A DNA stretch of 64,000 bases from positions 1-64,000 of the forward strand of contig JANWWZ010000002.1 in assembly GCA_025057115.1 (NCBI GenBank), read 5' to 3'. Shown one piece after another: positions 1-64,000 of the stretch. Both the position numbers and the translations under genes were made by a program. How positions within the stretch are numbered: the first letter of the stretch is position 1; every line of letters begins with the position of its first letter. A model generated the notes under the pieces. It ran no database searches. It worked only from the letters and a program-made list of their open reading frames with translations, and was not told the DNA's origin. The DNA comes from Bernardetiaceae bacterium. GTDB taxonomy: Bacteria; Bacteroidota; Bacteroidia; Cytophagales; Thermoflexibacteraceae.

Positions 1-1386
1 CCGCACTATGAAGCCGTTAGAATGATTTTCTATGTCCCAAATAGGCAAATTCGTTCGACCTGCTTGGAAATTGACAATAATCTGAATGTTTCCATTGGGT
101 ACGGGATTGCCATTTCCGTCTAAGCCATTCCATGGCAAGCATTTTGTTTGAGGGGGACCTGAGGTATTGAAATTCTCCGTAAGGCGCACATCAGCTGTTC
201 CGGGAGTGTAGATCCCATCAGGAGACGACATAGAAGGATGCAGATCGATAATCACTTCCACCTCGCCTTGTGCCTGCGCGGTTACGTTGATGCAATAAGG
301 CTGGTTTTGATCGCATTGTTTCACATTAGCTCCATGCAAGCAACCTATTGTGCCGCTGGGAAATTGATTAACATCTGGATTTTGAAGAAAAATGCGGTAT
401 AAAGGAGTATGAGGAGGGGCTGCTGTGGAATTTACTGGTGCCCGTGAACGGCGATTAATAATCCAGTTAGAAGCAGGAGTAGCGGGGACAGTGTTAATTC
501 CATCTCGGTTGCAACTTATCACGAAGCCAAAGGGCTGCATGCCATTGAAGTTAATTTCGGTTACTACCCCATCGTCAGAAATAGGATATACCCTGCCATT
601 GTAAGCAGCGCTACTTGAACCCGTACTAAGCGACCATGCCCGCGACCACACTCTCCCGGGAATAGCCGTTGCTGTAGCGCTTCCTGATACGCTAGTTACT
701 TGCCCCGTAGTAGCGTCAAAGCTTGAAACCGTATACCCTCCCGGACCCGTAGCCACTGTAATGTCGAATAATTGAAGCATCGCTCTACGAGGCGTAATTA
801 CACTATTATTGTCGATGCGGTAGGTTTCAAACTCTATGTAGTAGTCACCCGTCACTGCAGGAGTGAACTCTATGGCATAATATCCTGAGGCTCCTACCAG
901 TTGTGCAGGTCCTGCTACGCAACGGTTATAGGCGGCTAAACTTTGATCCCCTATGAAACCCTGCCCACTCGTGGGAACATCTTGCTCAGACAAGACAATT
1001 GCATTACTTGGATTCCTAATCCTAAAACGCAACCTACGCATGGTTTGATTATCAGCGGGATTATTATTATTGCCTCCTGGTACAGCATTAGGCAAAGGGA
1101 GTGCCTCGTTAGGTGGATTAATGTTGCCATCATTTCCCATATTAAAGGTCTTATACCTGCCAAAGCCGATATACACGCGTTCATTAGTACTAGCAATGCG
1201 GAAGTAAAGCCTTCGCTCATCGGGGGCTCCGTAGGCAGCAAAATTGTTAGAGTTACTAGGGTCCAAAATGTACAAAAAACCCCCATCGTTGTAGGTAGGG
1301 CGCATCTGAGGCGTGCCTTCAGCCAACACCTGCTGTTGAAACACTCCAGCTAGCAATGCAATGCAGAAGTATATGCGTTTTCTCAT
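1..1386 (-). CDS. secreted cell-surface protein, 5' part only
   Basis: The reading frame stays open for 462 codons from an ATG at 1386 to the left edge, so the C-terminus is outside the window. The first 22 or so residues form a signal peptide (basic MRKR, hydrophobic core, cut after QQQVLA). The rest is rich in Asn, Gly and Thr and has no further membrane segment, which suits an exported adhesin-like or structural surface protein. Near residues 418-431 the motif WNGLDGNGNPVPNG resembles the FlgD-type Ig-like segment found in large secreted Bacteroidota proteins. A sorting domain at the missing C-terminus would be needed to prove type IX export. An in-frame ATG at 1398 is an alternative start. 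Function unknown. Confidence 0.75.
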   Translation of the reverse strand, partial: MRKRIYFCIALLAGVFQQQVLAEGTPQMRPTYNDGGFLYILDPSNSNNFAAYGAPDERRLYFRIASTNERVYIGFGRYKTFNMGNDGNINPPNEALPLPNAVPGGNNNNPADNQTMRRLRFRIRNPSNAIVLSEQDVPTSGQGFIGDQSLAAYNRCVAGPAQLVGASGYYAIEFTPAVTGDYYIEFETYRIDNNSVITPRRAMLQLFDITVATGPGGYTVSSFDATTGQVTSVSGSATATAIPGRVWSRAWSLSTGSSSAAYNGRVYPISDDGVVTEINFNGMQPFGFVISCNRDGINTVPATPASNWIINRRSRAPVNSTAAPPHTPLYRIFLQNPDVNQFPSGTIGCLHGANVKQCDQNQPYCINVTAQAQGEVEVIIDLHPSMSSPDGIYTPGTADVRLTENFNTSGPPQTKCLPWNGLDGNGNPVPNGNIQIIVNFQAGRTNLPIWDIENHSNGFIVR

Positions 1387-1433
1387 ATGTATAAACATGT
1401 TTTTTTTTGCAAAAGAGAAAAGTTAAGGCAAGG

Positions 1434-1441
1434 CAAATCTA
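1434..1441 (-). promoter_or_regulatory. candidate -7 element (TAGATTTG) of the surface-protein gene
   Basis: On the minus strand this reads TAGATTTG, matching the Bacteroidota -7 consensus TAnnTTTG, about 48 bases before the ATG at 1386. No good -33 TTTG is seen at the expected distance, so this is only a candidate. Confidence 0.35.
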
Positions 1442-1534
1442 ACAACGCCTTCAGGTGCAGTTGGAGGTGAAGAACAAGGAAGAACAAAAAGGTACGTTAT
1501 TTTACAATAAGAGACTATTTTTCTTCGTTTATAA

Positions 1535-1542
1535 TAGGTTTG
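1535..1542 (+). promoter_or_regulatory. candidate -7 element (TAGGTTTG) for gatB
   Basis: TAGGTTTG fits TAnnTTTG and lies 51 bases before the gatB ATG, giving a leader of about 45-50 bases. No clear -33 partner. Confidence 0.4.
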
Positions 1543-1593
1543 CTAAAAAAATTTCATTTTACGCAATCGAGGTTTTAGGCTTATATTAGCAGC

Positions 1594-3078
1594 ATGAAAA
1601 TATCTCCTACGGCTTTACAACGCTATGAACTAGTAGCAGGTTTGGAAATTCATGTTCAGCTAAAAACTGCCAGCAAAATTTTTGCCACAGATGCCAATCG
1701 CTTTGGCGATGCGCCCAATACAAACATTAGCATCATTACTTTAGCTCATCCAGGGACCTTGCCCATGCTCAATAAAGCAGTAGTAGAAATGGCTATCAAA
1801 ATGGGTTTTGCCTGCCATTGTGACATTTCGCGCTACAATCTCTTTGACCGAAAAAACTACTTTTATCCTGATTTGCCTAAAGGCTATCAAATCACCCAAG
1901 AAAAAACCCCTATTTGCAAAGGCGGTTATGTAAACATCAAAGTGCGGCATCCCAATGAGAACTCTTGGTTTTTTAAACGCATCAGGCTCAATCGCATTCA
2001 CTTGGAAGAAGATGCAGGCAAGTCCATTCATCCTCCAGAAGCCTCTTACTCCCTGTTGGATTTTAACCGCGCAGGAGCTCCTTTGATAGAAATCGTAACC
2101 CAGCCTGATATCCGTCATGCCGAAGAGGCTGCTGCTTGCCTAAATGCTATTCGCCGCCTAGTGCGCTACTTGGGCATTTCCGATGGCAACATGGAAGAAG
2201 GTTCCATGCGCTGCGATGCTAATGTCTCCGTTCGCCTCAAAGGAGACCCTAAGCTAGGGCAAAAAGTAGAAATTAAAAATATGAACTCTATGCGCAACGT
2301 GCAGCGCGCCATTGAGTACGAATTCACAAGGCAAGTGAGCTTATTGGAAAAAGGAGAAATAATCACCCGTGAAACTCGCCTTTTTGATGCCGATAGAGGC
2401 ACTACCTTTCCCATGCGTACCAAAGAAGAACTCAATGACTATCGCTATTTTCCCGAACCGGACCTTGCCCCTTTTATAGTTACCGAAGAAGACCTCAGGC
2501 GCATCCGTGCCCAAATGCCCGCCCTGCCCGAAGAACTCACGGAAAAATTTCAACAACTTTACCAACTTCCTTCATACGATGCAGCAGTATTGACGGAAGA
2601 CTACGAAATGGCAGTGTTCTTCCAGCAAGTTTGTCAGCTTACCACTCATTACAAAGCCGTCTCCAATTGGCTAATGGGACCTATCAAATCCTATTTAAAC
2701 GAAACGGGTAGAACTGCCAGCCAAATACCTCTGACTGCCGAGCAGTTAGCCGAAATCGTAGAACTCACCGAAGCAGGCAAGTTGAGTTTTTCAGTAGCTT
2801 CTAAAGAACTCTTGTCAGCTCTTGTTGACCGTCCTCAGCTTTCGGCAAAAGAGGTAGCCGAGCGGCTCAACCTCATCCAAACCTCTGACAATGAACAACT
2901 CATGCCGTACATTCAAGCAGTAGTCAATAAATTTCCTCAACAGGTAGCCGCTTATCGGAAAGGGAAAAAGAACTTGCTAGCCATGTTCATGGGCGAGATT
3001 ATGAAAACTGCTCCCATCAAAATAGACCCGCGCAAGGTAAGTGAACTGCTCCGTCAAACCTTAGAGTCCAGTTCTTGA
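1594..3078 (+). CDS. gatB: Asp/Glu-tRNA(Asn/Gln) amidotransferase subunit B
   Basis: GatB is the tRNA-binding kinase/transamidase subunit of GatCAB. It activates the side chain of Glu-tRNA(Gln) or Asp-tRNA(Asn) with ATP and amidates it with ammonia delivered from GatA. The 494-residue length is usual. The start of the catalytic cradle, GLEIHVQL, is at residues 16-23. The signature FDRKNYFYPDLPKGYQ follows at about 84-99, and the glycine-rich SDGNMEEGSMRCDANVS stretch is near 197-213. The C-terminal third is the helical YqeY-like tail that contacts the tRNA. gatA and gatC are not in the window. The ATG at 1594 has no Shine-Dalgarno sequence, as usual in this phylum. Confidence 0.97.
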   Translation: MKISPTALQRYELVAGLEIHVQLKTASKIFATDANRFGDAPNTNISIITLAHPGTLPMLNKAVVEMAIKMGFACHCDISRYNLFDRKNYFYPDLPKGYQITQEKTPICKGGYVNIKVRHPNENSWFFKRIRLNRIHLEEDAGKSIHPPEASYSLLDFNRAGAPLIEIVTQPDIRHAEEAAACLNAIRRLVRYLGISDGNMEEGSMRCDANVSVRLKGDPKLGQKVEIKNMNSMRNVQRAIEYEFTRQVSLLEKGEIITRETRLFDADRGTTFPMRTKEELNDYRYFPEPDLAPFIVTEEDLRRIRAQMPALPEELTEKFQQLYQLPSYDAAVLTEDYEMAVFFQQVCQLTTHYKAVSNWLMGPIKSYLNETGRTASQIPLTAEQLAEIVELTEAGKLSFSVASKELLSALVDRPQLSAKEVAERLNLIQTSDNEQLMPYIQAVVNKFPQQVAAYRKGKKNLLAMFMGEIMKTAPIKIDPRKVSELLRQTLESSS

Positions 3079-3101
3079 GCAGACTACTAAAGTCCGTGTT
3101 T

Positions 3102-3139
3102 TTTTCTTTAATTTGCAGGTTGCAACCTTTTAAAGAAAA
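3102..3139. repeat. two-part inverted repeat upstream of sprA
   Basis: Outer arms TTTTCTTTAA (3102-3111) and TTAAAGAAAA (3130-3139) are perfect complements. They enclose the 12-base palindrome AGGTTGCAACCT (3117-3128). The structure lies 42 bases before the sprA ATG and 23 bases after the gatB stop. It could be an operator, an attenuator hairpin or a weak gatB terminator; the sequence alone does not decide. Confidence 0.5.
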
Positions 3140-3181
3140 GTGCCTATGGCAGAGATCTACGCAGTGCATTGTATATAAAGG

Positions 3182-6100
3182 ATGTTGAGGAAATGCAACT
3201 TAGCGGGCTGCCTTTGCCTGTTATGGCTGCTGACGGGAATAGATCAAGCTCAAGGGCAAGGAAATCAACCGCGTTCCTCTAGGCAAAGCCCTCTTACTCA
3301 AGTTACTGCTAGCCAACCCGCTGCAGATACCACAGAAGTAGAAGAACCAGATACAACGCGCTTAGGAAGTGGCATTGAACGCAAAGCGGCTACCAAGCCA
3401 TTTTCTTTGCGCGATAGGGAAATAGAGCGCTATGCTGGTTTTTGGACTCCTTACAGGCAGCGCATTTCTCCCTTGCTGGGCAAGCCATTTAGCCAAAAAA
3501 TAGAGCTGGATAGCAGCGGAAAATTTTACTACCTTCAGCCTCGCATCGGCAATTTGAACCATCGCTTGCCGATGCGCGTTCCCTATCGTCAGCTAGAGCA
3601 AGCTCGCACTGCAGAACTTTATCAGCAGTATTTCCGCACTCTTTCACGGGCTGCCGACGGCACTGACCCCGTCAAAGTGAGCAATAGGCTTATTCCTCCC
3701 ATCAAGTTGCCTCCGCTGGTCAATCGGCTTTTTGGCGGGGATCAAATTGACCTCCAGCCCAATGGCTCCATTATGCTCGATCTAGGAGGCAAATGGCAGC
3801 GCGTGGAAAATCCTCAAATCCTGCTACGCCAACAGCGAAACGGTGGATTGTTCTTCGACCAGCAAATTCAATTGAACTCCCTAGGCAAAATCGGCTCCAA
3901 ACTCAACTTAAATTTTAATTGGGATACCAAAAGCCTTTTCCAATTTGACAACACTTTTTTGACTGGCTACACAGGGCAGGAAGAAGATATTATTCAAGAA
4001 GTAAAGGTAGGCAATGTGAGCATGCCCGTCAGTAACGGGCTTATTACGGGAGGGCAAAACCTTTTTGGAGTAAAAACGCGGTTGCGCTTTGGCAAGTTGT
4101 GGATTAGTGCAATTGCTTCCCAGTCGCGGGGAACGGTGGAAACCATGCGCATTCGCGGCGGAGCCCAAGTGCGCCACTTTGAAATTCGCGCCGATTCCTA
4201 CGATGAAAACCGACATTTTTTTCTAGGACAATTCTTTAGACATAACTACGAGCCCTCCTTGAAAACCATCCCCGTGATTACCTCTGGAGTAGTAGTAACG
4301 CGGGTAGAAGTATACGTTACCAACAGAAATAACAATACCCAAACATTGCGCAACATAGTAGCCTTGCTGGATCTTGGCGAAGGTCAGCCGTTCCGAGCCA
4401 ATAATCCCCACATTACTCCTGCTGCAGGGCGCGTTCCAACGGACAACGCAGCTAATCGATTGTTTACTGTCCTAGAAAGTAACCCCCATGTGCGCGATCC
4501 CGATCAACTCAGCCAAGTGCTGGAACAACAACTAGGACTTGTCAGAGGTACTGATTATGAAATGCTTCGCGGAGCGCGCAAACTCCAACCCAATGAATTC
4601 GTTTTGCATCCTCACTTGGGGTACATCTCTTTGGTTACCCCTTTGCGAAACGATGAAATTTTAGCCGTTTCTTTCGAGTACACCTACAACGGCAAAGTAT
4701 ATCGCGTAGGGGAACTGACGGAAAACTATCAAAATCGACCCAATAACGACATTATCATTTTGAAAATGTTGCGCCCTTCTACCATCAGGCGCGACCTACC
4801 TACGTGGGATTTGATGATGAAAAACATCTATTCCCTGCAGACCCAGCCACTGGAACGCACTAACTTTCGCTTGCAGATCGTTTACCGAGATGACGCCACC
4901 GGTATTGATAACCCCAGCCTGCACGAAGGAGCTAATCTGAAAGACGTGCCTTTGGTGCAAGTAATGCGCCTGGATTTGCTCAACCCCAACAACGACCCCC
5001 AACCCGATGGTAACATAGATTTTATAGAGGGAATAACAGTGGATTCGCGCAATGGACGCATTATTTTTCCCGTATTGGAACCCTTCGGCTCCCATTTGGA
5101 AAAGCAGTTTATTCCTCAATTGGAACAGCAACTAATCAACCAATACGTTTTTAATGAACTGTATCGAGGAACCCGCATGGATGCCATGCTGCTCACCAGC
5201 AAGAGCAAGTTTTTCTTAAAGGGTAGCTATCAGTCCGCCAGTAGTGGAGAAATACGCCTCAACGGGATTAACATTGCTCGCAATTCAGTGCAAGTGCGCG
5301 CAGGAGGTACTTTGCTCACTGAAGGCACAGACTACACCGTAGATTACCAAATGGGGACGGTGCGCATCACCAATGCAGGCATCCTAAGTTCAGGCAAGGA
5401 AATTGTCATCCAGTACGAGCGGCAGGACATGTTTAATTTTCAAACCCGCAACTTAGTAGGCACGGATGTAGAATACCGCTTTAACAATAATTTCCGCGTG
5501 CATACTACCCTCATGCACCTCAATGAACGCCCTAACATTACCCGCGTAAGCATCGGCACAGAACCTACGCGCAATACTCTCTGGGGCTTGGGGCTTAACT
5601 ACCGCAAAGAAAGCAGATGGCTCACGCGCATGATCGATGCCCTACCTTTGGTAAGCACTAAAGCTCCTTCCACTGTAGCATTTAGCAGCGATTTTGCTCA
5701 AATTATCCCTGGAGCCAATCAATTGATAGCTAAGAATGGCGGTACTTCGTTTATAGATGATTTTGAAGGGGCAGAAGTGCCTTATGAACTAGGCAGACAA
5801 CCTCAGGCATGGGCATTGGGCAGCACCCCCGAGCAGTTTAGACCCCTTAATTCTTCCAATCCACTCGAGTACAGCTACCGAAGGGCACGACTTGCCTGGT
5901 ATACAGTGGACAATACCGTATTTTTCAACCGTGGACTGGGGCAATCCCCTCCTGGAAACATTACCCAACAAGACCGCTGCAATCACTACGTACGCCCTAT
6001 TGCTTTTGACGAAATATTTAGAGGGCGCGATCCGCAAATGCTCAACAATCCCGATATGACCATGGATTTGGCATTCTACCCCGATGAACGCGGCATGTAC

Positions 6101-9100
6101 AACTACAATCCTAACCTTACTCCAGAAGGCAGATTGCCCAATCCCCGCCAAAACTTCGGTGCCATTACCAGAGGCATCACCCACGACATCGATTTTGACA
6201 ATATCAACATTCAGTACATAGAATTTTGGCTTTTAGATCCCTTTATTCGCGGTGTCAATGGTCAAATTGTTCGCAACGTCAATGGGCGCAACATTGCCAC
6301 CAACAACACCACAGGAGGCAAGTTATTCTTCAACTTAGGCAATATCTCTGAAGACTACATTCCCGATGGGCGGCATGGCTTTGAAAACGGTCTTCCTACC
6401 AATGACAGCGACCGCGATACAGTGCGCACAGCTTGGGGTATCGTCACTCGCAAACCTTACCTTACTAACGCTTTTGCCGCCGAACCTGGTGCCCGCGCTC
6501 GGCAAGATGTGGGCATGGATGGACTCAACGACCAACAAGAGCGCACATTCTTCCGCAACTATCTCAATCAAGTGCGCGGTCGCGTAAGTGGAGCCGCTTA
6601 TGCCTCCATTGAACGAGACCCCTCAGGAGATAACTTCGCCTACTACCTCTCCGATGAGGCTACAGCTCAAGACCTTAAAGTTTTCGACCGCTATAAGTTT
6701 TTCAACGGCATGGAGGGCAATTCCCCCGAAGGCGCAGGCACGCAATCCAACAGTTTCTTGCCTGATAATGAAGACCTCAACCGAGATAATACCCTCAACC
6801 AAATAGATGCCTACTACGAGTACGAAATAGATTTGCGACCTGGACAACTAGAAAACAATCCCTTTGTAGTAGATAGAGTGGTCACTTCTTCCCGAACCAG
6901 TTGTAACGAAAATGTAACTTGGTATTTATTCCGCATCCCCATTCGCAACTTTACGCGCAAGGTAGGGGATATTAACGACTTTAAATCCATTCGCTTCATT
7001 CGCATTTACTTGACCGACTGGCAAGAACCAGTGGTATTGCGAATGGCGCATTTTCAGTTTATCGGCTCCCAATGGCGTCCTTTTTTGGAGAGTTTGGAAA
7101 AACCAGGCTTGCAAACGCCCCGCGAACCTGCCAGAACTATTTTAACGGTTTCTTCTGTGAACATAGAAGAAAATGGACCGGAGAAAACCGAGTCTGGGCG
7201 CACTCCGTATGTGCTACCTCCGGGCTTTATCCGCGACCTTGATTTTGCAAGCAACACCCAAGCCCGCCGAAATGAACAATCCCTGCGACTTTGCGTAGAA
7301 AACCTCGCCGATAGAGATGCCAGGGCAGTGTACAAAAACTACATCGTGGACATGGTCAATTACCAGCGCATCAAAATGTTTGTCCACGTCAGTCCCTTCA
7401 ATCGCTTTGTACCTCTTAACGAGGGCGATATTAAAGTTTTTGTTCGCTTTGGAACAGATTTTACCGAGAACTACTATGAAATAGAGATGCCTTCCATAGT
7501 AACTCCCTTAGGCACTACCATAGCGGAAGAAATTTGGCCCGAAGAAAATAGCCTCGATATTGCCGTGATGGATTTGGTCAATGCCAAAGCAGAGCGCAAT
7601 CGCTTGGGACTTTCCCTAAGGTTGCCTTACATTACCCACATTGACCGTTTTCAAGTAACAGTAGTAGGGAATCCAGATCTGAGCAATGTGCAAACGATCA
7701 TGATAGGGATACGCAACCCAGAGAGCCAAGACGGCAAAGCGCACTCAGCATGTATTTGGGTCAATGAATTGCGCGTGGCAGGTTTTAACCGCCAACCGGG
7801 GTGGGCAGTACAAGCGCGGCTCAATGCCACTTTGGCAGACCTGGCTATTTTAAACGCCTCTATGCGGTACGCTTCTCCGTTTTTCGGCGGCATCCAAGAC
7901 AAAATTTCCCAGCGCACCCGCGAGCATTCTCTTGAATACGATATTGCTTCTACTGTTCAATTGCACAAGCTAGGTCTGGAGCGCGTAGGTTTCAGCATCC
8001 CTATGTTTGTCAGCTATGAGCGCCGCCTCACTACCCCTTACTTCAACCCCTTAGATCCCGACATGCCCTTAAAACTCGCTTTGCAAACTCGACCCAATGC
8101 CCAAGCGCTCGGTCTGGCTCATCTGGTACGCGAAGAAACCATCCGCCGCAGTCTGAACTTTACCAATGTGCGAAAAACCAAACTCCGACAAGATGCCAAA
8201 AATCACCTCTGGGACGTAGAAAACTTCGCCTTTAACCTTGCCTATTCAGATGCTTTTAACACCAACATCCGCACGGCAGAATACATAGAACGCTTCACTA
8301 AGATTGGATTGCAGTACAATTATAATAACTCCACTGCCACGCCTTTGGAGCCGTTTAAAAGAGTAGTATTTTTAGACGCTCCTTACTTAAAATTCCTCAA
8401 AGATTTCAACATCAACCCTTTGCCTGCAAGCATTACCTTTTCAGGTGATATCGACAGGCGATTTATCAAAACCCAGTTGCGCAATTCCGACCTAAATACG
8501 TTTGGCATATCGCCATTTTTTGAAAAAGCCTTTACTTTCAACCGCTCCTACAATGTGCGTTGGAGTTTAACGCGCTCTTTAGGAATGGATTACACGGCAC
8601 AAGCCTTCAGTATCATAGACGAACCTGCAGGAGAGATAAATAATGAACTAGTCGATTCACGCCGCAATGTTACCCGCCGCGACTCAGTGATCAACAACTT
8701 GCTGCGCTTGGGAAGAATGAAAAATTTCGTCCAAACCATCGGCGTGCAGTACGATGTACCTTTCCGCCTGTTCCCTGCCACTGACTGGCTCAACGCCAAT
8801 GCGCGCTATCAAGCAGGCTATACCTGGACGGCAGGCGCCATCGGCATTGCCGATACCTTAGGCAACACCATGCAGAATAACAATAACCTGCGCATTACTG
8901 GGCAAATGAATATGCGCACCCTTTACAACAAAAGTCCTCTGTTGCGCAGCCTCACCAGTTCAAACAAACAACAAGCCCAGCAAGCACCTACTGAAGTATG
9001 GGGACAAGCTAAAAAGCGCCGCCTTCAAACCCGCATAGAGCGCAATAAAAAACGCCGCAGCAAACTTTTGGGAGAAACACCGCCAAGGGATGCCTCCTCC

Positions 9101-10801
9101 GTTCCTGACTCCGATAAGCCTCGCCAGCGGCGCTATCAAGCTAAAATTGACCGCTACGAAGGCAACATTTTAGAACTGGTGTTTGATTCTGCGCGCTATA
9201 GCAAGCGCATCCATCGCTATCGCAATAAAATTGAGCGCTGGAAGAAAAAGCTCAATCTTATCGATTCTCCCAAATTAACTAAGCAGGAAATAACTTTAGA
9301 TTCAACCAAATTGAAGAAAAAAATCAAAAAAATTGACCGAAGAATAGAGCGCTTGCACAATCGTTTAGCTCAAGTGGAAGCTCGCCAAAAGGCAAAGACT
9401 GAACAACCGCCCAAACCTACTGGTGCGGTAGCTACCCTTGCTCGTTTACTCACTTCGGTGCAAAATGTGCAGTTTAACTACGATGTTACGCACAATACTC
9501 TAATTCCAGGAGTGCTTACCGTGCCGCGCTTTCTGGGCATGGACCGCAATTTCATCAATCCAGGCTGGGCTTTTATTCTCGGTGGGCAAAATCCAGATAT
9601 TAAAAGTCGGCTAGCACAAAACGGCGCCATTTCGGTAAGTCCTTTCCAAAACAATTCTTTTACTCAAGGACGAAATAGTAATCTCCAAGTTACAGCCAAC
9701 CTCTCTCCTTTAAGAGACTTTGATTTGCGCATTGAGTGGCGCAAAATAACTACAGGCAATTATAGCGAAGTATTTCGCTTTAACCCTGCCATAGGCAAAC
9801 ATGAATCCCAATCTCCCATGCGCAACGGACAATATAGCGTCAGTTTCAACATCCTGCCTACAGCCTTTGCCCGAGACAATTCAGCTAACATCTCTCCTAT
9901 TTTCGACCAGTTCATTGCCAACCGAGAGATTATCCGCCGAAGGCTGGAAACCCAAATTCCTGGAGCGGTCATAGAGCCCAACAGCCAAGATGTACTCATT
10001 CCAGCATTCATTGCGGCTTATACGGGCAAAAGCGCTGATAGACAACCTCTTTCAGCTTTTCCGCGCATTCCCTTGCCCAACTGGCAACTTACTTTCACTG
10101 GCTTGACTCAACTGGACTTTTTCAAGCAGTATTTCCGCCAAATTCAAGTAAGGCATAGTTATAAGAGCGAGTACAACGTAGGCAGTTTCACTTCTTCGCT
10201 TTTCTACGGAGCTGATTTCCTGCAGCTCAACATTCGCGAGCACGCTTTGCCTTTGCCATTGATCGACCCGGTTTCTCAAACTATCGTTCCTATCCTAGTC
10301 ATGAGCCAAGTGAACATTGACGAGAATTTCTCACCCCTTTTAGGGCTCAACATGCGCACCACTAAAAACATGACCATTACTCTCAACTACAACAAACGCC
10401 GCACGTTGGGATTAACGCTCAACAATGCCCAAGTAAGCGAAATGCGCAGCGACGATTTGACCATGGACGTAGGTTTCACCAAAGCCAATTTGCGCATTCC
10501 TTTCAAAATTAACGGCAGCTATATTGCTCTAAAAAACGACCTGACTTTCCGCATGTCCTTTACAGTGCGGGATACGCGCACTGTTCAGCGGCGCATTCAA
10601 GATGGCATTCAGGAAAGCATCGTTACAATGGGCAACTATAATTTACAATTGCGTCCTACGTTAAACTACGTAATCAATCAGCAAGTGAGCATCCAGTTCT
10701 ACTTTGATCGGCAAATTAACAATCCGCGCGTATCTAACTCCTTCCGAAGAACCAATACAGCTTTCGGGTTCCAAGTGCGCTTTAACTTGTCGCAGTTGTA
10801 A
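3182..10801 (+). CDS. sprA: cell-surface protein SprA, type IX secretion translocon
   Basis: SprA is the giant outer-membrane beta-barrel through which type IX secretion substrates leave the cell, and it is needed for gliding in Bacteroidota. The 2,539 residues match the family size (about 2,300-2,500) at the upper end. A signal peptide occupies residues 1-25 (LCLLWLLTGIDQAQG). Family features include repeated GTDY-type segments near 455-465 and 719-725, long Asn/Arg-rich beta-strand stretches, and a C-terminus ending in alternating aromatic strands (FGFQVRFNLSQL) as in barrel proteins. Unusual is a highly basic, predicted helical insertion at about residues 1930-2080, with dense Arg/Lys runs such as KRIHRYRNKIERWKKK. 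The gene stands alone between gatB and parC, 46 bases before parC. Confidence 0.95.
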   Translation: MLRKCNLAGCLCLLWLLTGIDQAQGQGNQPRSSRQSPLTQVTASQPAADTTEVEEPDTTRLGSGIERKAATKPFSLRDREIERYAGFWTPYRQRISPLLGKPFSQKIELDSSGKFYYLQPRIGNLNHRLPMRVPYRQLEQARTAELYQQYFRTLSRAADGTDPVKVSNRLIPPIKLPPLVNRLFGGDQIDLQPNGSIMLDLGGKWQRVENPQILLRQQRNGGLFFDQQIQLNSLGKIGSKLNLNFNWDTKSLFQFDNTFLTGYTGQEEDIIQEVKVGNVSMPVSNGLITGGQNLFGVKTRLRFGKLWISAIASQSRGTVETMRIRGGAQVRHFEIRADSYDENRHFFLGQFFRHNYEPSLKTIPVITSGVVVTRVEVYVTNRNNNTQTLRNIVALLDLGEGQPFRANNPHITPAAGRVPTDNAANRLFTVLESNPHVRDPDQLSQVLEQQLGLVRGTDYEMLRGARKLQPNEFVLHPHLGYISLVTPLRNDEILAVSFEYTYNGKVYRVGELTENYQNRPNNDIIILKMLRPSTIRRDLPTWDLMMKNIYSLQTQPLERTNFRLQIVYRDDATGIDNPSLHEGANLKDVPLVQVMRLDLLNPNNDPQPDGNIDFIEGITVDSRNGRIIFPVLEPFGSHLEKQFIPQLEQQLINQYVFNELYRGTRMDAMLLTSKSKFFLKGSYQSASSGEIRLNGINIARNSVQVRAGGTLLTEGTDYTVDYQMGTVRITNAGILSSGKEIVIQYERQDMFNFQTRNLVGTDVEYRFNNNFRVHTTLMHLNERPNITRVSIGTEPTRNTLWGLGLNYRKESRWLTRMIDALPLVSTKAPSTVAFSSDFAQIIPGANQLIAKNGGTSFIDDFEGAEVPYELGRQPQAWALGSTPEQFRPLNSSNPLEYSYRRARLAWYTVDNTVFFNRGLGQSPPGNITQQDRCNHYVRPIAFDEIFRGRDPQMLNNPDMTMDLAFYPDERGMYNYNPNLTPEGRLPNPRQNFGAITRGITHDIDFDNINIQYIEFWLLDPFIRGVNGQIVRNVNGRNIATNNTTGGKLFFNLGNISEDYIPDGRHGFENGLPTNDSDRDTVRTAWGIVTRKPYLTNAFAAEPGARARQDVGMDGLNDQQERTFFRNYLNQVRGRVSGAAYASIERDPSGDNFAYYLSDEATAQDLKVFDRYKFFNGMEGNSPEGAGTQSNSFLPDNEDLNRDNTLNQIDAYYEYEIDLRPGQLENNPFVVDRVVTSSRTSCNENVTWYLFRIPIRNFTRKVGDINDFKSIRFIRIYLTDWQEPVVLRMAHFQFIGSQWRPFLESLEKPGLQTPREPARTILTVSSVNIEENGPEKTESGRTPYVLPPGFIRDLDFASNTQARRNEQSLRLCVENLADRDARAVYKNYIVDMVNYQRIKMFVHVSPFNRFVPLNEGDIKVFVRFGTDFTENYYEIEMPSIVTPLGTTIAEEIWPEENSLDIAVMDLVNAKAERNRLGLSLRLPYITHIDRFQVTVVGNPDLSNVQTIMIGIRNPESQDGKAHSACIWVNELRVAGFNRQPGWAVQARLNATLADLAILNASMRYASPFFGGIQDKISQRTREHSLEYDIASTVQLHKLGLERVGFSIPMFVSYERRLTTPYFNPLDPDMPLKLALQTRPNAQALGLAHLVREETIRRSLNFTNVRKTKLRQDAKNHLWDVENFAFNLAYSDAFNTNIRTAEYIERFTKIGLQYNYNNSTATPLEPFKRVVFLDAPYLKFLKDFNINPLPASITFSGDIDRRFIKTQLRNSDLNTFGISPFFEKAFTFNRSYNVRWSLTRSLGMDYTAQAFSIIDEPAGEINNELVDSRRNVTRRDSVINNLLRLGRMKNFVQTIGVQYDVPFRLFPATDWLNANARYQAGYTWTAGAIGIADTLGNTMQNNNNLRITGQMNMRTLYNKSPLLRSLTSSNKQQAQQAPTEVWGQAKKRRLQTRIERNKKRRSKLLGETPPRDASSVPDSDKPRQRRYQAKIDRYEGNILELVFDSARYSKRIHRYRNKIERWKKKLNLIDSPKLTKQEITLDSTKLKKKIKKIDRRIERLHNRLAQVEARQKAKTEQPPKPTGAVATLARLLTSVQNVQFNYDVTHNTLIPGVLTVPRFLGMDRNFINPGWAFILGGQNPDIKSRLAQNGAISVSPFQNNSFTQGRNSNLQVTANLSPLRDFDLRIEWRKITTGNYSEVFRFNPAIGKHESQSPMRNGQYSVSFNILPTAFARDNSANISPIFDQFIANREIIRRRLETQIPGAVIEPNSQDVLIPAFIAAYTGKSADRQPLSAFPRIPLPNWQLTFTGLTQLDFFKQYFRQIQVRHSYKSEYNVGSFTSSLFYGADFLQLNIREHALPLPLIDPVSQTIVPILVMSQVNIDENFSPLLGLNMRTTKNMTITLNYNKRRTLGLTLNNAQVSEMRSDDLTMDVGFTKANLRIPFKINGSYIALKNDLTFRMSFTVRDTRTVQRRIQDGIQESIVTMGNYNLQLRPTLNYVINQQVSIQFYFDRQINNPRVSNSFRRTNTAFGFQVRFNLSQL

Positions 10802-10847
10802 GTAGGCTTCAATAAAAAAATATATTTTCGCATAAAAAATTGATTGC

Positions 10848-13319
10848 ATGGAATCCCCTGGCACTACCCAAGTAACCTTGCCTGTTTCAGGCATGTATGA
10901 AAATTGGTTTTTGGACTATGCTTCTTACGTAATTTTAGAGCGCGCCGTTCCAGCAATAGAAGATGGACTGAAGCCCGTCCAGCGCCGCATTTTGCATGCT
11001 ATGAGAGAAATGGAGGATGGACGCTATCACAAAGTAGCCAATATCATCGGTCAAACGATGCAATATCATCCTCATGGCGATGCCTCCATCAGCGAAGCAT
11101 TGGTGAACTTAGGGCAAAAAGAATTACTCATCGATACACAAGGCAACTGGGGAGACATTCGCACAGGAGACGGAGCTGCGGCTCCTCGCTATATCGAAGC
11201 CCGCCTGAGCAAATTTGCTTTAGAAGTGGTTTTCAATCCGCAAATCACGCAATGGCAAGCCTCCTACGATGGGCGAAAAAAAGAGCCCATTACCTTACCT
11301 GTTAAGTTCCCCCTCTTGTTGGCACAAGGAGCCGAAGGCATTGCCGTAGGGCTTTCTACCAAAATTTTACCACACAACTTTTGCGAGCTCATTCGGGCTT
11401 CTATCGATTTGCTCAAAGGCAAAAAGGTAGAAATTTTCCCCGACTTCCCCACAGGTGGACTGATAGACGTGAGCCAGTACCGACAAGGGCGCAAGGGGGG
11501 CAAAGTGCGCATTCGGGCACGGATTGAAGAACTGGACAGCAAAACGCTGGTTATCAGAGAAATACCATACGGCACGACCACTACCAGCCTTATTGAATCC
11601 ATCGTTAAAGCCAACGAAGCAGGAAAAATCAAAATCAAGAAAGTAGTGGATAACACTGCCAAAGAAGTAGAAATACTCATTCACCTTGAGCCTAAAACCT
11701 CCCCTGATATTGCCATCGGCGCCTTGTACGCCTTTACCGACTGCGAAATAAGCGTTTCTACTAATGCATGTGTAATTGTGGATAACAAACCGCAGTTTTT
11801 AGGTGTGGATGAAATTTTGCGCTTCAGCACTGAACGCACAGTAGAACTTCTGCGCCGCGAACTGGAAATCAAACGCGCGCAATTACAGGAAAAAATCCTC
11901 TATGCTTCCTTAGAAAAAATTTTTATCGAAAACCGCATCTACCGCCAAATAGAAGAGTGTACCACTTGGGAAGGAGTTCTTCAAACAATCCAAAAGGGAA
12001 TTAGCCCCTACCAACAGCAATTTTACCGCCCTATTACCCAGCAAGATATTCTTGCTTTAACGGAAATTAAAATCAAGCGCATTTCTAAGTACGATGCCTT
12101 CCAAGCCGAAGAACAGATGCGCCAACTAAACCAAGAACTCTCGCAGGTTGAACATCATTTAGCCAATCTTACTCAGTACGCTATCAGTTACTTTAAAAAT
12201 TTGCTGGCAAAATACGGCAAAGGCAGGGAGCGCAAAACTGAAATCCGCACTTTTGATGACATTGAGGCTACCAAGGTAGCTGCTACCAATCAAAAACTTT
12301 ATATCAACCGACAAGAAGGATTTATTGGCTTTGGCTTGAAAAAAGACCAAGACGCCGAACCCCTATGCGACTGCTCAGATATTGACGATATTATTGTTTT
12401 TTTGCGCAATGGAACGTTTAAGGTTGTCAAAATAGCTGAAAAAGTTTTTGTTGGAAAAGACATCATTCACGCGGAAGTATTTAACAAGGACGATGAGCGC
12501 CGCACTTTCAACATGGCGTATTTAGATGGAGAAAGTGGTATTACCTATGTGAAACGCTTCCAAATAGGCGGCATTACGCGAGATAAAGAATACGACCTCA
12601 CCAAAGGAACGCCAGGCTCTAAAGTGCTCTATTTTAGTTCCAATCCCAACGGCGAGGCTGAAACCGTTACTGTTACCCTTACTCCAGGTTGCAAGGCAAA
12701 AGTCAAAGTGTTCGACTATGATTTTGCCGAACTTTCCATTAAAGGAAGAACGGCGCAGGGCAATATCTTAACGCGCTACCCAGTTAAAAGCATTAAATTC
12801 AAACTGGCAGGAGTTTCTACTTTAGGCGGAGTGGAAATTTACTACGACCCTGCCATTGGACGGCTTAACACGGAAGGGCGCGGCTATCTCGTAGGCACTT
12901 TTCACGCCAACGACACCCTCTTAGCTCTTTACAAAGACGGCACCTATGAACTTACCACCCACGACCTGACTAACCGCTACGAACCTGATCAAGTCATTAA
13001 GCTGTGTAAGTTAACAAAAAATACCATCATCTCAGCAATTTATTTTGATGGGGAAAATCAAGCCTACTACGCCAAGCGCTTCCAAGTGGAAACTAGTACT
13101 CTTGGCAAAAAATTCTTGTTTATCTCGGAGCATCCAAAGTCAAAATTACTGATGGCTTCTGCTGAAGATCCTTTGCAAATAAAAATTCAACATACAAAGG
13201 CAGATAAACAAAGTGAAACTGTCATTTACGACTTTGACATGCTGGCAGAAGTTCGCGGCTGGAAAGCACTGGGCAACCGCTTGCCATTTGCTAAAATTAA
13301 AAGTGTGGAAGTAGTATAA
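10848..13319 (+). CDS. parC: DNA topoisomerase IV subunit A (GyrA/ParC family)
   Basis: This is the DNA-cleaving subunit of a type IIA topoisomerase, which decatenates or relaxes DNA with an ATPase partner (ParE) not in the window. Length is 823 residues. The breakage-reunion domain covers about 1-460, with catalytic Arg114-Tyr115 in AAPRYIEARL. The C-terminal half (about 490-823) is a beta-pinwheel-like DNA-wrapping region without a clear canonical GyrA box, which favours ParC over GyrA. The fluoroquinolone-contact region reads HPHGDASISE, so Ala79 sits where enterobacterial GyrA/ParC have Ser. The ATG at 10848 is 46 bases after sprA. Confidence 0.9.
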   Translation: MESPGTTQVTLPVSGMYENWFLDYASYVILERAVPAIEDGLKPVQRRILHAMREMEDGRYHKVANIIGQTMQYHPHGDASISEALVNLGQKELLIDTQGNWGDIRTGDGAAAPRYIEARLSKFALEVVFNPQITQWQASYDGRKKEPITLPVKFPLLLAQGAEGIAVGLSTKILPHNFCELIRASIDLLKGKKVEIFPDFPTGGLIDVSQYRQGRKGGKVRIRARIEELDSKTLVIREIPYGTTTTSLIESIVKANEAGKIKIKKVVDNTAKEVEILIHLEPKTSPDIAIGALYAFTDCEISVSTNACVIVDNKPQFLGVDEILRFSTERTVELLRRELEIKRAQLQEKILYASLEKIFIENRIYRQIEECTTWEGVLQTIQKGISPYQQQFYRPITQQDILALTEIKIKRISKYDAFQAEEQMRQLNQELSQVEHHLANLTQYAISYFKNLLAKYGKGRERKTEIRTFDDIEATKVAATNQKLYINRQEGFIGFGLKKDQDAEPLCDCSDIDDIIVFLRNGTFKVVKIAEKVFVGKDIIHAEVFNKDDERRTFNMAYLDGESGITYVKRFQIGGITRDKEYDLTKGTPGSKVLYFSSNPNGEAETVTVTLTPGCKAKVKVFDYDFAELSIKGRTAQGNILTRYPVKSIKFKLAGVSTLGGVEIYYDPAIGRLNTEGRGYLVGTFHANDTLLALYKDGTYELTTHDLTNRYEPDQVIKLCKLTKNTIISAIYFDGENQAYYAKRFQVETSTLGKKFLFISEHPKSKLLMASAEDPLQIKIQHTKADKQSETVIYDFDMLAEVRGWKALGNRLPFAKIKSVEVV

Positions 13320-13382
13320 AAAATATTGAAATCAATTTCCACGACCTTTTTTGCACGGCAGAGAAAAACGATTGCTCAGCCT

Positions 13383-16300
13383 ATGATCACCCTTGAAAAT
13401 TTTCCCAAACTTTTAAGAGCCCTCCATTTTCGTGAAAAAAATAACGTTTTCATAAAGGAGTTTGCCAGTGGTTTTATTTTAAAAGTAGATTTCAATCAAC
13501 AAGAGCTCATTTACCCAGAGTTGCAAGGCTTGCGCGTGCACCAACGGCACATTTGCGATTTCGAAGCTAATGAAAATTTTGTTGTTTTTGAGTGCGTACA
13601 CAGACTTTTAGAAAAGGGTTATCTGCCCAAAGATATTGAACTTGAACCTCGTTGGAAAGTGGGTCACGGAGCAGGCGGAGGACGTGCCGATATTCTTGTA
13701 AAAAAACAAGATGGCAAACCCCTGCTTCTGATTGAATGCAAAACTGCTGGATATGAATTCAATAGGGCTTGGAAATACACTTTGCAAGATGGTGGACAGC
13801 TTTTTACTTACGCTCAACAAATGCAAGAGATAGAATTTTTGTGCCTGTATGCTTCTGATTTTGACGAAAAAACTCAACAAATTAAAATTGAACAAAAAAT
13901 TATTGCTCATAAAGACAATCCCAAAATTTTAGTTGAAACTAAAGGAGCCAAATCTTTTGAAAAAGCAAAAGACGTAAAAGAGCGTTACCAAGTTTGGAAA
14001 GATACGTACAAGTTAGAATACACCGAAGTAGGCATTTTTGAGCACAACATTCCGCCCTACTCTATTGGCAAAGAAACCTACACCACCGCTGACCTGGTTG
14101 TTTTGAATGAAGAAGATATTCAAAAAAAGTACAACGAATACGCAGAAATTCTCCGAAAGCACAACATTTCAGGCAGGGAAAATGCTTTTGATAAGTTGGT
14201 GAATTTGTTTCTGGCAAAAATTGTAGATGAAAAGCATAACCCTTCCAACTTGCAATTTCGATGGAAAGGAATTGCAGCGGATAATTTTTTTGATTTTATC
14301 GATAGGCTAGAAAGTTTATATGCTCGCGGAATGCAAGAGTTTTTGCATGAAGAAGTTGTTTTTGTAGAAAAGCAAATGATTATAGATGCCTTTAAAATGT
14401 TCAAAAACGACCCCGATGCTACTCGTCAAACTGTACTAGAGCATTTCAAACGACAAAAGTATTTCACCAATAGCAATTTCTCTTTTATTGATGTTCACAA
14501 TGAAAAACTTTTCTACCAAAATTTCGCCGTCTTAAAAGAAGTCGTAGAAATGATACAAAATATCAAACTCAATGGCGAGCAAGAAAATCAATTTCTTGGA
14601 GATTTGTTTGAAGGTTTTTTAGATAGAGGTATCAAGCAAACCGAGGGACAATTCTTTACCCCTTTGCCCATTGTAAAGTTTATTTTGCATTCCTTGCCAC
14701 TGGAAGAATTGCTCAAAAAACAAAATTTCGCGCCAAAAGTAATTGATTATGCTTGTGGGGCGGGGCACTTTCTTACTGAAATGGCAAGCCAACTTAAAGA
14801 AATTTCCCAACAACTTAAAACAGGCATCCAAGAAGAGCACTACTATCGCAATCTCTATGGCATTGAAAAAGAATATCGCCTTTCCAAAGTTGCAAAAGTA
14901 TCAGCTTTTATGTACAACCAAGATGAAATTCAGATCTTTTATGCCGATGCCCTTGTAAAACATCCAGAAATCCGCGATGGAAGTTTTGATATTCTCATTT
15001 CAAATCCTCCCTTTGCGGTGAAGGGCTTTTTAGAAACTCTCACAGAAAAACAAAGAGAAGAATTTGAACTTTCAAAACTTGTCAGCGACCTTTACAAAAA
15101 TAATCAAATTCAATGTTTTTTTCTAGAGCGAGCCAAGCAACTGCTTAAAACAGAAGGTATAGCAGCCATCATCGTGCCTACTTCAGTACTTTCCAATTCA
15201 GATAATTTACACATTGCAACGCGAGAAATGATACTCAAATTTTTTGATATCATTGCCTTAGTAGAACTAGGCGGCGGCACTTTTAGCAAAACAGGTACTA
15301 ATACTGTAGTGCTTTTCCTGCGAAAAAAAGAAGACAATCCTCCTTTGCAAGAGTATTACAAATTTCGCACAAATATCTGTTTTTCAGACCAATACGATGA
15401 AGAACAAATCTATGATGACAAGTACATCATTCGCCGATATTGCGAAAATTTAGATATCAAATTTGAAGATTATTTGCTCTTGCTCAAAGCTACTGATGAT
15501 CTTACACCTATTCAAAATCTATTGCAATACAACTTGTTCAAAGAATACGAAAGGGTTTTTGAGGCAAAACGAAAGCCTGAAATTATAAAGAAACAACAAA
15601 AGGAATTAGAGAACTTACCGAAGGAAATCCAGCGAAGACTTAAAAAGGAAAATCAAAAACTTACAAATGACAAACTTGAACAAGTTATCCAAGCGGAAGT
15701 AGAAAAACTACAGCAACAACACCAAAGAGATCTGAGAAGAGCGTTCATTCGTTATGTCAAGGAAATTGAAAAAGAAAAGTTGTATTATTTTTCCTTAGCG
15801 CTCTCCAATCCACAAAAGGTTCTTATCGTAAGAAGCCCTGCTGAAACCAATGAAAGAAAAAAGTTTTTAGGTTATGAGTGGAGCAGTGCGAAAGGAAGCG
15901 AGGGCATTAAATATTTAGGAGCAACTTACCAAACTGTAGAAATTGAAGCCGCCGACGATGAAGATATGCGCGTGCTGCAAAATATAGTAGCTCGCCGCGT
16001 ATTAAATACGCCCTTGTTTGACAGCATCAATCGACAAAATCCCGATAAGATTTCTTATTACATACAAAAAAACTTTGCTCTCAAAAAACGTTACACCTAC
16101 ATTCCTCAAGAAGATATACACATACGCGACTTTTTCAACGAAAAAACCGAGCCGCTTGATCTACCTGAACATTTACAACAATATGCCACTTACGCAAATG
16201 TCTACGATCTTTTAGACTTTACTCGCACAGAGTTTAACAAAGCCTTTTCCCTAACTCCTAAAAAATCTACACTAATTGATACCCAATGGTCGATGGTGAA

Positions 16301-17321
16301 ACTAGGAGAGATTGCCCAAATTCAAAAAGGCGATTCTATCACAGAAAAAGAAACAGAAAAAGGAGATGTAAAAGTTGTTGCTGGCGGAGTAGATTTTGCC
16401 TATTATCACAATCGAGCTAATAGACCTGCCAATACCATTACTGTAAGTGCCTCTGGGGTAAACGCAGGTTTTGTAAATTTCTGGAAAGAACCCATTTTCG
16501 CTTCTGATTGTATTACTATCAGAGGTAAAACTGATACAGAAACCATTTACATATTTAATTTGCTCAAATGCCTTTTGCAAAAGGAAATCTTCAAACTATC
16601 AAGAGGAGCAGCACAGCCACATGTTTATCTCCATGACATTGCTAACATCAACATTCCTCTGCCTCCTGAAGATATACAAAAACGCATAGTAGAAAGTTGC
16701 CAGTTCGTAGATGCTGAAGTAGATTTGGCTAAAAAGGAAATTGAAAAGCTGAGAAGAGAAATTGAAGAAAAATTCACTAGCCTTTATAATGCAGCTACAG
16801 AAAGAATGAGCTTAACCGATAGTGATTCTTTTGAAATTTTTATTGGCAAACGCGTTTTACAAGCAGATATTGAAGGCAAAACTAAAGATCAAGGAATACC
16901 AGTATTTAGCGCAAATGTTTTCGAGCCTTTTGGGTATATCGATAAGTATTTGATCGACGACTTTTCTGTACCCTCTGTAATATGGGGCATTGATGGCGAC
17001 TGGATGGTAAATTTCATTCCTGAAAATGTTCCGTTCTACCCAACTGATCACTGTGGAGTTTTGAGAATAAAAACCCCGAAATTAAACTATAGATATGTAG
17101 CTTGGGCTTTGAACAAAATAGGCAAAGACCTGCGTTTTTCAAGAAATTTAAGAGCTTCCATTGATAGAATAAAAAGTATATCAATTCCCGTTCCTCCCTC
17201 AGATCTTCAACGAGAACTAGTTACTCAAGCAGAAGAACTAGAAAAACAGATAGAGCATCTCAAGCAGAGAATAGCTCGAGCTCCTGAAGAGAAAAAATCT
17301 ATTTTGCGAAGATATTTATAA
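13383..17321 (+). CDS. single-chain restriction-modification enzyme (nuclease-methylase-specificity fusion)
   Basis: One 1,312-residue polypeptide carries three activities that type I systems split over HsdR, HsdM and HsdS. Residues about 20-200 resemble the HsdR N-terminal PD-(D/E)xK nuclease, with Asp103 (GGRADIL) and Glu118-Cys-Lys120 (LIECKTAG). An N6-adenine methylase follows: the SAM motif is DYACGAGHF near 453-461 and the catalytic motif NPPF is near 541-544. A charged helical insert lies at about 720-810. Two specificity half-domains follow (starting near 967 and 1148), each ending in a helix like those of HsdS (PPEDIQKRIVES, PPSDLQRELVTQ). No helicase motor is seen, so a type IIG-like enzyme cutting near a bipartite site is inferred. 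A TTG at 13326 would add 19 residues; the ATG at 13383 is preferred. It follows parC closely. Confidence 0.88.
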   Translation: MITLENFPKLLRALHFREKNNVFIKEFASGFILKVDFNQQELIYPELQGLRVHQRHICDFEANENFVVFECVHRLLEKGYLPKDIELEPRWKVGHGAGGGRADILVKKQDGKPLLLIECKTAGYEFNRAWKYTLQDGGQLFTYAQQMQEIEFLCLYASDFDEKTQQIKIEQKIIAHKDNPKILVETKGAKSFEKAKDVKERYQVWKDTYKLEYTEVGIFEHNIPPYSIGKETYTTADLVVLNEEDIQKKYNEYAEILRKHNISGRENAFDKLVNLFLAKIVDEKHNPSNLQFRWKGIAADNFFDFIDRLESLYARGMQEFLHEEVVFVEKQMIIDAFKMFKNDPDATRQTVLEHFKRQKYFTNSNFSFIDVHNEKLFYQNFAVLKEVVEMIQNIKLNGEQENQFLGDLFEGFLDRGIKQTEGQFFTPLPIVKFILHSLPLEELLKKQNFAPKVIDYACGAGHFLTEMASQLKEISQQLKTGIQEEHYYRNLYGIEKEYRLSKVAKVSAFMYNQDEIQIFYADALVKHPEIRDGSFDILISNPPFAVKGFLETLTEKQREEFELSKLVSDLYKNNQIQCFFLERAKQLLKTEGIAAIIVPTSVLSNSDNLHIATREMILKFFDIIALVELGGGTFSKTGTNTVVLFLRKKEDNPPLQEYYKFRTNICFSDQYDEEQIYDDKYIIRRYCENLDIKFEDYLLLLKATDDLTPIQNLLQYNLFKEYERVFEAKRKPEIIKKQQKELENLPKEIQRRLKKENQKLTNDKLEQVIQAEVEKLQQQHQRDLRRAFIRYVKEIEKEKLYYFSLALSNPQKVLIVRSPAETNERKKFLGYEWSSAKGSEGIKYLGATYQTVEIEAADDEDMRVLQNIVARRVLNTPLFDSINRQNPDKISYYIQKNFALKKRYTYIPQEDIHIRDFFNEKTEPLDLPEHLQQYATYANVYDLLDFTRTEFNKAFSLTPKKSTLIDTQWSMVKLGEIAQIQKGDSITEKETEKGDVKVVAGGVDFAYYHNRANRPANTITVSASGVNAGFVNFWKEPIFASDCITIRGKTDTETIYIFNLLKCLLQKEIFKLSRGAAQPHVYLHDIANINIPLPPEDIQKRIVESCQFVDAEVDLAKKEIEKLRREIEEKFTSLYNAATERMSLTDSDSFEIFIGKRVLQADIEGKTKDQGIPVFSANVFEPFGYIDKYLIDDFSVPSVIWGIDGDWMVNFIPENVPFYPTDHCGVLRIKTPKLNYRYVAWALNKIGKDLRFSRNLRASIDRIKSISIPVPPSDLQRELVTQAEELEKQIEHLKQRIARAPEEKKSILRRYL

Positions 17322-17362
17322 AATTTGCATCGTTACCTTTGAGGGAGTAACTGCCTATTTAT

Positions 17363-18247
17363 ATGTTTTCAGCTGATGCGCAAAATCAATTCTTTGAGTC
17401 GGCGCTGCTTGAAGCCACAGGTTGGGAGCACCAAATCCTCGATATGAATTTTCTTCACGGAGGCTGCATTAACAATGCAGTAAAGTTACAAACCAATTAC
17501 GGCAAATACTTTCTCAAGTTTAACGAAATGGCTTCTGCTTATGAAATGTTTCAAGCTGAAGCACGCGGGCTAGAAATGCTCGCAGCTACCCATACCCTTA
17601 CCGTGCCGCGCGTTATTGGTGCGGGAAAACAACACGGAAAATCTTATTTGTTGCTGGAGTACTTTGAACCAATCCCGCCTCAACGCAACTACTGGGAGCA
17701 GTTAGGGCAGGGACTAGCAGCCTTACATAGCCATCGCCAGCAAATGTTTGGACTCGACTTTAACAATTATATCGGTAGTTTGCCACAAAATAACGAATGG
17801 ATTGACGACGGTATCAATTTTTTTATCGAAAAGCGCTTACGCGTTCAAGCTGGGCTTGCTTACTACAATCAATTGATCGATGAACCTTTCCTAAAACGCC
17901 TCGACAAACTCTATCAAAAACTTCCCGACCTAATCCCAAAAGAATCTGCCTCCCTCCTACATGGCGATTTATGGGGAGGGAATGTCATTGTAGGGCATCA
18001 AGGCGAGCCATGCTTGATAGACCCTGCGGTGTACTTTGGCTTTCGAGAGGCTGAAATGGCTCAGACGCAACTGTTTGGCGGTTTCCACCAGCGTTTTTAC
18101 CAAGCCTATCGCGAGGCAATGCCCCTGGAAAGCGGCTTTCAAGAACGCGTTCCCATTTACAACCTTTATCCTTTGCTTGTTCATTTGAATTTATTCGGCT
18201 TGGCATATCTTAGTGCAATAGAGCAAACTTTAAAGCGGTTTATTTGA
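17363..18247 (+). CDS. fructosamine/ketosamine-3-kinase family protein
   Basis: Family members phosphorylate sugar adducts on protein amino groups (deglycation repair) using ATP. The 294 residues match the family length. Recognised elements are the N-terminal glycine loop region (FLHGGCINNAVKL), the hinge YLLLEYF, the kinase catalytic loop LHGDLWGGN at residues 199-207 and the metal-binding DPAVYFG following it. It lies 41 bases after the restriction-modification gene and 12 bases before the NMO-family gene, so the two small enzymes are probably cotranscribed. The substrate cannot be told from sequence. Confidence 0.88.
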   Translation: MFSADAQNQFFESALLEATGWEHQILDMNFLHGGCINNAVKLQTNYGKYFLKFNEMASAYEMFQAEARGLEMLAATHTLTVPRVIGAGKQHGKSYLLLEYFEPIPPQRNYWEQLGQGLAALHSHRQQMFGLDFNNYIGSLPQNNEWIDDGINFFIEKRLRVQAGLAYYNQLIDEPFLKRLDKLYQKLPDLIPKESASLLHGDLWGGNVIVGHQGEPCLIDPAVYFGFREAEMAQTQLFGGFHQRFYQAYREAMPLESGFQERVPIYNLYPLLVHLNLFGLAYLSAIEQTLKRFI

Positions 18248-18259
18248 TAATATCCAGTG

Positions 18260-19219
18260 ATGAACTTTAGCAATCGCATTACGGAGTTGCTCAACATTCG
18301 CTATCCGATCATTCAAGCAGGAATGGTCTGGTGCAGTGGTTGGCGCTTGGCAGCGGCTGTTTCCAGTGCAGGCGCGCTAGGGGTCATCGGCTCAGGTTCG
18401 ATGTACCCCGAAGTGTTGCGCCAACACATTCAAAAATGTCGTGCAGCCTTGCCTGAAGGAACTCCTTTTGCTGTTAATGTCCCCATGCTCTATCCCGATA
18501 TCGATAAACACATGGAGATTATCATGCAAGAGCGCGTGCCTATTGTGATTACTTCTGCTGGCAACCCCGCCATTTGGACAGAACGGCTTAAAACCAATGG
18601 CATAAAAGTCATCCACGTAGTCAGTAGTGTGAAGTTTGCCCGTAAGGCTCAACAAGCAGGGGTGGACGCCCTCGTAGCAGAAGGATTTGAAGCGGGTGGA
18701 CACAATGGACGCGAAGAAACCACTACTTTATGCCTTATTCCCATGGTCAGACAAGCAGTGGAGATTCCATTGATTGCAGCAGGAGGAATTGCTTCTGGAG
18801 CAGCTATGTTGGCTGCCTTTGCTTTAGGAGCAGAAGGAGTACAAATAGGAACGCGCTTTGCCGCCTCTATAGAATCTTCTGCACACCAAGGTTTTAAAGA
18901 AAAAATTATTTCCCTTCAGGAAGGCGATACTGAACTGGTCCTCAAGCAGCTATCCCCTGTACGACTGGTAAAGAATGAATTTTATCAGCAAGTCAAACAA
19001 GCAGAACTACGCGGGGCTACTGTGGAAGAACTCAAAGCCATTTTAGGCAAAGGTCGCGCTAAGAAGGGTATGTTCGAAGGCGACCTTGTAGAAGGCCAGC
19101 TAGAAATTGGTCAAATTTCCGCCATGGTCAATGCCATCCAGCCTGCCAGGCAAATCGTAGAAGAAATCTGGCAAGAATTCAAGCAAGGCATTGAAACCTT
19201 AAGGCAACTACCCATATAA
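18260..19219 (+). CDS. NMO/2-nitropropane dioxygenase family flavoprotein
   Basis: This is an FMN-dependent TIM-barrel protein of the nitronate monooxygenase / FabK-like family. It shows the N-terminal RYPIIQAGMVW segment, the EGFEAGGHNG loop near residues 143-152, and the phosphate-binding motifs AAGGIASG and GAEGVQIGTRF. The reaction could be nitronate oxidation or an enoyl-ACP reductase-like reduction; the sequence does not separate the two with certainty. The ATG at 18260 is chosen; a GTG directly before it at 18257 is possible. Its stop is one base from the stop of the convergent TPR gene. Confidence 0.85.
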   Translation: MNFSNRITELLNIRYPIIQAGMVWCSGWRLAAAVSSAGALGVIGSGSMYPEVLRQHIQKCRAALPEGTPFAVNVPMLYPDIDKHMEIIMQERVPIVITSAGNPAIWTERLKTNGIKVIHVVSSVKFARKAQQAGVDALVAEGFEAGGHNGREETTTLCLIPMVRQAVEIPLIAAGGIASGAAMLAAFALGAEGVQIGTRFAASIESSAHQGFKEKIISLQEGDTELVLKQLSPVRLVKNEFYQQVKQAELRGATVEELKAILGKGRAKKGMFEGDLVEGQLEIGQISAMVNAIQPARQIVEEIWQEFKQGIETLRQLPI

Positions 19220-19220
19220 A

Positions 19221-20129
19221 TTATTTTTTCAAAAGTTCAAGCTGCTTTTTAGCATAGCTAATTTCTTCCTCACTGAGGTGAGGAAACTGTAAAAATTGCC
19301 GATAATACTTAGAGGCTTCTGTGAGCTGTCCGCTATCGCGATAGAGGTCGGCTAGGTTGAGTACAACAATGGATTTTTCGGGGAAATTTTTCCTACATTC
19401 CAAGAGCAATTCTTCTGCTTTGGAGAAGTTTCCTAGCTTGTAGTAAACAAATCCCAAATTGTTGAGGACTTCTTCTACAGGACCTGCCGTAGCATGCGGT
19501 CCGTACTGCCAGTAACTGTAAAGCTGTTCCCAAATTTGCAAGGCAGCTTCTAAGTTTCCTTGTTGATAAAGCTGCAAGGCTTTCAAGTGAAGTTCCTTGC
19601 GCGCTTGAGCTACCATTGCACTAATACCCGTATCAACAGTGCGCTGTTTTTGTAAAAGTAATTTTCCATTGAAAAACACAATTTCATCCGAGCAATTGGC
19701 TCGAACTGTGCCTGCGGCGTAATAACGAGTAAGGAGTAATTTATTATCCTGTGCGGCAAAATTTTCAGGTCGCAGGGAACCCAATCCACCACAATGGTCA
19801 AAATCGTAAAATTTTTCTGCGCCCACTTGCTGATTAAGTAGCTCAGTTTGCTGGGAGTCTATTTGTCCATCAGCAAGGCGGTAAGCAAATAGGCGGGCAT
19901 GAATGCCATCGGCAGGGTCTTGTGACCAGTTGGCTACGTCTTCTGTGCGGCGCACTGCCACCAGCAAAATGCCAAAGGGCGAGCCTGGCACCGCCAGCGC
20001 TTTTTGATATAAAATCTTCTTTCCTGCAGTGAATTCTTGATAAGCAGGTTGAGTGCTCAGCTCTGCTGGCTGAGCTACCGCAGTCCAATAAAGGAATAAC
20101 CCGAACAATGCAAAAATTAAACCCATCAT
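19221..20129 (-). CDS. secreted TPR-repeat protein, unknown function
   Basis: A 302-residue protein with an N-terminal signal peptide (LIFALFGLFLYWTAVAQ, residues 4-20). The middle part is of unknown fold and contains the phrase DFDHCGGLG near residue 110. At least three TPR units lie from about residue 185 to the end (for example ALQLYQQGNLEAALQIWEQL, then NNLGFVYYKLGNFSKAEELL). TPRs usually hold protein partners, so a periplasmic or outer-membrane scaffold role is inferred. It is convergent with the NMO-family gene, with a single base between the stops. The first two codons are both ATG. Confidence 0.8.
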   Translation of the reverse strand: MMGLIFALFGLFLYWTAVAQPAELSTQPAYQEFTAGKKILYQKALAVPGSPFGILLVAVRRTEDVANWSQDPADGIHARLFAYRLADGQIDSQQTELLNQQVGAEKFYDFDHCGGLGSLRPENFAAQDNKLLLTRYYAAGTVRANCSDEIVFFNGKLLLQKQRTVDTGISAMVAQARKELHLKALQLYQQGNLEAALQIWEQLYSYWQYGPHATAGPVEEVLNNLGFVYYKLGNFSKAEELLLECRKNFPEKSIVVLNLADLYRDSGQLTEASKYYRQFLQFPHLSEEEISYAKKQLELLKK

Positions 20130-20361
20130 AACAATATTTTCAACTGCAAAATAGCCTTAGCTATCACTTCCCTAATTTAGACAAAATCACCCGTTCTTGC
20201 TTTTTCTCCCTACCAAATTCCGACTGGCTCATGAAAATAGCACGCACCGTTCTCCTTTCGCCCTACTCGAGTAAATTTTATTAAAAACATTTCCTCGACA
20301 CAACATTTTTTGCCATCGGCATTACCTTTGTCACCAAGCCAATCTACAACCACTAACTAAT

Positions 20362-21924
20362 ATGATGAGGAAGACCCGTTGCTTGCAGTTTTTCTTACTA
20401 CTGCTTGTCTTTCAAGGAATCAGCTTTGTCCTTTACGCACAAGACGTGCTCACCTACAGCGCAACCATTACCCAAGAAGATCTCAAAAAACACCTTTCTT
20501 ACATTGCCTCCGACGAGTTAGAAGGTCGCGACACGGGCTCTAAAGGGTTACAACTGGCTGCCAAGTACATTGCAAACCATTTTAAAGAGTGGGGACTTAT
20601 AGGACCTGTGCGCAGCAATCCAACTAATCCATATCTCCAACCCGTTCCGTTGAAAGTAACTCGCTTTGAGACTACTTTCACTGTCAAAGGAAAAATCCTC
20701 GAACCATTTAAGGATTACATTGCCATCAACCACCAACTCTCCACCAGCAAAAGCAAAACGCAGCTAGTGTTTGCAGGGTACGGCATTGATGATGAACAGT
20801 ATTCCGACTTCAAAGACAAGTCGATCAACCTGAAAAACAAAGCAGTGGTAATTGTCAATCAAGAGCCGCGCGATGGGCAAGGAAAATATCTTCTTTCTGG
20901 AACGGACAAACCTTCTGAAAAATGGAACATAAGCAAACGGGTAGAGCTTTTGCGAAAAAAAGGAGCGCGTTACATACTTGTTGCCATCTCTGACGAAATA
21001 TTCTACCGATATGCCAATGCGATGAAAGCCAGTGCAGAAAAGGGCATCATAAGCCTTGCAGGCGCTGCTCCTCGTTCCTGGCGACTTTCAGGAGATATCA
21101 TAATACCTATTTCATCCCTGCCTACGCTTTTGAGCGTGGATTCGGCAAAGCTGGCTCAAAATGTCGCTGGAACCATTCAAACTCCATTTAAAGCTCGGAT
21201 CAAAAAAATAGAAGAAGAAATTTTTTCTGACAACGTAGTAGGGCTAATAGAAGGTACCGACAAAAAAGAAGAAGTAGTAGTGCTCTCTGCTCATTACGAC
21301 CATGTAGGCATTCAGGAAGGGCAGGTAATGAATGGAGCCGACGATGATGGCTCTGGAGTGGTAGCAGTGATGGAAATGGCACAAGCCTTTGCCAAGGCAA
21401 AAGCCGAGGGGAAAGGACCGCGCCGCAGCGTGTTATTTTTGCTGGTAACTGCAGAGGAAAAAGGATTATTAGGCTCCCAGTACTACACGGACCAAAATCC
21501 AATTTTCCCCCTTGCCAATACGGTAGCAAATCTCAACATAGATATGATAGGGCGAATCGACCAACGCTACAAAGACGATCCCAATTATGTGTACATCATT
21601 GGTTCTGACCGTCTTTCTACTGACTTGCACAATATTGGTCAACAAGTAGGCGAAAAATACTTCCCCGATTTGAAATTAGACTACACCTATAACGACCCCA
21701 ACGATCCCAACCGATTTTATTTCCGCTCTGACCACTACAATTTTGCCAAACATGGCATTCCTTCCGTGTTTTACTTCAACGGAACCCATCAAGACTATCA
21801 CCAACCTACGGATGACGTAGAAAAAATTCACTTTGGCAAGCTGGAAAAAATTGCGCGTTATATTTTTACAACCGCGTGGGAAATTGCCAATCGGCAAGAG
21901 CGGCTTGTGGTAGATAAACAATGA
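20362..21924 (+). CDS. secreted M28 family zinc peptidase
   Basis: A metallopeptidase of family M28 (aminopeptidase type, two zinc ions), 520 residues. Signal peptide at residues 1-27 ([20 protein letters not shown]). A PA-type insertion ([12 protein letters not shown]) precedes the catalytic part. Zinc ligands and catalytic residues are visible in order: [27 protein letters not shown] (catalytic Glu then ligand Glu), NIDMIGR and [10 protein letters not shown]. It probably trims peptides outside the cytoplasm. The start has two consecutive ATG codons (20362, 20365). The 232-base upstream gap holds a small perfect palindrome, TACTCGAGTA, at 20264-20273. Confidence 0.93.
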
Positions 21925-21982
21925 AGAAACCTACAGCAAAGCAGAGAGAGGCGCGTTATCTTATAAGCAAATATCTCAGCCT

Positions 21983-22927
21983 ATGAAAAAAGTCCTTATC
22001 ACGGGTGCTGCTGGTTTTTTAGGTTCGCACTTGTGCGACCGCTTTGTGCAGGAGGGATATTACGTCATCGGCATGGATAACCTTCTCACTGGCAGTCTGG
22101 AAAACATAGAGCACTTGTTTCCTCTCAAAAACTTTGAGTATCACCACCACGATGTAACTAAGTTTGTCCACATTCCAGGAGAGTTGCACTACATTTTGCA
22201 CTTTGCTTCACCAGCAAGCCCGGTGGATTACCTCAGAATGCCTATTCAGACCATGAAAGTAGGCTCCATAGGTACTATTAACCTGTTAGGATTGGCAAAG
22301 GAAAAAAAAGCGCGCATTTTGGTGGCTTCCACTTCTGAAATATACGGCGATCCCAGTGTACATCCCCAAACTGAAGAGTATTGGGGCAATGTAAATCCCG
22401 TTGGTCCGCGAGGAGTGTATGACGAGGCAAAGCGATTTATGGAAGCCATCACAATGGCTTACCATCGGTTTCACGGGGTGGATACGCGCATTGTGCGCAT
22501 TTTCAATACCTATGGTCCGCGCATGCGCCTTGACGATGGACGCGCGCTGCCCGCTTTCATGAACCAAGCCCTCAGAGGAGAAGACCTCACGGTATTCGGC
22601 GATGGAAGCCAAACCCGTTCTTTTTGTTACGTCGATGATATGGTAGAAGGCATTTACCGCCTCTTGATGAGCAACTATCATCTGCCCATTAACTTAGGCA
22701 ATCCATATGAAATTACTATCAAGCAGTTTGCCGAGGAAATTATTGCTTTGACGGGTTGCAAGCAAAAAATTGTCTATAAACCATTGCCTCAAGACGATCC
22801 CAAACAGCGGCGCCCTGATATAACCAAAGCTCGCCAAATTTTAGGCTGGGAACCCCAAATAGACCGCGCCGAAGGACTGCGCCGAACCTATGAATATTTC
22901 AAACAAAAATTGCAAAAACAATCATGA
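21983..22927 (+). CDS. NAD-dependent UDP-glucuronate decarboxylase-like SDR enzyme
   Basis: An extended short-chain dehydrogenase close to UDP-glucuronic acid decarboxylase (UXS), which makes UDP-xylose for surface polysaccharides. Rossmann motif GAAGFLGS is at residues 8-15, the Ser-containing STSEIYGDP is near 114-122, and the catalytic Tyr146-xxx-Lys150 sits in YDEAK. Family signatures IFNTYGPRM and [14 protein letters not shown] are present. The 314-residue length fits soluble bacterial UXS. Its TGA overlaps the ATG of the following cupin gene by four bases, so translation is probably coupled. Confidence 0.9.
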
Positions 22928-23250
22928 ACTACTATCAGCTAGCGCACCTACCTGCCAAAGAGTTCCTGCGTGGCTTTTGGGGACGCGCCATTCACACCCA
23001 AATGGCTACGCTCATTTACTGGGAAGTGGATCCGGAAGCAGTCTTACCGCTTCACCAGCACCCCCATGAGCAAATTGTAAACCTACTGGAAGGCGAATTT
23101 GAAATGACCATCGAAGGGAAAACTTATCTGCTCAAAGCAGGCGATGTGTTAGTAATTCCCAGTGGAGCTCTCCACGAAGGCAGGGCTATGAGCAAACCCT
23201 GCAAAATCTTGGATGTTTTCTGCCCTGTCCGAGAAGACTACAAAATTTAA
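22924..23250 (+). CDS. small single-domain cupin protein
   Basis: A 108-residue beta-barrel cupin. Motif 1 is [17 protein letters not shown] with two metal-binding His and the Glu; motif 2 is [15 protein letters not shown] with the third His. It starts within the stop of the UXS-type gene (ATGA overlap). The coupling suggests a role in sugar-nucleotide or surface-sugar metabolism, but the substrate is unknown. Confidence 0.85.
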
Positions 23251-23324
23251 CCCTTAGCTCTGGGGATTACTTTTTAGGTCTCTTCAAGGTCTCTTTTGGC
23301 GCCGCTACACTACTTTTGCTGGCT

Positions 23325-24185
23325 ATGGAAACCAAGTCGGTCAATCACTTTCAAACGCACGTGTTGTTAATCGATTGCCCCGACCAGCAAGGACTAGTGC
23401 ATAAAATCACAGGTGTTCTCTACCATCATCACCTCAACATTTTGCGCAACGATGAGTTTGTGGAACGCACCACGGGTCATTTCTACATGCGCACCGAGTT
23501 TGTTGGTCCGTTAAATGCTGAAAAAGTCATTTACGGATTGCGGGGCATCTTACCCGACGAAGCTAACATTAGGCTAGAAAGCGTTCACCCCAAGCGCGTA
23601 GTAATTCTGGCTACTAAAGAGCACCATTGCCTTAGCGATTTGCTGGTGCGCAATATGTACAAAGATTTGCTCATGGATGTAAAAGCAGTCATTGCCAACC
23701 GCGAACACTTGCGACCTTTGGTTGAAAAATTTGACATTCCATTTATTTACCTACCGCATGAAGGACTTTCCAGGCAAGAACACGAATCCGAATTGCTGAA
23801 AGCCATTGCTCCTTTCCATCCAGAATTTTTGGTCCTGGCAAAGTACATGCGCATCCTCACTGCCGATTTTATAAGCCATTTTCCCAATCGGATTATTAAT
23901 ATTCACCATTCTTTTTTGCCAGCTTTTGTAGGAGCTAATCCATACAAGCAAGCCTATGAACGCGGGGTAAAAATTATTGGCGCAACGGCCCATTTTGTAA
24001 ACGAAAACCTGGATGAAGGACCTATCATTATGCAAGATGTCATTCACGTGGACCACAGCAAGACTGCTGCTGACATGGCTCGCGCTGGACGCGATGTAGA
24101 AAAAATTGTTCTAGCTCGTGCTTTGAAACTCGTTTTCGAGGACCGCGTATTTGTCAGAAACAACAAAACGGTAATTTTTGAGTGA
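23325..24185 (+). CDS. purU: formyltetrahydrofolate deformylase
   Basis: PurU hydrolyses 10-formyltetrahydrofolate to formate and tetrahydrofolate, balancing the one-carbon pool. It is 286 residues from the ATG at 23325. A TTG at 23316 gives a longer frame, but the ATG begins just before the ACT domain (residues about 6-85, LIDCPDQQGLVHKITG). The formyltransferase-fold domain follows, with the active-site NIHHSFLPAF near residue 190 and the catalytic Asp in LDEGPIIMQ near 230. Upstream, TACTTTTG at 23311-23318 fits the -7 promoter element and would give an almost leaderless message. Confidence 0.95.
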   Translation: METKSVNHFQTHVLLIDCPDQQGLVHKITGVLYHHHLNILRNDEFVERTTGHFYMRTEFVGPLNAEKVIYGLRGILPDEANIRLESVHPKRVVILATKEHHCLSDLLVRNMYKDLLMDVKAVIANREHLRPLVEKFDIPFIYLPHEGLSRQEHESELLKAIAPFHPEFLVLAKYMRILTADFISHFPNRIINIHHSFLPAFVGANPYKQAYERGVKIIGATAHFVNENLDEGPIIMQDVIHVDHSKTAADMARAGRDVEKIVLARALKLVFEDRVFVRNNKTVIFE

Positions 24186-24345
24186 GCTCCACAACTATTT
24201 TTCGTTTTTTTCAGTTTGTGTGAAGAAGGAATTTACTATGCCTTGTTCAATGACCTGCCAACTGGTTAATATTTTCTACAGACTTGGTCGCTTCTCCAAC
24301 CATGCCCTACCGCCCCAAAACGAACCAGCCAATGCATTGCGGACC

Positions 24346-25560
24346 ATGCCTTTCTTTCTGCTTAGATTGAAAAAATACATTTTTTGGCACTTGATAGCGT
24401 TGTTTGCTGTAGCCAAACCCCTTCACAGTCAGCAGTTGCCTCATCCCGATAGCGTAGAAATGCTCTTGACTAACATAGCTATCCAAATAGAATGCACACA
24501 AGCCATCAACAACATGTACAATTTTAAATTTGGTCAAGCAGAAAGTATTTTTCAATGGCTCAGGCGGACGTATCCCCATCATCCCTTGCCTTATTTTTTA
24601 ATGGGGCTAAGCCAATGGTGGAAAATTATGCCTAACCCTGATAATACCCGATACGATGAACGCTTTTTAGCCTACATGGATAGCGCCATCGACCGAGCTG
24701 AAAAAATTTTTGATAAAGGAAAACCCAAGCAAAAAATAGAAGCTGCGTTTTTTCTTGCAGCCGCTTGGGGCTTTAAAGGACGTCTCTACTCTGACCGCAG
24801 GCAATGGGCAAAGGCTACCTTAGCTGGCAAACGCGCCATTCACTACATGGAATACGCTTCTGACAAGAACGATCTTAGCCCTGAACTGCTTTTCGGAGAT
24901 GGGTTGTATAATTACTACTCCATTTGGGTGCCAGAAAATTACCCCATGCTCAAGCCAGTGCTTTGGTTTTTTAAAAAGGGCGATAAAGCACTGGGAATTA
25001 AGCAACTGGAACAAGTAGTAGCCGATGCCTTCTACGCCAAAACCGAAGCAATGAACTTTTTAATGCGCATCTATAGCGATGAGAACATGCCTGAAAAAGC
25101 CTTTGAAACTGCCAAATACTTGCACAAAACTTTTCCAGATAATCCTTACTTTCACCGCTATTATGCGCGCCTGCTTTACCAATATGGGCAGTTTTACGAA
25201 CTAGAAAGCGTAGCCAAAAGTATTTTAGAAAAAATTGACAGTGGCATGCCAGGCTACGAAGAAGTAAGCGGGCGTTACGCCAGTTTTTACCTAGCGCATC
25301 TTTATCGCGTAGGATACCGCGATGCGGAAAAGGCGAAGTACTACTACCAGCGCACAGTTGAATTTTCGGAAAAAATTCAAGCCTATGATGCCGGGTATTA
25401 CTTATTTGCTCTTTCTGAATTGGCTCAAATGGCTCACGGAGAAAAAAACATTCTCCTTGCCAAACAGTACTACGAAAAAATTGTACAACATGCCGATAAA
25501 GACCATCCCACTTACAAAGAAGCAAAAGAATACCTCAAAAAGCATCGCAAAGTAAAATAG
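24346..25560 (+). CDS. secreted TPR-repeat protein, unknown function
   Basis: 404 residues from the ATG at 24346, chosen because it opens a typical signal peptide (LKKYIFWHLIALFAVAKPLHSQ). The frame continues upstream to an ATG at 24238 and a TTG at 24178, but this would place 36-56 polar residues before the signal. Mature regions are helical repeats: FGQAESIFQWLRRTYPHHPL, AMNFLMRIYSDENMPEKAFE and a last unit near NILLAKQYYEKIV. It probably acts in the periplasm or at the outer membrane as a scaffold. It follows purU directly and may share its transcript. No enzymatic motif seen. Confidence 0.78.
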   Translation: MPFFLLRLKKYIFWHLIALFAVAKPLHSQQLPHPDSVEMLLTNIAIQIECTQAINNMYNFKFGQAESIFQWLRRTYPHHPLPYFLMGLSQWWKIMPNPDNTRYDERFLAYMDSAIDRAEKIFDKGKPKQKIEAAFFLAAAWGFKGRLYSDRRQWAKATLAGKRAIHYMEYASDKNDLSPELLFGDGLYNYYSIWVPENYPMLKPVLWFFKKGDKALGIKQLEQVVADAFYAKTEAMNFLMRIYSDENMPEKAFETAKYLHKTFPDNPYFHRYYARLLYQYGQFYELESVAKSILEKIDSGMPGYEEVSGRYASFYLAHLYRVGYRDAEKAKYYYQRTVEFSEKIQAYDAGYYLFALSELAQMAHGEKNILLAKQYYEKIVQHADKDHPTYKEAKEYLKKHRKVK

Positions 25561-25597
25561 TCCAAATTTTAGCAAACCCCTTTGCTGAACCTGTTCA

Positions 25598-25612
25598 TAC
25601 CCTCAGAGGGTA
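25598..25612. repeat. 15-base palindrome between convergent genes
   Basis: TACCCTC and GAGGGTA flank a single central A. The site lies between the stop of the TPR gene and the stop of the CDF transporter gene. It could be a minimal termination signal for either gene or a protein-binding site; there is no proper loop. Confidence 0.3.
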
Positions 25613-25675
25613 GATTCTTTGTGCAGTAAAACAAGGCGCGTAGCTTGCTAAATTTTTCTAGATTTGACGTGCTTC

Positions 25676-26668
25676 TTACGACAAAATTTTATGCTTGCTA
25701 TTTTGCATGGCAATTTCTTTTGTCCACTTCACCTTTTTGACAAAAGGCACTTTTCTGACAGGGCAGTCGAAAATTGTGCAAATTGAGCAAGAAGCTTTTA
25801 CACAAGGATCGGCATGAATGAAAATCTCTACCCTATTTTCCATTTCCGTATTGATGATATCTCCTACTGCTTTGGCTTCTTCGTGAGCTTGCTCTACGGT
25901 CAAATACCAAGGCAAAGTTAGATGGCAGTCGATATGCAACCGGGGTCCGTATTTGATAATGCGCAAGTTATGTACGTCGATCCAGTTAGGGCGGCGCTCT
26001 CGTTCTAAAATGCTAATGACTTGTGCTACAAGGACTTCATCGGCAGCGTCCATGACCCCCGAAATGGCATGTTGTAAAATGCCCCATCCATTGCGAACAA
26101 TTAAAACGCCGAACACAATAGCCATCAAGCTATCAATCCAATCCCAGCCTGTTAATAAGACCATCAAAAGCCCTGCGATGAGTCCCAGACTGGTATAGCC
26201 ATCGCTCATGAGGTGTTCCCCATCAGCTTGCAAAGAAGGAGAGTGCATTTCTCGCCCTCTATAGCGCAAGTAGTAGCCCATGGCGTAATTAATGCTACCC
26301 GTTACTGTGGTCAGTAGAATGCCCTTATCCAGCAAAGCAACATTGGTAGAATCCCAAAATCCATAGATGGCTTTTGCTATCGAGGCAACACCTGCTAACA
26401 TAATGAGCGAGGCTTCAAAACCAGAGCTGAGAAATTCTATTTTTCCATGTCCATAAGGGTGTTCCCTATCGCGCGGCTTGGCAGAGACATGAACGCAGTA
26501 AAGGGCGACTGCTCCCCCTACTAGATTGACCAATGACTCCAGGGCGTCGGAAAACACTGCATCTGAATGCGTTAGGTAGTGAGTAACAAATTTGACCACC
26601 GCCAGCAGAGCTCCTATTGCAAGGGTTATTAAGAGCAATTCTTGCCTGGAAAGCCGAGCAAAAAGCAT
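25676..26668 (-). CDS. cation diffusion facilitator (CDF) metal exporter
   Basis: A 330-residue proton-coupled divalent-metal exporter of the CDF family. Six membrane segments are expected in the first 205 residues. Transport-site residues are visible in SDAVFSDALES (helix II) and HLMSDG (helix V, His-xxx-Asp). The cytoplasmic domain follows (residues about 205-285) with the usual LRIIKYGPRLHIDCHL strand. Odd: after the usual end there is a Cys-rich tail (CVKASCSICTIFDC) that may bind or sense metal. It is divergent from rfbC with an 80-base gap. Confidence 0.92.
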   Translation of the reverse strand: MLFARLSRQELLLITLAIGALLAVVKFVTHYLTHSDAVFSDALESLVNLVGGAVALYCVHVSAKPRDREHPYGHGKIEFLSSGFEASLIMLAGVASIAKAIYGFWDSTNVALLDKGILLTTVTGSINYAMGYYLRYRGREMHSPSLQADGEHLMSDGYTSLGLIAGLLMVLLTGWDWIDSLMAIVFGVLIVRNGWGILQHAISGVMDAADEVLVAQVISILERERRPNWIDVHNLRIIKYGPRLHIDCHLTLPWYLTVEQAHEEAKAVGDIINTEMENRVEIFIHADPCVKASCSICTIFDCPVRKVPFVKKVKWTKEIAMQNSKHKILS

Positions 26669-26702
26669 GAGTGCTCAAAAATTCTATCCACTCAAAATTA
26701 CC

Positions 26703-26710
26703 TACCTTTG
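26703..26710 (+). promoter_or_regulatory. candidate -7 element (TACCTTTG) for rfbC
   Basis: TACCTTTG matches TAnnTTTG and lies 39 bases before the rfbC ATG, leaving a leader of about 35 bases. No convincing -33 TTTG. Confidence 0.4.
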
Positions 26711-26748
26711 TAGCATAATTTGAAAAATATCTCGACTATTTTACAGCG

Positions 26749-27300
26749 ATGCCATTTCATCCGACGCCTCTTGCTGGCTTGTGGATTTTTGAACCTTGCG
26801 TGTTTGAAGATGAACGCGGTTATTTCTTCGAAAGTTTCAACCAACGCCTTTTTGCAGAACATTTGGGGCAAGAAATTGTGTTTGTGCAAGACAATCAATC
26901 CAAATCTACTTATGGAGTGATTCGCGGATTGCACTTTCAACGCGGTCAGTATGCTCAGGCTAAGTTAGTCCGCGTGCTAAGTGGGCGCGTGCTCGATGTA
27001 GCCCTAGATATCCGCCCCGACTCTCCTACTTTTGGACAGCACTTTGCCATTGAACTTTCTGCCGAGAACCGTCTGCAAGTGTTTATTCCTCGCGGATTTG
27101 CTCATGGATTTGCCGTACTGAGCCCCACAGCAGAATTTTTTTACAAATGCGACAATTTCTATGCCCCCCAACACGAAGGCGGCATCTACTATGCCGATCC
27201 ACAATTAAAAATTAATTGGAAAATTCCTCTACAGGATCAAATTGTATCGATAAAAGATAAGCAACAGCCTTTATTTGCCTCGATTATCAATCAATTGTAA
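26749..27300 (+). CDS. rfbC: dTDP-4-dehydrorhamnose 3,5-epimerase
   Basis: RfbC epimerises dTDP-4-keto-6-deoxyglucose at C3 and C5 on the way to dTDP-L-rhamnose. The 183-residue length is normal. Markers are FEDERGYFFESFN, the active-site His in VIRGLHFQ, DVALDIRPDSPTFG, and IPRGFAHGFAVLS. No rfbA, rfbB or rfbD neighbours are seen, so the rest of the pathway must be elsewhere. It is followed after 11 bases by a glycosyltransferase gene, probably in the same operon. Confidence 0.95.
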   Translation: MPFHPTPLAGLWIFEPCVFEDERGYFFESFNQRLFAEHLGQEIVFVQDNQSKSTYGVIRGLHFQRGQYAQAKLVRVLSGRVLDVALDIRPDSPTFGQHFAIELSAENRLQVFIPRGFAHGFAVLSPTAEFFYKCDNFYAPQHEGGIYYADPQLKINWKIPLQDQIVSIKDKQQPLFASIINQL

Positions 27301-27311
27301 ACTTTTTCAAC

Positions 27312-28103
27312 ATGTACCTCAATCAAAAAGTAGTGGTCGTGATGCCAGCGTACAATGCTGCCAAAACGCTGGAACGCACCTTAAGTGAAATTCCCTTTGA
27401 TATTGTTGATGAAATCATTTTAGTGGATGATGCCAGCAAAGACGATACAGTAGCTCTTGCTAAAAAATTAGGCATTCGGCACGTGATTCAACATGAGCGC
27501 AATAAAGGTTACGGAGGCAATCAAAAAACGTGTTATAAGAAAGCTCTTGAAATAGGGGCTGACATCGTTGTAATGCTTCACCCTGATTATCAATACACTC
27601 CCAAACTCATTACAGCAATGGTTTCCATCATCGGCCAGGGGCTTTACCCCGTAGTATTCGGATCGCGCATTTTGGGCAAAGGGGCACTAAAAGGCGGTAT
27701 GCCAGTTTACAAATACATCTTCAACCGCATTTTAACTTTGCTGCAAAACCTGCTGATGAATCAAAAACTTTCTGAATATCACACTGGATATAGAGCCTAT
27801 GCGCGGAAAGTGCTAGAAACGGTGGCATACGAGCTTAACTCAGATAATTTCGTATTCGATAACCAAATTATTGCGCAAATTTTCTATCATGGTTTTGAAA
27901 TTGCTGAAGTTACTTGTCCTACTAAGTATTTTGAAGAAGCCTCTTCTATTAACTTTCGCAATAGTGTCATTTACGGACTGGGAGTGCTTGGCGTAGCAGT
28001 GCGCTACCTGTTGGCAAAACTAGGCATTTGGCAGTGGAATCTCTTGCAACCAAAATCAAAATCAAAAATAGAATGCTCTACCGAACTTATTAAGGAAAAT
28101 TAA
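27312..28103 (+). CDS. family 2 glycosyltransferase (dolichol-phosphate mannosyltransferase-like)
   Basis: A GT-A fold transferase of family GT2, 263 residues. The nucleotide-binding start VVVVMPAYNAAKTLERTL and ILVDDASKDDT are at residues 7-45, and the metal-binding region reads MLHPDYQYTPK (Asp-Tyr rather than plain DxD, as in DPM1/YfdH-like enzymes). A hydrophobic stretch near 220-245 may attach it to the inner membrane, but true membrane helices are not certain. It probably transfers a sugar to a lipid carrier or a glycan. It sits 11 bases after rfbC. Confidence 0.88.
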   Translation: MYLNQKVVVVMPAYNAAKTLERTLSEIPFDIVDEIILVDDASKDDTVALAKKLGIRHVIQHERNKGYGGNQKTCYKKALEIGADIVVMLHPDYQYTPKLITAMVSIIGQGLYPVVFGSRILGKGALKGGMPVYKYIFNRILTLLQNLLMNQKLSEYHTGYRAYARKVLETVAYELNSDNFVFDNQIIAQIFYHGFEIAEVTCPTKYFEEASSINFRNSVIYGLGVLGVAVRYLLAKLGIWQWNLLQPKSKSKIECSTELIKEN

Positions 28104-28384
28104 CTTGTTGCCGAAAATCAAGAGTTAGGACAAAATCCAAACGCATCAGCTTAAAACTTATGACTTTTCAAACAGCTCACTGACAAAAGCAATTTTGGTT
28201 CAAGTGGAAAAATAGCAGAGACAATTTTCGATAACACCATAAAAGGATAAAAGATTTTTAGCAAAAGACCAGCAAAGCGAACATTTTTGGTGCAAAAGAT
28301 GATAGACGGAAAGCTCTCGCTAAACTTAAACAATAAAATGGAACAGCTCAAGAAGTACTTCCATGCTTTGCAAATTGCAAAACT

Positions 28385-28646
28385 ATTGATATTTGTCTGA
28401 TTCTTGTAAAACATCCCGAAGTTGAAAAAGCTATTTTATATGGCTTACGCGCTTAAAAAAATTATTCCAATGGCTTGGATGTTGATTTGTCATTAATTGG
28501 TAAAAAAATTACTTTTGACACTTTGTGCAAAATTGAAAACTAACTGAACCCCTTACTATTGCCTTGAAAAATAGACCTTTCTCTACTGAGGAATCAAAAG
28601 AACTAAGTTGATTGAACGCATTGAATAAGAAGGAGTTATCTTTTGC
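28385..28646 (+). pseudogene. decayed MNT-type nucleotidyltransferase (toxin-antitoxin type)
   Basis: The frame from about 28385 reads recognisably as a small MNT nucleotidyltransferase. ILVKHPEVEKAILYG is followed by LRA, a stop where GSRAKG is expected, then GLDVDLSLIG with the catalytic DxD intact. After two more stops the segment KIDLSL appears, and the tail (LIERIE, GVIF) continues in another frame. At least four stops and one frameshift make it non-functional. In intact MNT-HEPN pairs this protein is the antitoxin. No recognisable HEPN partner remains, although upstream DNA at about 28300-28335 has a KALAKLKQ-like fragment. The rest of the 628-base gap 28104-28731 is AT-rich and shows no gene. 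Confidence 0.75.
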
Positions 28647-28731
28647 TAAACGAAGCAGTGCAAATCGATGTAGAATTTGCATTTTGCTTCTGTGTTAGTA
28701 GTCTTTTTCAAAATCAAAGGAGGGGTAGTTT

Positions 28732-29550
28732 ATGATTAGTAAATTACTTTACAAGGTTTTTCACCTATTTTCAGAGGTGTTGTTTCAGGCAATGGCAAAA
28801 GTAGATAACCAACAATTTTGGGAAAAAGTATTTGAACTTGCGCTGAGAAAAATGAACTTCGGAGAAGGAGGAAATATTTACCAGAGTGGTGAGCTATGGG
28901 TATTGCAATTTATCAGCCAGCAACTTTCCAATCAAAAACAAATCGTCATTTTTGACGTAGGTGCTAACAAGGGAGAATATACTCTAACTTTAACTGAATT
29001 CTTCAAAGGAAACGCTACAATTTACGCTTTTGAACCTTCTCCAAAGGCTTTTCAATATCTATCCAACAACCTCAAGGGACTTGACAACGTGGTTCTAGAA
29101 AACTTGGGCTTTAGCGACTGCAAACAAGTTAAGCCTTTGTTTTCCAATGAAATAGGTTCGGGACTTGCCTCCTTGTACCAAAGGAGACTCCAACATTTTG
29201 GCATTCAAATGGAATTTGTTGAGCAGGTGAGTTTATCTACTGTTGATAGTTACTGCAAAGAAAACAACATTGAACATATTCACTTTTTAAAATTGGATGT
29301 AGAAGGACATGAAATAGCTGTTTTAAAGGGAGCTGAAAATATGCTCTCCAGCAAAAAGATTGACTTTATTCAATTTGAATTTGGTGGGTGCAATATCGAC
29401 TCTAGAACATTTTTCCAAGATTTTTTCTATTTGCTAAAAGACAGCTACCAAATTTACCGAATTTTGAAAAATAGCTTGTATCCTATCAGCTTTTACAAAG
29501 AAACCTATGAAATTTTTGTTACTACCAATTACTTAGCTGTCAAGCGGTAA
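28732..29550 (+). CDS. FkbM family methyltransferase
   Basis: A SAM-dependent O-methyltransferase of the FkbM family, 272 residues. SAM motif I is IFDVGANKGEYTLTL at about residues 74-88, the acidic ribose-binding AFEPSP near 102-107, and the family signature FLKLDVEGHE near 185-194. Such enzymes often methylate sugars of exopolysaccharide or LPS. It has a near-perfect Shine-Dalgarno sequence (AAAGGAGG at 28716-28723, eight bases before the ATG), which is not seen at its neighbours. Together with the low GC of the surrounding DNA and the adjacent decayed gene, this points to horizontal acquisition. Confidence 0.88.
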   Translation: MISKLLYKVFHLFSEVLFQAMAKVDNQQFWEKVFELALRKMNFGEGGNIYQSGELWVLQFISQQLSNQKQIVIFDVGANKGEYTLTLTEFFKGNATIYAFEPSPKAFQYLSNNLKGLDNVVLENLGFSDCKQVKPLFSNEIGSGLASLYQRRLQHFGIQMEFVEQVSLSTVDSYCKENNIEHIHFLKLDVEGHEIAVLKGAENMLSSKKIDFIQFEFGGCNIDSRTFFQDFFYLLKDSYQIYRILKNSLYPISFYKETYEIFVTTNYLAVKR

Positions 29551-29553
29551 TCA

Positions 29554-30165
29554 TTAGATGCCTTCGGCAATTACTGATTTGACTTCATCAGGCAGCATGC
29601 GCGTAAGCAAATTTTCAATACCTGCTTTGAGAGTGATAGTAGAAGAAGGGCAACCACTGCAAGAACCTTGTAATAAAACTTTCACTGTTCCAGTGGCAGC
29701 ATCAAAAGAATGAAACATGATATGCCCACCGTCCATTTCCACAGCAGGACGAATGTATTCCTCGAGAATATCTTTAATTTTTCTTACCGTTTCTGAATCG
29801 CTATTGCCAGAAAAGTCATGTGCTTGGGAAACTTGTTCAAATACGGGGCTGCCTTCTTCTAGATAATTTTTCAAAAAGTGCCGAATGACGGGGATAACTT
29901 CTGACCAATCCGAAGTTTCGTCTTTGGTAATGGTTACAAAGTTAGCAGCAATAAAAACCCGCCGAACAAAAGGATATTTAAAAAGTTCTTGTGCCAAAGG
30001 CGAATCTGCCGCAGAAGCTGCATCGGGATAATCTTTTGCCATGCTTTCATCAGGTACAAGCATTGTACTGGCGACAAATTTCATCGCATTGGGATTGGGA
30101 ACAGCTTCTGTATAAATGTGAATAAATTTTTTGTACAAATTTTCAACATTGTATTGAGCTGCCAT
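29554..30165 (-). CDS. Nfu-type iron-sulfur cluster scaffold (NifU C-terminal domain)
   Basis: A 203-residue two-domain protein. The N-terminal Nfu domain (about 10-95: EAVPNPNAMKFV, FVRRVFIAANFVTITK) is followed by a NifU-type domain with the cluster-binding Cys-xx-Cys in GSCSGCPSST near residues 168-177. It assembles or carries a [4Fe-4S] cluster to apo-proteins in the cytoplasm. The ATG at 30165 is chosen; the GTG before it (30168) would add one residue. It is convergent with the FkbM gene, three bases apart. Confidence 0.93.
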   Translation of the reverse strand: MAAQYNVENLYKKFIHIYTEAVPNPNAMKFVASTMLVPDESMAKDYPDAASAADSPLAQELFKYPFVRRVFIAANFVTITKDETSDWSEVIPVIRHFLKNYLEEGSPVFEQVSQAHDFSGNSDSETVRKIKDILEEYIRPAVEMDGGHIMFHSFDAATGTVKVLLQGSCSGCPSSTITLKAGIENLLTRMLPDEVKSVIAEGI

Positions 30166-30196
30166 CACAGTTGCAATTTAGACTAAATTACAGTAG

Positions 30197-30204
30197 CAAA
30201 AATA
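30197..30204 (-). promoter_or_regulatory. candidate -7 element (TATTTTTG) of the Nfu gene
   Basis: On the minus strand this reads TATTTTTG, 31 bases before the ATG at 30165. It matches TAnnTTTG; no clear -33 element. Confidence 0.4.
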
Positions 30205-30273
30205 ACCGACGCTGCTTTAATACTTTAGTGACCCTGCAGCAATTTCGCCTATTACAACCAAATTCAGCTGAAT

Positions 30274-31698
30274 ATGTTCAAAAAAATTTTTGCATGGCTA
30301 CCAAGCGTTTATGCTATAGCAGTGATAGTGCTCGTTTTAGCACCCTTGTGTTGGATTGCTCGCTACAATCACGCCTCTGCCGATGACTACGAAGTAAGCC
30401 GTCTTCTTTTGCACACGCGTAGCATCTGGCAAACTACCGCTGTTCTCATGCAGCGTTCAGGACACTGGACAGGGTGCTTTCTGCAGGCGCTCTTTCAACC
30501 TGTCTATTTAGAAGGTATTGGTTTTCAATTAGTTCCTATAGGAATCATACTCACTTTGCTAATAATTTTTTATTTAGGATGGTCTTTCCTCCTCTGCTGG
30601 ACAATCAATTTCCGCCAAGGCGCATTGCTTTCTTTGAGCAGTTTTGCGGTCTTTTTTCGGCTTATTGAAACCCCCGAGCAAATCATTTTTTGGTCCATGT
30701 GCGCTATTAGTTACATAGGTGGATATGTATGTACAATATTGTTTTTAATCACCTTAGTTAACTACTTGCACCGACAAAATTTTTTGAACTACGCCATACT
30801 CATCATTACAACTTTGCTAGCAGCAGGCAGCTCAGCGATTGCTTCTTTGCTTGTGGTAATTCTTTGCACGGGGGTATGGATATACGCGCTCTACCATCGT
30901 AAATGGCAAATTTTTTTACCACTCTTTCTTTTAACCTTACTTTCCCTGACAGCTTTGGTGCTAATAATCAACTCCCCTGGAACGCTTAATCGCATGGCAG
31001 AATATGGCTCACAAAGTTGGTTGGAGCGCTCTTGGCAACAGCCAGCCATTTTTGCTTTGAATATGTACCGCCACTACCTTGCCAAGTGGCTAGGAGACAG
31101 TTTATTCATGCTAAGCTCGCTTGCAGTGGTGATTTGGTTAGTGGAAAAACGCCCTGCCATAGCTTTTTCATCACCAGTTGTTTGGTTGATTAGTTTTGTT
31201 ATGCTAGCAGGGAGCTATTTGTATTTTTTCATTCCCCAATTGGCTGTCGGTTACATTGCTGGCAGGCATAAAGACATGGCGCTGCTATTGTTCTTAACAG
31301 GTGGGTCGATACTACTTTTTCAAGCGGCTTGCTGGCTTAAGCAGCAGTTTGCTGATAGCATACCTGCAAAATGGCTCCCTCCTTTGCTTTTGGCTGGCAT
31401 GCTGCTAACGCTGACCTTTCCAGAGTACATTTCTAACCTGCGCTTTCTATGGGAAGACATTCGCTCAAGGACTGCTGCCAAATACGATGCTCAAATTCGG
31501 AGACTTTATCAGGCAGCGCGCTTATACGCGGGTAAGCCAGATACGTTAGCGGTAGAAGCGCTTCAGGCGCGTCCTTTTATGCTTTACGTCCAAGATAGTG
31601 AGCTGGAAGCCGATCCCAGCAATTGGAAAAATCGCGCGTTTGCCAGTTACTTCGGCATTGCTGCTGTCCGCTTAGTACAAAAGCAAGAAAAGGAGTGA
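30274..31698 (+). CDS. polytopic membrane protein, DUF6056-like
   Basis: A 474-residue integral membrane protein with about ten hydrophobic segments, starting at residues 12-30 and ending near 385. The SADDYEVS motif after the first segment (residues about 35-42) and the overall layout resemble the DUF6056 family, which is related to GT-C type glycosyltransferases that take sugars from polyprenyl phosphate. In that fold an Asp-Asp in the first periplasmic loop is catalytic, so a sugar transferase role is possible but not shown. The C-terminal 75 residues are soluble. No operon partner is obvious. Confidence 0.65.
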   Translation: MFKKIFAWLPSVYAIAVIVLVLAPLCWIARYNHASADDYEVSRLLLHTRSIWQTTAVLMQRSGHWTGCFLQALFQPVYLEGIGFQLVPIGIILTLLIIFYLGWSFLLCWTINFRQGALLSLSSFAVFFRLIETPEQIIFWSMCAISYIGGYVCTILFLITLVNYLHRQNFLNYAILIITTLLAAGSSAIASLLVVILCTGVWIYALYHRKWQIFLPLFLLTLLSLTALVLIINSPGTLNRMAEYGSQSWLERSWQQPAIFALNMYRHYLAKWLGDSLFMLSSLAVVIWLVEKRPAIAFSSPVVWLISFVMLAGSYLYFFIPQLAVGYIAGRHKDMALLLFLTGGSILLFQAACWLKQQFADSIPAKWLPPLLLAGMLLTLTFPEYISNLRFLWEDIRSRTAAKYDAQIRRLYQAARLYAGKPDTLAVEALQARPFMLYVQDSELEADPSNWKNRAFASYFGIAAVRLVQKQEKE

Positions 31699-31839
31699 GA
31701 TAGAAATACGCCTTTACAAACAATTTAAAAAATACGCCTAAACTTTAATTTTTCGCTAACTTAAAAAAATTTCTTTCTGAAAATCAGTCAATTACTACTT
31801 GAGTCTCATTGAACTTAAAACTTTTACAAAAAAAAGGCG

Positions 31840-31847
31840 TATTTTTG
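31840..31847 (+). promoter_or_regulatory. -7 element (TATTTTTG) overlapping the possible start of the next gene
   Basis: TATTTTTG fits TAnnTTTG. It ends two bases before the ATG at 31850. If transcription begins about four bases after it, the ATG at 31850 lies outside the message and the ATG at 31883 becomes the true start. Confidence 0.4.
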
Positions 31848-31882
31848 CAATGAAGAAAATAAAAAACCAAATCATTGCAAAA

Positions 31883-32461
31883 ATGAAAAAGGTCGTCATG
31901 ACAGTTGCAGCGCTGGCAATCGGATTAATTGCCGCGCCTTTACAGGCCGCAGATGGTCCCAAGTTTAATGTAGCAGCGATTAAAAACGCTGAGAAAGCAC
32001 TATTTACTTGCCAACACTCTGGCAGGGAAAAACTCACGCTCCGCATTAAAGATCAAGCAGGTAATGTAGTCCATCAAGAGACTATTGCGTACTCCATTGC
32101 ACGGGTTTACGACCTGAGCCATTTGGGTAAGGGGACTTATCATTTTGAGCTTGCTGGCAAGGAAGGAGTAAGCGTAAAAACCATCCAAATACGCGGCAAA
32201 GAGACCTCCCCACTTGTAATGCAGGTTACCGAAGGGGCTAAACGCGGATTGTTTCACTTGGCATATTTTCAAAATTTTGCCAAAGAAAAAGTAGAAATCC
32301 GCATTACTAATGAAAAAGGCGAAGAAGTTTACACCGGTTACGCCACCGATGAAGATTATTACCGCTTTTTTGACCTCTCTCAATTGCCCTCCGGTAACTA
32401 TACTTTCACCCTCACTTGTGGCGAGCAAATTCTTTCCCAAACAGTGCGCATAGCTCGCTAA
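31883..32461 (+). CDS. small secreted protein with two beta-sandwich-like repeats
   Basis: About 192 residues from the ATG at 31883; an ATG at 31850 would add 11 basic residues. The signal peptide is KKVVMTVAALAIGLIAAPLQA. The mature part has two related halves: the first has LTLRIKDQAGNVVHQE then YDLSHLGKGTYHFEL, the second has VEIRITNEKGEEVYTG then FDLSQLPSGNYTFTL. This repeat pattern is like the short secreted Bacteroidota proteins with sorting-domain-like folds (a structural strand pair, then LxxGxYxF). Function unknown. The promoter element at 31840-31847 argues for the downstream start. Confidence 0.7.
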   Translation: MKKVVMTVAALAIGLIAAPLQAADGPKFNVAAIKNAEKALFTCQHSGREKLTLRIKDQAGNVVHQETIAYSIARVYDLSHLGKGTYHFELAGKEGVSVKTIQIRGKETSPLVMQVTEGAKRGLFHLAYFQNFAKEKVEIRITNEKGEEVYTGYATDEDYYRFFDLSQLPSGNYTFTLTCGEQILSQTVRIAR

Positions 32462-33171
32462 TTCCCACTGCTAAGATAACAGCCAAAGGGTAGCATAAAC
32501 GGCGGACAAATATGAAAATGAAGGCACCCTTTGGCTATGTTGTTTTTAATCCTCAACACAAATTCAAGACTCTAAGACTGCTAAACTTTTTAAAAAGCGA
32601 AAGCACCTACAGCCAATGTTCTTTTCAGCCAGCTTAAATAACTAACTTTCAACTTTGCTTTTTGGGTTACTTTAGAACATGTCTGGGTTTTAGAAGGGCA
32701 AAAGTCGTGAACAAAATAACTGGACAAAAAGGAGAATCGGCTAACCTTAGTGGACCAACTTAACAGCGGCACATAGTGGTGGATCCACTCGGGTTGCTAC
32801 TGCGTAGTCATGGTTATAGAAGCCTATGTAAAGAATGCCAAAGCAGGATGGGAGCCACTTGAAAAGTCCAAAAGATCGTTCTTGATAAAGCATGTGCAGA
32901 GCATTTCTCGAGTTCATTGAAATCTACGGATGGGAGGAAGCAATAGCACGAGCCTGAATCTTTTCGAGGCTTTACTCTTTAAAAAAAGGACAGTAGTCAG
33001 TTGAGCCAAGCTCTACTTGGCTTAACTTACACCGAAGGCGTTCAATTTGCTGAAATTCGCTTTCATGAATACGAAAAACTCAAACAATTACTTAAATTGA
33101 GTAAATGCTCAAGGAAAGGGGATTAAGAAGCGGTAAATTGAAAAGCTTATGAAGAAGGCAGGAAAAGCATG
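32462..33171. other. 710-base stretch without an intact gene; decayed coding DNA
   Basis: No long frame is open here. Short pieces look like remnants of coding sequence: a 36-codon frame at 32810-32920, a fragment IEIYGWEEAIARA in another frame at about 32910-32957, and a frame ending at 33126 that reads LTYTEGVQFAEIRFHEYEKL. I do not recognise their family. At the left end an 11-base inverted repeat (AGCCAAAGGGT 32481-32491 and ACCCTTTGGCT 32526-32536) with a 34-base loop is followed by a T-run and may terminate the preceding gene. Confidence 0.5.
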
Positions 33172-33244
33172 TGATCCCGCCGGGACTCGAACCCGGGACC
33201 CATACATTAAAAGTGTATTGCTCTACCACCTGAGCTACGGAATC
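33172..33244 (-). tRNA. tRNA-Lys (anticodon TTT)
   Basis: A complete cloverleaf on the minus strand. The acceptor arm is GATTCCG/CGGGATC with one G-T pair, the D stem is GCTC/GAGC, and the anticodon stem ATACA/TGTAT encloses the loop CTTTTAA with anticodon TTT. The T arm is CCGGG-TTCGAGT-CCCGG. The discriminator is A and CCA is not encoded. Length 73 nt. It is divergent from the TPR/SH3 gene. Confidence 0.97.
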
Positions 33245-33246
33245 GT

Positions 33247-33280
33247 TACCTTTGTTTTGCAGTAGCCTGCCCTTGCAGGC
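33247..33280 (+). promoter_or_regulatory. candidate promoter and leader hairpin of the TPR/SH3 gene
   Basis: TACCTTTG at 33247-33254 matches the -7 consensus. About ten bases on lies a perfect hairpin: GCCTGC (33265-33270), loop CCTT, GCAGGC (33275-33280). If the promoter is real, the hairpin sits at the 5' end of the leader, about 40 bases before the ATG at 33322. It lacks a T-run, so it is not a classical terminator. Confidence 0.4.
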
Positions 33281-33321
33281 GTTCCGCTTTGCGACCACAA
33301 AACTATACTACAGAACAACAA

Positions 33322-34041
33322 ATGCAAAGGAATGTATTGGTATTTTTTTGGGGAATTGCCTTTGCTTTCAAAGCCATGGCCAGTAACCCTGCTACCTTAT
33401 TACGACAAGCTGATTCCCTTTTTGAAAAAGGCAAGTACAAGGAGGCTGGCTGGCTTTATAAACAACTCATCGAACAACATCGAGTATATTCCCCTCAAAT
33501 GCTTGCTAAAGCCGCTTTTATCGCAGAAGGCAGCCATTCTTACGATGAAGCCCTGTATTACCTTTCTTTACTTTACTCCAAAGAGCAAAGCCAAGCCTTG
33601 TATAATAAGATCACTGACTTGGCGGCTCATTACAATCTGCCTGGGTACGATATCTCTGAAAAAGAATTAATTATCTACTTGCTAAAGCGCTATCTACCCT
33701 ATTTTGGAATTGCATTGCTAGCAATTACCGCCATAGTGATCAGATATGCTCTAAAGCGCATGCGAAAAAAGAAAAACTTCTTGCCTTTGGCGATGGGTTG
33801 GTTTGCCTTTTCCATAGGTTTTATTTACGCTCTTCACAAAGTGTTATCCTATCAAACCGCTATTGTTCGCCTTGAGAAAGCATTTGTAATGAGTGCACCC
33901 GCCGCTGGTTCAGAACTTCTTTTAACAGCGCAAAAAGGAAGGCGCTTCCGCGTTACTGGCAATGAAACTATCTGGTACCGAGTAAATTGGAACGACAAAA
34001 CAGGTTACATCCGCCGTAGCAGTGTTTGGATAATCAACTAA
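33322..34041 (+). CDS. membrane protein with TPR and bacterial SH3 domains (BatE-like layout)
   Basis: 239 residues from the ATG at 33322; the frame extends to a TTG at 33289, which is rejected because the ATG opens a signal peptide (VLVFFWGIAFAFKAMA). TPR-like repeats follow (LLRQADSLFEKGKYKEAGWL, then YDEALYYLSLLY). Two membrane helices lie near residues 128-146 and 160-178. A C-terminal bacterial SH3 domain (LLTAQKGRRFRVTG, WYRVNWNDKTGYI) probably faces the periplasm. The layout resembles BatE of Bacteroidota aerotolerance clusters, but no bat neighbours are present. It ends 13 bases before the hybrid kinase gene, so it may feed that sensor. Confidence 0.75.
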   Translation: MQRNVLVFFWGIAFAFKAMASNPATLLRQADSLFEKGKYKEAGWLYKQLIEQHRVYSPQMLAKAAFIAEGSHSYDEALYYLSLLYSKEQSQALYNKITDLAAHYNLPGYDISEKELIIYLLKRYLPYFGIALLAITAIVIRYALKRMRKKKNFLPLAMGWFAFSIGFIYALHKVLSYQTAIVRLEKAFVMSAPAAGSELLLTAQKGRRFRVTGNETIWYRVNWNDKTGYIRRSSVWIIN

Positions 34042-34054
34042 CAAACTAACAAAA

Positions 34055-37000
34055 ATGAAAAATATTCCTGACAAAATAACCGAACTACGACTTATCTTCT
34101 TCATCATAATTGCCTTGCACACAGGCATAGGTTTGTTGTCTTATCTATCTCTGTACGGTTATCAGTTTATTAGTCATTGGTTCATCGGTGGCATATTGAT
34201 TACTAGCGGGGTACTGGTAATTTTTACTTTTTTGCCACCTGTTCGACAAACTGGCAACCAAATAATTCAAAACGGAGTTATATTCTTTTACCAATTCGCA
34301 GCATCTTTACTGGCGTCGCTGGAAATTTTACAAAAGCAGTATCAGCCCGCTTCATTGATGATGTATTTTACACATCTAATAACAATAGCCTACCTCTGGC
34401 GAGATTGCTCAAAGCAACTTTCACTCTTCCTAATCCTTGCTACAGCATTGATAGCTATTCACCCACTCATTGGCGGAACGGCAAATGCGCAATGGGCAAG
34501 CACTTTGGCAATAATTGGGGCTTGGAATTTAGCAGTAGGCTGGATTGTAAGAGGCTTTTGGGCTTGGCAGATCTCCCATGTAGAGCGAACCAACCAAAGA
34601 ATCTTGCAAGAAAAGCAAGAATATGCCGAAGAACTCCACCGCGAGCGACTTTATCTAAAAAATATTTTAGACAATATTGATACTTTTATTACCCTTGTGG
34701 ATAAAGAAGGAAACATTTTGCATATCAACCAGCCTTTTATAAAATACATCGCCGAGCACAATGTAGATGCAAGGGACATGGTGGGCAAGTCCTTTATTTC
34801 TTTAGCAGCCAGTGAAGAGCGTCGTCAAGCAGTTGCCTCTTACATGTCTGCCGCTTTGCAAGGGCAAGAAGTATCTGCTGAATTTCACAATTGGATCTTA
34901 GACCGATACCTCTCCCTGCGTTACTGTCCTGTTAAGGATGAACACACTGGTCAAATTTACGGCGTAGCTATCTACTACCGCGACATCACCCACCCTTACA
35001 GAACTCAGCAACAGATAAAACTATTTAGTAACCAACTCAAAGCCATTTTAGACTCAATGGATCAAAATGTATATCTAATTGATCGAGAGGGAAAAATTAT
35101 CAATCTCAACAAAAATGCTCGCGAAGGCAAGTTAGGATTCCCTCCTATTACTATGCTTGAAAAGCCTCTTGCAGATTACCTCGATAATCCAGAACAAAAA
35201 GAAAGCTATTACTACTACTTTCAAAAAACCTTAGCAGGCGACCTTACTTCCATCGATTACCGAATACCTAAGACTAGCACCTGGGTGCAAATTAAGTACA
35301 TGCCCGCCTACGATGAGGAAGGAAATATTTTTGGGGTTATTATTACTATCGCTGACATTACTCGCCGCAAGCACAGTGAAGAAATACTCCTTTATGCTAT
35401 ACAGCGCAACAAAACTGCTCGCGAAGAAATTAAGAAACGCGAAATCATGTACCGACAACTCCTCGATGCCAGCCCTGATCAAATTGCTTTAAAAGACATT
35501 CATGGAAACTACCTGTGGGTAAACAAGCAATTTTTCCACTTCTATGGGAATGATTGGCAAGCACGGCAGCAAGAACAAACTGCGGAGGACTCTTGGGACC
35601 GCACCGTAGTGGAAACCAAAGAAGCGGTATCTTATCAATCATGGGAGCGCAACCATAGTGGAGAAGAGCACCTGCTCCACGTGATAAGAGCTCCGATATT
35701 TTCCTCTAATGGAAAAGTGGAACAGATTGCTGTTTTCGCCACTGATATTACTAAGGAAAATGAACGGATCCAAACCCTACAGCAACTGATTGAATCTTAT
35801 CAAGAACTTAGCTTACAAGAACGAACAAAAGCAAAACAACTTGCTGAAAGTCAAGCTATTCTTAAACTACTAGCGGAAAACACCACCGAACTCATCACTC
35901 TGGCAAAAGCCGATGGGCGGATGGTTTACGTAAGTCCTTCAGTGAAGAGACTCCTTGGCTTTTCTCCTGAGGAAATGATGGATCGCACTTTAACAGAATT
36001 TTTCCACTTTGATGACCTGCAAAATTTACAACAAACCTCTGAAGATGCACCTGTTGAAGAGCGCATTCTTCAGCACCGCTTGCGCAATCGAGGAGGGGAA
36101 TACATTTGGTTTGAAACTATTTGGAAGTATATCTACGACGAGCAAAAAAAAGTTTCAGGAGTACAAACCTCTTCTCGCAATATTTCTGACCGCATAGCTG
36201 CTAAGCTAGCCTTGCAAGCACTGGCTACCCGCTATCAAACCCTTTTCAAAAGCAGTTATGATGCCGTGCTAATTTTAAAGCCTTCTCCCAATAGAAGAAT
36301 TCGCTTTAGGGTTATTGAAGCCAATGCAGCCGCCGAAGAGCTACTAGGTTATACTGTCAAAGAATTGCAATCCATCGATATTACTCAATTAGAAGAAGAG
36401 CTTTCATGGAAGCAACTGCGCCAAAGAGTAAAACTATTTGCAGCTCAAAAAGAATTCCTGCAGCAAACCCGCATTCGCAGGAAAGATGGCAGTTTAATTT
36501 GGGTAGAAATCACTGTTATTTCCTTTTATGCAGAGGAAGAGGAATATTTTCAGCTGACCATTCGCGACATTTCTGTGCGCAAACAAGCAGAAGAAGCCAT
36601 CAAAGCCAAAGAAATAGCAGAAAAAGCCCTTGAGTTCAAAACTAACTTCCTTGCTAAAATGAGCCATGAAATTCGCACGCCCATGAACGGCCTGCAAGGC
36701 ATGGTATTGATGCTCCTCTCTACCCAGCTAGATCAACACCAGCGAAAAATTGTAGAAAGCATCCAAAGCACTACCAAAGGACTGCTTAATATTCTCAACG
36801 ACATTTTGGACCTTTCCAAACTAGAAGCAGGCAAACTATCGCTTCACTTGGCTCCCATGGACTTGCGCCAGTGCATCGGTCAGGTGTATGACCTGTTTAG
36901 TGCCGCCGCTTTAGAAAAAAAACTCGTATTGAGTTACTTGATAGCAGACAAAATCCCGACATTGATTATTTCAGACTACGAAAGAGTTCGGCAAATTATC

Positions 37001-38173
37001 AACAATTTGGTAAGCAATGCTATTAAATTTACCGAACAAGGCAGCGTTACGATTATCGCTGAACTGGTAGAAGAAAGTCAGCAAGATTATTTAATTAAAG
37101 TTACTGTGCGCGACACAGGTATCGGCATTAGTGAAGCATCCCTACAAAGATTGTTTGAGAAATTCTACCAAGGTCAAGAGGCTGTTCGCAAGATAGGTAC
37201 AGGGTTAGGGCTCGCTATTTGCAAAGAACTTACCCACTTGCTGGGAGGTCAAATAGGGGTGCAAAGCAGTTTAGGCAAAGGCAGCTCTTTCTGGTTTACC
37301 TTCCGAGCTCAAAAAGTATCCTCTGAAATAAGACAAGTTCCTTCATTGCCTGAAGAGCAGTACCAATATCGCGCTATTGCCCCCTTGTACGTTTTATTGG
37401 TAGAGGATGTCAAAGTCAACCAGGATGTAATTAAATGGATGTTAGAGGAAATTGGCATTCAGGTTACCTTAGCCTCTAATGGACTGGAAGCCTATGAATA
37501 TGCGCGCACTGGCAAATACGACCTAATCATCATGGATATCAACATGCCAGTAATGGACGGCATCACTGCAGTAGCCCATATTAAAACCGTGCTAGAAACA
37601 CCTCCCCCTATTATAGGGCTAAGTGCACATGCTCTTGCAAGCCAGGTCAGCCAGTTTACTTCTCAAGGCTTTAACGCTTACCTAACCAAACCCATTTCTC
37701 CTGAACAGTTGTACAAAACCTTATACCAATTTCTGCCCCAAAAAATAGAACGCCAACCAGTTACCGACGCTCAAGACGATCACATCATCACTGCCAGCGA
37801 AACAGAACCTCTTATGAGCCGCGCTACTATCGAGCACGTTCGCAAGTTAGCAGGAAAAAATACTGGCATGTGGCAAGGATTGCTAAAGAGCTTCATAGCA
37901 GATATAGCACAGCTGAAGGAAAAAATAGCTATTGCCCATGCGCAAGCACTTTATCAAGAAATGACAAAATCGCTCCATACTCTTAAAGGTCTTTGCGGTA
38001 CTATCGGCGCCTCTCGATTATTTAGCTATACAATTGCTTTGTATCAAAAAGCAAATGAAGCACCTCACTCCATCACGGCTGAACACCTTACTCAATTGTT
38101 CTCATTAATAGAACAAACCACTGAAGTAGTGCAAGAACAATATTTATCTGATACCTTTGCATCGTCAAGCTAA
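34055..38173 (+). CDS. hybrid sensor histidine kinase with five PAS, receiver and HPt domains
   Basis: A 1,372-residue complete phosphorelay in one chain. About six membrane helices fill residues 10-175. Five PAS domains follow, beginning near 204, 325, 468, 606 and 728; each has the recognisable xxxxxDxxGxIxxxN pattern. The HisKA motif MSHEIRTPMNG carries phospho-accepting His871. The ATPase shows NLVSNAIKFTEQG, DTGIGIS and GTGLGLAIC. The receiver has acceptor Asp1161 in IIMDINMPVMDG, and the HPt domain has His1308 in SLHTLKGL. The likely signal is small-molecule, redox or light sensing through PAS, but no cofactor site is evident. It is followed after six bases by a receiver gene, the probable output. 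Confidence 0.95.
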   Translation: MKNIPDKITELRLIFFIIIALHTGIGLLSYLSLYGYQFISHWFIGGILITSGVLVIFTFLPPVRQTGNQIIQNGVIFFYQFAASLLASLEILQKQYQPASLMMYFTHLITIAYLWRDCSKQLSLFLILATALIAIHPLIGGTANAQWASTLAIIGAWNLAVGWIVRGFWAWQISHVERTNQRILQEKQEYAEELHRERLYLKNILDNIDTFITLVDKEGNILHINQPFIKYIAEHNVDARDMVGKSFISLAASEERRQAVASYMSAALQGQEVSAEFHNWILDRYLSLRYCPVKDEHTGQIYGVAIYYRDITHPYRTQQQIKLFSNQLKAILDSMDQNVYLIDREGKIINLNKNAREGKLGFPPITMLEKPLADYLDNPEQKESYYYYFQKTLAGDLTSIDYRIPKTSTWVQIKYMPAYDEEGNIFGVIITIADITRRKHSEEILLYAIQRNKTAREEIKKREIMYRQLLDASPDQIALKDIHGNYLWVNKQFFHFYGNDWQARQQEQTAEDSWDRTVVETKEAVSYQSWERNHSGEEHLLHVIRAPIFSSNGKVEQIAVFATDITKENERIQTLQQLIESYQELSLQERTKAKQLAESQAILKLLAENTTELITLAKADGRMVYVSPSVKRLLGFSPEEMMDRTLTEFFHFDDLQNLQQTSEDAPVEERILQHRLRNRGGEYIWFETIWKYIYDEQKKVSGVQTSSRNISDRIAAKLALQALATRYQTLFKSSYDAVLILKPSPNRRIRFRVIEANAAAEELLGYTVKELQSIDITQLEEELSWKQLRQRVKLFAAQKEFLQQTRIRRKDGSLIWVEITVISFYAEEEEYFQLTIRDISVRKQAEEAIKAKEIAEKALEFKTNFLAKMSHEIRTPMNGLQGMVLMLLSTQLDQHQRKIVESIQSTTKGLLNILNDILDLSKLEAGKLSLHLAPMDLRQCIGQVYDLFSAAALEKKLVLSYLIADKIPTLIISDYERVRQIINNLVSNAIKFTEQGSVTIIAELVEESQQDYLIKVTVRDTGIGISEASLQRLFEKFYQGQEAVRKIGTGLGLAICKELTHLLGGQIGVQSSLGKGSSFWFTFRAQKVSSEIRQVPSLPEEQYQYRAIAPLYVLLVEDVKVNQDVIKWMLEEIGIQVTLASNGLEAYEYARTGKYDLIIMDINMPVMDGITAVAHIKTVLETPPPIIGLSAHALASQVSQFTSQGFNAYLTKPISPEQLYKTLYQFLPQKIERQPVTDAQDDHIITASETEPLMSRATIEHVRKLAGKNTGMWQGLLKSFIADIAQLKEKIAIAHAQALYQEMTKSLHTLKGLCGTIGASRLFSYTIALYQKANEAPHSITAEHLTQLFSLIEQTTEVVQEQYLSDTFASSS

Positions 38174-38179
38174 ATATTT

Positions 38180-38587
38180 ATGGAGACCGCCTCGCCAATC
38201 TTTACTTTGTTTGTGATTGAAGACAATCGCACTGAAAGCATGTTGCTTCAGCTAGCCCTCTCTGAAATCAAAAACCTCAGCATTAAAGCCTTCAGCACAG
38301 CAAGGGAATTGCTACAGCACTTGCCAGAAAGACCCGATATCATACTGGTGGATTTAATCCTGCCTGATATGAGCGGCATAGATTTAATAAAAAAAATACG
38401 AGCTTTTGACCCTAAAATCCGCATCGTAGTAGTTTCTGCACAGCGCGATATGGACCTGCTGGCGGAGGTACAATCGATGGGGGTATTCAACTACTTGGTC
38501 AAAAGCGAAAGTTGCCTGACCTATTTACATCAAGTAATTTCTGAACTGGTAGTACTGTTACAATACTATCGCTCTCGATCTAACTAA
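38180..38587 (+). CDS. stand-alone response-regulator receiver domain
   Basis: A 135-residue CheY-like protein. The acidic pocket is FVIEDN near residues 11-16, and the phospho-acceptor Asp is in IILVDLILPDMSG. The conserved Ser of the switch region is in VVVSAQRD and the Lys in YLVKSES. No output domain is attached. It is the likely acceptor of phosphate from the upstream kinase HPt domain. It is eight bases before cheB, in a different frame, so the pair has the layout of a CheB split between its two usual domains. Confidence 0.93.
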   Translation: METASPIFTLFVIEDNRTESMLLQLALSEIKNLSIKAFSTARELLQHLPERPDIILVDLILPDMSGIDLIKKIRAFDPKIRIVVVSAQRDMDLLAEVQSMGVFNYLVKSESCLTYLHQVISELVVLLQYYRSRSN

Positions 38588-38595
38588 ATAGGTCT

Positions 38596-39174
38596 ATGTC
38601 ATCTTCGTCGGTAGATGCGGTGGTCATTGGCGGCTCGGCGGGCAGTATACGCGCTTTAAGAAGCATTCTACAACGCATAGAAATGCTACCCGTTCCTTTA
38701 TTAGTTGCTTTGCATCGTCCAGCCTCAGACCCCAATTCTAGTTTGCGTTCTGTGCTCCAATCCGCTTCCAAAATGCATGTAATAGAACCTTCTTCTGAAA
38801 CTTATCCTCTGCCTGGCTGCCTCTACTTAGCACCTGCCAACTGCCATTTAACTGTAGAATCTAACCGAAGATTAGAGCTCTCTAATAGCCCTTTAGTACA
38901 TTATTCACGTCCATCTATAGATGTTCTTTTTATGTCTGCTGCAGAGGTATATCGCTCTCGTTTATTGGGCATTTTACTCACAGGTGCAAATCAAGATGGA
39001 GCAATGGGGATGAAACTCATCAAAAATGCTGGCGGAATTGCAATTGTGCAAGACCCCGAAGATTGCATGATAGACACCATGCCGCGAGCTGCTATGAAAA
39101 TTACCACTGTAGATGCTGTGTTGTCTGCAGCAAAAATTGCCGACTGGTTAAACAATTTTTTTCAACTCACCTAA
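38596..39174 (+). CDS. cheB: CheB-type methylesterase domain without receiver
   Basis: A 192-residue protein that covers only the CheB catalytic domain, which removes methyl groups from, or deamidates, chemoreceptor Glu residues. The catalytic triad is Ser14 (GGSAGS), His40 (ALHRP) and Asp134 (LTGANQDGAMG). Usual CheB proteins carry a receiver in front; here that is a separate gene eight bases upstream. No cheR or chemoreceptor is in the window, so the substrate is unknown, and lone CheB domains in Bacteroidota may regulate other sensors. Confidence 0.9.
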   Translation: MSSSSVDAVVIGGSAGSIRALRSILQRIEMLPVPLLVALHRPASDPNSSLRSVLQSASKMHVIEPSSETYPLPGCLYLAPANCHLTVESNRRLELSNSPLVHYSRPSIDVLFMSAAEVYRSRLLGILLTGANQDGAMGMKLIKNAGGIAIVQDPEDCMIDTMPRAAMKITTVDAVLSAAKIADWLNNFFQLT

Positions 39175-39220
39175 AAACACCTATGTTTTGACCAAAATAT
39201 TTCCCAGCAAGAAAACTTGT

Positions 39221-39811
39221 TCACTTTGCAAACACTTCTTGCAAGGGGATGGAGAGCGCTGGGAAAAGCACTGGCACGGCAGTAGCTTCTGCATGGTATA
39301 CTTCGTGCAAGTAATAACTCCCTTCTTTTAATACAAACTGCTCTACTATCTGCTCGCTAGGAAAGACGATCCAATACTCCAGCACGCCTGCTTCTTGATA
39401 AAGTTCGTATTTGTCGCGCAAATCAGTTTGAGGGTTGCCAGGAGAGAGAATTTCTATTATCCAGTCGGGAGCGCCGTTGCAACCTCGTTCATCTAACTTG
39501 CTCGCATCGCAAATGACGCACAGGTCCGGCTGTACTACTGTGTAAATTTGTTCGTCTGACAAGTAAGATTTTTGCCTGTCATACAAACGCACATCAAAGG
39601 GAGCGTAAAAAACGTTACAAGGATTTCCATTGAAAAAATTGAGCAAGTACCGCGCTATTTTTCCAGATATTTTTTGATGGCGCACGCTGGGAGCGCTCAT
39701 TTGCCTTATGAAGCCTTTGAGCAACTCCACTCGCTCTACAAACTTCCATGTAAGATAGTCGGCATAGGTGTATTGCTTGCCGAAATCAAGCTCGAGCAAA
39801 GAGGTAACCAT
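39221..39811 (-). CDS. Uma2 family (DUF820) putative endonuclease, copy A
   Basis: A 196-residue protein with the restriction-enzyme-like fold of Uma2/DUF820. The family start YTYADYLTWK, the Asp of VQPDLCVICD, the PDWIIEILSPGN core (Asp-Glu motif) and YELYQEAGVLEYWIVFP (in place of the classic Lys-containing strand) are present. The biological role of the family is not settled. It is followed, on the same strand upstream, by an almost identical copy (39896-40486). The two proteins are the same except for residues about 47-69. The start ATG at 39811 has no ribosome binding site. Confidence 0.88.
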   Translation of the reverse strand: MVTSLLELDFGKQYTYADYLTWKFVERVELLKGFIRQMSAPSVRHQKISGKIARYLLNFFNGNPCNVFYAPFDVRLYDRQKSYLSDEQIYTVVQPDLCVICDASKLDERGCNGAPDWIIEILSPGNPQTDLRDKYELYQEAGVLEYWIVFPSEQIVEQFVLKEGSYYLHEVYHAEATAVPVLFPALSIPLQEVFAK

Positions 39812-39895
39812 AGTTTCTAAGATTGGTTTTGCATTCTTTAAGGCGCTTATCTTGACTTTACTTGTTTTTCAAGTGAGATTATGTCAAAAAGTTTT

Positions 39896-40486
39896 CTACT
39901 TTGCAAATACTTCTTGCAAGGGGATGGAGAGCGCTGGGAAAAGCACTGGCACGGCAGTGGCTTCTGCATGGTATACTTCGTGCAAGTAATAACTCCCTTC
40001 TTTTAATACAAACTGCTCTACTATCTGCTCGCTAGGAAAGACGATCCAATACTCCAGCACGCCTGCTTCTTGGTAAAGTTCGTATTTGTCGCGCAAATCA
40101 GTTTGAGGGTTGCCAGGAGAGAGAATTTCTATTATCCAGTCGGGAGCGCCGTTGCAACCTCGTTCATCTAACTTGCTCGCATCGCAAATAACGCACAGGT
40201 CTGGCTGCACTACTGTGTAAATTTGTTCGTCTGACAAGTAAGATTTTTGCCTGTCATACAAACGCACATCAAAGGGAGCATGAAACACTTCGCAGGGCGT
40301 TTTTCGAAAAAAGGAGCTCAACATTCCACTGAGGCGAACTGAAATGCGTTGATGGCGCACGCTGGGAGCGCTCATTTGCCTTATGAAGCCTTTGAGCAAC
40401 TCCACTCGCTCTACAAACTTCCATGTAAGATAGTCGGCATAGGTATATTGCTTGCCGAAATCAAGCTCGAGCAAAGAAGTAACCAT
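39896..40486 (-). CDS. Uma2 family (DUF820) putative endonuclease, copy B
   Basis: The second of two tandem 196-residue Uma2 proteins, 675 bases upstream of copy A on the minus strand. Outside one block the protein sequences are identical and the DNA differs only at about nine, mostly third-codon, positions. The block at 40280-40348 (69 bases, residues about 47-69) is strongly diverged from its counterpart 39605-39673 yet has exactly the same length. It reads RISVRLSGMLSSFF against KISGKIARYLLNFF at its start. This is the transcriptionally leading copy. Confidence 0.88.
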   Translation of the reverse strand: MVTSLLELDFGKQYTYADYLTWKFVERVELLKGFIRQMSAPSVRHQRISVRLSGMLSSFFRKTPCEVFHAPFDVRLYDRQKSYLSDEQIYTVVQPDLCVICDASKLDERGCNGAPDWIIEILSPGNPQTDLRDKYELYQEAGVLEYWIVFPSEQIVEQFVLKEGSYYLHEVYHAEATAVPVLFPALSIPLQEVFAK

Positions 40487-40698
40487 AGCGTTTTAATTTT
40501 TACTAACTCATGTTTTGTACTATGCAGGGATATGTTTAGTGTGTTTTTTGGATACTTGGATAAATTTTTCTTACAAGTCAGGCGCACTTGTCGAACGTTA
40601 GTTGATTCCTTCCGCTAGAGGCTGTGTACAGTGCCATCCCGTATTGGCAACACCGTTACCCATATTTGTAACACTTATTTGGGTATTTATGGCATCTA

Positions 40699-40731
40699 TT
40701 TGCAAACCAATGCTACAAACTTTTATTTTTG
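40699..40731 (+). promoter_or_regulatory. Bacteroidota-type promoter of the 202-residue membrane protein gene
   Basis: TTTG at 40699-40702 (-33 element) and TATTTTTG at 40724-40731 (-7 element) are separated by 21 bases, which fits the Bacteroidota consensus. The ATG follows at 40749, giving a leader of roughly 14 bases. Confidence 0.6.
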
Positions 40732-40748
40732 CTCAGTGAGTAACTTAC

Positions 40749-41357
40749 ATGAAAGCAAAGCGTTTTTCAAATAAGCAGTTGTTATATTTTTTTCTTCAAG
40801 GCTTGCTAGCTTACGTAGGAATTGTGTTCTGGCACGAAGGAGCATTGCGAAGTTGGTATGAACGCAAAGTTGCTTCGTTATTCAATCAAGCCATGGAAAA
40901 ACTTAAGTCCGAGCCGCCTGAAGCAGTAGCACGTTGGGCAGTGTTGCAGCGCAATTATCTCAAGCAGCGCATAAGAGACAAAGGCAATCCTATCAACAAA
41001 ATTTTAGCAGAAGAGCGAAATGTAAAAAAATACGGCAACTCATTTGGACCAACTTACGAATTTTTAGTCGCTGAAATACTCAAAAAAGGCATTCCTGAAG
41101 ATAAAATCAACCAACAGATTATCACTAGTGCTTCTACTTCCAACCAAGCTCTTAACCAACGCATGAACCAAACGGCGATTATTGGTCTTTGTCTCTGTTT
41201 GCTGTATGTAGTAATTACAACGCTTAAAATTTTTCTCTCCCAGCAGGACAAAGTAACCCTTCTTAAGGAAGAGTTGCTTGCTCTGGCTACTTGGCTGGCT
41301 TGCGGCACTTTTATTTCCCAACTTATATCCAACGTTTACTACTTCTTTGTAGAATGA
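40749..41357 (+). CDS. unknown three-helix membrane protein
   Basis: A 202-residue protein that I do not recognise. Hydrophobic helices lie at about residues 11-28, 141-162 and 175-200, and a charged, helical segment of about 105 residues between the first two (KLKSEPPEAVARWAVLQRNY, KKGIPEDKINQQI) is on one side of the membrane. No enzymatic motif is seen. Its stop codon touches the stop of the convergent solute-binding-like gene at 41358 with no base between. It has its own well-formed promoter. Confidence 0.72.
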   Translation: MKAKRFSNKQLLYFFLQGLLAYVGIVFWHEGALRSWYERKVASLFNQAMEKLKSEPPEAVARWAVLQRNYLKQRIRDKGNPINKILAEERNVKKYGNSFGPTYEFLVAEILKKGIPEDKINQQIITSASTSNQALNQRMNQTAIIGLCLCLLYVVITTLKIFLSQQDKVTLLKEELLALATWLACGTFISQLISNVYYFFVE

Positions 41358-42419
41358 TTATTGTCGTTTTTTTCTCATAGCGGCTTGTTCTTCCGCCCTG
41401 CGCCGACTGGCGGCAATGCTGCGGTTTGCAGCAATAAGTACCGCAATCACAGCAACGGCAATGATAGCAAACCAAATACTAGAGTGGGTAATATTTACAT
41501 TGAATGCTTTGGAAGGCTGCTCTTGTTCTGCGCTATCAGCAAGTGGCTGACTGGCTTGCATAAAGGTAAGCTCTTCGGCATCTATGGTGCAGTGGCGTTT
41601 GACAATGACGGATGCATTAAACTTAAAATTTTCGTGATTGAAAAACTCGCCAAAAGGCTCATTCCAGTCAGTATTTTTGGGAAACCACCAGAAAATATCC
41701 GCTTGAGGAATTTCTATAAAGGGTTGGCGCGCTACTTCTAAACCGCGTTTAAGAGCTATAAAGTAATCGTAAAGCGGCATGAGGGCATAACTGTTGGGAT
41801 GTTGCGCCACACTATCTGCTAAAGATTCTTCACTGGCAACTTGTTTTGTCTTTGCAAAGAGGTTGAGTTTTTTAAGCTCTTGATAAGCAGCAGTGTTATC
41901 TACATAAAAAGCCACTAGCTGCTGCAACGTTTTCTGTAATTCCTCCTTAGAAGAAGCCTGAGGCACTTTGGGATGTGTTACCACTACAAGCTTGTTGTGC
42001 ATATAGGGCGGCGAGGGTATTGCCATGTGACGGATATCCTCCGATAGCGATTTGGCAGGAAAACCTATTGCCCCATTGCGCACACTGGGAAAAGAAGCGC
42101 TAAGTTCTTCGTAATTAGCCACTTCTATCCAGAGAGGCTCTATTGTAACGTTATATTTTCTCTTGACAAAAGAGGTAAACAAATTTACAAGTTCGTAGTC
42201 GATTCCCGTTTGGCGAGCGTATTCATCGAGGTAGTTAAAAGGACGCCGCTTGTAATAGAGCAAAACTAGCTTACCTTCTCCTTGTTGCTTGACCATGCTC
42301 CAAGACTCTCCTGCAATAGCCGGCTCTTCCATCTCTTGGGATATAGCTAAAGCACTTTGCAACAAACAGCAAAGCACAAGTGCGATTCGATTTAACTGGT
42401 TGTAATGAAAAGGTTTCAT
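41358..42419 (-). CDS. membrane-anchored periplasmic solute-binding-like protein
   Basis: 353 residues from the ATG at 42419, chosen because a signal peptide starts there (IALVLCCLLQSALAISQ); the frame upstream to 42518 lacks an ATG-type start of merit. Residues about 50-290 have the type 2 periplasmic-binding layout (RRPFNYLDEYARQTGIDYEL, then LWIEVANYEEL, then GAIGFPAKSLSED). A single membrane helix lies near 313-335, followed by a short Arg/Lys tail. Transport binding proteins are normally free or lipid-anchored, so a C-terminal helix with a basic end suggests a sensor or lytic-enzyme-related protein (like MltF without its lytic domain). No transporter genes nearby. Confidence 0.75.
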   Translation of the reverse strand: MKPFHYNQLNRIALVLCCLLQSALAISQEMEEPAIAGESWSMVKQQGEGKLVLLYYKRRPFNYLDEYARQTGIDYELVNLFTSFVKRKYNVTIEPLWIEVANYEELSASFPSVRNGAIGFPAKSLSEDIRHMAIPSPPYMHNKLVVVTHPKVPQASSKEELQKTLQQLVAFYVDNTAAYQELKKLNLFAKTKQVASEESLADSVAQHPNSYALMPLYDYFIALKRGLEVARQPFIEIPQADIFWWFPKNTDWNEPFGEFFNHENFKFNASVIVKRHCTIDAEELTFMQASQPLADSAEQEQPSKAFNVNITHSSIWFAIIAVAVIAVLIAANRSIAASRRRAEEQAAMRKKRQ

Positions 42420-42575
42420 GTTTGGAGCCCTTTTAAAGTAGCTGCTTATTTTTTTACAAGCGCTACTTTGGAGAGTAGAGTCTAAGTAGCGCATACAAGC
42501 AAACAAAATACTTAGCAAGCAGTCTTTTACTCAATTGGCAAAATTATTGCCAAAAGTGTTTGGCTAAATTTGCCA

Positions 42576-43178
42576 CTAACTTTGAAAGGCTTTTGTATAG
42601 TTGAGAATGAAATAAGCAGAGGCGGCGCGGATCATGTTTTCTTCGCTGAAGCCTCTCTCTTTGAAACGCTGTTTCATAATCCGTTCTACTTCTCCAGGAG
42701 CGTAGCCATTTTTAGTATCTTCAAAGTTCTGCATTTTGCCTACTGCTTCAAAATTTAGCTCTCCGCTTCGGCTGTCGTAGGTAACTTTGAGGTAATCCGT
42801 TTTTGACACCGCCCAGCGATAGCCTGAATTAGTAGCATAATAGAAAAAAACGTGATAAGTTCCATTCGTGCTTCGTTCATCCTTGATTACAAGGTCGGTA
42901 AAAAATACCTTGTTGGCATCTTTTCCTTTGGTGGCAGTAACTTCAAATTCATAGCGGTCAGGACGCACTTTTTTGTTGATGAATAAATACACAATTTTCC
43001 CACGCTCTACGCGACATTTAATAGGTTGGCCAGGAGAGGAACGATTTTCGCACGTGAAAAGGGGTTTATTTTGCATCGATTCGGCTAACAAACAATTACA
43101 GGGTCTTTCTACTGGCTTAAAACTGCCTGATAACCCTAACAAGGCAAGCAATGCAATTACATGACAAAAGGTTTTCAT
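42576..43178 (-). CDS. small secreted protein, unknown function
   Basis: A 200-residue protein with a signal peptide (FCHVIALLALLGLSGS). The mature region is beta-rich with three early Cys residues (PCNCLLAE, TCENRSS). The middle segment (YHVFFYYATNSGYRWAV) looks like a sheet, and the C-terminus is helical (VERIMKQRFKERGF). Not recognised. Its ATG overlaps the TGA of the upstream BrkB-type gene by four bases (ATGA), so the two are translationally coupled and may work together at the envelope. Confidence 0.7.
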   Translation of the reverse strand: MKTFCHVIALLALLGLSGSFKPVERPCNCLLAESMQNKPLFTCENRSSPGQPIKCRVERGKIVYLFINKKVRPDRYEFEVTATKGKDANKVFFTDLVIKDERSTNGTYHVFFYYATNSGYRWAVSKTDYLKVTYDSRSGELNFEAVGKMQNFEDTKNGYAPGEVERIMKQRFKERGFSEENMIRAASAYFILNYTKAFQS

Positions 43179-44059
43179 ATGTTTTCGAAGATTTTAGCCC
43201 GTTTTCCTTTTGAAACCAATGATATAAGCACTTTGGTGAATTCTGCTCCTAAGAGGAAGATAATAGCTGAGTAATACACCCATACCAATAATACTGCCAA
43301 AGATGCAGCTGTGCCGTAAATTAGGTTAAAGCTGCTGTAACTGATGTAAATCCTGATGAGCCATCGCCCAAGAGCAAAAAAGATAGTAGTGAACATAGCG
43401 CTACTAAAGGTGTACATCGCTGGCAATTTCACATCTGGCAGCCAGTGATACACAAGCCAAAACAAAATTAACAAAGCAACAAAAATAAGTCCATAGTTGG
43501 CAAGAGCTACCATCCACTGGAGTTGTTCAGGCAAATGCTGGCTAAATCGCTCATAAACTACAGTTAGGGTTTGTTCAACAATTAAAAGCGCTACAATCAA
43601 CAACCCAATGCACAAGGTAATGACTAACCCGATTAATCGCTTCTGCAGCCATAACAAGAACCCCATCTCATTTTTTTGGCGATAATTCCATATCTGATTT
43701 AGAGCATTGTGCACGGCAGAAAATACGGTAGTAGCCCCCAGTATTACCGTAAAAATGCTCACTCCAAGTGCCCACGGACTGCTGCGGTTAATGTAAACTG
43801 ATTTAACAATTAATTCTATCAGCTTGGCAGTCTCTTGCCCAATTAGATCAGCAGTTTTGCGATAAATTTCTCCTTGTATTGCCTCTTGTCCAAAAACTAA
43901 ACCACTCACCAGCACCACAATCAGGAGAATAGGCGCCAAAGAGAAGGTAGTGTAATAGGCAATAGCAGCACTGTGAGTAAAACAGTCATCTTCCAGAAAG
44001 TTTTTTCCCAACAAATGCACACTTTGCCCGATTTTTGCCCAGTACCTTTTGCTATTCAT
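43175..44059 (-). CDS. YihY/BrkB family inner-membrane protein
   Basis: A 294-residue protein of the YihY/virulence-factor BrkB family, with about six membrane helices. Family marks are DDCFTHSAAIAYYTTFSLAPILL near residues 24-47 (split here as DDCFTHSAAIAYYT and its continuation), FSAVHNALNQIWN, and a final helix ending in LLGAEFTKVL. The molecular role of the family is not established. The ATG at 44059 is chosen; the frame runs on to 44200, but that extension overlaps the divergent pseudo-caspase gene. It precedes the small secreted protein gene with an ATGA overlap. Confidence 0.9.
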   Translation of the reverse strand: MNSKRYWAKIGQSVHLLGKNFLEDDCFTHSAAIAYYTTFSLAPILLIVVLVSGLVFGQEAIQGEIYRKTADLIGQETAKLIELIVKSVYINRSSPWALGVSIFTVILGATTVFSAVHNALNQIWNYRQKNEMGFLLWLQKRLIGLVITLCIGLLIVALLIVEQTLTVVYERFSQHLPEQLQWMVALANYGLIFVALLILFWLVYHWLPDVKLPAMYTFSSAMFTTIFFALGRWLIRIYISYSSFNLIYGTAASLAVLLVWVYYSAIIFLLGAEFTKVLISLVSKGKRAKIFENI

Positions 44060-44126
44060 ACCCCTAAAATGCTTAATTTTGATCGGCAAGTAAAATTTTG
44101 CATTACTCAAACACACAAGCAGCATC

Positions 44127-46406
44127 ATGGAATCCGAAATGGTACAAACTGGCAGAGCGGTATTGATTAGCACCCACCAATACTTAAAAGACAAAGACAT
44201 TCCTATTCATTCAGCAGCAGAATCTTCTGCAGGGGTTATCTTACAGGCTGTCAAACAACAACTTATTCACGGGATTGCACCCCAGTGCGCCACATGGCTC
44301 AACAACGAGCCCAACCTTGTTAGAGTGAAAGAGCAGATTGCCCTAGCGGCTGAGCAAGCTGCAGACTGGCTACTGGTATACATTAGTGGAACGGCTGTTT
44401 TGCGGCGCGGACAGTTCTACCTTGCCCTTCCTGAATCTACTTTGTCCCAAATTCACATTAATGGGCTCTCCATCAACGAGATTGTTGATATTATCTACGA
44501 ACCTGAAAATGCTCACAAGGTAATTATCTTAGATTGCTACTTCATGAGCGAAGCTAGCGAGTTGAACCAAATTATCCGCGAAGAATTGCACCGCCAAGCA
44601 GCTCGCCTTAAAAAATCCTTCTTAATGGCGCAAATTTGGCAACCCAATCAAGAAGCAATGGGGTATCACCTGGCTCGCCTCCTGCAAGACGGCGTTGCCA
44701 AGCAACAACATAACCTTACCTTAGAAGATATTTATCAAGAAATCAGTGAAATAGCTCGTCAGCAAAAGGCTCCCGAACCTTTGATGGCTGCCAAAAAGCA
44801 AACCCTTAGCATGACCATTGCCACTAATCAGCGCTATGCAAAGTTTAAACACCTAACTACGGAAGCACAACAAGCCTTTGAAGCTCACCAGTTTGAACTT
44901 GCTTTGCAACACTTTTTACAAGCACAAAACCTCTATCCTCACGACGCTAAAACCAGTACCCATATCCAATTCATTCAGCGATATAAAGAAGCTGAACAGC
45001 TATATGCCCAAAAGCAATACGCTGCCGCTTGCCGAGCTTATGAGGCAGCTCAAGACCTCATTCCCACACCTTTACTAATGGAAAAAATAGAGCGGTGCAC
45101 AGCAGACCTTGCTAACTATTACTTTGAAACCCAACAATATGAGCATGCAAGATCCATATATGCGCGCCTGGTAGATAACTACCCTAGCGATAGCTTTTAT
45201 GCAGAACGGTTGCGCATTAGCACTGTCGAGCATCGCTATCAGGAGTTAATAGACAAGGCGGACCACCACTATTTCCGCTATGAATTTGCAGAAGCTTTAA
45301 CTGCTTACCGCGAAGCTCTTGCAATTCACCCTGACCCTAAAACCGAACGCCGCGCCCAAGAGTGCCAGCGCTACGTAGATATCCTATCGCATTTACAACA
45401 AAAGGTAGAAGCAGAAGTTCACGCCAAGATAGAGGCGGAACTAAAGCAAAAAGAAGTAGAGTTAAAACAGAAAATAGAATCAGAGCTAAGGCAAAAAAAC
45501 GAAGCACTGCTGGCTGAAAAACTGGCCGATCAGCAAAAAGAACTCTCTGCTCGCCTGGAAGGGGAAATAACTCAAAAACTGCATCACCATTACGAAAATT
45601 TAGTCTGGAATGCTGCAAAACAAAGCAATCAAAGAGCCGCTATCGAGCTTTATCTTACTTTATTCCCTGAGGGAACGTTTGCCGACCAAGCCGCCCAGTG
45701 GCTTGCTTCTTATCAAGAAACTTCTCTTGCACCTCTCCAAGAAGCTACTGTTTCTTCTCCTACTTTCGTAAGCCAACAAGACGTCCTCCCTACTTACTTC
45801 CAACCCGATACCCAAACAGAAAACACATGGAAGACAGAACAAACAGAAACTCCTCAAGATGAAACCGAACTTTGGAACCAAGCCTTAGCGCGCAATACAG
45901 TTGAAGGGTATATGGAATACATTTCGAAAACGATTCAGGGCGATCACATCGCTGATGCCTACTACCGAATTAGCCAACTCAGAAGCGCTGACTATTATAC
46001 CCCACAAGAAGTACAAACTAGCCAATCTCCTAATTACGATACTTCTTCCTCTTTCTTCTATGAACCTCTTGTGCCCGAACTACCAACTGAAAACCAACAA
46101 AACCAGCAAAATATAGCTGAACAGCAAGAAGAAACCCTATGGCAACAAGCTCAAACTGCCGATACTATCCAAAGCTATCAAGACTACCTCAATCACTCTA
46201 CACTTTTGAAATATGCCACCTCCGCTCGCCAGCGGATTAATGAACTGCAGGAAAAAGCATTAAGGCAAGAAACCCTTGACTGGGAAAAGGCATGCACAGA
46301 AGATACGGTAGAAGCCTATAAGGCTTACCTTAACAAATATCCCTTTGGAAATTTTTACGCCAAGGCTCGTTTTAGGATTGCTCGGCTCGAATCTAAATTC
46401 AATTAG
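44127..46406 (+). CDS. caspase-like (pseudo-enzyme) protein with TPRs and four C-terminal repeats
   Basis: A 759-residue protein of three parts. Residues about 9-165 have the layout of a bacterial caspase domain (RAVLISTHQYLK, WLLVYISGTA, KVIILDCYFMS). The catalytic His of the usual SGHG is Thr89 (SGTA, 87-90), and the catalytic Cys of the usual LDxCxSG is Tyr138 (LDCYFMS). It is therefore predicted to be catalytically dead. Residues about 235-410 are TPRs, followed by a charged coiled-coil (EAELKQKEVELKQKIE, about 430-480). Then come four roughly 39-residue repeats (start near 491, 573, 671, 715) with the pattern W-A...dT..aY..YL...a..RI..L, known from Bacteroidota caspase-like regulators. 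It is divergent from the BrkB gene. Confidence 0.78.
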   Translation: MESEMVQTGRAVLISTHQYLKDKDIPIHSAAESSAGVILQAVKQQLIHGIAPQCATWLNNEPNLVRVKEQIALAAEQAADWLLVYISGTAVLRRGQFYLALPESTLSQIHINGLSINEIVDIIYEPENAHKVIILDCYFMSEASELNQIIREELHRQAARLKKSFLMAQIWQPNQEAMGYHLARLLQDGVAKQQHNLTLEDIYQEISEIARQQKAPEPLMAAKKQTLSMTIATNQRYAKFKHLTTEAQQAFEAHQFELALQHFLQAQNLYPHDAKTSTHIQFIQRYKEAEQLYAQKQYAAACRAYEAAQDLIPTPLLMEKIERCTADLANYYFETQQYEHARSIYARLVDNYPSDSFYAERLRISTVEHRYQELIDKADHHYFRYEFAEALTAYREALAIHPDPKTERRAQECQRYVDILSHLQQKVEAEVHAKIEAELKQKEVELKQKIESELRQKNEALLAEKLADQQKELSARLEGEITQKLHHHYENLVWNAAKQSNQRAAIELYLTLFPEGTFADQAAQWLASYQETSLAPLQEATVSSPTFVSQQDVLPTYFQPDTQTENTWKTEQTETPQDETELWNQALARNTVEGYMEYISKTIQGDHIADAYYRISQLRSADYYTPQEVQTSQSPNYDTSSSFFYEPLVPELPTENQQNQQNIAEQQEETLWQQAQTADTIQSYQDYLNHSTLLKYATSARQRINELQEKALRQETLDWEKACTEDTVEAYKAYLNKYPFGNFYAKARFRIARLESKFN

Positions 46407-46513
46407 TATTGCAAAATATAACTAATTATTGATTTAACCGCTTGCAAGTTGTACAGTAATGCATTAATTTCACACTAAAGCAAAGACCAGTCTCCAATTT
46501 ACTACCTCCATGT

Positions 46514-47563
46514 ATGGCTGACGACAAAGAAAAACAAGAAAAGCTCAAAATGCTCGAGCTAACTATCGCCAAGTTAGATAAAGCCTATGGCAAAGGCACC
46601 GTAATGCGCCTCAATGGCGGTAAAGTAGAAGACATTCCAGCAATTTCCACCGGGTCGATAGGGCTTGATATCGCTTTAGGCATTGGAGGATTACCTCGTG
46701 GAAGAGTAGTTGAAATTTTTGGACCTGAATCCTCTGGCAAAACGACGCTAGCACTCCATTGCATTGCAGAAGCACAAAAAGCCGATGGGCTGGCTGCTTT
46801 CATAGATGCAGAACACGCTTTCGATAAAGCCTATGCTGAAAAATTGGGCATCGATTTAGACAATTTGCTCATCTCCCAACCTGATAACGGTGAACAAGCC
46901 CTTGAAATTGCTGAACAACTCATTCGCTCAGGAGCTATTGATATTATTGTGATTGACTCGGTAGCTGCTTTAGTGCCTAAAGCCGAGCTAGAAGGAGAAA
47001 TGGGTGATAGCAAAATGGGGTTACAAGCCCGCTTGATGAGCCAAGCCCTGCGCAAGCTCACAGGCGCCATCAGCAAAACCAACTGTTGTTGCATTTTTAT
47101 TAACCAGTTGCGCGATAAAATTGGCGTAATGTTTGGCAATCCAGAAACTACCACAGGCGGCAACGCTCTCAAATACTATGCTTCTGTAAGGCTGGATATA
47201 CGTCGCATTGGTGCTATCAAGGAAGGAGGAGACAACGTGGTAGGCAATCGCACTCGCGTAAAAGTGGTAAAAAACAAACTCTCCCCCCCTTTCCGACAGG
47301 CTGAATTTGATATTATGTATGGTGAAGGCATTTCCAAACTAGGAGAAATTATTGACCTGGCAACTGATATGGAAATTATCAAAAAATCTGGCTCGTGGTT
47401 CTCCTATAATGGCACCAAGTTAGGTCAAGGTCGAGAGGCGGTCAAGAATCTCTTAGCAGATAATCCTGAACTTGCGCAAGAGTTAGAAGCTAAAATACGC
47501 GCTATGGCAAAGGGCATGCCCTTGCCCGCTACAGCAATTTCCAGCAGCGAAGTAGGCGAGTAA
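46514..47563 (+). CDS. recA: recombinase A
   Basis: RecA forms ATP-dependent filaments on single-stranded DNA, exchanges strands, and stimulates LexA-type self-cleavage. The 349 residues are typical. The Walker A motif is GPESSGKTT, Walker B is [10 protein letters not shown], the MAW signature follows in [11 protein letters not shown], and loop L2 contains [18 protein letters not shown]. The ATG is at 46514. A strong Rho-independent terminator follows at 47617-47647, so recA is a single-gene unit. No SOS box of a known type can be claimed upstream (46407-46513). Confidence 0.98.
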
Positions 47564-47616
47564 CGCATTACTTTTCGGCAAGGCTCGTAAAAATGTCTTG
47601 CTGCATTCGATCACTG

Positions 47617-47647
47617 AAGTCGTTGGTACCTAACCAGCGACTTTTTT
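47617..47647 (+). terminator. Rho-independent terminator after recA
   Basis: The left arm AAGTCGTTGGT (47617-47627) pairs with ACCAGCGACTT (47633-47643) over 11 positions with one T-G pair. The loop is ACCTA, and the right arm runs directly into a T-run (47642-47647). It is 54 bases after the recA stop and 46 bases before the convergent porQ stop, so it may act for both genes. Confidence 0.85.
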
Positions 47648-47692
47648 GCTCTACGGAAGATTGCAAAAAGCAATGTTTTTCAATAAACCTAA

Positions 47693-48745
47693 TTAATCAA
47701 CCTCCATCCTCTGACGGACCTTCTTTGTTAGGTGAGTAGTAATTCCCAAAGAGCTCACTCCCCCTGCCACATGGCGAACCTGATAACCATAGGCTACTTG
47801 CCAATTTTTGAGACGAAAGTTGAAACCCAGAGAAAATCCACTAAGAGCACGCCGCTGGGGTAAACTCAACTCTCGGCGATAGAGGACATTATAGCCTAGA
47901 TTCAGCTGCAAGGCGCGATGTACTACCACCTGAACCCCTGCCACCAATCGGCGAGTGAAGCGCTCCATGAAAGCATTTTGATTCCAATTTGGCAACGAGC
48001 CTCCCTGCACAATTCCAGGACGAGGAAAAAGCTGCCATGCAGTCAGTAAAAAGCGAAAGGGCATTTGCTCGGGTTTAAAACTCATACCTATTTGGGCATC
48101 AAATGGCATTATCCACTCAGAGGCGTCAGTATAATTGCTTACGGCAAAACCCATGTTGCGAATGCTCACCCCAGCACGCAAATCCTTTTGCGGATGTTGG
48201 AAAATTGCCCCTGCATCTATTAATGCAGCAACAGCGCTAAAATGGGCAATAGAAGAACCCGCTATTTTCAAATTGGCTCCTACAGTAAAAGGGGCAATCT
48301 GATGAGAGTAGTTAAAAGCTAAGGCATATTCTGCGGCAGTAAAATTGCCTGTGGGAGCTCCTGTAAGATCGTAGCCTTCAAATTGACCGTAGCCAATGTA
48401 TTGGAGTCCCATGCCAATTTGTCGATTATTTCCCATAGGAGAGGTATATCCTACTACGGTTTGCCAACCTTGCCTTGAAAGAGATTGTAGCTGAAGAGAA
48501 ACTCGTTGGTGGCTTGCCTTTGTGTTCAGAGCGGCATTGCCCAGCCATGCAGTAGCTTCCGCATCAGAAGGAGCTACCTGCACACTCCCTAATCCTACTA
48601 TTTGCGCACCAGAAGGCAACAACAAAAAGCTAAAACTCTGGCTACCCCCTAGCTGCGCTTTTGCAGGTAAGACCAAAAGGTAAACTCCTATCCGAGCTAT
48701 TTTACCCACTGCACGGGCAAGGGGTTGAATCTTTAAATACCTCAT
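47693..48745 (-). CDS. porQ: type IX secretion system protein PorQ
   Basis: A 350-residue outer-membrane beta-barrel of the PorV/PorQ (FadL-like) group. The signal peptide (IARIGVYLLVLPAKA) is near residues 17-31. The family start GGSQSFSFLLLPSGAQ at about 33-48 is followed by the GLGSVQVAPSDAEATAWLGNAAL segment (split here), then alternating barrel strands, ending near GVSSLGITTHLTKK. PorQ helps attach substrates of the T9SS sortase PorU at the cell surface. The other T9SS gene seen is sprA, 37 kb away. Confidence 0.87.
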   Translation of the reverse strand: MRYLKIQPLARAVGKIARIGVYLLVLPAKAQLGGSQSFSFLLLPSGAQIVGLGSVQVAPSDAEATAWLGNAALNTKASHQRVSLQLQSLSRQGWQTVVGYTSPMGNNRQIGMGLQYIGYGQFEGYDLTGAPTGNFTAAEYALAFNYSHQIAPFTVGANLKIAGSSIAHFSAVAALIDAGAIFQHPQKDLRAGVSIRNMGFAVSNYTDASEWIMPFDAQIGMSFKPEQMPFRFLLTAWQLFPRPGIVQGGSLPNWNQNAFMERFTRRLVAGVQVVVHRALQLNLGYNVLYRRELSLPQRRALSGFSLGFNFRLKNWQVAYGYQVRHVAGGVSSLGITTHLTKKVRQRMEVD

Positions 48746-48771
48746 GAGATGGGATGGTTACCAGGTGCATC

Positions 48772-49935
48772 TTATGGCTCAAAGTCGGCATAAAGCAAAT
48801 ATTTTTTTCGCATGGCTTTGTAGTTTGCCAGATCCTGTTGCCACCTAGCGCGGATTTCTTCTTCAGTCATGCCAGCTTGAATTTGTTTGCGCAACTGATC
48901 GCTGCCAGCTAGTTTGTCAAAAAAAGGCGTGAAGAAAGTGTCCTTTTTTGGTGCCAGGCGATACATGTGCAAAAGTGGTTGCAATGTAAATTTGACTCTC
49001 TTGGGATTTATATGGCGCAAGTCCATGCCGTAGCAAATTTGACCCTTGTAAGGTGGATTTTTTGCCCCCTGCATGCTACAAGGGATAAAACTAAACCAGC
49101 GATGGGGATACTCAGGGAAGCCAATGACTTGAAAAGGTACTTTTGTGCCCCTGCCTACACTTACGATAGTACCTTCAAACAAACACAAGCTGGGATATAA
49201 GGCAATAGCAAGGTCGTTGGGCAAATTAGGAGAAGGGCGCACAGGTAAGGAATAGTGCTGGGAGTGGTCGTATTCTAAGCAGGGAATTACGGTCAATGGG
49301 CAGGTCACTCCTCCTGCAAGCCAGCCTTGACCATTGATCATTCTGGCAAGCTCTCCTACGGTTAGCCCGTGTACAATAGGAATGGGGTGCATGCCCACAA
49401 AAGACCTAAAACAACTATCCAGCAATGGACCATCTACATACCACCCATTGGGATTAGGTCGGTCTAATACAATAAATAGTTTTCCTTGTTCGGCACAGGC
49501 TTCCATAAGCAAATGCATGGTGGTGATATAGGTGTAAAACCGCGCCCCTACGTCTTGAATGTCAAATACCACTACATCTACATCGGCTAGGTCTTCTGGC
49601 AGGGGTTTTTTGCGAGCACCATACAGGGAGATGATAGGCAACCCTGTTGTAGTGTCGCGTTCATTGTCAATTGGCTGACCAGCATCTGCCAAACCGCGAA
49701 ATCCGTGTTCTGGCGCGAATATTTTGACTATGTTCACTTTTTGAGCTAGCAGGGTATCCACCAAGTGCACATTTGCTACCAACGAGGTTTGATTTACCAC
49801 CAAAGCAACGCGCTTGCCTTCTAACAAGGGCAAATACTCGCTAAAACGGGCAGCACCTACTACCACTTCTTTGGAAAAAAAAACCATGCAGTTAATGCAC
49901 AACAAAGCGGTCAAGCAGCTCCATACAATTTTCAT
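48772..49935 (-). CDS. exo-beta-N-acetylmuramidase NamZ family (DUF1343)
   Basis: 387 residues of the NamZ/DUF1343 family, which splits N-acetylmuramic acid from peptidoglycan fragments for recycling. The ATG at 49935 starts a signal peptide or membrane anchor (VWSCLTALLCINCMVFF); the frame extends to a TTG at 49989, which is rejected. The core motifs are GKRVALVVNQTSL, FAPEHGFRG, DVVVFDIQDVGARFYTY, DRPNPNG and the VSVGRGTKVPF segment. It overlaps neither neighbour: it is divergent from the permease gene (59-base gap) and 26 bases before porQ, on the same strand. Confidence 0.92.
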   Translation of the reverse strand: MKIVWSCLTALLCINCMVFFSKEVVVGAARFSEYLPLLEGKRVALVVNQTSLVANVHLVDTLLAQKVNIVKIFAPEHGFRGLADAGQPIDNERDTTTGLPIISLYGARKKPLPEDLADVDVVVFDIQDVGARFYTYITTMHLLMEACAEQGKLFIVLDRPNPNGWYVDGPLLDSCFRSFVGMHPIPIVHGLTVGELARMINGQGWLAGGVTCPLTVIPCLEYDHSQHYSLPVRPSPNLPNDLAIALYPSLCLFEGTIVSVGRGTKVPFQVIGFPEYPHRWFSFIPCSMQGAKNPPYKGQICYGMDLRHINPKRVKFTLQPLLHMYRLAPKKDTFFTPFFDKLAGSDQLRKQIQAGMTEEEIRARWQQDLANYKAMRKKYLLYADFEP

Positions 49936-49994
49936 AGCTAAAAAATCTTGTATGCCAGGTAATGCAGCGCTAAATTGCTTTCTGCTCAAAGGTA

Positions 49995-51242
49995 ATGGAA
50001 TTTATGCAAAGTAAGCAGTTGCCTTTTGTTTGGCTGGTAGCGTTGCGCTTGCAGGAAAATGGCTATCGCGGTAGTTTTTCGGCTTTGGTTGCGCGGATTG
50101 CCATCGGCAGCATCGGTTTAGGTGTTGCTATCATGATTTTATCGTTTTTGATTTTTGAAGGATTTAAGCACACCATTGAAAATAAAATTTTCAGTTTTGC
50201 AGGGCACATTCGCCTGACTAAATTCGATGGCAACAACTCTCCTGAAGGAGCACCCCTGCCCACTAACTCTTTTTTTCTGAAAAATGCTCAACAAATTCCA
50301 GGTCTAGAACGGATTGAGTTCTACAGCCAAAAGTCAGCGCTGCTTAAAACGGACCAAGAAGTAACAGGCATTCTCATCAAGGGCATTGATAAAAGTTCAG
50401 ATAGCAGCCGCTTTGTGCGCAATTTGATTGCAGGCAGATTTTTGCACTTCCCCGATAGCGTTCCTCATTCATCGGATTTGATTATAAGCAAGCGCATGGC
50501 TCATAAACTCAAACTAGAACCTGGCGACCTTGTGACGGCGTATTTTATACAAAACCCTCCACGAGCCCGAAAGCTAACCATTTGCGGCATTTATCAAACA
50601 GGGCTGGAAGACTTCGATGAATTAGTAGCCCTTGCAGATAATCGCATGATTCAACAACTCAACCGCTGGGGCGACTCTCTCACTGGGGGCTACGAAATCT
50701 ACCTGCGCGATTTTGCTCAACTGCCCCAAATTGCAGAAAAGGTATATAACGCAATGGATTACTACATGCAAATGGAAACAGTGGAGAGCCGTTATGCGCA
50801 CTTTTTTGATTGGTTTGTCATGCTCAGCCGCAATGTGCAACTAGTCCTTACAATTATTTTAGCCGTAGCTGCTTTTAATACCATTTCCATTTTGGTCATT
50901 CTGATGATGGAGCGAACCCAAATGATTGGATTGCTCAAAGCAATGGGAGCTACAAATGGTCAAATCCAACAAATTTTTTTCCTTAAAGGGCTTAGAATTC
51001 TATCGCGGGGTTTGCTTTGGGGCAATTTATTGGCAATTGTCTTGGCTGGCTTGCAGTATTATTTCCATCTCATTCCCCTCAACCCAGAAAACTATTACAT
51101 GAACACTGTTCCCATTTGGTGGGATTGGTCAGCATTTGTATTGGTCAATTTGCTCACGGTGGTGGTGGTAGGAGCCGCTTTGCTCATGCCTACTTTGCTC
51201 ATCACCCGCGTAACTCCTATAAAAGCAATCAGATTTAGTTAG
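49995..51242 (+). CDS. ABC transporter permease, FtsX/LolC-type
   Basis: A 415-residue permease of the FtsX/MacB/LolCE family. Layout: one N-terminal membrane helix (SIGLGVAIMILSFLIFEGF, about 38-56), a large periplasmic domain of about 230 residues, and three C-terminal helices (near 283-305, 330-350 and 378-400). A family signature is MIGLLKAMGATNGQIQQIF after helix 2. The LolCDE pathway releases lipoproteins from the inner membrane and is the likely role, but no ATPase gene is adjacent. There is no Shine-Dalgarno sequence; the ATG at 49995 or the next one at 50004 starts it. Confidence 0.9.
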   Translation: MEFMQSKQLPFVWLVALRLQENGYRGSFSALVARIAIGSIGLGVAIMILSFLIFEGFKHTIENKIFSFAGHIRLTKFDGNNSPEGAPLPTNSFFLKNAQQIPGLERIEFYSQKSALLKTDQEVTGILIKGIDKSSDSSRFVRNLIAGRFLHFPDSVPHSSDLIISKRMAHKLKLEPGDLVTAYFIQNPPRARKLTICGIYQTGLEDFDELVALADNRMIQQLNRWGDSLTGGYEIYLRDFAQLPQIAEKVYNAMDYYMQMETVESRYAHFFDWFVMLSRNVQLVLTIILAVAAFNTISILVILMMERTQMIGLLKAMGATNGQIQQIFFLKGLRILSRGLLWGNLLAIVLAGLQYYFHLIPLNPENYYMNTVPIWWDWSAFVLVNLLTVVVVGAALLMPTLLITRVTPIKAIRFS

Positions 51243-51253
51243 GGCAAATTGCT

Positions 51254-52684
51254 CTACCAGTGCATAATGAGCCACGCTATTGCACAAACCATTGCCATGT
51301 AAGCTGCCACAACAGGCATGTTTAATTGCATAATGCGAGCTTCTTCGGCTTCAGTAGGCAATACCGACTGTACCATGAGAATGTTTTGCAGGGAAATGGC
51401 GTTGCCCAATGCGCTTCCAGAATGTAACAAAGCCAGGGAGATTGCTTCCCAAGAGCTACCTGCCACGAGTTGCTTCAAACCAGGAGCAAAAAGCAAATTG
51501 CCCATTGTGGCACTGCCAGTGATAAAGCTGCCTACTATTCCTGAAAGGTGAGGAAAGAAAATCCATTTCATCAGCTGACCCTGAGGCGTTACATCGGCAT
51601 AGGCAGCAGTCATATCCAAGCCAACCAGTTGCGTGAAAAACACCAGCAAAAAGATGCTTAGCAAAGTCAAGCGGACTTTATCAAACGACTGCGCAAGGGA
51701 TTGCCCCACCAGGTGCAAGGATGAACCGCCTTCCGCCAGCAGTTGAAAAAATAAGCCTACCAAAATAAAGACTAAACCAGGCTGGAAAAGCGAAATTTTT
51801 CTGCTGGACTCAGCAATCTGCCAGCTAAAGGGCTTGAGCAACCCTGCTGCAAGGATTAATACAACTACAAATAGCAAGTAAGGAAAGAAAGTTTTCCACC
51901 ACAAGCTAGCAGGAGGGCGATGCTGGGCAGGAAGCACTACAACAGCAAAAGCTATCATGCCTATGCCGCCAGCAAGTACAGCAGGAAGTTCAATAGCTAA
52001 GTAACTGCCCACTAAATAAGGAATCAAAAAGCACAGCCCTGCTAGTAGCAGTCCTTTCCATTCTTTTTGCCATTGAATTGTTACTTTTTCAGTAAAGGCA
52101 TACAGCCATGCCAGCAGCCAAGGCATTGCCATAATAGGCAGTGCGTTGAGCAAAGCTACATATTGCACAATCGGTTCACTTGTTGCAGTAATGCCTAGCC
52201 CAATGCGCAGAGGGGTAGCCAAAGCTCCAAAAGTAACAGGAGCCGTGTTGGCAGCCAAAGGAATGACAGCGCACGTAAGAGGTCGAAATCCCAAGCTAAA
52301 AAGCAAGGGCGCCACTACCATTGCTGGAATGCCAAAACCTGCTACTCCTTCCATTAAACTGCCTAAAAACCAGCTAAATAGCAGTAAAACGGGCAAACGT
52401 TTTCCAACACTGCCTAACTGGCTATTAAAAGACTCCATTTGTTGGCGCTTCTCCAGCAGCAGATAAAAAAAGTAGGCTCCTTTGATGAGAAGCCCCAGTT
52501 CCAACCAAATTATCACTGCATCGATAGCGGTGGGCAATAATACGTCCCAACCCTGCATGCGCCCATGAGCTATAGCTAAAAATAAAATCCCTGCTAAGGC
52601 ACCCAGCCAAAGGCGACGTAGGGCAAATACCCCTATCAACAACAAAGCAAGTGAAAATGCTGCATAAATTAGCGACTGCGACAT
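51254..52684 (-). CDS. lctP: L-lactate permease (LctP family)
   Basis: A proton-coupled lactate/glycolate uptake protein of 476 residues with about 12-13 hydrophobic helices. Family stretches are SLMEGVAGFGIPAMVVAPLL, NTAPVTFGALATPL and SFITGSATMGNLLFAP. The ATG at 52684 is chosen over a TTG at 52723. Its neighbour upstream on the same strand is the Bcp gene, 89 bases away, but a common function is not evident. Confidence 0.9.
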   Translation of the reverse strand: MSQSLIYAAFSLALLLIGVFALRRLWLGALAGILFLAIAHGRMQGWDVLLPTAIDAVIIWLELGLLIKGAYFFYLLLEKRQQMESFNSQLGSVGKRLPVLLLFSWFLGSLMEGVAGFGIPAMVVAPLLFSLGFRPLTCAVIPLAANTAPVTFGALATPLRIGLGITATSEPIVQYVALLNALPIMAMPWLLAWLYAFTEKVTIQWQKEWKGLLLAGLCFLIPYLVGSYLAIELPAVLAGGIGMIAFAVVVLPAQHRPPASLWWKTFFPYLLFVVVLILAAGLLKPFSWQIAESSRKISLFQPGLVFILVGLFFQLLAEGGSSLHLVGQSLAQSFDKVRLTLLSIFLLVFFTQLVGLDMTAAYADVTPQGQLMKWIFFPHLSGIVGSFITGSATMGNLLFAPGLKQLVAGSSWEAISLALLHSGSALGNAISLQNILMVQSVLPTEAEEARIMQLNMPVVAAYMAMVCAIAWLIMHW

Positions 52685-52773
52685 AAAGTAGATATTCCTG
52701 CGGAAAGTTAAAAAAACCAGCAATTACCTAAAGCAGGTATTGAAACGTTGTCCGTAAAATGGCACGTACTGCC

Positions 52774-53235
52774 TCAACTTTGCTCTGGCTTGAGAATTTG
52801 GGCAGCGTGGTTTTTGGTATCTACCTTCTCTATCACGTCAGTGATAATTCCCTGCTGGTCAATGATGTACGTGATGCGTGCAGTGCCCATGTAGCTTTTG
52901 CCGTACATTTTCTTTTCTACCCATGCTTGGTAAAGTTGGTGGACTGTTTTGTCTTCGTCAGCAATGAGTTGAAAAGGCAACTGATATTTTTCCTTAAACC
53001 GAGTGTGTGATTTAGGGCTATCCGTGCTCACGCCAATGACTTCGTAGCCTGCTGCTTGCAGTGCTGAGTAGTTATCGCGCAAGTTACAGGCTTCTGCCGT
53101 ACATCCTGGTGTGTCATCCTTGGGATAAAAGTAGAGCACCACTTTTTTACCTCTTAAGTCAGAGAGGCGGATGAGCTCTCCTGCGTGATTTTTAGCCTCA
53201 AAATCGGGTGCTTGCATGCCTACTTGAAGTGCCAT
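52774..53235 (-). CDS. bcp: thioredoxin-dependent thiol peroxidase (Bcp/PrxQ)
   Basis: An AhpC/TSA-family peroxiredoxin of 153 residues. The peroxidatic Cys is in YFYPKDDTPGCT and the resolving Cys five positions later in EACNLRD, the atypical two-Cys arrangement of Bcp. It reduces hydrogen peroxide and organic hydroperoxides in the cytoplasm, with thioredoxin as electron donor. The ATG at 53235 is chosen; a TTG at 53241 would add two residues. Confidence 0.95.
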   Translation of the reverse strand: MALQVGMQAPDFEAKNHAGELIRLSDLRGKKVVLYFYPKDDTPGCTAEACNLRDNYSALQAAGYEVIGVSTDSPKSHTRFKEKYQLPFQLIADEDKTVHQLYQAWVEKKMYGKSYMGTARITYIIDQQGIITDVIEKVDTKNHAAQILKPEQS

Positions 53236-53282
53236 AGACAAAGTAAAAAACTTCCTGCCAAATAACTCCTTTGGTTGCGCAC

Positions 53283-53310
53283 TTGTTTAACGGCTTTTGT
53301 TATATTTTTG
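53283..53310 (+). promoter_or_regulatory. promoter of tRNA-Arg
   Basis: TTG at 53283-53285 and TATTTTTG at 53303-53310 are 17 bases apart and match the Bacteroidota -33/-7 consensus. The mature tRNA begins ten bases after the -7 element, as expected for a tRNA gene with a short 5' leader. Confidence 0.65.
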
Positions 53311-53320
53311 CGCTTCTAAT

Positions 53321-53392
53321 GGCAGCGTAGTACAATGGATAGTACGTGAGTCTCCGGAACTCAAGATCCAGGTTCGATTCCTGGCGCAGCCA
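53321..53392 (+). tRNA. tRNA-Arg (anticodon CCG)
   Basis: A 72-nt cloverleaf. D stem GTAC/GTAC, anticodon stem TGAGT/ACTCA around the loop CTCCGGA (anticodon CCG), T arm CCAGG-TTCGATT-CCTGG, discriminator A, CCA not encoded. The acceptor stem GGCAGCG/CGCAGCC pairs at six of seven positions but has an A-A mismatch at pair 4-69. Confidence 0.93.
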
Positions 53393-53500
53393 CAAGTCTC
53401 CTACCTGCTCAGCTGAACTATAAGTAAGTCAAACAACTGCTTAACAAACCAATTTTTTGGCGTATAATTGTAATAAACAAGCCGCGGGTAGGCTTTGGTT

Positions 53501-54580
53501 ATGGAAACTGTCAAAGAAGTAACGAGTTTCCTTCAGGCAGCAAAAAATATTCCCGTTATAGATGCGCGCAGCGAAGGCGAGTATGCGACAGGACATATCC
53601 CTGGCAGTGTGAACGTGCCTTTGCTGGACAATCAACAACGCCGAATTATTGGCACTATCTATAAGCAACAGGGTCGGCAAGCCGCCGTACAAAAAGGTTT
53701 TGAGTTAATAGGACCGCTATTTCACCAAAAGTTTAAGCAACTGGCACGCCTTGCCTCTGACCGACAACTATTGATTTACTGCCAACGCGGCGGCATGCGC
53801 TCTGGCATTTTAGCATGGATGATGCAACTGGCTGAGTACAAGGTATTTACCTTGCGTGGTGGATATAAGGCATACCGCCAGTGGGTTCTACAGGTGTTGC
53901 AACAGCCTTTTCAATGGATAATATTAGGCGGCAAAACAGGCACGGGAAAAACCAAGTGTCTGCACTACCTCCAACAAGCAGGAGAACAAATCATAGACTT
54001 TGAGGGATTGGCTTGCCATAAAGGTAGTGCTTTCGGGCATATTGGGCAGCCTCCACAGCCCACACAGGAACATTTTGAAAATTTAATTGCCATGCAGCTA
54101 TGGCAAATGAATCCTAAGCAAAAAATTTGGGCGGAAAATGAAAGCCGCATGATTGGTAAATTAAAAATTCCTGATGCAATATTTGAACAAATTAGGAAAG
54201 CTCCTATCCTATGCCTTCAAGTGGAGGAGTCCATGCGGCAGCAACGCCTTCTTGAAGAGTATGGTACCTTGCCGATAAATGAATTAGCCGCCGCTACCAA
54301 AAAACTAGAAAAAAAACTTGGTAGTTTGCATACCCAGCAGGCACTAGAAGCTCTAAAGAACGGCTATCTTTCTGCATGGTTAAAAATATTGCTTCTCTAT
54401 TACGACAAAACGTATCAACACGAACTAGCCAAGCGCCCCAGTCCTTGCCTTTCAGTCCCTTTTGATTGGCACAATATTCAAGAGAGCATTCACCAACTTT
54501 GTTTTCAAGCAAATCAGTTATGGAACAACGCCTTACCCAGTTCAGCCCCAGTTCTGGATGTGGTTGCAAAATCCATTTAG
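53501..54580 (+). CDS. mnmH: tRNA 2-selenouridine synthase (SelU/MnmH)
   Basis: This enzyme replaces sulfur with selenium in 2-thiouridine at tRNA position 34, using selenophosphate. It is 359 residues from the ATG at 53501; a TTG at 53495 is an alternative. The N-terminal rhodanese domain (residues about 5-130) has catalytic Cys94 in YCQRGGMRS, and a P-loop domain follows with GGKTGTGKT near 147-155. The family segment ENESRMIGK is present. Its last 61 bases overlap the start of selD in another frame, which ties the two genes together. Confidence 0.93.
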   Translation: METVKEVTSFLQAAKNIPVIDARSEGEYATGHIPGSVNVPLLDNQQRRIIGTIYKQQGRQAAVQKGFELIGPLFHQKFKQLARLASDRQLLIYCQRGGMRSGILAWMMQLAEYKVFTLRGGYKAYRQWVLQVLQQPFQWIILGGKTGTGKTKCLHYLQQAGEQIIDFEGLACHKGSAFGHIGQPPQPTQEHFENLIAMQLWQMNPKQKIWAENESRMIGKLKIPDAIFEQIRKAPILCLQVEESMRQQRLLEEYGTLPINELAAATKKLEKKLGSLHTQQALEALKNGYLSAWLKILLLYYDKTYQHELAKRPSPCLSVPFDWHNIQESIHQLCFQANQLWNNALPSSAPVLDVVAKSI

Positions 54581-55563
54581 CCAAGTTAGAAGAAATACTA
54601 ACAGATCTGAAACAAGAAGCCCGAAAAGAATTTCCTTATCTGCTGGTGGGCAATCAACATGCCGACGATGCGGCAGTTTATCAAATCAACCAAGAACAAG
54701 CCATTATACACACCAGCGATTTTTTTACTCCCATTGTAGATGATCCTTTCCTATTTGGGCAAATTGCTGCAGCTAATGCCTTGAGCGATGTGTATGCCAT
54801 GGGCGGAACCCCTCTAATGGCTAATGCCTTACTTTGTTGCCCTGTGGAGCAACTATCCGCCGAAGTAGCTTCGCAAATGCTCAAAGGAGCGCGCCACATG
54901 TGCTACCAAGCAGGTATTCCCCTGGCTGGAGGGCATTCTATCAACTTGAAAGAAATTGCTTTCGGTCTTTCAGTGGTGGGAGTAGTACATCCTGATAAAG
55001 TGCTCACCAATGCAGGGGCTCAACCCCATGATTTAATTTTCCTTACCAAACCTCTTGGAATAGGCATTCTAAGCACGGCTCTCAAGCGCAACCTTCTTAG
55101 CCAAGAAGGCTATCGCGCTTTGGTTCGTTACGCCACCGCTCTTAATGACTTTGGCGCACAACTGAGCAACCTAGCTGGCATACATGCTCTGACAGATGTA
55201 ACAGGTTTTGGATTCTATGGACACTTACTTGAAATGTGCCGAGCTGCTCAGCTAAGTGCTATTGTAGATTTTGACTGCATACCGCGCCTTGCTGAGGCTG
55301 AACCGTATGCCAAGCAGTTTGTCATACCTGATAACGCCCTAAGGAACTGGAATAGCTACTGCCAATTCATAGACACCAAGCGCTCAGAAGCATTCACATG
55401 GCTAAATGACCCGCAAACCAATGGCGGCTTGCTAGTAGCTGTTGCGCCAGAGCGTCAGCAAGATTACATAGAAGCAGCTCAAAAAGCGGGCTTGCCTTCT
55501 GATGCTTGGAAGCCAATCGGTCAGTTCGTCCCTTTAAAAGAACACTTGATTTACGTGCATTGA
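54520..55563 (+). CDS. selD: selenide, water dikinase (selenophosphate synthase)
   Basis: SelD makes selenophosphate from selenide and ATP, the selenium donor for the mnmH product. It is 347 residues from the ATG at 54520. This start was chosen because it lies just before the catalytic SGCGCK motif (Cys14, Lys17), as in E. coli SelD. The frame is open up to 54466. Further motifs are HADDAAVY, TSDFFTPIVDDP, AANALSDVYAMGG and LTDVTGFGFYGHL. It contains Cys, not selenocysteine, at the active site. The 61-base overlap with mnmH indicates coupled expression. Confidence 0.95.
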   Translation: MEQRLTQFSPSSGCGCKIHLAKLEEILTDLKQEARKEFPYLLVGNQHADDAAVYQINQEQAIIHTSDFFTPIVDDPFLFGQIAAANALSDVYAMGGTPLMANALLCCPVEQLSAEVASQMLKGARHMCYQAGIPLAGGHSINLKEIAFGLSVVGVVHPDKVLTNAGAQPHDLIFLTKPLGIGILSTALKRNLLSQEGYRALVRYATALNDFGAQLSNLAGIHALTDVTGFGFYGHLLEMCRAAQLSAIVDFDCIPRLAEAEPYAKQFVIPDNALRNWNSYCQFIDTKRSEAFTWLNDPQTNGGLLVAVAPERQQDYIEAAQKAGLPSDAWKPIGQFVPLKEHLIYVH

Positions 55564-55866
55564 ACCATTGCAAAACAACTAAACAGCTAGCCAACATACT
55601 TTCTCAAAAAACGTGTAAAATAAGCTGTTGAGAAGCACAAATACATGGAAGGTGCTGTTTGTGCAGAGGCGAACAAGGGTAAAGGAGCATTAGGTTTGTA
55701 AAAACAAGCTCCTTTTACAGGCACATTTTGGAATACTGCCAACCAAAGGCGCCTCTGTAAAGCAAACTATAAGACTCAGACTGTAGAGGTATAAAAAAAT
55801 CCTTACAACTCATGCCTGCCCAACCTGGTTGCAAAGGGCACCACAACAGTCAAAAAAGCCATTGGA
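55564..55866. other. 303-base intergenic region with nested inverted repeats
   Basis: No open gene is seen. Two inverted repeats are nested: the outer arms CAGAGGCG (55664-55671) and CGCCTCTG (55750-55757) enclose AAAGGAGC (55681-55688) and GCTCCTTT (55708-55715). Both pairs are perfect over eight bases, and the inner loop is 19 bases. The region lies between the convergent selD and SGNH genes, so termination or a small structured RNA are both possible. Confidence 0.5.
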
Positions 55867-57147
55867 TTAGGGCTGAATTTTGGACCAGTAACGTCGGTAG
55901 GATTCCATCAAAGCCTCGTAAAACAACTCTCCTTGAAATACGTACCCTTTGGGGGTCAGGTGTAGTCTGTCAGGGGAAGCCAATTGGTTGCGCAACCACT
56001 GATTGACCGAGTTCAATCCACCCATAACTGTGTAAAAGTCCCACACGGCGGCTCCCGTTTCTACAGCTAGTTGCAAAATAAGAGCGCGAACTTTAGCATT
56101 ATGCGGATTGGGATAGCGACGTGCGCGATAAGCATCCCCAGGCGTGGTCAGCAAGAGAGATGCCTTTGGATAAGCGCGCTTTATCAAACCTATCAAAAAG
56201 CGATAGTTATTCAAGAAAGATTCTTCATTAAAGCGGACTACATGGGCATCGTTAGCCCCTAAAGATAAAACCACTAAATCGGGTTTTAAGGCGCGCAATT
56301 GGCGGTCCAAATCTTGGCAGCGAAGAAAACAAGATACATCTGCTCCATTCATTCCTGCACTGCTGTAGACGATCCCTGCTTGATCGTTTTCCAGTGAAAA
56401 ACCTTGTAAGGCAAATTCGGTTTGCCAAGGCTCAGAACGCACTACTTTAATGGTTATTTCTTGCTGCGGTTTGCTAAACTCGAACTCTACAAATCCTTCC
56501 CGACTGACGTAGCTAGAAACCAGTTCCGCAGGTTCAGCTATTACAGTGACGTTGAAGGAATTTTTGTCAAAAACGGGGTAAAAAATTTTAACGCGGGTAA
56601 TGGAGTAAAAAGTGGCGTTGTGTTCTCGATTGGGGTTGATGGTCAAGGTAGCGTGGGGGTCTTTAGTGAGGGCTACTACTCCTGTCAGTCCCCATTTGGC
56701 ATAGGCTTCGCGCTTACTGCTCTTGATCCCTTCCCATTTTCCTTGAAAAGTAACCGAATAGTTTTGGGGGTTATTTGTCCCAGCGGCAGCATAGGGAAAG
56801 ACAAATCCGCGACCGCCATTGCCGAAATTTTCTGTCAGTTGAAGTAATTCTCTCACGCGCCCAGAAAAAAAATCTGCTTGAATGTGAGAATCTCCAAGGT
56901 GAAGAATGTGCACTTTGCGCTTGATGCCAGACTCCAACTGCTTAAGGGCTAAAAAAAAATGCCGCAAGCCCTCTCCTGCTTGGTTAGGTTGTTGAATGAC
57001 GTTAGCTGAGTAATTAATAAACCGATACGGCTGGGCATTGGCTGAGAGAAGATGTAATATTGCAAAAATGCAACAAAAGTAAAAGCGCTGTAGCTTAGCA
57101 AGGCAGCGGCTATTGCACCAATTTCTTCCTAATCTTGTACTGTTCAT
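55867..57147 (-). CDS. secreted SGNH/GDSL hydrolase, downstream copy
   Basis: A 426-residue SGNH hydrolase. A hydrophobic leader lies at residues about 20-38 (FYFCCIFAILHLLSANAQ). Catalytic Ser is in HLGDSHIQAD near residue 85, block III is LGANDA, and the Asp-xx-His pair is in DRLHLTPKGY near the end. Between lies an insertion of beta-type sequence. Such proteins remove or transfer acetyl groups on polysaccharides in Bacteroidota. Its start overlaps the end of the upstream copy by 38 bases, so they are coupled. The ATG at 57147 is accepted. Confidence 0.85.
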   Translation of the reverse strand: MNSTRLGRNWCNSRCLAKLQRFYFCCIFAILHLLSANAQPYRFINYSANVIQQPNQAGEGLRHFFLALKQLESGIKRKVHILHLGDSHIQADFFSGRVRELLQLTENFGNGGRGFVFPYAAAGTNNPQNYSVTFQGKWEGIKSSKREAYAKWGLTGVVALTKDPHATLTINPNREHNATFYSITRVKIFYPVFDKNSFNVTVIAEPAELVSSYVSREGFVEFEFSKPQQEITIKVVRSEPWQTEFALQGFSLENDQAGIVYSSAGMNGADVSCFLRCQDLDRQLRALKPDLVVLSLGANDAHVVRFNEESFLNNYRFLIGLIKRAYPKASLLLTTPGDAYRARRYPNPHNAKVRALILQLAVETGAAVWDFYTVMGGLNSVNQWLRNQLASPDRLHLTPKGYVFQGELFYEALMESYRRYWSKIQP

Positions 57148-58651
57148 ATTCTTTCATCAGGGCATTGTAGAGCATTTCACCCACTAAACGCGCTCCTCGG
57201 GGTGTAAAGTGTGTATAGTCCTTTGTGGCAAGAGGAGGTTTGTTGTGTACCCAGCTCACTATGGAGCCTTCTCCCCCCATAGCTTGGTACAAATCCCAGA
57301 AAGCACATCCGGCTCGGAAAGCAGCTCTGCGCTGAGCATCGCGTATGCGCGGCACATTGGGGTAGGAAGCATATCCCACGCCGCTGCGACGCGCCATATC
57401 AGAAAGGCTAACTACTAAAATATCTGCCTGCGGTGCCACTGATTTTAAAAAGCGAAGCTGGTTGTAAAGCATCTGCTCGTAAAAAGTATAGTCCTCAAGC
57501 ACATTAGGCACTACATTGACGCCAAATTGTAAAATAATCAGTTTTACATTGAGCAACTCGTATTGTCGGCGCAGCCACTGGGCATTCATTTTACTAAATT
57601 CAATTCCAGAACTTCCCCGCATGGCTACGTTGTCCAATGCAACGCCTTGATTGCAGTCTAGAGCAAGTCCAAAAAATTCACTGCCTTTTCCACTTTCCAA
57701 ACTTACAGAAAGCTGTTGAAAACGCCCAGATATTGCCTGTTCAGCTACAGTGGCTTGCTGTTCTTGGCGCAGGACCAGGTCCAGGGTTGTATCTCGTTCC
57801 TGACCTTCCACTCGAATGCGGGCAATTACTTTAGAAAACGGCGAGGAATAAATGAGCTTGATGTTTTGTATTTCTGTAGCGCTGCTAAATTCATTGCTAT
57901 AGTGGGTTGGGCGGAAATAAGAAGTAGCTCGCCAGGTCTTTTCCGTTTCTGCAAGAGAATCTTTGAGCTCGAGAGGACTAAATCGGTAAGCAGCAGCTAG
58001 TATGCCGTAGTGTCCTGTTTTATTGGCTTTGTTATGGCCATAGACGGAGTATTTAAACCAGTTGTTAGTTGCTTCTGTAGCAAGAGTAGAACGCGAGGCT
58101 TGTAGTTCTAAAAAGGGGACAATGCCCACGCCACAGCCTCCAAATCTTTTTTGCAATCTCATGCGCATGTAATCGCTAATTCGATCCCCTTCGATTTGGG
58201 AGTCTCCATAATGGACAATGCGCACTAGCTGTGGTTTATAAGAAAGTTCCGCCAGTGCGCCAAAAAATTTGTCTAGCTGTAGGGGATTGAGGCTATCGGG
58301 GAATTGGATGCGATGAACGGTTTCAGGAAGTGTTTCCAGAAGCTCGCGAGTAATTCGGCGTGCCTTGGCTGGTTGAGGTGCTGCCATGCTGTCCGAGAAA
58401 AAAACGCTATCGCGGTTGATTTTTTGTCGCATTAGGCTATCTATGCGCTGGGAAATGGCATTGAGTGCTTGCATTTGCCTTGTATGTTCAGCGGTGGGCG
58501 GGTGGTGATTGCCTACCAAATCTTGAAAAGTAAACACTTTTAGAGATAGCTCTTGACTCAAGGGAATCTCCCCTGGAGAGAGAACCATCAACACCAAAAC
58601 GGCACAAGCAACATAGAAAAGCAACAACAAAGCGCGAAAAGGCGTTACCAT
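57110..58651 (-). CDS. secreted or membrane-anchored SGNH/GDSL hydrolase, upstream copy
   Basis: 513 residues from the ATG at 58651, which opens an N-terminal membrane helix (ALLLLFYVACAVLVLMVLSP). Longer starts exist at 58705 (ATG) and 58714 (TTG). A helical stalk (about 40-125) precedes the hydrolase domain: catalytic Ser in HYGDSQIEGD, block III QFGVNV, and the final Asp-xx-His in DYTHFTPRG. It is a diverged paralogue of the downstream gene. The target is probably an acetylated glycan; no MBOAT acetyltransferase is seen nearby. Confidence 0.82.
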   Translation of the reverse strand: MVTPFRALLLLFYVACAVLVLMVLSPGEIPLSQELSLKVFTFQDLVGNHHPPTAEHTRQMQALNAISQRIDSLMRQKINRDSVFFSDSMAAPQPAKARRITRELLETLPETVHRIQFPDSLNPLQLDKFFGALAELSYKPQLVRIVHYGDSQIEGDRISDYMRMRLQKRFGGCGVGIVPFLELQASRSTLATEATNNWFKYSVYGHNKANKTGHYGILAAAYRFSPLELKDSLAETEKTWRATSYFRPTHYSNEFSSATEIQNIKLIYSSPFSKVIARIRVEGQERDTTLDLVLRQEQQATVAEQAISGRFQQLSVSLESGKGSEFFGLALDCNQGVALDNVAMRGSSGIEFSKMNAQWLRRQYELLNVKLIILQFGVNVVPNVLEDYTFYEQMLYNQLRFLKSVAPQADILVVSLSDMARRSGVGYASYPNVPRIRDAQRRAAFRAGCAFWDLYQAMGGEGSIVSWVHNKPPLATKDYTHFTPRGARLVGEMLYNALMKEYEQYKIRKKLVQ

Positions 58652-58732
58652 GTTGCAATGAATATAAACCAGGTGCAAGATACGCCTAAAATTACATTTT
58701 GGCATACTCCTCAAGCCAGCGACAGAAACGCT

Positions 58733-58740
58733 TATTTTTG
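58733..58740 (+). promoter_or_regulatory. candidate -7 element (TATTTTTG) for the UPF0316 gene
   Basis: TATTTTTG matches TAnnTTTG and ends only five bases before the ATG at 58746. A message starting a few bases after it would be essentially leaderless. Confidence 0.45.
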
Positions 58741-58745
58741 CCCAT

Positions 58746-59348
58746 ATGGAAAAATTCCTTGTTGAAACGCTAGGTATTTCGCCTTTTTACTACCAGTGGA
58801 TAGTACTCCCCTTGATAGTCTTTTTTGCGCGCATTGGCGATGTTTCCATCTCTACCATGCGCATCATGTTGCTTATGAGTGGGCGTAGAAAAGTAGCTCC
58901 CCTACTGGGCTTTTTAGAAGCCCTCATCTGGATTGTAGCCATCGGGCAAATTATTCATGCAGTCAATAGTCCACTGGCATATATTGCCTATGCAGCGGGT
59001 TTTGGAGCGGGTACTTATGTAGGTATGTGGATTGAAAATAAACTAGCAATTGGCAAGGTGATTGTCCGCGTCATTACTCGCCGCGATGCCACTGAACTCA
59101 TCAAAGTGCTGCTCAATTCGCGATTCGGTTTTACTAATGTTACTGCCGAAGGACGCAAAGGCAAAGTAAACGTAATTTTTTCCGTTGTACAGCGCAAAGA
59201 CCTGCCCGAACTAGTTCGCCTGATTGAAACTTATAACCCCAACGCTTTTTATACCATCGAAAATGTGCGCTATGCCAGTGAAGGCGGTTTAATGACACTG
59301 GAAAAGGAAACAACGCATTTCTCTTCAGTTGCGGCAGCCAAAAAGTGA
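58746..59348 (+). CDS. UPF0316 family membrane protein (DUF2179/DUF5698)
   Basis: A 200-residue protein with three membrane helices in the first 95 residues (WIVLPLIVFFARIGDVSIST, then WIVAIGQIIHAV, then IAYAAGFGAGTYVGMWIEN) and a soluble C-terminal domain (KVIVRVITRRDATELIKVLL to NVRYASEG) of the type found in DUF2179. The domain resembles ligand-binding or regulatory ferredoxin-like folds. Function not established. The C-terminus is extended by about 20 Thr/Ala-rich residues. Confidence 0.87.
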   Translation: MEKFLVETLGISPFYYQWIVLPLIVFFARIGDVSISTMRIMLLMSGRRKVAPLLGFLEALIWIVAIGQIIHAVNSPLAYIAYAAGFGAGTYVGMWIENKLAIGKVIVRVITRRDATELIKVLLNSRFGFTNVTAEGRKGKVNVIFSVVQRKDLPELVRLIETYNPNAFYTIENVRYASEGGLMTLEKETTHFSSVAAAKK

Positions 59349-59402
59349 AGTGTTGTTTTTTTCACATCAGCCAGTTAGCTTGCGGGAAAAAACTCTGTTG
59401 CT

Positions 59403-60125
59403 GTGAAGGAGGAATATCATCGCTGGTACTCTCATCGCATTGGGCGGGATTTTGAAATGCTCACCTTTGGCCATGGCGGCTATCCAATGATTATTTTTCC
59501 TACTTCGATGGGAAGATATTACCAAAACAAAGACTTCGGACTGATTCATTCCATTTCGTGGTTTATCAACATAGGCAAGATTAAGGTCTATTGCCCTGAC
59601 AGCCTCGACAACGATAGCTTTTATAATCGATCCATTCATCCCGCCCATCGGATCGCTAATCATATGATTTACGACGATTTAATTTTACACGAAGTGGTGT
59701 ATCGAGCTATGTATGAAACAGGTCGTAGTACAGTGTGCATGGCAGGTTGCAGTTTCGGTGGCTATCACGCCCTAAACTTTTCTTTTCGGCATCCTGACAA
59801 AGTGCGCTACTTGTTTAGCCTTGGCGGGGCTTTTGACATAAAGTCATTCATGGATGGGTATTATGACGACAATGTGTATTTTAACAATCCAGTAGATTAC
59901 ATGCCCAACTTAGGACCTGGCTGGTATTTAGACAATATCCGAAACACAGGGATTGTTCTTAGCACGGGAGAGTACGATATATGCAAGCAAGACAATATTC
60001 GCATGTCTGACATTCTCAACAGCAAGCAGATTCCTCACTGGCTAGACATTCGCCCCAGAGCTAACCACGATTGGCCTGCTTGGAATGCTGTTTTGCCAGA
60101 ATACGTAGCCCAAATGCGTGTATAA
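59403..60125 (+). CDS. esterase-family alpha/beta hydrolase with a GTG start
   Basis: A 240-residue hydrolase like the putative esterase (esterase D-type) family. The nucleophile Ser is in AGCSFGGYHAL near residue 120, the acid is probably in LSTGEYDICKQD, and the His in NHDWPAWNAVLPEY near 222. Family members begin with EYHxWYS...GRDxEMLxFG, which here starts right at a GTG (59403). The upstream frame has no ATG before a stop at 59376-59378, so this is a confident GTG start. The substrate is unknown. Confidence 0.85.
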   Translation: MKEEYHRWYSHRIGRDFEMLTFGHGGYPMIIFPTSMGRYYQNKDFGLIHSISWFINIGKIKVYCPDSLDNDSFYNRSIHPAHRIANHMIYDDLILHEVVYRAMYETGRSTVCMAGCSFGGYHALNFSFRHPDKVRYLFSLGGAFDIKSFMDGYYDDNVYFNNPVDYMPNLGPGWYLDNIRNTGIVLSTGEYDICKQDNIRMSDILNSKQIPHWLDIRPRANHDWPAWNAVLPEYVAQMRV

Positions 60126-60269
60126 ACGCTCACCCATAGCGCACCACAACTGTCAACAGAACTAAAAAACTGTCGAACTAGTTAGAATTTTACCTCCTCT
60201 AAGGCGCAAAAAGCAATTTGGCGATATTTTTAAACTAAAACAAAAAAAATCACGAAGTACCTTTCTGCC

Positions 60270-60451
60270 CCGTTGTTCGCATCTCTGTGCCGTTGTTCGT
60301 GTCTCCACGAACAACCCTTGCTATTGTTGGTGTTTTTGTTGCGCGTGAAGACACGCGCAACGGCGAGGAAATGCCGTTGTTCGCATCTCTGTGCCGTTGT
60401 TCGTGTCTCCACGAACAACCATTTGAGATTGTTCGTAAAAGCATGAACAAT
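60270..60451. repeat. array of short palindromic repeats (two identical 47-bp units plus hairpins)
   Basis: Two identical 47-base units lie at 60270-60316 and 60374-60420. Each ends in a perfect ten-pair hairpin, GTTGTTCGTG/CACGAACAAC with loop TCTC (60292-60315, 60396-60419). Between them is another ten-pair hairpin, GTTGCGCGTG/CACGCGCAAC with loop AAGA (60338-60361). To the right a weaker one, ATTGTTC/GAACAAT, lies at 60428-60451. The remaining 60126-60269 and 60452-60483 hold no gene. The layout is like a REP/BIME-type element, not a CRISPR array (two units, no spacers of constant length). Confidence 0.75.
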
Positions 60452-60483
60452 GGCAAAATATGACCCTATAAAAATTTAGACAA

Positions 60484-62448
60484 CTACTTAAAAGCATGAG
60501 TTTTTTGCCAAAGAATTTGGCTTTTAGGTCCTTTTTGACCAAACACTAAGCGGGCAATTTTAAATTCGGGCAATAAAACATCGTGTGAAGCAACGCCATT
60601 TTGCAACTGATCCTCTGGAAAGTGAAAACTGAGGTTTTGGTAACCCGTTTTGCGCAAGTCAATAGGCAAGTCGTTTTTGTTTTGGGGATATACGTAAAGA
60701 AAAAATTCTGGCTTGATATCAGTTTCTGCTGCTGGATAGCGGTAAAAAATGAGTCGATTGCCTTTTAAAAAGACCTTGAAAACGTCGTCGGCTATCATCA
60801 AAGCGCCCTTTAAATCGCCTCGGCGGTAGCGATTGGCTGCATGGATGCCTAACACCACTCCTTTGGCTGGCTGTTCGCTAATGCGCCAGTGAAAATCTTC
60901 CAAAAAGCGGTCTTTGCGCTTGATTTCATGCGGAGGAATAAACTTGCCCTCAGGCTGGGTAATAAAAAGAATCTCTTGCAGTTGGGCTGAGTCGCTGAAG
61001 GTAATCACCATATCGCTGCATTTGACGTAGTTAAGCCCTATGAAAAGGGTATCGTTTTCCAGCACGTGGTAAAGACTTTCGGCATTACCCCTCACCCATA
61101 TTTTTTTCAGTTCCCCTTCTCGAAATTTTGCATCAATATTTTTGCCCTTGATTTGATTAAATTGCTTTATGGTGTCAAGAGAAATGACAAATGCTTTTTC
61201 TTGTAAACTCATGGAGTCTATTTGTCCGTTTCGCATGCGCACCAAAATTTTCTGAGCTGTCAATTGTGAGTTTTTTGCCCAAATGATGGGGTCGTAGTAA
61301 AAATAAATCGTAGAGTCGTTGAGGAGGTAGCCCAATGAGTCGCATTTAGATTGAAAATCAGAACGATACATGCGCACGTTGCGGTAAGCAGCCAGTTTTT
61401 TAATAGGGGGAAGCGTATCAGCAGGGTTCTCTTTGAGCGAAATAAGCGTATCGGCAGCGATGAAAAGGGTATCTTTGCCGTTGCGCTGCGGACTTATCAG
61501 CACTGCATTTCCATACACGTGACTGGTTTCTAGCACTCCATCGTAGCGGGTATAGTCTCCTAAAATGATGAAGTTGTCTTTTTTGTGGTAAAATTCTACG
61601 TTGCCTTTGGCAAATCCGCGCTCCATCACTCGGTCGTAATCCACTACGTCGCCGCTGATGGTGTATTCTGGCGTATCAATGCGCGTGCGACCTTCAAAAT
61701 TAGACTTCCCCAATACGGTATTGTACTGACCGCGGTCAGTTACAATATCGCCATTGCGCGTTTTAATGCGCGTTCTAGAGTTAAAGTACACCACTTTGGT
61801 GCGCGCATTGTAAGTAAGGGTATCTCCTGAAAGTTCAGTTTCGGGGCTGGAGTATCGTACTTGACCGCGAAAGGTAGCTACTTTAGTAATGGTGTTGTAG
61901 TAGCCTACCCGACTGGTAAGCCGCGAGCTATCATCTTGTACCATACCGCCACCGGTGTAAACTGCTATCTTGGTAGCCAGATTGTAGTCCAACCGATTGG
62001 TAGTTACTGTTTTTTCGCGGTCTTTTAAGACAACATTGCCTCGCAAGCGCGCAATTCTAGTGTTGCCATCGTAAAATAGCGAATCTCCAGTGGCTGTAGT
62101 GCTATCTGCATCAATGAGAAAAATGCGACCAAAAGCATGTACCCAATTGCGCTTTAAATACTGGATGGCACTATCGCAATACAGGAAAGCATCCCCTTGC
62201 CGAAAAATTACTTGAGTTTTCACAACCGTATCCATGACCACTTTGCGCACGTTCTCGCCATTGATAACCTGACCAATCAAAACTCCTGCGCCAGGCAAAA
62301 GTTCTACAGGGGGTTCTTTCTTGGTAGGTTTGGCTTGAGCACTGCTGGCAGGTGATTGTCCATTAGCTACCCAGTACCAAAACACCAGCAGGCAACACAA
62401 AAGGTTAGCTCCCTGCTTTGCTTGTGAAGAAGCACGCATGCGGACCAT
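60484..62448 (-). CDS. OstA/LptA-like organic-solvent-tolerance protein
   Basis: A 654-residue exported protein with a signal peptide (LLCCLLVFWYWVANGQS, about 15-31). From about residue 65 to 350 it contains repeated LptA/OstA-type strand units (GDAFLYCDSAIQYL, ATGDSLFYDGNTRIARLRGN, LSGDTLTYNARTKVVYF, ISGDVVDYDRVMERGFAKGN). This is the beta-jellyroll used to carry LPS across the periplasm. Bacteroidota have this long OstA-like form with an extra C-terminal region (about 490-654) of unknown role. The likely function is LPS transport to LptD. The ATG at 62448 or the one three codons later starts it. Confidence 0.88.
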   Translation of the reverse strand: MVRMRASSQAKQGANLLCCLLVFWYWVANGQSPASSAQAKPTKKEPPVELLPGAGVLIGQVINGENVRKVVMDTVVKTQVIFRQGDAFLYCDSAIQYLKRNWVHAFGRIFLIDADSTTATGDSLFYDGNTRIARLRGNVVLKDREKTVTTNRLDYNLATKIAVYTGGGMVQDDSSRLTSRVGYYNTITKVATFRGQVRYSSPETELSGDTLTYNARTKVVYFNSRTRIKTRNGDIVTDRGQYNTVLGKSNFEGRTRIDTPEYTISGDVVDYDRVMERGFAKGNVEFYHKKDNFIILGDYTRYDGVLETSHVYGNAVLISPQRNGKDTLFIAADTLISLKENPADTLPPIKKLAAYRNVRMYRSDFQSKCDSLGYLLNDSTIYFYYDPIIWAKNSQLTAQKILVRMRNGQIDSMSLQEKAFVISLDTIKQFNQIKGKNIDAKFREGELKKIWVRGNAESLYHVLENDTLFIGLNYVKCSDMVITFSDSAQLQEILFITQPEGKFIPPHEIKRKDRFLEDFHWRISEQPAKGVVLGIHAANRYRRGDLKGALMIADDVFKVFLKGNRLIFYRYPAAETDIKPEFFLYVYPQNKNDLPIDLRKTGYQNLSFHFPEDQLQNGVASHDVLLPEFKIARLVFGQKGPKSQILWQKTHAFK

Positions 62449-62640
62449 GTTGCAAAACTACAGAAAAAGCCCTGCCACCACAGGCAAGAGCTATTAAATT
62501 TAAGTACTTGGTCAGCAACAAACTTTTCAAGGCAACTTTTTGCCTTTCTTTGCCCTTATCTGAAAAACTTGGCTCAAGGCGAAAAATAAACTCTCAGCAA
62601 AACAACTCAGCAAAAAATCCTCAAAAAAAGACCAAGGGAT

Positions 62641-63906
62641 TTACAACTCCTCCAAACGACGGGACTTTTTCCGAAGATAGACCATATGTTTAGCACTGCC
62701 TACAATTTGCGAGCTGTAAATTCCCGTATGTCCCGAAAAGATATAAGACACCACACAGGCTAGCCCTATGTAAAGCCCACTTTCGGCTCCAAATAATTCT
62801 ATGCCCATCAGGGTACAGGCTATAGGAGTATTGGTCGCTCCAGCAAAAACTCCCACAAAGCCCATTCCTGCCAGCAGAGCCATCGGCAAGGGCATCCATT
62901 GTGCAAGCGCATTACCCAACGTAGCACCCACAAAAAACAAGGGAGTAACTTCTCCACCTTTAAAGCCAGCCCCTAAAGTAAAAGTAGTAGCGATGGTTTT
63001 TATGAGAAAATCGTATGCGGGCAAAGTATTGCTAAAGGCGGCAACAATTGTAGGAATGCCCAGTCCGATGTATTTTGTAGTGCCAAAAGCCCCTACCAGT
63101 AAGGCAATGATCACCCCACCTACTACAGGGCGCAAAGGGGGGTAGTGAATGTAATTCCTAAACAACTCCTGCCAAAAGTGGGACATTTTAGAAAAAAACA
63201 GCGCTGTGAGTCCAAAGCAAATTCCTGCCAAAATTGTCCACAAAAAATTTGTGGGGTTCATTTCTGGTACCAAAGAAACGGCGTAATGGGTATGGGCTAC
63301 TTGCCAGAGATGGCAAGTGTAATTACCGACAGTGGCAGCAAAGAAAGCAGGCAGAATGGCTTCGTAGCGCATCCTGCCTAAGATGAGTACTTCAAGGGCG
63401 AAGACTGCTCCAGCTAAGGGAGTACCAAAGACAGAAGAAAAACCAGCGCTAATTCCCATGACCAGCAAAATGCGTCGATGGCGCGGCTTAAGGCTAAAAA
63501 TCCGAGTGAATTGATCGGCGATGGCAGCGCCCATTTGCACAGCCGTCCCCTCTCTGCCAGCAGAGCCGCCAAAAAGGTGAGTAACCAATGTTCCAAAGAG
63601 CACCAACGGCGCCATCTTAAAGGGAATAATGCGCCGCGGCTGGTGAAACTCATCTATAATTTGATTATTTCCTCTTGCTACATCTTGCCCGTAGCGGTAG
63701 TAAAGCCATCCTATGACAAAACCTCCTAAAGGAAGCAAAGCAATGACCCAAAGATGATTTTCTCGAAAGTCGCTTACCCATTGGAGAGCAATTAGAAAAA
63801 AGGCGGAGGCGGAACCTGCCAGTACCCCTATCAACAGGGCAAAAAATAGCCATCTGAAGGTATCCAACAAAAAAGCAACTTGCTCTATGCGTCTGTTTTT
63901 GAGCAT
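62641..63906 (-). CDS. CLC-type fluoride/proton antiporter-like protein
   Basis: A 421-residue CLC transporter with the usual 10-12 helices. The gating Glu is Glu119 in GREGT. The canonical chloride-site motif GSGIP is replaced by GNNQI (79-83). Glu319 and Thr321 lie in GGEVTP, and Tyr397 in GIYSSQ. These match residues I recall as Glu118, Glu318, Thr320 and Tyr396 of the characterised CLC-F antiporter, all offset by one. Fluoride export is therefore more likely than chloride transport. No fluoride riboswitch is recognisable in the 94 upstream bases in the window. The ATG is at 63906. Confidence 0.88.
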   Translation of the reverse strand: MLKNRRIEQVAFLLDTFRWLFFALLIGVLAGSASAFFLIALQWVSDFRENHLWVIALLPLGGFVIGWLYYRYGQDVARGNNQIIDEFHQPRRIIPFKMAPLVLFGTLVTHLFGGSAGREGTAVQMGAAIADQFTRIFSLKPRHRRILLVMGISAGFSSVFGTPLAGAVFALEVLILGRMRYEAILPAFFAATVGNYTCHLWQVAHTHYAVSLVPEMNPTNFLWTILAGICFGLTALFFSKMSHFWQELFRNYIHYPPLRPVVGGVIIALLVGAFGTTKYIGLGIPTIVAAFSNTLPAYDFLIKTIATTFTLGAGFKGGEVTPLFFVGATLGNALAQWMPLPMALLAGMGFVGVFAGATNTPIACTLMGIELFGAESGLYIGLACVVSYIFSGHTGIYSSQIVGSAKHMVYLRKKSRRLEEL

Positions 63907-64000
63907 GTCATCTTTTTTAAAGTGCGCTTTGCTCCTGTGATATCATCACTTCCTTAGTCTTAATCCAGACTCGTTGATCGGGCTGCTGCTCTTGTTAATC

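Follow-up and report, generated by a model that had tools for sequence, protein, structure and literature searches.

Pairs of REP elements and RAYTs (REP-associated tyrosine transposases) are best known from Proteobacteria, where the tag is GTAG. In the literature, families of the GTAG/GTGG type are listed (PMC2817692), GTAG and CGTC REPs are described (Di Nocera, 2013, PMC3733652), REPINs and tandem clusters are defined (Bertels and Rainey, 2011, PMC3116915), and for the proteobacterial enzymes the tag and the loop are shown to contribute, to differing degrees, to single-strand cleavage (PMC8266576). Closer to the organism considered here is subclass 2.6 of the transposases, which Quentin (2018, PMC6006769) places mostly in Bacteroidetes, flanked by repeated atypical structures without GT[AG]G, and in which the region contacting GTAG is not conserved.

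The hairpin array of this study lies within the window, the whole 64,000-nucleotide stretch that was analysed, which is contig C22 of a genome of 2.996 Mb in 86 contigs. We consider it quite probable that the array belongs to a REP/REPIN family with a new tag, YGCC, that is mobilised in trans by a RAYT of the Bacteroidota and is an orphan in this genome. The observations behind this reading are the copy number, the tag, the covariation of the stem, doublets with related spacers, the spread within the order and the linkage to RAYT genes in relatives.

The array sits between two convergent genes, an alpha/beta-hydrolase-like (esterase) gene at 59403–60125, with a Pfam match under the curated cut-off, and an OstA-like gene on the minus strand at 60484–62448. 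All three of the perfect ten-pair hairpins with four-base loops of the original prediction are present: hairpin 1, GTTGTTCGTG[TCTC]CACGAACAAC, on the plus strand at 60292–60315; hairpin 2, GTTGCGCGTG[TCTT]CACGCGCAAC, on the minus strand at 60338–60361; and hairpin 3, identical to hairpin 1, on the plus strand at 60396–60419. The fourth, weaker one is found on the minus strand at 60428–60451 as a decayed unit with 8 of 10 pairs and a loop other than TCYY. Unnoticed before were the unpaired YGCC tag on the 5′ side, two half-elements and the tag-outward pairing of the units. The tags read TGCC at 60288–60291 for hairpin 1, CGCC at 60362–60365 (minus strand) for hairpin 2, TGCC at 60392–60395 for hairpin 3 and TGCC at 60452–60455 (minus strand) for hairpin 4, and our covariance model R1 matches hairpin 1 at 60284–60319 (50.4 bits) and hairpin 3 at 60388–60423 (50.7 bits). 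The half-elements, on the plus strand, consist of left arm and loop only; one at 60272–60285 has TGCC two bases upstream and has counterparts in other arrays, and the other at 60376–60389 carries its TGCC tag at 60372–60375. Hairpins 1 and 2, around a 22-nt spacer, make up a REPIN-like tag-outward doublet at 60288–60365, and hairpin 3 with the decayed hairpin 4, around an 8-nt spacer, a second one at 60392–60455. Half-element and full element are duplicated together on the plus strand (60270–60423); this repeat had been put at two identical 47-base units, and while the repeat itself stands, the copies measure 50 nt (60270–60319 and 60374–60423, spacing 104) and are 98% identical. The competing stem CAACGGC/GCCGTTG is likewise real, and it arises because the tag and arm of the minus-strand element face the tag and arm of the next, truncated element. 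Elsewhere in the window, at 39212–40488, there is a tandem duplication with a spacing of 675 bp and stretches 98–99% identical, possibly of a short gene.

Chance origin of the window hairpins is excluded: 100 shuffles of the window gave no match to the hairpin pattern against two in the real sequence, and the DNA fold of the array region has a z-score of –7.4, with none of 200 shuffles equally stable. Genome-wide, with up to 3 mismatches allowed, the family counts 109 copies (56 forward, 53 reverse; none for the reversed-pattern control), spread over 29 sites among the matches listed. Of 98 genomes of the same order, 14 match the simple pattern and 50 match R1, own genome included in both cases, the high per-genome R1 counts of that scan being minimum figures. 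These counts support the original prediction of a REP-like mobile palindrome family and contradict its alternative, a local duplication with no further copies and no relatives. In a sample of the phylum, 17 of 296 genomes match at E≤1e-4 (per-genome counts again being at least figures), namely, besides the own genome, 8 others from its order, 7 from its class and 1 from beyond. An exact-pattern scan of named genomes also matched two Mucilaginibacter bins, a Flavobacterium bin and a Chitinophagales bin; since the last two have the DNA in common (99.9% over 4.6 kb), they can represent no more than one source, and how they are labelled is open to doubt.

Tagged, oriented units number 132 and occur in 24 of the 25 stretches examined, mostly in arrays; read in one direction, the layout is YGCC-N7-GTG[TCYY]CAC-N7′. 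Of 117 units, chosen regardless of tag and oriented by the TCNN loop, 116 have C at –2, 115 have C at –1, 102 have G at –3 and 113 have a pyrimidine at –4. On the 3′ side nothing is comparably conserved, no base exceeding 72 of 117 in the four positions past the hairpin. The loop is TCTT, TCCT, TCCC, TCTC or TCTG in 115 of these units, where TC at the loop start was imposed by their selection. The stem occurs in the variants GTTGTTCGTG, ATTGTTCGTG, GTTGTTTGTG, GTTGCGCGTG and others, and the two arms change together. The compensated stem changes claimed from the window alone are thereby borne out: across 58 aligned hairpins from several genomes, rows that had been chosen for pairing, 6 of 10 pairs are altered on both sides, and 0 of 500 shuffles reach the covariation score. 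When copies were chosen on the CC tag and the core alone, 115 of 138 retained at least 6 of the 7 outer pairs, with a paired fraction of 0.863 against a shuffled maximum of 0.786; for the 28 unique arm pairs the margin is far smaller (0.571 against 0.556), and several of the unpaired copies resemble truncated units running into the next tag. As in REPs, then, there is a short palindrome (20–50 nt) in many copies, mostly intergenic by simple ORF calls, with a constant unpaired tetranucleotide directly 5′ of the hairpin, both in the own genome and beside RAYT genes. A search of Rfam gave nothing close to the gathering score.

The position of the window array between convergent genes, and the fact that the hairpin at 60292–60315 passes a simple terminator scan, would suit a different reading, in which duplication has multiplied hairpins that terminate transcription of the flanking genes or stabilise their RNA at the 3′ end; a 3′ element serving the esterase and OstA genes had indeed been proposed originally. 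By simple ORF calls, 22 of 31 array rows could be classified (left out were 2 single weak matches, 5 rows at contig ends and 2 with unclear neighbours; for L062 the left gene was taken as starting outside the array). Nine of them are convergent, again in keeping with a terminator, but 6 are divergent and 7 same-direction. Of the 10 ORFs adjoining the 5 divergent arrays tested, 8 have a Pfam match, and in 3 of these arrays the ORFs on both sides do. Because some arrays thus sit between two 5′ ends, they are not tied to 3′ ends. The terminator scan found 2 terminators where 0.8 were expected from shuffles, and the family does not show the 3′-end placement with a trailing T run that marks an intrinsic terminator. 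In 4 of the 5 relatives that have an esterase orthologue, its flanks were scanned over ~1.5 kb in either direction and contain no family hairpin. Because OstA does not adjoin the esterase in the examined flanks of these four relatives, they offer no clean empty-site comparison. The proposed 3′ element of these two genes is therefore not supported, and as the terminator reading also leaves the unpaired tag and the RAYT linkage unexplained, we regard it as very unlikely.

The arrangement of the units argues for the REPIN side of our preferred reading. Neighbouring pairs within 250 bp (n=103) comprise 24 tag-outward, 14 tag-inward and 65 same-direction pairs. Fifteen long tag-outward doublets, some of them copies of one another, each consist of an ATTG or CTTG unit and a GTTG unit around related spacers, and the spacers align in the same orientation as judged by eye, those of L061 and L065 only partly; these are inverted doublets with a conserved spacer, as REPINs are. 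The window doublet with its 22-nt spacer recurs on contig C15 in a 150-nt alignment at 81% identity (the L060 and L059 spacers being compared), and the sister genome, G002, has similar composites of 110–117 nt at 78–80%. Arrays lie within about 700 bp of a contig end on five contigs (C11, C12, C15, C25 and C86), for which reason the assembly is unreliable there; with several arrays ending contigs, a RAYT inside an array could be absent from the assembly.

The search for a RAYT that had originally been suggested came out in two ways, with no intact gene in the own genome and, in relatives, a RAYT clade that has tagged hairpins of this kind beside it. Even with the threshold relaxed to E 10, PF01797 finds no Y1 transposase in the own genome. 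Much of the relevant clade escapes this profile, whose score for A3 member 1 is 14.9 bits where the cut-off is 23, and because of this poor detection the profiles A1, A3 and NF047646 were added. A1 (E≤0.001) and A3 (E≤1e-8) returned nothing from the own genome, and NF047646 only a 41-aa fragment on contig C21 at E 0.027, so that an intact RAYT, and with it a REPtron, was not found in the window's genome. The fragment (L260, C21:8961–9056) is that of a Y1 transposase with NHIHGIL, and a weak, decayed family hairpin (16.5 bits) lies about 100 bp away.

Other copy-rich genomes are comparable. G002, with at least 52 R1 matches, is likewise without an intact RAYT, and G004 (at least 61) and G006 (at least 65) have no A3 gene and other RAYT types only; the YGCC hairpin family flanks none of the loci of such types that were scanned in G001, G004, G006 and G010. 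Since these three genomes are rich in copies with no A3 gene, a high copy number is possible without the gene in the same assembly. We infer that the own genome has lost its RAYT, and its copies are probably orphans.

The case for a RAYT partner comes from the relatives. A RAYT in G007 (L164) has five family hairpins around it, and the A3 alignment was built from relatives of this protein. The A3 profile was then searched in the 98 genomes and the flanks were scanned with R1, a model trained on rows from other loci. Thirty A3 loci were returned, of which 25 were counted (E<1e-50); at E≤0.05, 17 of the 25 have family hairpins no more than 600 bp away to one side or both, 11 of them to both, and at E≤0.01 the figures are 14 and 9. 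Leaving out L208, whose flanks prompted the test, gives 16 of 24 and 10 of 24 at the less strict threshold, and taking all 30 loci gives 19 and 12 (E≤0.05), the five loci outside the count including L231 with hairpins on both sides and L235 with a single one. Eight of the 25 genes have no R1 match in their flanks, and 3 of these 8 have short flanks. The nearest hairpin faces tag-outward on 25 of 28 sides, in a side list that omits weaker opposite-strand duplicates and some farther matches. On one contig, G056:C202, there are two copies of the RAYT, with family hairpins on either side of each. In relatives, therefore, a RAYT flanked by the repeat goes together with dispersed copies, as in a REPtron. 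Hairpins occur in 25 of 26 genomes with an A3 gene (E<1e-40) as against 25 of 72 others (Fisher p 2e-8, a test that ignores phylogeny).

Hairpins hand-picked from the R1 matches beside RAYT genes number 52, of which 50 are distinct and 48 of those adjoin A3-type genes. Among the 50, 47 keep CC and 42 keep GCC, in matches to a model that itself favours the tag. Their loops start with TC in 33 cases and otherwise in 17, several having a longer loop of the TTTTAGCG type, and because of these 17 the TC loop rule of the own genome is not general.

Around 40 other Y1 loci, the top PF01797 matches with 138 kb in total, R1 matches twice at E≤0.05, once within a gene, and many of these loci carry other hairpins. 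Of 12 further Y1 loci, chosen mostly for their longer frames, one (G005:C357) is preceded at about 119 bp by an imperfect hairpin of the family. Two A1-type RAYT loci, L146 and L149, have one hairpin each, the latter not far from an A3 gene in its genome, and given these two, A3 may not be the sole RAYT partner.

Some neighbouring systems came to light in the same scans. The A1-type RAYT genes L136, L141, L144 and L145 (the last broken) have flanking hairpins whose stem is preceded by TGCT or CGCT, in one case by TGCTG, and whose loops are mostly TGT or TGC; TGCT/CGCT is possibly a sister tag to YGCC. In G047:C1 (e.g. 378512–3998374) there are 29 matches to the A1 profile, several partial or with stops, which suggests a recent expansion and decay of RAYTs. 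Y1 transposases of about 150 aa in relatives (L110, L129, L107 and L121), most with a Y---Q--HH motif resembling subclass 1.2, are flanked by repeated hairpins of their own, for example CCCACGAA[TTTA]TTCGTGGG and CTAGGGGC/GCCCCTAG; for subclass 1.2, PMC6006769 lists no REPs.

As to the A3 proteins themselves, all 6 examined match the NCBIfam family REP_Tyr_transpos at E≤0.001, member 1 staying under the curated cut-off, and the A3 profile matches the E. coli TnpAREP structure 4er8 at E=1.4e-5. The motif NH[LIV]H and an SS pair are present in 6 of 6, WQ in 5 of 6 and YIH.NP in 6 of 6, with Q or N at the variable position in 3 of 6. The marks of subclass 2.6, or RAYT group 5, given in PMC6006769 are NH[LIV]H, WQ, YIH[QN]NP and SS, a length of about 179 aa and occurrence in Bacteroidetes, and the A3 proteins resemble it in motifs and are of similar length. 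We read an A3-type RAYT as a HUH nuclease with one catalytic tyrosine that resembles subclass 2.6/group 5.

This partner also bears on whether the repeats might be MITEs of a transposon other than a RAYT, or attC-like or uptake-sequence repeats. The GTTG...CAAC ends loosely recall attC boxes. Yet the transposase that the hairpins flank in relatives is a RAYT, the family does not flank the 40 top PF01797 loci beyond the 2 weak matches, and TIGR02249 yields only sub-cut-off tyrosine recombinases in the own genome, as in all 14 control genomes; we find an origin of this kind extremely improbable. The integron reading was rejected, there being no integrase over the cut-off in the own genome.

Returning to the REP/REPIN family with its RAYT, linkage and anatomy together would point to recognition, cleavage and mobilisation by the A3-type enzyme, and one may picture the process as follows. 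The unit is a 10-bp stem with a TCYY loop, GTG/CAC at the stem top and an unpaired YGCC tag in front. The Bacteroidota A3-type RAYT would recognise tag and hairpin on single-stranded DNA, cut near the tagged hairpin and move the tag-outward doublet in trans, and a tag-outward arrangement of this sort also brackets many of the RAYT genes themselves. Arrays would then have grown or decayed by local duplication, which would also account for the half-elements. Neither excision nor cleavage nor a polymorphic site showed up in the sequences compared.

Perhaps the orphan arrays now serve the host and are kept by selection, through binding of a nucleoid protein, gyrase or the replication fork, or through protection of mRNA. 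The high copy number in a genome with no intact RAYT found, and the 98 of 138 copies with all 7 outer pairs intact, could be taken in this sense; the half-elements and local duplicates, on the other hand, look like turnover, and at the single site tested the hairpin is absent from the 4 relatives scanned. Such a host role seems to us unlikely. A wider proposal, which we put forward as a possible but doubtful extension of the preferred reading, is that YGCC marks a third tagged superfamily of REPs with its own RAYT clade, at home in one order of Bacteroidota with scattered members beyond, whose arrays would keep expanding in lineages without an intact transposase, such as the genus of the window, either by replication-linked duplication of self-folding units or by supply in trans.

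Irrespective of these details, YGCC together with a GTG/CAC-topped stem amounts to a concrete tag-plus-hairpin rule tied to one protein clade, and because of that tie, tag recognition and the choice of cleavage site outside GTAG become directly testable. Copy-rich genomes without an intact RAYT could show how such repeats persist and grow once the enzyme is gone. In practical terms, YGCC arrays break assemblies, five contigs of the own genome being affected.

Our literature search, which covered the texts of openly available papers, found no description of the YGCC hairpin family. The tag, being neither the GTAG or GTGG of canonical REPs nor CGTC (TGTC, CCTC), places the family outside the GTAG and CGTC superfamilies. 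Like the proteobacterial REPs with their RAYT/TnpAREP (REPtrons; E. coli, Stenotrophomonas, Pseudomonas), it consists of short palindromes with a tag that lie mostly between genes, grouped in doublets and clusters and adjoined in some genomes by the gene of a Y1 HUH transposase; unlike them, it has YGCC in place of GT[AG]G, a perfect 10-bp stem with GTG/CAC at the top, a different RAYT clade and, in the own genome, no intact RAYT that we could find. The structures beside subclass 2.6 are called weaker and atypical in PMC6006769, whereas the YGCC hairpins are strong and have a constant tag, though the two sets may overlap. The family resembles REPINs, as PMC3116915 presents them, in its inverted doublets, whose spacer is conserved and which are probably what moves, and also in its ordered tandem clusters, but here neighbours facing the same way are more numerous than inverted ones (65 of 103 pairs). 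The CGTC REPs, finally, are similar in having an 8–9 bp stem, a 4–5 nt loop and a tag other than GTAG, and in occurring in Bacteroidetes among other phyla; they differ in the tag itself, and while PMC3733652 reports no dedicated transposase for them, the YGCC family is linked to a RAYT in relatives.
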